A stretch of 20,603 bases of DNA, from positions 1-20,603 of IMG/VR virus record IMGVR_UViG_3300036985_000053. The stretch is one strand, 5' to 3'. The position numbers were made by a program, and so were the translations under genes. Positions 1 to 20,603 of the stretch are shown here, piece by piece (position 1 is the first letter of the stretch; each line of letters starts with the position of its first letter). Under the pieces are notes generated by a model. The model searched no databases, was not told the origin of the DNA, and worked only from the letters and a program-made list of their open reading frames with translations. The DNA comes from a virus.

Positions 1-120
1 GCGTCGCGTGCGGGCGCGTCGCGCCTGCGCGTGGGCACCCCCCGGTACATGGACACAGGATCGCGCGGCCCCCCCATATAGAGTAAACCTCACAAAGCAC
101 AACCCAAAAAATCAACGTGT

Positions 121-220
121 AAAGTTTCGTACCTTACAGGTACCCACTGAAGTTTCGCGCTCTACCGAGCACCCACTGAAGTTTCGCGCTCTACCGAGCA
201 CCCACTGAAGTTTCGTACCC
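121..220. repeat. Four-copy direct repeat array (AAGTTTCG core) with internal dyads
   Basis: The core AAGTTTCG occurs at 122-129, 150-157, 179-186 and 208-215, a spacing of 28, 29 and 29 bases. Copies two and three belong to two perfect 29-base tandem units (142-170 and 171-199). The fourth keeps the first 16 bases (200-215). After cores two and three comes the dyad GCTC-TACC-GAGC (159-170 and 188-199). After core one there is a different but equally perfect dyad, GTACCT-TAC-AGGTAC (129-143). AAGTTTCGTACC flanks the array at both ends (122-133, 208-219), and TACCTTACA recurs at 130-138 and 231-239. The arrangement resembles a protein-binding array such as a terminase-recognition (pac-like) site or operator. 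Which of these it is cannot be decided from sequence. Confidence 0.85.
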
Positions 221-245
221 GCATCCCCAATACCTTACACCCCCC

Positions 246-275
246 TTGACAGCCCCCCGCCCCCACTCCTACCCT
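246..275 (+). promoter_or_regulatory. Weak sigma70-like promoter candidate before terS
   Basis: A perfect TTGACA lies at 246-251. With an 18-base spacer it is followed by TACCCT (270-275), which keeps only the first, second and last positions of a -10 box. A start point about seven bases downstream would coincide with the ATG at 282. The spacer is almost pure C/G. This is a candidate only; the -10 element is poor. Confidence 0.22.
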
Positions 276-281
276 GCACGC

Positions 282-788
282 ATGGACACCTCACCCATCA
301 AACATACCAAGTGGTCAGATCGTCTGGCCTTCGATGTCGCGCTTACCCTTGAGGGGAGTGGCGAGACGCTGCAGGAAGTGATCACCCGTCACTCCATCGC
401 AGCCAGCGACATCCTTGAGTTCAACAAAGACCCCATCTTCCATAAGAAGGTGGAGGTTTATCGCGCTGACATCCGTGATAAGGGTATGACGTTCCGCCTG
501 AAAGCCCGCGCACAGGCTGAAGAACTGCTCACAACCTCATGGCTACTCATACATGACCCCGGCGTAAGCCCTGCAGTGAAGGCTGACCTCATCAAAAGCA
601 CGGTCAAGTGGGCGGGACTGGAGCCTAAAGACGGTGTTGGAGCAGGCGACGGTGGCGGTGGTGTCAAGATAACTATCAACCTTGGGTCAAACCCCGAGGA
701 CTCGCGTGTAATTCAGGCCGAGGTTGAGCAGGATCTGCTCACCTACCAAGAAGAGTTCGACGCAGACAACGCTGAAGCGTATGTTTGA
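282..788 (+). CDS. Terminase small subunit (probable)
   Basis: Probable DNA-recognition subunit of the packaging motor, which binds the phage genome and hands it to the large subunit. The assignment rests on position immediately upstream of terL, size (168 residues) and architecture. The N-terminal part is helical (around residues 18-60, with LQEVITRHSIAASDILEF resembling a helix-turn-helix). A charged helical middle follows, then a Gly-rich hinge and short beta segment (GGGGVKITINLG) typical of TerS C-termini, and an acidic tail. I start at ATG 282. The frame stays open upstream to a TTG at 246, but the added residues are Pro-rich and encoded by C-rich noncoding-like DNA. No Shine-Dalgarno sequence is visible. 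The 3' end overlaps the next gene by eight bases. Confidence 0.75.
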   Translation: MDTSPIKHTKWSDRLAFDVALTLEGSGETLQEVITRHSIAASDILEFNKDPIFHKKVEVYRADIRDKGMTFRLKARAQAEELLTTSWLLIHDPGVSPAVKADLIKSTVKWAGLEPKDGVGAGDGGGGVKITINLGSNPEDSRVIQAEVEQDLLTYQEEFDADNAEAYV

Positions 789-951
789 TTTCGTCTACGA
801 CGGGTTTCCTGCTGTACGGCTTGAAAAAGCGTCCCACCTAGTGGCTATTCAGAAGTTTCTTAAAGACAACCGGGTCTCTTATAGGACCAAAATCGTCACT
901 AAGCGCAAGAAATCCCCTGAATTCATCGTCATGTTAGTGGGAGTTGCCTGA
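781..951 (+). CDS. Small hypothetical protein between terS and terL
   Basis: A 56-residue protein whose ATG (781) lies inside the last codons of terS and whose TGA overlaps the terL ATG by one base, so all three genes look translationally coupled. It has a hydrophobic/aromatic N-terminus (MFDFVYDGF), a basic middle with KTIVTKRKK-like character, and a hydrophobic C-terminal strand (FIVMLVGVA). I recognise no family and see no catalytic motif. Its placement suggests a packaging accessory role or a regulator of terminase assembly, but this is guilt by association. The longer open frame from 724 is less likely because it would overlap terS by 65 bases. Confidence 0.6.
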   Translation: MFDFVYDGFPAVRLEKASHLVAIQKFLKDNRVSYRTKIVTKRKKSPEFIVMLVGVA

Positions 952-2336
952 TGGCACTCGATATCAACTACACCCCACCCCCTACGGGGCGGAAATTCAT
1001 GTCCGAGGACGCTAAAATGCGCGTCCTGATGGGTCCAGTAGGCTCTGGCAAGTCCGTTACCTGCAGTTTTGAGATTATCCGGCGGGCGAGTGCCCAGCAG
1101 CCGGGGCAGAACGGCATACGGCGCTCCAGATGGGCGGTTGTGCGTGAGACTGCACGCCAGTTGCAGGACACGACCATCAAAACCTTCCTAGACTGGTTCC
1201 CGCCGGGGCCGTGTGGGCAGTTCATGCGCACCACTAAGACCTATTTCTTCAAACTGGGGGATGTTGAGGCGGAAATCATGTTCCGCGCACTGGATGACGC
1301 GGACGATGTGGCTAACCTGAACTCATTGGAGCTTACAGGGGCATGGTTTAACGAGTGTCGGGACATACACCCCGACATTATCGACGCTATGTCTAAACGC
1401 ATCGGGCGGTTTCCGTCCAAGAAAGACGGCGGACCCACATGGTTCGGCATGTGGGGGGATACTAACCCGCCGACGATGGATACGTGGTGGTACTACCAGC
1501 TTGAGCAGCTTGATCCCCACGATGGCGCGTCGTTCAACGACAACGGGTGGAAAGTTTTCAAGCAGCCCAGCGGTAGGAGCCAGCAGGCTGAGAACATTGA
1601 GAACCTGCCCGAGGGATACTACGACACACAGGGTCGCAGTGAAGAATACACACGCGTATACATAGACGGTGAGTACGGGATGTCATCCGCAGGGATGCCC
1701 GTGTACAAATACTTCCGGCCTGACTACCACATGGCCAAACTGCAGTTACGGCACATCGTCAACGGCGTGCGGCCAGTTATCGTGGGGATGGACCTAGGTC
1801 TGACGCCTGCGGCTGTGATAGGACAGCAAGATCCTAGGGGGCGGGCGCTCATACTAGCCGAGGCTGTTAGCTTCGACATGGGCGTGCAACGGTTCACGCG
1901 GACCATACTCAAGCCGTTGCTCTACGAACGGTTCTCGGGAGTACCCGTGCTGGTGGTCACTGACCCTGCCGGGGTGCAGCGGGCGCAGACTGACGAGCGC
2001 AGTGCCATCGACATCATTAAGGCTGAAGGGCTTAAGGTCATCGCGGCTAAGACTAACAACGTGTCGGCACGCATCAACGCGGTGGACGGGTTCCTCATGC
2101 GGCAGGTAGACGGTGACCCGGGGTTCGTGATGGACCCCGGCTGCACTCAGCTTAAGGCTGCCATGATGGGCGGATATCGGTACAAACCCAAAGGGGATGC
2201 AGTTATTGACAAAAATCGTCACTCGCACGTTGCAGAAGCTCTACAATATCTTATGCTACACATATCCGGCGGGGGAGAGGGGCACATGGCCATGCGCCGG
2301 GAAGTTAAAAGGGTTGTTGCTGGAGGCTGGACGTGA
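951..2336 (+). CDS. terL: Terminase large subunit (ATPase-nuclease)
   Basis: Motor ATPase and nuclease that translocates DNA through the portal and cuts the concatemer. The 461-residue protein has the usual two domains. The N-terminal ATPase has a Walker A at residues 28-35 (GPVGSGKS), a Walker B-type segment LTGAWFNECRDI with the likely catalytic E135 (preceded by N134 rather than the more usual Asp), and a coupling-type motif WGDTNPP around 168-174. The C-terminal RNase H-like nuclease shows D281 in VGMDLG, D338 in LVVTDPAG, and a late D/H cluster (D420, H424, H426) in DKNRHSHVAEALQY. This pattern fits the Terminase_6/gp17-like superfamily. The length is ordinary. The ATG overlaps the preceding stop by one base, and a strong terminator follows 35 bases after the end. 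Confidence 0.95.
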   Translation: MALDINYTPPPTGRKFMSEDAKMRVLMGPVGSGKSVTCSFEIIRRASAQQPGQNGIRRSRWAVVRETARQLQDTTIKTFLDWFPPGPCGQFMRTTKTYFFKLGDVEAEIMFRALDDADDVANLNSLELTGAWFNECRDIHPDIIDAMSKRIGRFPSKKDGGPTWFGMWGDTNPPTMDTWWYYQLEQLDPHDGASFNDNGWKVFKQPSGRSQQAENIENLPEGYYDTQGRSEEYTRVYIDGEYGMSSAGMPVYKYFRPDYHMAKLQLRHIVNGVRPVIVGMDLGLTPAAVIGQQDPRGRALILAEAVSFDMGVQRFTRTILKPLLYERFSGVPVLVVTDPAGVQRAQTDERSAIDIIKAEGLKVIAAKTNNVSARINAVDGFLMRQVDGDPGFVMDPGCTQLKAAMMGGYRYKPKGDAVIDKNRHSHVAEALQYLMLHISGGGEGHMAMRREVKRVVAGGWT

Positions 2337-2370
2337 TACGGTTACACCGTCACCTCCGCAAGTGACTTTC

Positions 2371-2404
2371 GCCCTCGTTGAGCTTGCTCCGGGGGCATTT
2401 TTTT
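2371..2404 (+). terminator. Intrinsic terminator after terL
   Basis: The outer stem GCCCTCG (2371-2377) pairs with CGGGGGC (2390-2396), including one G-T wobble. An inner GAG/CTC pair (2380-2382 with 2387-2389) encloses a CTTG loop, with a two-base TT bulge on the left arm. The stem is followed by A and a run of seven T (2398-2404). This is a textbook factor-independent terminator that would separate the packaging module from the portal-capsid module. Confidence 0.88.
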
Positions 2405-2442
2405 GCTAGGGTTATCGGGACTTTACATTCGGGGGGAGAGAG

Positions 2443-2817
2443 ATGAACGGTAACGGCATGATTCCAAAATACAAAGATGGTGGGATCGTTAAGGTTCAGT
2501 ACGGCTCCACCAAGGACAATGAAGCTATACCACCGGGTGGTATGGTACGGAGCGGTGGCAAGTTGGTTCCGCGCTACGCCAAAGATATGGGGGCCAACGA
2601 GCCGATTCGGGATATGGAAGACAGGGGTAGAGGATTAGAGGTAGTCCCCGACCGTGGCCCACCTGTGCCCGGACAGCCCACTCCGGCTGAGATCGCTAAG
2701 CAGAACAAGGCCAAGCGGGAGCAGGAAGCTAAAAATCGTAAGTACAGCGAGATGGACGCCGCAAACCAGAAAGCTGCTGCGGACTACGAGAAGCGCAAGC
2801 GCGAAGGCAAGCAGTGA
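2443..2817 (+). CDS. Hypothetical charged protein before the portal
   Basis: A 124-residue hydrophilic protein with a very strong ribosome site (GGGGGGAGAGAG at 2431-2442, abutting the ATG). The N-terminal half is Gly-rich with small turns (YKDGGIV at residues 10-16, GGMVRSGGKLVPR further on). The C-terminal third is a long Lys/Glu/Ala-rich segment (AEIAKQNKAKREQEAKNRKY) likely to be helical or coiled-coil. I see no membrane segment or catalytic motif. It is the first gene after the terL terminator and lies seven bases upstream of the portal ATG, so a minor head role or assembly-factor role is plausible. I do not recognise the family. The YxxGG[IVM]V motif recurs in two other proteins of this window. 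Confidence 0.75.
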   Translation: MNGNGMIPKYKDGGIVKVQYGSTKDNEAIPPGGMVRSGGKLVPRYAKDMGANEPIRDMEDRGRGLEVVPDRGPPVPGQPTPAEIAKQNKAKREQEAKNRKYSEMDAANQKAAADYEKRKREGKQ

Positions 2818-2824
2818 GGTAGTT

Positions 2825-4891
2825 ATGGCTGGACTGACGTTTCTCCGCGTAGTAAACAACACTGACATTGCCAAGCAGGAGCAAGAAGCGACTGACCGTG
2901 CATTGCAGGAGCGGCAGAACCAGCCCGTAATCCTCGGGATTGTAGGACATCTTCGTGAGTGTTGGGATGCAGCTAGGATGGCTAAGCGTCCCATTGAGTA
3001 CGAAATGCTTCGCGCCATGCGCCAGCGCAACGGTGAGTACGAGGCAGATAAGCTCAAGCAGATCCGCGATCAGGGTGGATCTGAACTCTACATGATGATT
3101 ACCGAGGTCAAGTGTCGTGCTGCCGAGAGTTGGCTGCGCGATATCCTGCTTGATAACGGCTCCCCCCCGTGGGACTTGTCGCCTACGCCCATCCCTGACC
3201 TGTCGCCTGTCCAGACCCAAGAGGTCCAGTCTGCGTTTGCAGAACAGGTTCTTAAGCTCGTGCAGCAGACCGGCTCTGCTCCTACTAAGGAGGAGATGGG
3301 CACGATACGGGAGATGATCGCGCAGGACTATCGCTTCAAAGTCTTGCAAGCAGCGCAAAACCGCGCTGACAAGATGAGCATCAAGATCCAAGACCAGTTC
3401 GTGCAGGGCGGCTGGGGCGAAGCGTTCAACGACTTCGTTACGGACCTCGTGACGTACCCGGCAGCAGTTATCAAAGGGCCGGTAATACGCCGCCAACGCA
3501 CACTGGGGTGGAAAGTAAACACCGCTGGCCAGACTATGGTTGAGCCCATTGAACGGCTTGGGCCAGAGTACGAGCGCGTTGATCCGTTCCGCATCTACCC
3601 TGAGCCGGGCGTCACGCATATCCATGAAGGATATCTCTTCGAGCATCACCGTCTGTCGCGCATGGAGTTGGCCGATCTGATCGGCGTTCCGGGCTACGAC
3701 GAGGACGCTATCCGCAAGGTACTGGACATCGGCAACGGCCAGTCGTGGATCTCCGAGGATATCGAGCTTTCCAAGAACGAGCAGGAGCGCAAGTTCTACT
3801 CGTACATGCGCCCGACTGAAGAGTTCGATGCGCTTGAGTTCTGGGGCAAGGTCAGCGGTAAGATGCTCATTGAGTGGGGTCTGACCAAAGAAGAGGTTTC
3901 AGATTCCGCCCGTGAGTACGACGCCAATGTCTGGGCAGTTGGTAACTACGTTATCAAGGCAGTGCTTAACTACGACCCGCTGGGCGAGAAGCCGTACTGC
4001 AAGACATCGTTCATCAAGTGCCCCGGTGCGTTCTGGGGCAAAGGCATACCCAAGATTATCGAAGATCTGCAGAGCGTCTGTAACGCTGCTGCGAGAGCGC
4101 TTGTTAACAACATGGCGATCTCTTCTGGGCCGCAGGTTGAAGTCAACCTAGAGCGTCTGCCGCCCAACGAGGACATTACTCAGCTTACTCCGTGGAAGAT
4201 ATGGCAGACAGTAAATGATCCCGTTGGGTCCAGCGCCCCCGCTGTAAGGTTCACACAGCCCGACACTAGGGCTAATGAGCTTATGGGGGTTTATGAGAAG
4301 TTCAGTCGCCTCGCGGATGACCACTCTGGTATTCCCGCGTATGTATACGGCGATCTGAACGTACAGGGCGCTGGACGGACGTCTTCAGGTTTGTCGATGC
4401 TTATGGGCGCGGCAGGTAAAGGCATTCGCCAAGTTGTTATGCACATTGACGGTGACGTTGTTAAACCTATTGTACATCGTCAGTTTGTGTATAATATGCG
4501 TTACGACGAGGATGAGAGCATCAAGGGCGACGTTGAAGTGGTCGCTAAAGGCGCAATCAACCTTGCAGTTAAAGAGACCGTTAACGTTCGCCGGATCGAG
4601 TTCCTTAACGCTACGGCAAACGAGATTGACGCTCAGATCATTGGTAAGGATGGCCGTGCTGCCATCCTCAGAGAAGTCGCTAAAGGGTTGCAAATGCCCG
4701 TGGATGACATCGTTCCGTCTCGGGAGAAGGCTGACTATCAGGCCCGTATGCAGGCAAATATGGCGTCGTCGGCTGCTATGCAGCAGTCGCAACAGCCACA
4801 AACGGCCACGCCTACTGGACCTGACGGCGCTCCCAAAGGTGGTATGGACGCCAACACGGTGCAAAATCGCAGTAGCGGGCAGGCTGCATGA
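2825..4891 (+). CDS. Portal protein
   Basis: Forms the ring at the capsid vertex through which DNA enters and leaves and onto which the adaptors dock. The protein is 688 residues, close to the large podoviral portals (P22-like class). Features seen: a helical N-terminus, a conserved core with RVDPFRIYPEPG (around residue 257), the motif SGIPAYVYG (501-509) followed by AGRTSSGLSML (516-526), a stem/crown helical region, and a Gln/Ala-rich low-complexity tail (after about 640). The core motifs are typical of podoviral portal families. I start at ATG 2825, preceded by GAGGT (2816-2820). The frame is open back to 2654 but that extension overlaps the previous gene almost completely and is Arg/Ser-rich shadow sequence. 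The stop overlaps the next ATG (ATGA). Confidence 0.93.
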   Translation: MAGLTFLRVVNNTDIAKQEQEATDRALQERQNQPVILGIVGHLRECWDAARMAKRPIEYEMLRAMRQRNGEYEADKLKQIRDQGGSELYMMITEVKCRAAESWLRDILLDNGSPPWDLSPTPIPDLSPVQTQEVQSAFAEQVLKLVQQTGSAPTKEEMGTIREMIAQDYRFKVLQAAQNRADKMSIKIQDQFVQGGWGEAFNDFVTDLVTYPAAVIKGPVIRRQRTLGWKVNTAGQTMVEPIERLGPEYERVDPFRIYPEPGVTHIHEGYLFEHHRLSRMELADLIGVPGYDEDAIRKVLDIGNGQSWISEDIELSKNEQERKFYSYMRPTEEFDALEFWGKVSGKMLIEWGLTKEEVSDSAREYDANVWAVGNYVIKAVLNYDPLGEKPYCKTSFIKCPGAFWGKGIPKIIEDLQSVCNAAARALVNNMAISSGPQVEVNLERLPPNEDITQLTPWKIWQTVNDPVGSSAPAVRFTQPDTRANELMGVYEKFSRLADDHSGIPAYVYGDLNVQGAGRTSSGLSMLMGAAGKGIRQVVMHIDGDVVKPIVHRQFVYNMRYDEDESIKGDVEVVAKGAINLAVKETVNVRRIEFLNATANEIDAQIIGKDGRAAILREVAKGLQMPVDDIVPSREKADYQARMQANMASSAAMQQSQQPQTATPTGPDGAPKGGMDANTVQNRSSGQAA

Positions 4892-5103
4892 TTAAGCCTG
4901 AAGCACCCCTGATCAAGACTATGGCGTACATAGTGCGTACCCACCCGGAGTTTCTGGATTGGATTACGAACTGGCGTACTCACGAGCTTGAGCAACTTCC
5001 GCACGCAGTAGTAAGCCCGGCAGTCTTTCAGGGGCGCTGTCAGGTACTAGGTGAACTGTATAAGTTTGCCAAAGATGCCCCTGCCTTGGCGGCAAAGTTA
5101 TGA
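4888..5103 (+). CDS. Small hypothetical protein between portal and scaffold
   Basis: A 71-residue, mostly helical-looking protein whose ATG overlaps the portal TGA (ATGA), implying translational coupling. It contains aromatic patches (EFLDWITNWRTHELEQL, residues 21-37) and an Ala-rich basic end (FAKDAPALAAKL). I see no signal peptide, Cys pair or catalytic motif. It lies in the usual place for a small head-assembly factor, but I do not recognise a named family. The 40-base gap after it carries the AGGAG site of the scaffold gene. Confidence 0.72.
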   Translation: MIKPEAPLIKTMAYIVRTHPEFLDWITNWRTHELEQLPHAVVSPAVFQGRCQVLGELYKFAKDAPALAAKL

Positions 5104-5143
5104 ACTCGCCGTCTAATCACGCATACCGATAGGAGCGTACAAC

Positions 5144-6157
5144 GTGGCAATTCCAGAGCAGATTCGTAAACAGACCGAGGCTGTACAAGAGTTGTATAAG
5201 CAACTCAATTCGGGGGAAGAGAGCGAGGCGCAAGCCGACGCTGGGTCTTCTGCTGAGTCTATGCAAGCCGACGAGAATTCTGGTACGCAAACTGCTGCCT
5301 CGCCAGCGGCAAGTGAGCATAAGCCCGCTGATGAAAGAGTTTCGGAAGAGACTGTCCTGCAGAAATACAGGACTCTTCAAGGTATGTACAACGCTGAAGT
5401 CCCCCGCCTGCATTCGCAGAATCGGGAGATGCAGCAGCGAGTACAGCAGATGGAGCAGTTGCTTGCATCTATGTCGTCTCAAAGATCCTCTGCAGAATCT
5501 TCGCAGGTTAACGAGGTACTCGTGACCCCGCAGGATCAGGAGGAGTATGGAGAGTCGATTGATATCATGCGCAAGGTAAGCCGCGAGGAACTTGTTCCCG
5601 TAGCTCAGCGCCTTGGCAGGATCGAACAGATGCTGCAGCAGATGCAGACTAACGTAGTGCCGCAGGTTCAAGCTGTAGCAAAACAACAGGCTGCGTCGGC
5701 TGAACAACAGTTCTGGAGCGAATTGACCGGGCGAGTACCTAATTGGAGAGATGTTAACGATAGTCAAGACTTTCAGTCGTGGCTGTTAGACATTGACCCC
5801 CTCACCGGCATTGCTCGCCAGACGTACCTTGAGGATGCCCAGCGTTCTTTGGACGCAAACAGGGTAGCTAACTTCTTCCGAGCTTGGCTTGAGAATACTG
5901 GACAAGCCGCTGTTGCTCATTCCACAGGTCGAGTTTCTGTTAGCTCTGAGTTGGAAAAGCAGGTAACCCCCGGCAGATCACGCGCTGCTGCGACCCCGCA
6001 ATCCAACAAGAGCAGGATCTATACCCCGGACGACATCAAGAAGTTTTTCGATGATGTCCGCACCGGCAAGTATAAGAGCCGAGAACCGGAACGCGACCGC
6101 ATCGAACGCGATATTTTCTCTGCACAGAGAGAAAATCGCATCCAAATCAATGCTTGA
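5144..6157 (+). CDS. Capsid scaffolding protein (probable)
   Basis: Likely internal scaffold that directs procapsid assembly and leaves before or during packaging. The evidence is its position directly before the capsid gene and its composition. The 337 residues comprise an Ala/Ser/Glu-rich disordered N-terminus (about 22-70), a Gln/Met/Glu-rich coiled-coil (QNREMQQRVQQMEQLLASM, around 92-110, and a second around 160-190), a middle segment with WSELTGRVPNW, and a strongly basic helical C-terminus (from about 290, KKFFDDVRTGKYKSREPERD). Such a C-terminal helix is where known scaffolds bind coat protein. The start is GTG 5144, eight bases after AGGAG (5131-5135). No protease motif is visible, so I do not suggest a protease-scaffold fusion. 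Confidence 0.8.
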   Translation: MAIPEQIRKQTEAVQELYKQLNSGEESEAQADAGSSAESMQADENSGTQTAASPAASEHKPADERVSEETVLQKYRTLQGMYNAEVPRLHSQNREMQQRVQQMEQLLASMSSQRSSAESSQVNEVLVTPQDQEEYGESIDIMRKVSREELVPVAQRLGRIEQMLQQMQTNVVPQVQAVAKQQAASAEQQFWSELTGRVPNWRDVNDSQDFQSWLLDIDPLTGIARQTYLEDAQRSLDANRVANFFRAWLENTGQAAVAHSTGRVSVSSELEKQVTPGRSRAAATPQSNKSRIYTPDDIKKFFDDVRTGKYKSREPERDRIERDIFSAQRENRIQINA

Positions 6158-6173
6158 TTAGAGGTGTTTTAAC

Positions 6174-7097
6174 ATGGCATACCCCACTTCCACCGGCTCT
6201 GCCGCCTATTCGGGCAACTTTATCCCCGAGATCTGGTCTGGCAAACTTATCGAGAACTTCTACGACGCGACGGTTCTCGCCGCAATCTCCAACACCGACT
6301 ACGAAGGCGAAATTCGTCAGTACGGCGATACGGTTAACATCCGTACCACCCCGGAGATCACCATCCGTGACTACGTGAAGGGCCAAGCTCTGACCGTAGA
6401 GAACCCCGACAAGCCGAAGCTGCAGCTTCTCATCGACAAGGGCGAATACTTCGCCTGTATCGAAGACGATATCGACAAAGTTCAGTCGGACATCGCGCTG
6501 ATGGACACTTGGTCGAAAGACGCTTCCGAGCGTATGAAGATTAAGATTGACACCCGCGTTCTGACCGACCTTCTGCCCGACATCTCGGCTACCAACAAAG
6601 GTCTGACTGCTGGCCGCATCTCGGCTTCGTTTAACCTTGGCACGACCGGCGCTCCGCTGACCGTAACCAAAGACGGCGCTGGTGGTACTTCCTCGGTAGT
6701 TGACCTGATCGTTGACATGGGCGTTGTACTGGACGAGGCGAATGCTCCCGAGCAAGGCCGCTTCCTTGTTATCCCCGCGAAGATGGCTGGTCTCATCAAG
6801 AAGTCGGAACTGAAGGACGCTTCGCTTACCGGCGACAGCATGTCCATCGTTCGTAACGGTCGCCTCGGCATGATCGACCGCTTCACGATCTATGTGAGCC
6901 ACAACCTGAACGTATCTTCTGGCAAGTACAGCCTTATCGCTGGCCACAAGATGGGCTTCACGTTTGCTTCGCAGATGACCAACATGGAGACGCTGCGCTC
7001 TGAAGTAACCTTTGGAAACATCATCCGTGGTCTTCAGGTGTACGGCTACAAGGTCGTCAAGCCCGAAGCGCTGTCGCAAGCCGTCATCAGCTTCTAA
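6174..7097 (+). CDS. Major capsid protein
   Basis: The main shell subunit, presumably with the HK97 fold. It is 307 residues, with a Ser/Thr-rich N-terminal arm (MAYPTSTGSAAYSGNF) followed by IPEIWSGKLIENFY, a beginning common in coat proteins of P22-type and related podoviruses. A central segment reads GEYFACIEDDIDKVQSDI and the C-terminal part is beta-rich. The codon choice is strikingly C-ending and G/C-rich compared with the fibre genes, as often seen in highly expressed structural genes. A clear ribosome site (AGAGGTG at 6160-6166) precedes ATG 6174. The gene is immediately followed by a strong hairpin (7104-7122). The exact coat family would need a profile search; the capsid role is supported by context and sequence together. 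Confidence 0.9.
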   Translation: MAYPTSTGSAAYSGNFIPEIWSGKLIENFYDATVLAAISNTDYEGEIRQYGDTVNIRTTPEITIRDYVKGQALTVENPDKPKLQLLIDKGEYFACIEDDIDKVQSDIALMDTWSKDASERMKIKIDTRVLTDLLPDISATNKGLTAGRISASFNLGTTGAPLTVTKDGAGGTSSVVDLIVDMGVVLDEANAPEQGRFLVIPAKMAGLIKKSELKDASLTGDSMSIVRNGRLGMIDRFTIYVSHNLNVSSGKYSLIAGHKMGFTFASQMTNMETLRSEVTFGNIIRGLQVYGYKVVKPEALSQAVISF

Positions 7098-7103
7098 TTT
7101 ACT

Positions 7104-7132
7104 GGGGGGTGAATAGCCCCCCGACACTTTTT
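7104..7132 (+). terminator. Hairpin terminator downstream of the capsid gene
   Basis: Six G (7104-7109) pair with six C (7117-7122) around a seven-base loop. Five T follow after a short GACAC (7128-7132). The distance between stem and T-run is longer than ideal, so readthrough is expected. It lies wholly in the 52-base gap to the next gene and leaves little room for a new promoter. Confidence 0.65.
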
Positions 7133-7149
7133 CAGGGAGACTCTGAACA

Positions 7150-7602
7150 ATGGCTACCTATACCGATACTCTTGGTTTTATCAAAGGCACTGCTGCCTAC
7201 CCGCACGAACTGGCACCCGTCAGCCGCTTTCAGGTGAAGCTCGACTTCGCCAAGATCGTTGCTGCTCGTCTTGCTGCTGGTGCTACCGCACTGGCCGCTG
7301 CTGACGTTATCGAGTCAATTCCGCTGCCCGCTGGTGCAGTCGTTATCTCCGCTGGCGTGCAGGTCACTACTGCTGAGACCGTCAACACCACTGCCACGTT
7401 CGGCTTTGGTTACGGCGGTGCAACCTCTGCGTATGCCGCTACTGCTGCGTCCAACGCACTTGGTTTCACTGCAGCCAACTTGGCGAACCCCACTGTGTTT
7501 GCAACTGCTGACACGCTGGATATCATCCTCAACACGGCAGCGCCGACCAACGCAGTTGTTGTCCTGACTGCGCTTGTCCTTAACCTCGGCGTAACTGTGT
7601 AA
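7150..7602 (+). CDS. Small virion protein after the capsid gene (decoration candidate)
   Basis: A 150-residue, Ala/Val/Thr-rich protein with alternating beta strands (VIESIPLPAGAVVISAGVQV, about residues 53-72, and VVVLTALVLNLGVTV at the end). It has no cysteine and hardly any charge in the second half. It is not a membrane protein by pattern: hydrophobic runs alternate with turns. Placement between two hairpins straight after the coat gene, and a good AGGGAGA site (7134-7140), suggest an abundantly made head component such as a decoration protein. This is a context inference and I cannot name the family. Confidence 0.78.
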   Translation: MATYTDTLGFIKGTAAYPHELAPVSRFQVKLDFAKIVAARLAAGATALAAADVIESIPLPAGAVVISAGVQVTTAETVNTTATFGFGYGGATSAYAATAASNALGFTAANLANPTVFATADTLDIILNTAAPTNAVVVLTALVLNLGVTV

Positions 7603-7605
7603 TCA

Positions 7606-7630
7606 GTGGGGGCGAAAGCCCCCGCTTTTT
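7606..7630 (+). terminator. GAAA-loop intrinsic terminator
   Basis: An eight-pair stem (7606-7613 with 7618-7625, one G-T wobble) is closed by a GAAA tetraloop (7614-7617) and followed immediately by five T (7626-7630). It is a compact, very stable terminator starting three bases after the stop codon of the preceding gene. The next gene's GGAG site (7631-7634) begins right after the T-run. Confidence 0.85.
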
Positions 7631-7642
7631 GGAGCAAATTCT

Positions 7643-8011
7643 ATGGGTGTGTATACTGGTATTGCGCAAGATAACGTCACCATCACGAGTGGCACAATCA
7701 ACGCTACCCGACTGACGGTAAGCGGCAATGCGCCAGTTACTAAGACGGCTAGCTTCACGGTCGCTGTGACCGAGAGTAATATCGTCTGTAACGGCACTGG
7801 CTCGATTACGGTAACTCTTCCTGCTCCTGCGTCTAACGTAGGGCGAGTTATTGGTATCAAAACCATCGCTGCATTTACTGTTGTGTCTGCTTCGTCCAAC
7901 GTTCAACCAATCGGTTCTGCTACCCCCGGTACGGCAATTCTTGCTGGAACTGCGGGCGCGTGGTCTACACTGGTTAGCAACGGCACAAGCTGGATCATCA
8001 TGGCGTCCTAA
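7643..8011 (+). CDS. Small beta-rich virion protein (head fibre or decoration candidate)
   Basis: A 122-residue protein with no charged clusters and repeated beta strands. The C-terminal 85 residues (from KTASFTV through NGTGSITVTLPAP to SNGTSWIIMAS) look like the beta-structured module often found at the distal end of phage fibre or appendage proteins, here on its own with only a short N-terminal stretch. A free-standing copy beside the capsid gene suggests a head fibre or decoration protein, or a domain donor for tail appendages. GGAG (7631-7634) sits eight bases before ATG 7643. Family recognition is from pattern memory, so the role is inferred. Confidence 0.75.
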   Translation: MGVYTGIAQDNVTITSGTINATRLTVSGNAPVTKTASFTVAVTESNIVCNGTGSITVTLPAPASNVGRVIGIKTIAAFTVVSASSNVQPIGSATPGTAILAGTAGAWSTLVSNGTSWIIMAS

Positions 8012-8017
8012 TGGGAT

Positions 8018-8033
8018 GGGGGCTTCGGCCCCC
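8018..8033 (+). terminator. TTCG-loop hairpin, terminator-like without a T-run
   Basis: GGGGGC (8018-8023) pairs with GCCCCC (8028-8033) around TTCG (8024-8027), the exceptionally stable C(UUCG)G tetraloop in RNA. No T-run follows (CTGACCTT), so it may act as an mRNA-stability or pausing element rather than a full terminator. Confidence 0.5.
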
Positions 8034-8054
8034 TGACCTTCACGGAGAATATCT

Positions 8055-8411
8055 ATGGCGATTATTACGCCTACCTATAGCAACGTGTCTGCACGCGGCA
8101 GAGACGTAGTTCGTTTGCTTTGGACCCCTATCGCTACAGTAGATACCCTGACTGGTATCTCGATTGGCGGGAATCTTGCTATTCGCGGGTCTGTACAGTT
8201 CAGCGGTACGTTTGGTGCCGCTACTGTTAAGCTGCAAGTATCGAACGACGGCACGACGTACTTCGATATGAAAGACATCAGCGGTACTGTTATCAGTGCT
8301 ACGGCAGCAGGACACTTTGAGTTTGAGACTGCTGCAGCCTATCTTCGTCCTGCGATTAGTGGCGGTACTGCAGATGCGGTCACTGTTACCACTGCATTGC
8401 GAGAAGGTTGA
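8055..8411 (+). CDS. Small beta-sandwich-like virion protein
   Basis: A 118-residue protein rich in Gly, Thr and Val with a predicted beta-sandwich pattern: SIGGNLAIRGSVQFSG, VKLQVSNDGTTYFDM and a final VTVTTALREG strand. The segment in the middle, a 'quantity with noise' strand pair ending in YFDM, is typical of small phage head or baseplate decoration domains. There is no catalytic motif. GGAG (8044-8047) precedes ATG 8055. It is the last gene of the hairpin-punctuated block between capsid and adaptor genes, so a head-surface role is favoured; a tail-side role cannot be excluded. Confidence 0.75.
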   Translation: MAIITPTYSNVSARGRDVVRLLWTPIATVDTLTGISIGGNLAIRGSVQFSGTFGAATVKLQVSNDGTTYFDMKDISGTVISATAAGHFEFETAAAYLRPAISGGTADAVTVTTALREG

Positions 8412-8417
8412 TTACCT

Positions 8418-8672
8418 ATGCAATACCTTCGCAATAAGCGAGACGGGTTCATCTACGAGTGGCATGAGATCCTTGCCGCTAATCCTCTGTGTGAGGAAGT
8501 GACCGAGGAACAAGCGTTCCCCGAGCGCTTTATGAAGCCTGAGGTTGTAGAAGAAGTTAGGAAGGCTCGTATCAAGCGTAAAGGTGCGCTCGATATGTCT
8601 ACGGAACTTCCTGCAGAACCCGACATGACCTTGCCCGAACTGGCCGCTGAAGCTGCTAGGGGTATGCCGTAA
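8418..8672 (+). CDS. Small hypothetical protein before the adaptor
   Basis: An 84-residue acidic/charged protein. The N-terminal 40 residues (MQYLRNKRDGFIYEWHEIL, then an EEVTEEQAFPERF segment) look like a small folded unit seen in several phage structural clusters. The rest is a charged linker and an Ala/Glu helix. Its TAA overlaps the ATG of the adaptor gene by one base (TAATG), pointing to coupled translation and possibly a joint function at the head-tail junction. I do not recognise a named family. Confidence 0.72.
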   Translation: MQYLRNKRDGFIYEWHEILAANPLCEEVTEEQAFPERFMKPEVVEEVRKARIKRKGALDMSTELPAEPDMTLPELAAEAARGMP

Positions 8673-9355
8673 TGACTCCGCAAGACGTTATCACTGAAGT
8701 ACGGCGTATGGTGAACGACACCCACGTACCGTACCGCTACAGTGATACGCTCTTGCTGGGGTTTGTTAACCAAACTCTTCTAAGAATGTCGGTTCTTAGA
8801 CCCGATATCTTCTCGGTAATGGTAAATTTCACGACTACTGCGGGTACTGTACTGCAAAGTTGCCCAGCAGATTCTGTTCGATTTGTAGAGATCTTTGGTG
8901 TTGTAGGCGGTGACGCATTAATCGAAGTATCTCGTGATGTGATGGATCAGTCCTATCCGTCTTGGCGTACTGAGGCATCTGGAACACCAGTAAACTTCAT
9001 GCGCCACGTGCGCAGCGCCAATAAGTATTTTCTATATCCTGCGCCACTAGCTGGAATAACGCTCTCTGCAGAGTACATCCAGACACCGGCAACGTACGCT
9101 ATTGGGGATACTATAATCGCCCCTAGTTCGTCATATTTTCCTATAATCGTTGACGGTACAGTGTTCTTGGCTGAGTCGATTGACGACGAGCACGTAACCA
9201 GTGGAAGGGCAAAACTCTTTCTGGATTCGTTTGTACAAGCGCTGGGTGTTGGGCTTCAATCTCGGGCAGTCACTGATCTTGAGTCTGCTGGGCTTCCCTA
9301 TGCAAGCGGGGAAAGTACCCGAAGCCGCAACCCACGTACTGATGGGATAGTGTAA
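8672..9355 (+). CDS. Head-to-tail adaptor protein (probable)
   Basis: Probably forms the ring under the portal that links head to tail. The 227-residue protein begins with helices (TPQDVITEVRRMVNDT, YSDTLLLGFVNQTLLRM), has a beta-rich middle ending in YFLYPAP, and finishes with a helical segment (DEHVTSGRAKLFLDSFVQALG) and a basic tail. This helix-beta-helix plan matches the gp4/gp11-like adaptor group of podoviruses, including the family represented by the phage SU10 adaptor. The match is by architecture and context, not by alignment. It overlaps its neighbours by one base on each side. Confidence 0.72.
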   Translation: MTPQDVITEVRRMVNDTHVPYRYSDTLLLGFVNQTLLRMSVLRPDIFSVMVNFTTTAGTVLQSCPADSVRFVEIFGVVGGDALIEVSRDVMDQSYPSWRTEASGTPVNFMRHVRSANKYFLYPAPLAGITLSAEYIQTPATYAIGDTIIAPSSSYFPIIVDGTVFLAESIDDEHVTSGRAKLFLDSFVQALGVGLQSRAVTDLESAGLPYASGESTRSRNPRTDGIV

Positions 9356-10125
9356 TGGTAATGCGAACCTTTGCTTCACTGGTTCCAAGGATCAGCCCGA
9401 TTGTTCCGGGCTGCCCAAGCCCTACTATGATCCTGTACATCAGAGACGCAGCTATTCGGGTGTGTGAGCGCACACTAGCGTGGCGGCATCAGATTCCGCT
9501 GTACAACTTACTGCCGGGTGTACATGAGTATGCTTATGCAGTACCAGTTGATACACAGTGCCACGCGGTATTCTCTGCGCTTCTAAACGATAGCCCCCTA
9601 GAGATCCTTACGCTAGAGCAGGCGATAGATAGGTATCCCAAGTGGGTAGATCTCTATAGCGGCGAATCACCCGAGACTGTTTGGAGTCTGACTCCCCCAA
9701 CTCCGTACAACACGGCGCAGTTTAACGAGTCGCAGTTCAATCCGGGTGAGGACTATGTTCTTCCAGAAGCGATCATCGCAGACGGCAATCAACCTAGGTC
9801 GCTGTGTCAACTGACGCCTAACAGATACATCGTCCTCCCGCTCCCTGATGATGCTACCTACCAGATGCGTATGTTTGTAGCACTTAAGCCCACAAGGCTT
9901 TCATCTGGTATGGACGATGGACTCTTCGATGAACTTGAGGACTCTATTGTTCATGGAACGCTGCAGAATTTGCTGCTTATCCCAAACTCGGCATGGTCAG
10001 ACAGAGAACTAGCGTCGTATCACGCTCGACAATATCTTTTTCAGATTACAGAGCGCAGAGCTAGGGCTAACATAGGCAACGCTCGCGGGACTGTGCGGGT
10101 TAGGTATCCCTCCTTCGGCGTATAG
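9355..10125 (+). CDS. Second connector/adaptor-type tail protein
   Basis: A 256-residue protein directly coupled (TAATG) to the adaptor gene. Its N-terminal helix (SPTMILYIRDAAIRVCERT) is followed by WRHQIPLYNLLPGVHEYAY, a beta segment reminiscent of adaptor or tail-completion proteins. A beta-rich middle follows, then a helical C-terminal third (DELEDSIVHGTLQNLLLIPN and a YHARQYLFQITERR helix) that parallels the final helices of the preceding protein. The two genes may be diverged relatives or form successive rings. A second in-frame ATG at 9361 could be the true start. The role as tail-completion or connector protein is inferred from position. Confidence 0.65.
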   Translation: MVMRTFASLVPRISPIVPGCPSPTMILYIRDAAIRVCERTLAWRHQIPLYNLLPGVHEYAYAVPVDTQCHAVFSALLNDSPLEILTLEQAIDRYPKWVDLYSGESPETVWSLTPPTPYNTAQFNESQFNPGEDYVLPEAIIADGNQPRSLCQLTPNRYIVLPLPDDATYQMRMFVALKPTRLSSGMDDGLFDELEDSIVHGTLQNLLLIPNSAWSDRELASYHARQYLFQITERRARANIGNARGTVRVRYPSFGV

Positions 10126-10137
10126 TAGGATCTAAGC

Positions 10138-10929
10138 ATGGTTCAGCTAGCAACAAATAACGCGTTCGCGCTCATTCCCGGCGCTGTGTCCAGCGCAGCT
10201 ACGTCCATTACGGTGGAGTCAGGCAAGGGGTCTCTGTTTCCCATTGTAGGAGCAGGTAGTTATTTCTATGTAACGCTTGTAGATGTATCTGGGAACTACG
10301 AGATTGTCAAAGCTACGGCTAGAACTGGCGATATCCTGACTGTAGTCCGTGCGCAACAGGGCACACTCGCTATCCCATTTCCGGCTAATAGCCGTATTGA
10401 ACTTAGGGTAACAGCCGATCTTATTAACGACGGCGGCGGCGGGGTTGATTCTTGGCCCTCTGCGTACGCTAACCCGGTAAATTGGAACGGTGAGGTACTC
10501 CCCGACAACAGCGGGCGTGCTATAGATCAGCTTGCGGATCGTGTATACGGTAATGAGACGCAGCACCCTGAATCTATTATTGTTGTTTGCAGCGATGAGA
10601 CTACAGCGCTTACTACCGGCGTTGCCAAAGTCACGTTCCGTATGCCGTTCGCTATGGAGCTATTAGGTGTAAGAGCAGGCCTGTCCACAGCGCAAACAAG
10701 CGGAAGCATTCTTACGGTTGATATAAACAATGGTGGAACGACGCTGCTCTCGCCAAAAATTACCATCGACAACACGGAAAGAACAACAGCTACGGCAGCA
10801 ACGCTCCCAGTGATAAACCCCGGCTTCCCGGTGCTTGCGCTTGACGACGAGATCACCATCGACATAGACCAAGTGGGGGATGGTACTGCTAAAGGACTGA
10901 AAGTAACTCTTTCTGGAATTCGCGGTTGA
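10138..10929 (+). CDS. Appendage/fibre protein with shared N-terminal module
   Basis: A 263-residue protein with two parts. Residues 1 to about 100 form a beta-rich module (AGSYFYVTLVD, YEIVKATAR, LTVVRAQQ, RIELRV) that is clearly repeated at the start of the fibre gene at 14129, so it is probably the virion-anchoring part. After a Gly hinge (NDGGGG) and the AYANPVNW segment comes a C-terminal beta-sandwich-like domain (TFRMPFAMELLGVRAGLST to the end, with DDEITIDIDQVG), a domain type common in phage fibres and appendages. The role in host contact is inferred. TAGGA (10126-10130) precedes ATG 10138. The sequence is less G/C-rich than the capsid gene. Confidence 0.78.
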   Translation: MVQLATNNAFALIPGAVSSAATSITVESGKGSLFPIVGAGSYFYVTLVDVSGNYEIVKATARTGDILTVVRAQQGTLAIPFPANSRIELRVTADLINDGGGGVDSWPSAYANPVNWNGEVLPDNSGRAIDQLADRVYGNETQHPESIIVVCSDETTALTTGVAKVTFRMPFAMELLGVRAGLSTAQTSGSILTVDINNGGTTLLSPKITIDNTERTTATAATLPVINPGFPVLALDDEITIDIDQVGDGTAKGLKVTLSGIRG

Positions 10930-10930
10930 T

Positions 10931-12391
10931 ATGGGAACCTCGTTTGTTGCGTATAATGTAATCCCGCCTATAGTAGACCAGTATTTTGCGTCAAATACTC
11001 TTCTGCTTCATTTTAATGGAGTAAACGGCACAACGAATTTTATTGATAGCAGTTCTTTTAGCCGACTATTTCAAACGTCTGTTCTTTCTGCGTCTCATTC
11101 AACCACACAAAAAAAGTTTGGAACTTCTTCGCTATATGTAGATGGGTCAGTTAGCGGTGCTGGGATTAACTATAACAACACCGCGTCTCAATACCCGTTT
11201 AATGTGTGGAATGACCCCTTCACCATTGAATTCTGGCTATACCCAACAACAAATACGCTGACTAGCATTGTTAGTATTAAGCCTGATACAACAGACGTTG
11301 GTTTGCTTATTAGAAGAAACGCAGATACGTCAATGTCGTTTTTTTGCGGAAATGACAACAGCACTTCGATAGACATGTCAATCGTTACGTCTTTGTCGTA
11401 CCCGGTCCTTGCTAATCAATGGACGCATGTTGCGTTTACTAGAGTCGGCCTTACTGGGTATGCTTGGATCAACGGGGTATTGGCTGGGCAAAATACCGCC
11501 GCAGCAGACTTCTATGTAGCCGGGCATTATTCAGTTCTTTATATAGGGCGGGAGACTAGCACTGCTACGCCCTCATTTAGCGGATACATAGATGACTTCA
11601 GGATAACTAAAGGAGTTGCTAGGTATACAGCAAACTTCGCTGTACCGACTGCGGCATTCCCAGACCAAGAACAAGCTGACCCGTATTATTCATATGTAAA
11701 ACTGTTGCTTCACTGCGAAGGACTACAAACAGCGACTACATTTACAGACAGCGGCCCTTTAGCTTTAACACAAGCAAGTGTATTTAGCGAAACACAAACA
11801 AGATTTGGTATATCTAGTACAGAAAAACTTCCAAAGTTTGGAAGAACCGCTTTGGCTTGCCAGAGTTCCGTAAACAACAACAGCGTAACGTGGGCTACTA
11901 GCACAGACTGGGATATTGGCGGCGGCAACGACTTTACAATAGAGGTGTGGGCACAGGTGCTGTCCGTCAATGTTCAGAAGTCGGGGTGGATAAGCCGACA
12001 GAACACTGCCGCCACTCTTGGATGGTATCTTGGCACTGACTTGTCTGGGACGCCCCAGTTCGCTGCTTGTATAAACGGGACAATGAACTGGACTCTACTG
12101 GTAAGCTCTACTACAACGACTCCCGGAACATGGAATCATCTTGCTGTTGTACGAAACTCTGGAACACTACGTTTGTACGTTAACGGGATCCAAACAGCCA
12201 GCGCTGCATCACCGGGCACGCTAAATGACGCAACGGGTGAGGTTTTACAAGTTGCCAAGTTGCGGGCGCAAGATGGTTTGCTCTGGGACTCGTACAAACT
12301 CATGGATGAGATCAGGTTTACACAGGGAGTATGTAGGTATCCCAACGGGACAACGTTTACACCAAACATTAGCCCATTTCCCTCGTACTGA
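10931..12391 (+). CDS. Tandem LamG-like (concanavalin-fold) receptor-binding protein
   Basis: A 486-residue protein built of two similar LamG/concanavalin A-like lectin domains. Domain one runs from LLLHFNG (24-30) to YIDDFRITKGVARY (219-232). Domain two runs from LLLHCEG (258-264) to LMDEIRFTQGVCRY (457-470). Each contains the family's FTIEFWLY/FTIEVWAQ strand, a NQWTHVAF/GTWNHLAV strand and an AWINGVL/LYVNGIQ strand. Such domains bind sugars or proteins, so this is a likely receptor-binding or appendage protein. The DNA is visibly richer in A/T and in A/T-ending codons than the capsid genes, which suggests recent exchange. No good ribosome site precedes ATG 10931, one base after the preceding stop. 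Confidence 0.88.
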   Translation: MGTSFVAYNVIPPIVDQYFASNTLLLHFNGVNGTTNFIDSSSFSRLFQTSVLSASHSTTQKKFGTSSLYVDGSVSGAGINYNNTASQYPFNVWNDPFTIEFWLYPTTNTLTSIVSIKPDTTDVGLLIRRNADTSMSFFCGNDNSTSIDMSIVTSLSYPVLANQWTHVAFTRVGLTGYAWINGVLAGQNTAAADFYVAGHYSVLYIGRETSTATPSFSGYIDDFRITKGVARYTANFAVPTAAFPDQEQADPYYSYVKLLLHCEGLQTATTFTDSGPLALTQASVFSETQTRFGISSTEKLPKFGRTALACQSSVNNNSVTWATSTDWDIGGGNDFTIEVWAQVLSVNVQKSGWISRQNTAATLGWYLGTDLSGTPQFAACINGTMNWTLLVSSTTTTPGTWNHLAVVRNSGTLRLYVNGIQTASAASPGTLNDATGEVLQVAKLRAQDGLLWDSYKLMDEIRFTQGVCRYPNGTTFTPNISPFPSY

Positions 12392-12400
12392 GTAAAAACA

Positions 12401-12679
12401 ATGGCTTACAACGGAGACGAACGACGACAAGAGCGGCTTATAGGCCATTCCGAGATCGAGGAAGCGGTCTCCTGTGCAGTTAAAAAAGTTTTTGCTATAC
12501 TAGGTGTGGACATTGACAAACCAGAATCTGTGGAGGCGTTCAGAGAAGACCTTCGGTTTGGGCGTAGAATGCGCAAAGCAGCCGACCATAGTTTTCTAGC
12601 GTTCGTAGGTATGCTGACTGTTGGGGTAGTATCCGCAATGTGGTTTGGCCTACAGCAATATGTACAGAGTGGTAAATAG
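12401..12679 (+). CDS. Small membrane protein (holin-like candidate)
   Basis: A 92-residue protein with a charged cytoplasmic-type N-terminus (GDERRQERLIGHSEIEEA), a helical middle (VKKVFAILGVDIDKPESVE) and one membrane segment at about residues 64-84 (SFLAFVGMLTVGVVSAMW), followed by a short basic end. The pattern resembles small one-span phage proteins near lysis or tail genes. It might be a pinholin-type or anti-holin partner of the protein at 15473, or an unrelated membrane protein; both readings are inference. It is separated from the endolysin by about 3 kb, so the nearer protein at 15473 is the stronger holin candidate. Confidence 0.65.
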   Translation: MAYNGDERRQERLIGHSEIEEAVSCAVKKVFAILGVDIDKPESVEAFREDLRFGRRMRKAADHSFLAFVGMLTVGVVSAMWFGLQQYVQSGK

Positions 12680-12681
12680 CA

Positions 12682-13707
12682 ATGCCAATTAACCTTACGG
12701 GCACGCAAATATCGGACACGTATGACCAGCTTCTGCATGTGTCAGATGGTCCTACCTCTACAGCTAAGGTTGTCTACAGCGGGGCTGGTACGGCTACGGC
12801 GCTCAAAGTTGCCACGACGCATGTTGAAGTTGACAGTATCCGCCTCGACGGAACTACGGTATCTACCACCACAACGAACGGTAACCTGAACCTTGCCCCT
12901 AACGGCACTGGTGCCGTAGTCATTGGTATGGCCCAGATAACTGGGGGGACCATAACGAGCATTACTGATCTGGCTATCGCGGATGGCGGTACGGGTGCAT
13001 CTACTGCTGCTGATGCTAGGACGAACCTCGGTCTCGGCACGATGGCTACGCAGGCTGCTTCAGCAGTTGCTATTACTGGCGGCACTGTTAGTGGGGTTAC
13101 GTTCACGGGATCGTTTACTGGTTTGACGCTAGTAGAAAGTACGACCCTAGCGACTGGGAATGCCGCAGCGGGGTGTAATCTTGCTGGAGCTACGCTGGCT
13201 GCTGACGGTACAGACGCCAACATCGACCTTACTCTAACGCCGAAGGGCACTGGCGTAGTCAATATAGCTGCGGCTAACGTCGATGGCGGAACGATTGATG
13301 GCACTACGATTGGTGTCACCTCGGCCTCGTCGGTCAAAGCTACGACGATCCAAGCTACGACATCTATTGGGTACCCCACCGGCACTGGCGGTACAGTTAC
13401 ACAAGCCACTAGCCGGACTACTGGTGTAACCCTAGACAAGATTACTGGCGAGATCGTCCTCTTTGGGCCAACAACGATTTCGGGACACGGCAGCCAAGAG
13501 TTCACGCTGACTAACAGCACGATTGCGGCCAATGATGTCGTTGTCGTCTGTATCAAATCAGGTATCACTACAGCACAGTATGTAGTTGGGACAACCGCAA
13601 TCGCTGCAGGATCGTGCAAAATATCTATACAGAACGTAAACAACGCGGCTACAGGTTCAGATACTCCAGTTCTGCAGTTTGCTGTACTCAAAGGAGCCGT
13701 AGCGTAA
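12682..13707 (+). CDS. Tail fibre/spike-like protein with beta repeats
   Basis: A 341-residue Thr/Gly/Ala-rich protein with fibre character. Two strand-turn repeats are seen: LNLAPNGTGAVVIG (69-82) and LTLTPKGTGVVNI (183-195), a motif typical of phage fibres. Between them lies IADGGTGASTAADARTNLG (99-117), a classic fibre linker. The C-terminal 110 residues (from GYPTGTGGTVTQATSRTTG at 230 onward) form a beta-rich tip domain found at the end of many phage fibre proteins. Host adsorption is the likely role. ATG 12682 follows the previous stop by two bases without a strong ribosome site. The opposite strand carries a 425-codon open frame, which I treat as a composition artefact. Confidence 0.82.
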   Translation: MPINLTGTQISDTYDQLLHVSDGPTSTAKVVYSGAGTATALKVATTHVEVDSIRLDGTTVSTTTTNGNLNLAPNGTGAVVIGMAQITGGTITSITDLAIADGGTGASTAADARTNLGLGTMATQAASAVAITGGTVSGVTFTGSFTGLTLVESTTLATGNAAAGCNLAGATLAADGTDANIDLTLTPKGTGVVNIAAANVDGGTIDGTTIGVTSASSVKATTIQATTSIGYPTGTGGTVTQATSRTTGVTLDKITGEIVLFGPTTISGHGSQEFTLTNSTIAANDVVVVCIKSGITTAQYVVGTTAIAAGSCKISIQNVNNAATGSDTPVLQFAVLKGAVA

Positions 13708-13961
13708 TGGCTAAGACACCTGCGTGGACTCGTAAGGAAGGTAAGAACCCCGAAGGCGGGCTGAACGCCAAGGGGCGGGCCTCTTACAACAAGGCCAATC
13801 CCGGTAAGCCCGGACTGAAAGCCCCCCAGCCTGAGGGGGGTGCGCGTAAGGACTCTTTCTGTGCCCGCATGACGGGCATGAAGAAGAAACTTACGAGTGC
13901 CAAGACGGCTAACGATCCCAATTCCCGTATCAACAAAAGCCTTCGAGCATGGAACTGCTAG
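13707..13961 (+). CDS. Small basic protein, DUF6321-like
   Basis: An 84-residue, Lys/Gly/Asn-rich basic protein starting with TPAWTRKEGKNPEGGLNAKG and ending with a helical SLRAWNC tail. This beginning (RKEGKNPxGGLNxKG) matches a small phage protein family I recall as DUF6321, function unknown; the family name is from memory. ATG 13707 overlaps the fibre stop by one base (TAATG). I reject the upstream extension to 13614, which overlaps the fibre gene. A G/C hairpin (CCCCCC at 13822-13827 with GGGGGG at 13835-13840) lies inside the coding sequence. The stop overlaps the AGGAG of the next gene. Confidence 0.75.
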   Translation: MAKTPAWTRKEGKNPEGGLNAKGRASYNKANPGKPGLKAPQPEGGARKDSFCARMTGMKKKLTSAKTANDPNSRINKSLRAWNC

Positions 13962-13970
13962 GAGAACTTT

Positions 13971-14126
13971 ATGGCCGCGTCGTTTAAGCCCTGTGCTAAA
14001 TGCTCCTCTCCCGCCAAGTGTAAATCTGCGGGTAAGTGCATGATGAAGCATGGTGCCAAAGAAGAGAAAGCCGAGATGTACAAGAAGGGCGGCGTGGTTA
14101 CGCCAAGTGGCAAAGCGAAGAGGTAG
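13971..14126 (+). CDS. Four-cysteine small basic protein (51 residues)
   Basis: A short gene with an AGGAG site (13960-13964) six bases before ATG 13971 and a TAG ending two bases before the next gene's ATG. The protein is basic. Four cysteines sit in the first half at residues 8, 11, 17 and 23 (CAKCSSPAKCKSAGKC), a spacing that could bind zinc or form disulfides. The second half is Lys/Glu-rich and ends with MYKKGGVVTPSGKAKR. I recognise no named family. The strong ribosome site, tight packing and typical phage codon use support a real gene. Confidence 0.72.
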   Translation: MAASFKPCAKCSSPAKCKSAGKCMMKHGAKEEKAEMYKKGGVVTPSGKAKR

Positions 14127-14128
14127 GT

Positions 14129-15460
14129 ATGACCGTTTTACTCCAGAACAATGCCATCGGGTATCTCTCGACTCCGATCAGTGCATCGGATGTTGGCCTT
14201 GCTCTAGAGGCTGGGGACGGAGCTAACTTCCCTGCCTTGACTGCCGGGGAGTATTTCTACGCCACACTTGTAGGTGCGAACGAGGAAACGGAGATTGTTA
14301 AGGTCACTGCAAGGGTGACTGATACGCTTACCATTGTCCGCGCTCAAGACAGCAGTACCGCCTATTCGTTTGCAGCAGGCTCAAAAATTGAGATGCGCGT
14401 AAACGTAGCATCTGTAGAAGATGCTATAGCTGACGCAGTTATCACAACGCTTGCTGCTTCTGCAGTCACGGTAGTAGATGCCGGTGGATACTACGCGGCT
14501 ACGAACGTAGAGACAGCCCTTCAAGAAGTCACTGCTGCGAACAAGATCCGCATCACGGATGCTGGTAACTTCTACACCGCAACTGATGTTGAGGCAGCGC
14601 TTCAAGAAATTACGGCTGCCGTTAAGATCAATATCACTGATGCTGGGAACTTCTACACCGGCACCACTGTAGAAGCTGCCCTCCAAGAAGCGGGAAATCC
14701 TGCAGGAGGAACTATTGTTGACGCGGGTAGTTACTACATCAGCACGACAGTAGAAGGCGCGCTTCAGGAAGCGGCCCAAGCGCTGACTACTAGGATCACT
14801 GATCCCGGTAACTACTACGCTAGCAGTACCGTCGATGGCGCTTTGCAAGAAGCCGCACAGGCCAACACCACGAAGATCACTGACTCCGGTAGCTATTACT
14901 CTGGTACCACCGTAGAGGCTGCGCTCCAAGAAGTCGGTGCCTCCATTGCCGCTATTGGTCCGACGCCTAACGCTGCAGCTATCTCAATCGCAGACGCGGG
15001 TAACTACTACACCGGAGTAACGGTTGAGGCTGCGCTTCAAGAAGCCGCACAAGCCACTACAACTAAGATTACTGATACGGGGAACTACTATACTGGGACG
15101 ACAGTAGAGACTGCGCTTCAGGAAGTAGGCGCTACGCTTGCATCATCTGGTGCTAACGTCATCCATGCTGTAGGACGTATCGCAGGAGGCGGGTCTATAT
15201 CTGGTACGTCAATCGGTATCGCTAGCGCTTCTAGCCCAAGTACCGGCGTCTACACCATAACGCTTACCACGGCTATCGCTAACCAGAGCAACATTATTGC
15301 GCTTGCAACTGCTGACCATAACGGAAGTACAACGGCTTCCTACACGGCTAGTTGCGACGTAACGAGTACCACCGTGATTCAGGTAAGGGTATACCAGAAT
15401 GGAACCAATCCTGTTGCCGTAGCAGTTGGTTTTTGCATCGTTGTTCTCAACACCACTTGA
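14129..15460 (+). CDS. Repeat-containing fibre protein with shared N-terminal module
   Basis: A 443-residue protein in three parts. Residues 1 to about 100 are the beta module shared with the protein at 10138 (AGEYFYATLVG, EIVKVTAR, LTIVRAQD, KIEMRV). Residues 115-340 are eight tandem 27-residue repeats with the consensus I-T-D-x-G-x-Y-Y-x-x-T-T-V-E-x-A-L-Q-E, most likely a trimeric shaft. The last 100 residues are a beta-rich tip starting near VIHAVGRIAGGGSISG. This is a fibre or appendage protein; host binding by the tip is inferred. I start at ATG 14129, preceded by AGAGGTAGGT (14119-14128). An open frame begins at 14036, but it would overlap the 51-residue gene. Confidence 0.85.
   Translation: MTVLLQNNAIGYLSTPISASDVGLALEAGDGANFPALTAGEYFYATLVGANEETEIVKVTARVTDTLTIVRAQDSSTAYSFAAGSKIEMRVNVASVEDAIADAVITTLAASAVTVVDAGGYYAATNVETALQEVTAANKIRITDAGNFYTATDVEAALQEITAAVKINITDAGNFYTGTTVEAALQEAGNPAGGTIVDAGSYYISTTVEGALQEAAQALTTRITDPGNYYASSTVDGALQEAAQANTTKITDSGSYYSGTTVEAALQEVGASIAAIGPTPNAAAISIADAGNYYTGVTVEAALQEAAQATTTKITDTGNYYTGTTVETALQEVGATLASSGANVIHAVGRIAGGGSISGTSIGIASASSPSTGVYTITLTTAIANQSNIIALATADHNGSTTASYTASCDVTSTTVIQVRVYQNGTNPVAVAVGFCIVVLNTT
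14471..15148 (+). repeat. Eight 81-base coding repeats in the fibre gene
   Basis: Repeat starts are 14471, 14552, 14633, 14714, 14795, 14876, 14987 and 15068. Seven intervals are 81 bases. The sixth unit is longer by 30 bases (10 residues, around IAAIGPTPNA). Each encodes the D-x-G-x-[YF]-Y ... T-V-E-x-A-L-Q-E pattern. The DNA copies have diverged at synonymous and variable positions, so the protein pattern is kept by selection more than by recent duplication. Confidence 0.9.
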
Positions 15461-15472
15461 TAGGAGATAGTT

Positions 15473-15646
15473 ATGGGTAAGAAGAATCCGCTTAAATCCA
15501 AGACCATGTGGTTCAATGCGTTTGTTGCTGCGCTTGGTGCAGTTGAGGCATCGGCTCCGGGTACTCTCCCCGCTGGCCCCACGATGATCGCTATTTCAGT
15601 AATTGGCGCAGTGCTTCGTGCAATGACCATAGCGCCGGTTCGGTAG
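15473..15646 (+). CDS. Probable holin (57 residues)
   Basis: Likely small membrane protein that opens the inner membrane to trigger lysis. It has a basic start (GKKNPLKSKT), a first hydrophobic segment (MWFNAFVAALGAVEA, residues 12-26), a short turn with SAPGTLPAGP, a second hydrophobic segment (TMIAISVIGAVLRAMTI, 37-53) and a short end. The K-S-K-T-x-W-F-N beginning and LRxxT ending fit a small phage holin type I recall. It has an AGGAG site (15462-15466) six bases before the ATG and lies seven bases before the endolysin, which supports the lysis role. Confidence 0.75.
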   Translation: MGKKNPLKSKTMWFNAFVAALGAVEASAPGTLPAGPTMIAISVIGAVLRAMTIAPVR

Positions 15647-15653
15647 TATCCGT

Positions 15654-16109
15654 ATGTCGTTTCGGCTGTCGCAGAAATCAATCGAGCGCCTCACTGGCGT
15701 TAATGAGCAACTTGCCCGTGTTGTTATGCGGGCAGTTGCTATTACCAAAGTTGATTTCGGGGTGATATGTGGGCTGCGTACAGAAGAAGAACAGCGCAAG
15801 CTAGTTGCTTCTGGGGCCAGTCAGACGATGGAGTCGAAGCACATTACTGGAAAAGCTGTTGATCTTATGGCGTATGTCGGCGGTCGGGCATCGTGGGAGT
15901 TATCTCTGTACGATGACGTTGCGCACGCTATGCGGGAGGCAGCTATTGAGCAGAGCATTGGTATTCGGTGGGGGGCAGCGTGGATCATACCTGACATCAG
16001 GGTGTGGACTGAATCTATGGAAGCCGCTATGAACTACTATGTGGATAGCCGTAGGCGGCAGAACAAGCGTCCGTTTATTGATGCTCCCCACTTTGAGTTG
16101 GTTATCTGA
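15654..16109 (+). CDS. Endolysin, M15-type peptidase
   Basis: Cleaves peptidoglycan stem peptides at the end of infection, most likely as an L-alanyl-D-glutamate or D-Ala-D-Ala type endopeptidase of the M15 (VanY/T5 endolysin) group. Zinc ligands are visible: H63 and D70 in SKHITGKAVDL and H146 in DAPHFEL, with D143 as the likely catalytic acid. The GLRTEEEQRKLVASGAS segment (40-56) is also typical. At 151 residues it is a lone catalytic domain with no signal peptide, transmembrane segment or wall-binding domain, so it needs a holin. It follows the holin gene by seven bases and overlaps the next gene by one base (TGATG). Confidence 0.92.
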   Translation: MSFRLSQKSIERLTGVNEQLARVVMRAVAITKVDFGVICGLRTEEEQRKLVASGASQTMESKHITGKAVDLMAYVGGRASWELSLYDDVAHAMREAAIEQSIGIRWGAAWIIPDIRVWTESMEAAMNYYVDSRRRQNKRPFIDAPHFELVI

Positions 16110-18784
16110 TGGCAGGCATAAAGATCACCAACTTCCTTGGCAAAGCCCCCAAGATATCGCCAGAGTTGCTGCCTGAAACTACGGCACAGATTGCCACGAA
16201 CTGTAAGTTATATTCAGGGGATCTTATTCCCTACCCGATCCCAGTCGTAACGGATAGCACCAACCGTAATGGCGCGATCAAAACCCTGTATGGTCTGCGA
16301 GACCCCGGTACAGATAACCTTAAGTGGCTGTCTTGGCTTACCAGTGTAGACATTGTTGTTGCTTCGGCAACGTCCGAGGATGAGCAGCGCTTCTACTATT
16401 CTGGTGATGATGCGCCTAAGGTTAGCAATTACGAACTAGCAACCGCAGGACTAGGGCCGTACCCCACAGTAGGTGGGTACTATGATCTCGGGCTTCCGCT
16501 ACCAGTCGATACGTCAAAGCTAACAACTACTCCCGCAGTGTTTACTGCAAAGACTTCTGTCTCATACGCACGGGACGCCAGCAATGCTGCAAAGATTATA
16601 ACTAGCGCCGCTCATGGTTTGCGGTCTGGTAACTATATAACTGTAACCGGGTTCTCTTACAAAGAAGGAACTTACTCGCAGCCCAAAGGTACAAATAGGT
16701 ACGGTAGTTATTTTCTTGTTGCTGATTCGTCTATAGTTCGTGTCACGATGACTGACCACGGGCTCGCCACCGGAGACTATGGGTATTTTTCGTTCCCTAC
16801 TATATCAAAATACGAAGGGACGTATGCGATTATTGCCGTAGACAAAGATCAGTTTACGCTGACTGTTGCCGACATTCCGGGCTCTACTACTGGTGGATCA
16901 ATTATTTGGGAGAACGTAGGTACTGTAGAAGCAACGATCACAATTCTCAATCATGGACTCGATGTCAGTGCATCCGTGACATTAGACTTTACTACTGGCA
17001 CCGGCATCGACGGCACGTATAGTGTTACTCAGATCATAGATGGAGACAGGTTCAAGATTGTTCTACCAGCGTCTAAGACTACTGGCGGCGTTGTGCGCTG
17101 GGATGTCCGTAGCTTCAATGTTACGAGCGTCGAGTGTACGGTAGAGGACGACACTACCTTTACCTACTTCAGCCCCGGACCCAAGATCACTGTCACGCCG
17201 TTTACTGGCGGTAAGGTGGATATCGGTGGTCTGACGCAGGAACGTAACTATGTCTATACGTGGGTTACACCATGGAAAGAAGAGTCCATTGCATCTCGTC
17301 CGTCTGATGACATCTATATCAAAGACGGCATCACGGTCACGCTTACAGACATCCCAACGGTTAAGCCTTCTGGGAACAACTTCATTCGCGGCGTTCGCTT
17401 GTACCGTACTGTTACTTCGACCACTGGCACTGAATACTTCCGACTGAAAACAGTATGGTTTCCCACCGCACTATCGGCTGTAGCCAGAACTGCTGATGTG
17501 GGTAGAGTTACTACAACGCTTCCGCACAACCTAGACATTGATGATCGCTTCAAGATAAGCGGCTGCTCAAACGCAAACTTCAACGTCGAAGGACTCAAGG
17601 TAACTGATGTAGTCAGTGACTACATATTCGAGTTCGCGCTTGTCGGAGCAAACATAGCGTCTGTCGCTGCTACCGGCACCCTTTACTATGACGTCTCAGA
17701 AGACCCACTGGAAGATACCGCTAGGTGGTGGGGGTTCGGTGGGGACTACTCGTTCATTGACGACTTTGAAACGTCTAACCTACTGACAATTCTGTCCACT
17801 GATAACTACGACGCCCCGCCAGACGATCTGCAGGGGATAACCGTTATTCAGAACAACATCCTCGTAGGTTTCCGCAATAACGAGTTGTACTTCAGTGAAC
17901 CAAACCAGCCGCATGCATGGCCGGAAGCCTACAAGGTTACAATTGAGTATGACATTGTGGGCCTTACTGCAATCGGCGGTAACGTCTTTGTTGCTACCAC
18001 GGCGTATCCGTACACCGTAGCGGGTAGTGATCCTGCCGCAGGCATGACGGTATCCCGAGTAGACGCGCTGTACCCGTGCCTTAGTAAGACCAGCATCGTC
18101 ACGATCAACGGGGCAGTTCTCTATGCCACGCATGACGGGCTTGTTGTGTATACCCCCGGTGGTGTGCAGCTAATTACAAAGGCTATATTCAATAACGATA
18201 CATGGAATGCTGAACTCAACCCTAATACCTTAGTTGCCGCCCCGTATGGAGATGCGTATGTGGCGTCTCATTCCACTGGCGCGCTAGTATACGAACAGGA
18301 AACTGGGACTTCGGGGTCGTTTGTAAATCTGGACTACTCGTTTACAGCGGCATGGTATGACACTAGGTTCAACAGGCTGTACTACACGAGCGGAGGGACT
18401 GGGGACATCTATCTCTGGGATGAACTGACGCAACCGGCTGCCACTTACGAGTGGAAGTCTAAAGTCTTTAAGACGCCAAACATGATTAACCTCGGCGCAG
18501 CCCGTGTGATAGCTGACTACGACGCCGCTAATGCAGCGTGTATCTGGGAAGAATTAGACGAATTCTGGAATGTTGAACCCTGTGTCTGGGACGGCACGAA
18601 TCCAGTTGTGTTTAAGATGTGGGCTGATAAGGAGCTTATACTGGAGACCAGCATAACTGACTCTGGCATGTTCAGGCTGCCAGCAGGGTATAAGTCAGAT
18701 ACGTTTGAACTGTCCGTAGAAGCAGACATCCGCATCCGAGCGATCCACCTTGCAGAAACTCCCAGCGGATTGCGGGAAGTCTGA
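16109..18784 (+). CDS. Large tail nozzle-like protein with HGL/FCCH-type modules
   Basis: An 891-residue virion protein. The N-terminus (GKAPKISPELLPETTAQIA) is a pattern common at the start of podoviral nozzle or stabilisation proteins. The middle has repeated beta modules marked by AHGL (168-171), DHGL (216-219), NHGL (281-284) and PHNL (472-475), each followed by a strand such as GTYSVTQI. These resemble FCCH-like modules annotated in phage tail proteins. The last 300 residues are beta-propeller-like (FRNNELYFSEPN, GAVLYATHDGLVVYTPGG). I infer a nozzle closing the short tail. No catalytic motif is seen. The gene is coupled to the endolysin before it and to the gene after it, each by a one-base overlap. 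Confidence 0.8.
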   Translation: MAGIKITNFLGKAPKISPELLPETTAQIATNCKLYSGDLIPYPIPVVTDSTNRNGAIKTLYGLRDPGTDNLKWLSWLTSVDIVVASATSEDEQRFYYSGDDAPKVSNYELATAGLGPYPTVGGYYDLGLPLPVDTSKLTTTPAVFTAKTSVSYARDASNAAKIITSAAHGLRSGNYITVTGFSYKEGTYSQPKGTNRYGSYFLVADSSIVRVTMTDHGLATGDYGYFSFPTISKYEGTYAIIAVDKDQFTLTVADIPGSTTGGSIIWENVGTVEATITILNHGLDVSASVTLDFTTGTGIDGTYSVTQIIDGDRFKIVLPASKTTGGVVRWDVRSFNVTSVECTVEDDTTFTYFSPGPKITVTPFTGGKVDIGGLTQERNYVYTWVTPWKEESIASRPSDDIYIKDGITVTLTDIPTVKPSGNNFIRGVRLYRTVTSTTGTEYFRLKTVWFPTALSAVARTADVGRVTTTLPHNLDIDDRFKISGCSNANFNVEGLKVTDVVSDYIFEFALVGANIASVAATGTLYYDVSEDPLEDTARWWGFGGDYSFIDDFETSNLLTILSTDNYDAPPDDLQGITVIQNNILVGFRNNELYFSEPNQPHAWPEAYKVTIEYDIVGLTAIGGNVFVATTAYPYTVAGSDPAAGMTVSRVDALYPCLSKTSIVTINGAVLYATHDGLVVYTPGGVQLITKAIFNNDTWNAELNPNTLVAAPYGDAYVASHSTGALVYEQETGTSGSFVNLDYSFTAAWYDTRFNRLYYTSGGTGDIYLWDELTQPAATYEWKSKVFKTPNMINLGAARVIADYDAANAACIWEELDEFWNVEPCVWDGTNPVVFKMWADKELILETSITDSGMFRLPAGYKSDTFELSVEADIRIRAIHLAETPSGLREV

Positions 18785-19143
18785 TGGCTACACGCAAGGC
18801 TAAGTTCACCGTTATCCCTAACCTGCCGCAACTGGGTGTCCCCGGTGGGCAGGGATATGTACTGACTGCGCTTAAAGAGAACGTAGACCTTCTGACTGGG
18901 GCCAAGGGATCGAAGTATTCCGACAGCAGTGCAGTTACTAGAGGGAGTATCACTGTTGCTGATGCACCAGCCGCAGAGCTTACTCGCGTAACTGCTGAAG
19001 GCGCAGGGTTCTCCACAAATAACGTACTGGTCCCAGACTTTGATGATTATGTTAAGTTAATCAGCAATGTCCAGACTCTGACTAGCGATGTCACCGCAAT
19101 GCGGAAGACCCTTAACACCCTCATCCAGCAACTTAAGAGCTAA
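18784..19143 (+). CDS. Small virion protein with C-terminal coiled coil
   Basis: A 119-residue protein with a basic start (MATRKAKFTVIPNLPQLG), a Gly/Ser-rich middle (VTRGSITVADAPAAELT) and a helical C-terminus (VKLISNVQTLTSDVTAMRKT, ending TLIQQLKS) with heptad spacing of hydrophobic residues, suggesting trimerisation. It is coupled (TGATG) to the nozzle-like gene. A minor tail or fibre-attachment protein is plausible. I do not recognise the family. Confidence 0.72.
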   Translation: MATRKAKFTVIPNLPQLGVPGGQGYVLTALKENVDLLTGAKGSKYSDSSAVTRGSITVADAPAAELTRVTAEGAGFSTNNVLVPDFDDYVKLISNVQTLTSDVTAMRKTLNTLIQQLKS

Positions 19144-19145
19144 CT

Positions 19146-19856
19146 ATGAACCCGCAAGCTCCTTCTACTACGTCGCTCGATCTCCCTCCCGCACTGGCGC
19201 GACTCCTGAGTATGCCTGCTGCTGGCAGCACAATTCCGGGGTACGCAGCAGGTGGCATGGTCGGCCCCGGCGGTTCGCCGCAGCCTACGGCTGGCGTTAG
19301 CCAGAGTCCTAGGCAGGGCACGCCTATGGACCCGCAAGTGATGGAGATGCAGGTAAACCAGTTCGCTGCACAGAATCCAGAACAAGTTGCTCAGATCCGC
19401 AACACCATCATGCAAGAAATGCAGTCAGGAGAACTGACGCAGCAAGAACTTAACATGGTTGTGCAGTTGGCTACCGTTGCTTCGCGTAACCCTGAGATGT
19501 ATCCCAACGTGCGCAAGTTTGCTATCCAGCAGGGTATTGCTACCGAGGCTGATCTACCGCAGCAGTATGACCAAGGGCTTATACTTGTGTTGCTTATAGC
19601 AGCCCGCGCTGTACAACAGGATATGGGTGGGCAGAACATGATGCAGGGCGGTACTGCTCCTGCTGTACCTCCGCAAGCTGGGCAGATGGGTATGCCGTCT
19701 ATGGCATCAGGTGGTCCCGTGCCCCCATCGGCAAAATCTGGTGGAGGGGTTATAATCGAAGCGCATGAAGGGGAATACGTTATCCCCAAGAAGGTCGTGG
19801 AGATGAAAGGCAAAGAGTTTTTTGACAGCTTGGTACAGAAGTACAAGGATCTTTGA
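19146..19856 (+). CDS. Structural protein with tape-measure-like C-terminal motif
   Basis: A 236-residue protein. It has a Pro/Gly/Ala-rich N-terminus (GYAAGGMVGPGG near 32-43), a Gln/Met-rich helical middle (VMEMQVNQFAAQNPEQVAQI), and a C-terminal segment GGGVIIEAHEGEYVIPKKV followed by FFDSLVQKY. The combination of a GGMV stretch and a late EGEYVIPKK motif resembles the C-terminal part of many tape-measure proteins, here without the long helical body. It may be an internal or tail-tip protein. The function is unknown. It ends with a TGATG overlap with the next gene. Confidence 0.72.
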   Translation: MNPQAPSTTSLDLPPALARLLSMPAAGSTIPGYAAGGMVGPGGSPQPTAGVSQSPRQGTPMDPQVMEMQVNQFAAQNPEQVAQIRNTIMQEMQSGELTQQELNMVVQLATVASRNPEMYPNVRKFAIQQGIATEADLPQQYDQGLILVLLIAARAVQQDMGGQNMMQGGTAPAVPPQAGQMGMPSMASGGPVPPSAKSGGGVIIEAHEGEYVIPKKVVEMKGKEFFDSLVQKYKDL

Positions 19857-20287
19857 TGCCGGTAATGTCCATTGAGATGTTATCTCCAGAGCGGGTAAAC
19901 GAACTTTGGCCAGAGCTTGAGTCGTACTTCGACGCCGCGTGTGAAGGCAACGAAATTGCTGCCGACGAGATGGACGCGAGTGACATCTATGTACTCACAC
20001 AAACTGATCTGGCTGTTGTGTTTGTTGGATACATGGACGAGGAACCCGCATGTGTGATGGCACTGCAGTTCAATACGACGAACGGGCGCAAGGGTGCAGA
20101 TATCATCGCAATGGCAGGGCGAGAACTGATGAAGTTCAAGTCCCTTTACTGGCCAAGTATTCTGGAGTGGTTACGTGCCAATGGCGTACAGTTCGTAGAC
20201 GCATACGCACCAGCGCGCCTAGCCAAGTTGTACACTAGCAAGTTTGGATTCACTAAGTCCTGTTCATATGTCAGGATGTCGCTGTAG
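19856..20287 (+). CDS. GNAT-like protein (T7 gp13-type candidate)
   Basis: A 143-residue protein with the strand-helix order of GNAT acetyltransferases: a beta pair (LAVVFVGYMDEEPACVMALQ), a central helix (ELMKFKSLYWPSILEWLR), a strand (VQFVDAYAP) and the terminal ALYTSKFGFTKSC-like signature (AKLYTSKFGFTKS). I do not see the usual Q/R-x-x-G-x-G/A acetyl-CoA loop clearly, so catalytic activity is doubtful. GNAT-fold proteins of this size occur in podoviral tail clusters (phage T7 gp13 family), which fits the location. I start at ATG 19856, which overlaps the previous TGA by one base; an in-frame TTG at 19853 is unlikely. Confidence 0.65.
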   Translation: MPVMSIEMLSPERVNELWPELESYFDAACEGNEIAADEMDASDIYVLTQTDLAVVFVGYMDEEPACVMALQFNTTNGRKGADIIAMAGRELMKFKSLYWPSILEWLRANGVQFVDAYAPARLAKLYTSKFGFTKSCSYVRMSL

Positions 20288-20296
20288 GAGCTAGCT

Positions 20297-20603
20297 ATGA
20301 GTAAGTCACTTAAGAAAATTGTAGGTATCGCAGCGGCACTGATCGTTCCGTACGCCGCGCCTATTATCTCTGGAGCCATTGGGTTGTCTGGAGCAATAGG
20401 CGGCGTACTGGGTAGCGCAGCAACTGGGGCTGTTCTTGGTGGGGCGTCAACTGCCGCACTAGGCGGTGACTGGAAGAAGGGGGCTTTATTCGGCGGCCTC
20501 GGCGGCGGCATCGGTGGGTATCTTAACCCTACTGGTGCTTCTACAATGTTCGGCATCCAAGGTGATCCGTCCGCTGGCGCGTTCGGTGCTGCTAGTGCGG
20601 GAG
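20297..20603 (+). CDS. Gly/Ala-rich hydrophobic virion protein, cut by window edge
   Basis: The open frame begins at ATG 20297, six bases after AGGAG (20286-20290), and runs off the right edge after about 102 codons. It starts with SKSLKKIVGIAAALIVPYAA and continues with a Gly/Ala-rich hydrophobic segment (GAIGGVLGSAATGAVLGG) and GLGGGIGGYLNP. This glycine-zipper-like pattern is typical of phage internal virion or DNA-ejection proteins and of some tail-tip proteins. The full length and domains are unknown. Membrane-interacting ejection protein is my best inference. Confidence 0.7.
   Translation, partial: MSKSLKKIVGIAAALIVPYAAPIISGAIGLSGAIGGVLGSAATGAVLGGASTAALGGDWKKGALFGGLGGGIGGYLNPTGASTMFGIQGDPSAGAFGAASAG

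Follow-up and report, generated by a model that had tools for sequence, protein, structure and literature searches.

Results

A repeat array upstream of the terminase genes

The window (the whole stretch of DNA analyzed, 20,603 bp from one IMG/VR virus record) comes from a podovirus-like phage and covers its late region. It includes terS, encoding the small terminase subunit (282-788, + strand). We assigned it from position, conservation and predicted helices; the sole family match of its product was a PHROG of unknown function. Downstream are terL, encoding the large terminase subunit (951-2336, + strand; Pfam Terminase_3 match), a gene for a portal or head-tail adaptor protein (2654-4891) and the gene for the major head protein (6174-7097), followed by tail, lysis and internal virion genes. 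A tRNA search of the window found none, and the window had no DNA similarity to named phages. Only two MAG contigs, both of doubtful binning, bore on the host, and we did not adopt a host assignment from them. In the related contig G023, terL (36251-38503, L189) encodes 750 amino acids, versus 461, and is apparently interrupted by an intein. The same contig encodes a reverse transcriptase-like protein beside a probable tail protein (49500-50549 and 47932-49200, L190), a pair that resembles a diversity-generating retroelement.

Four copies of AAGTTTCG precede terS on the + strand, at 122-129, 150-157, 179-186 and 208-215, reproducing exactly the positions given in an earlier note on this DNA. 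The spacings between these cores are 28, 29 and 29 bp, which do not correspond to complete helical turns, and AAGTTTCG was absent from the rest of the 20,603-bp contig on both strands. Core 1 is part of a longer sequence, CGTGTAAAGTTTCG (116-129), that is a complete match to a family motif, TGT[AC]AAGTT. Cores 2-4 (CACTGAAGTTTCG) retain just the 3' portion of this motif and have lost TGTA. Cores 2 and 3 lie within identical 29-bp units (142-170 and 171-199), to which the next unit (200-228) is 66% identical.

Small perfect dyads follow three of the four cores, as the earlier note had also described. All were scored on the + strand. Dyad 1, GTACCT-TAC-AGGTAC (129-143), begins on the last base of core 1; dyads 2 and 3, both GCTC-TACC-GAGC, are at 159-170 and 188-199. 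Core 4 has no dyad.

The tandem repeat is far above the level expected by chance. Exact repeats in the segment extended to at least 40 bases, compared with 12 or fewer in 500 dinucleotide shuffles. The dyads without the repeat are of marginal or weak significance: the probability that a shuffle equals or exceeds the observed value was 0.038 for stems of at least 6, 0.17 for stems of at least 5 and 0.053 for stems of at least 4, and the two GCTC dyads represent a single duplicated event.

The array occupies the gap between a non-coding block of ~75 bp and the terS promoter, an arrangement kept in relatives. It begins only 115 bp from the start of the window, which does not include the early region of its own phage.

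The terS promoter and the conserved non-coding block

We found a predicted sigma70-type late promoter between the array and terS (246-275, + strand), with TTGACA at 246-251, an 18-nt spacer and TACCCT at 270-275. A generic promoter scan of the window did not list it because the -10 matches the consensus poorly. The prediction is supported by conservation: the layout is kept in 38 of the 42 non-redundant relatives whose upstream regions were scored. The -10 and the terS ATG (282) are 6 nt apart, and 32 of those 38 relatives have exactly this distance. A Shine-Dalgarno-like string precedes terS in only 1 of the 42. The short distance and the near-absence of a Shine-Dalgarno sequence together suggest that terS is probably leaderless in the window phage and its relatives.

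On the other side of the array, the non-coding block (38-115, + strand) contains ACATGG (47-52), a C-run (69-75), AGTAAACC (82-89) and AACCCAAAAAA (101-111). A loose pattern matched the block in 98 of 136 relatives, with the consensus GGGGGG.ACATGGActGg...cCCCCCc....TgTAg.aAACC.C..Aaa.CA..acCC.aaAaa. Its elements across relatives are a G-run, ACATGGACTGG, a C-run, GTAGTAAACC and ACCCAAAAAA; the window block lacks the G-run that normally precedes ACATGG. The block persists across lineages that have differing repeats, and we regard it as a candidate element for packaging or replication.

The family motif is concentrated in the control region of relatives

We found that the motif matched by core 1 lies directly after the conserved block in most relatives. 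In seven long genomes, TGT[AC]AAGTT had 42 matches in 18.2 kb of control region versus 22 in 360 kb elsewhere, approximately a 38-fold enrichment in counts from related phages, which do not amount to independent trials. Next to terS, relatives have from one copy (as in G001) to several, and in some, including L098, the motif and the terS promoter are separated by a small gene. Relatives also have clusters of the motif, in both orientations, within their early control region, up to 2.6 kb upstream of terS. Inverted pairs (TAACTTGACA-N10-TGTAAAGTTA in G023 and L098) fit the expectation for dimer operators. When sites near terS were compared with early sites, the base that follows the core covaried weakly overall; L084 was consistent with covariation.

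The earlier note had proposed that absence of the array from close relatives would refute its interpretation. Here the result was mixed. The closest relative, L084 (TerS 93% identical), keeps core and dyad but has two cores rather than four (one inter-core unit versus three); its early region holds AAGTTT-type sites. The motif was absent near terS in the named relatives Rollin and BcepC6B, and literature searches returned no relevant paper that names it. A 16-mer, ACCCACTGAAGTTTCG, occurred in eight IMG/VR contigs, presumably by chance. A gapped two-core pattern matched mostly unrelated IMG/VR contigs, and only those with terS matches were retained. We also considered the motif in reverse as a -35 box (TTTACA/TTGACA) and do not claim this, as no consistent -10 was found at 17 nt.

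Clusters of repeats in an early region might also indicate iterons for replication or copy control. A replication protein would bind the motif, and the array would be an outlier of an early non-coding origin. In L098 and L084, the motif clusters do lie with AT-rich repeats (AGATTGT/ACAATCT) in an early non-coding region of ~1 kb. However, most relatives have at least one copy of the motif beside the terS promoter, and the operator-like repeat of G012 adjoins gene starts. We consider iterons quite improbable.

Arrays of different sequence occupy the same place in other lineages

In 19 of 79 non-redundant relatives, the terS-proximal gap contained a direct repeat 9 bp long or longer. The repeat included the AAGTT core in ten relatives, and many of the spacings were 28-33 bp. 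L028 and L063 share the layout of the window, with a core, the dyad GCGCC-TGG-GGCGC and then CCCAGTAAAGTTA, 29 bp apart. In the G012/G016/L061 lineage, the units are instead built on TTGTGTA-N5-TACACAA and are 33 bp apart. The looser form TTGTG-N9-CACAA occurs 4-5 times per genome in the G012/G016 lineage, always either near terS or in the early control region; two copies form the 33-bp array before terS in G012. It did not occur in five other genomes (expected ~0.05 in each). Further palindromes are found at the terS-proximal place in L034 and L129, with no match in the early regions of these two. Taken together, these comparisons indicate that position and repeat style persist while the sequence turns over between lineages.

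The early region of G012 also contains a tandem 54-bp repeat (contig positions 36150-36260, L198) with an inverted pair of the motif, AACTTTACA-TCCG-TGTAAAGTT, which is likely a dimer operator.

The turnover bears on whether the window array might be a functionless tandem duplication, in which slippage copied a single regulator site and copies 2-4 are now in decay. The identity of two units, the 66% identity of a third, the single inter-core unit of L084 and the loss of TGTA from copies 2-4 are all as expected for duplication and decay. But several lineages have multiple copies at this position, differing in sequence from one lineage to another, and AAGTTTCG is exact in all four window cores. 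We judge a functionless duplication to be improbable.

A probable spacer or accessory role for the dyads

The earlier note had stated that the sequence of the dyads changes while their shape stays constant. In part this was borne out. Perfect dyads of differing sequence occupy the homologous spacer in the window, L084 and L028/L063, and others are present in the 33-bp array of G012/L061. Between dyad 1 of the window and the dyad of L084, 3 of 6 pairs are altered on both sides. The pattern across the window, L084 and L028/L063 spacers is suggestive and comes from very few lineages. The generalization to the family did not hold, as a hairpin followed the core in 14.8% of cases family-wide versus a background of 12.9%. 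The dyads of the window, L084 and L028/L063 did not occur a second time elsewhere in those contigs. Their probable role is that of spacers or accessory elements.

The persistence of shape would have a larger meaning if the array were read by its architecture. A single conserved protein, either TerS or some regulator, would recognize DNA shape or extruded hairpins in a core plus small dyad repeated every ~29-33 bp, with the sequences of both replaced between lineages. We find this very doubtful.

An RNA structure was one of two possibilities that the earlier note had raised for the dyads; they would act as hairpins of a transcript crossing the array. Folding did not support this. The + strand folded no better than shuffles (z -0.97) and the - strand only slightly better (z -1.84), and we found no terminator-like site and no Rfam match. 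The array is upstream of the conserved promoter and therefore outside the terS transcript, and the hairpins have no family-wide association with cores. The perfect dyads of altered sequence in the homologous spacers of the window, L084 and L028/L063 are what an RNA element would predict, as is the slight excess of folding on the - strand, yet we regard such an element as extremely unlikely.

Genome ends and packaging

We saw no fixed genome end near the array. Contig ends were mildly more frequent at 0-250 bp upstream of terS but scattered; in G019, both ends fall at a G-run upstream of terS. In the circular contigs G023 and G012 the join is far from terS, which is compatible with permutation and not proof of it. 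With the ends scattered and the circular contigs joined elsewhere, a fixed terminus (cos or terminal repeat) at the array is not supported.

Headful packaging from a pac site is a different matter. TerS would bind the repeated cores or their shape, packaging would start here, and TerS might also repress its own promoter, as in SPP1. The array lies directly before terS, over the promoter region, a placement like that of the SPP1 pac site (PMC6316719). TerL matches Pfam Terminase_3, a low-confidence model of TerS has short N-terminal helices compatible with a helix-turn-helix, and the scattered assembly ends fit headful packaging. On the other hand, the motif also forms clusters as far as 2.6 kb away, in the early control region, and lineages differ in the sequence of their sites, with residues 10-50 of TerS keeping 59-83% identity. 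A packaging element, if one is present here, would more plausibly be the block at 38-115, which is conserved more widely. These points are not decisive; TerS proteins of the SPP1 group may read shape, not sequence. We consider a pac site at the array unlikely, although it is the main alternative to the operator model discussed below.

Discussion

A putative operator shared by early and late control regions

We give slightly better than an even chance to the idea that the array is a multi-copy operator for a phage regulator, located at the late promoter and shared with the early control region. The earlier note had named late-operon control as one possible role, and our results favor that part of it: the terS promoter that follows the array is conserved, and in relatives the motif recurs at that position as well as in the early control region.

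In this operator model, a phage-encoded DNA-binding protein, made early, would bind the repeated cores at about -166 to -67 from the presumed start site (the terS ATG). The bound protein would control the promoter from which terS, terL and the virion genes are transcribed. Control would most likely be by activation rather than repression, a direction we infer because of the position of the array relative to the promoter. The same protein would also bind the early control region, at related sites, and a single regulator would thereby couple early and late expression. Several observations weigh against this model: cores 2-4 retain just part of the motif, G001 has a single site near terS, a small gene intervenes in relatives such as L098, the array is somewhat more distant from the start site than the Alt and Ltr repeats, and the 28-29-bp spacing does not fit complete helical turns.

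The leading candidate for the regulator is a helix-turn-helix protein of ~91 amino acids. It is encoded in the early operon of all six genomes that were fetched far enough (6/6), and its Pfam helix-turn-helix matches fall below the curated cut-offs. In G023 the gene is ~15 kb from terS, and nothing in this analysis ties the protein to the motif. A ribbon-helix-helix-like protein encoded beside the motif cluster of G023 was not favored, as it is found in few relatives and has no Pfam match.

In relatives, a gene for a protein of ~99 amino acids lies on the upstream side of the array; the protein had no helix-turn-helix match and no significant fold match (model pLDDT 81). Genes of this family are often present as two paralogous copies that flank the motif-rich early control region (2188-2487 and 3934-4233 in L098; 2424-2717 and 3682-3978 in L028). 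A member is also encoded in L084 (4380-4739), where the adjacent relative is oriented the opposite way.

The operator model gives a large group of uncultured phages a testable account of their early-late switch. It combines one motif shared by the two control regions with a terS that is probably leaderless and an operator whose sequence is exchanged from lineage to lineage while its place stays fixed. Should the regulator be found, matched operator-regulator pairs could be traced across lineages.

Comparison with known systems

In phage phi29, protein p4 is a single regulator that binds between early and late promoters of divergent orientation and acts on both. It recognizes inverted repeats beside these adjacent promoters. 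The model for the window phage similarly proposes one phage regulator for early and late promoters. In contrast to phi29, the early and late sites here are 1-2.6 kb apart, and the protein is only a candidate.

The pac site of SPP1 overlaps the late promoters PL1/PL2 and the start of gene 1 (terS) (PMC6316719). The window array likewise lies at the terS gene and its promoter, and TerL belongs to the Terminase_3 family. The window site, a predicted one, differs from SPP1 pac in that its elements are not confined to the packaging site: the motif extends beyond the terS region into early-region clusters in relatives, and it differs between lineages with similar TerS.

The array most resembles the sites of the TP901-1 Alt/phi13 Ltr/RinA group, in which four imperfect or exact direct repeats immediately precede the promoter for the packaging and structural genes (PMC13123087). 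The established activator sites at these late promoters are direct repeats at -76 to -32 for Alt of TP901-1 and at -107 to -42 for Ltr of phi13 (PMC13123087). In the window, direct repeats (cores at 122-215) also precede the promoter of terS and the virion genes (246-275). The window cores are somewhat further away than the -107 to -32 of Alt and Ltr (~-166 to -67 if transcription starts at the ATG), the units are longer (28-29 bp) with dyads between them, and the motif also clusters in the early region of relatives. A regulator gene of the Alt/Ltr type was not found directly upstream of terS in relatives, and the window holds no upstream gene. The known Alt and Ltr cases are from Gram-positive hosts. 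The array, most likely a binding site for a phage regulator of the late genes, thus represents an arrangement known from a few cultured phages, here with a sequence that shifts by lineage and a place that is kept.
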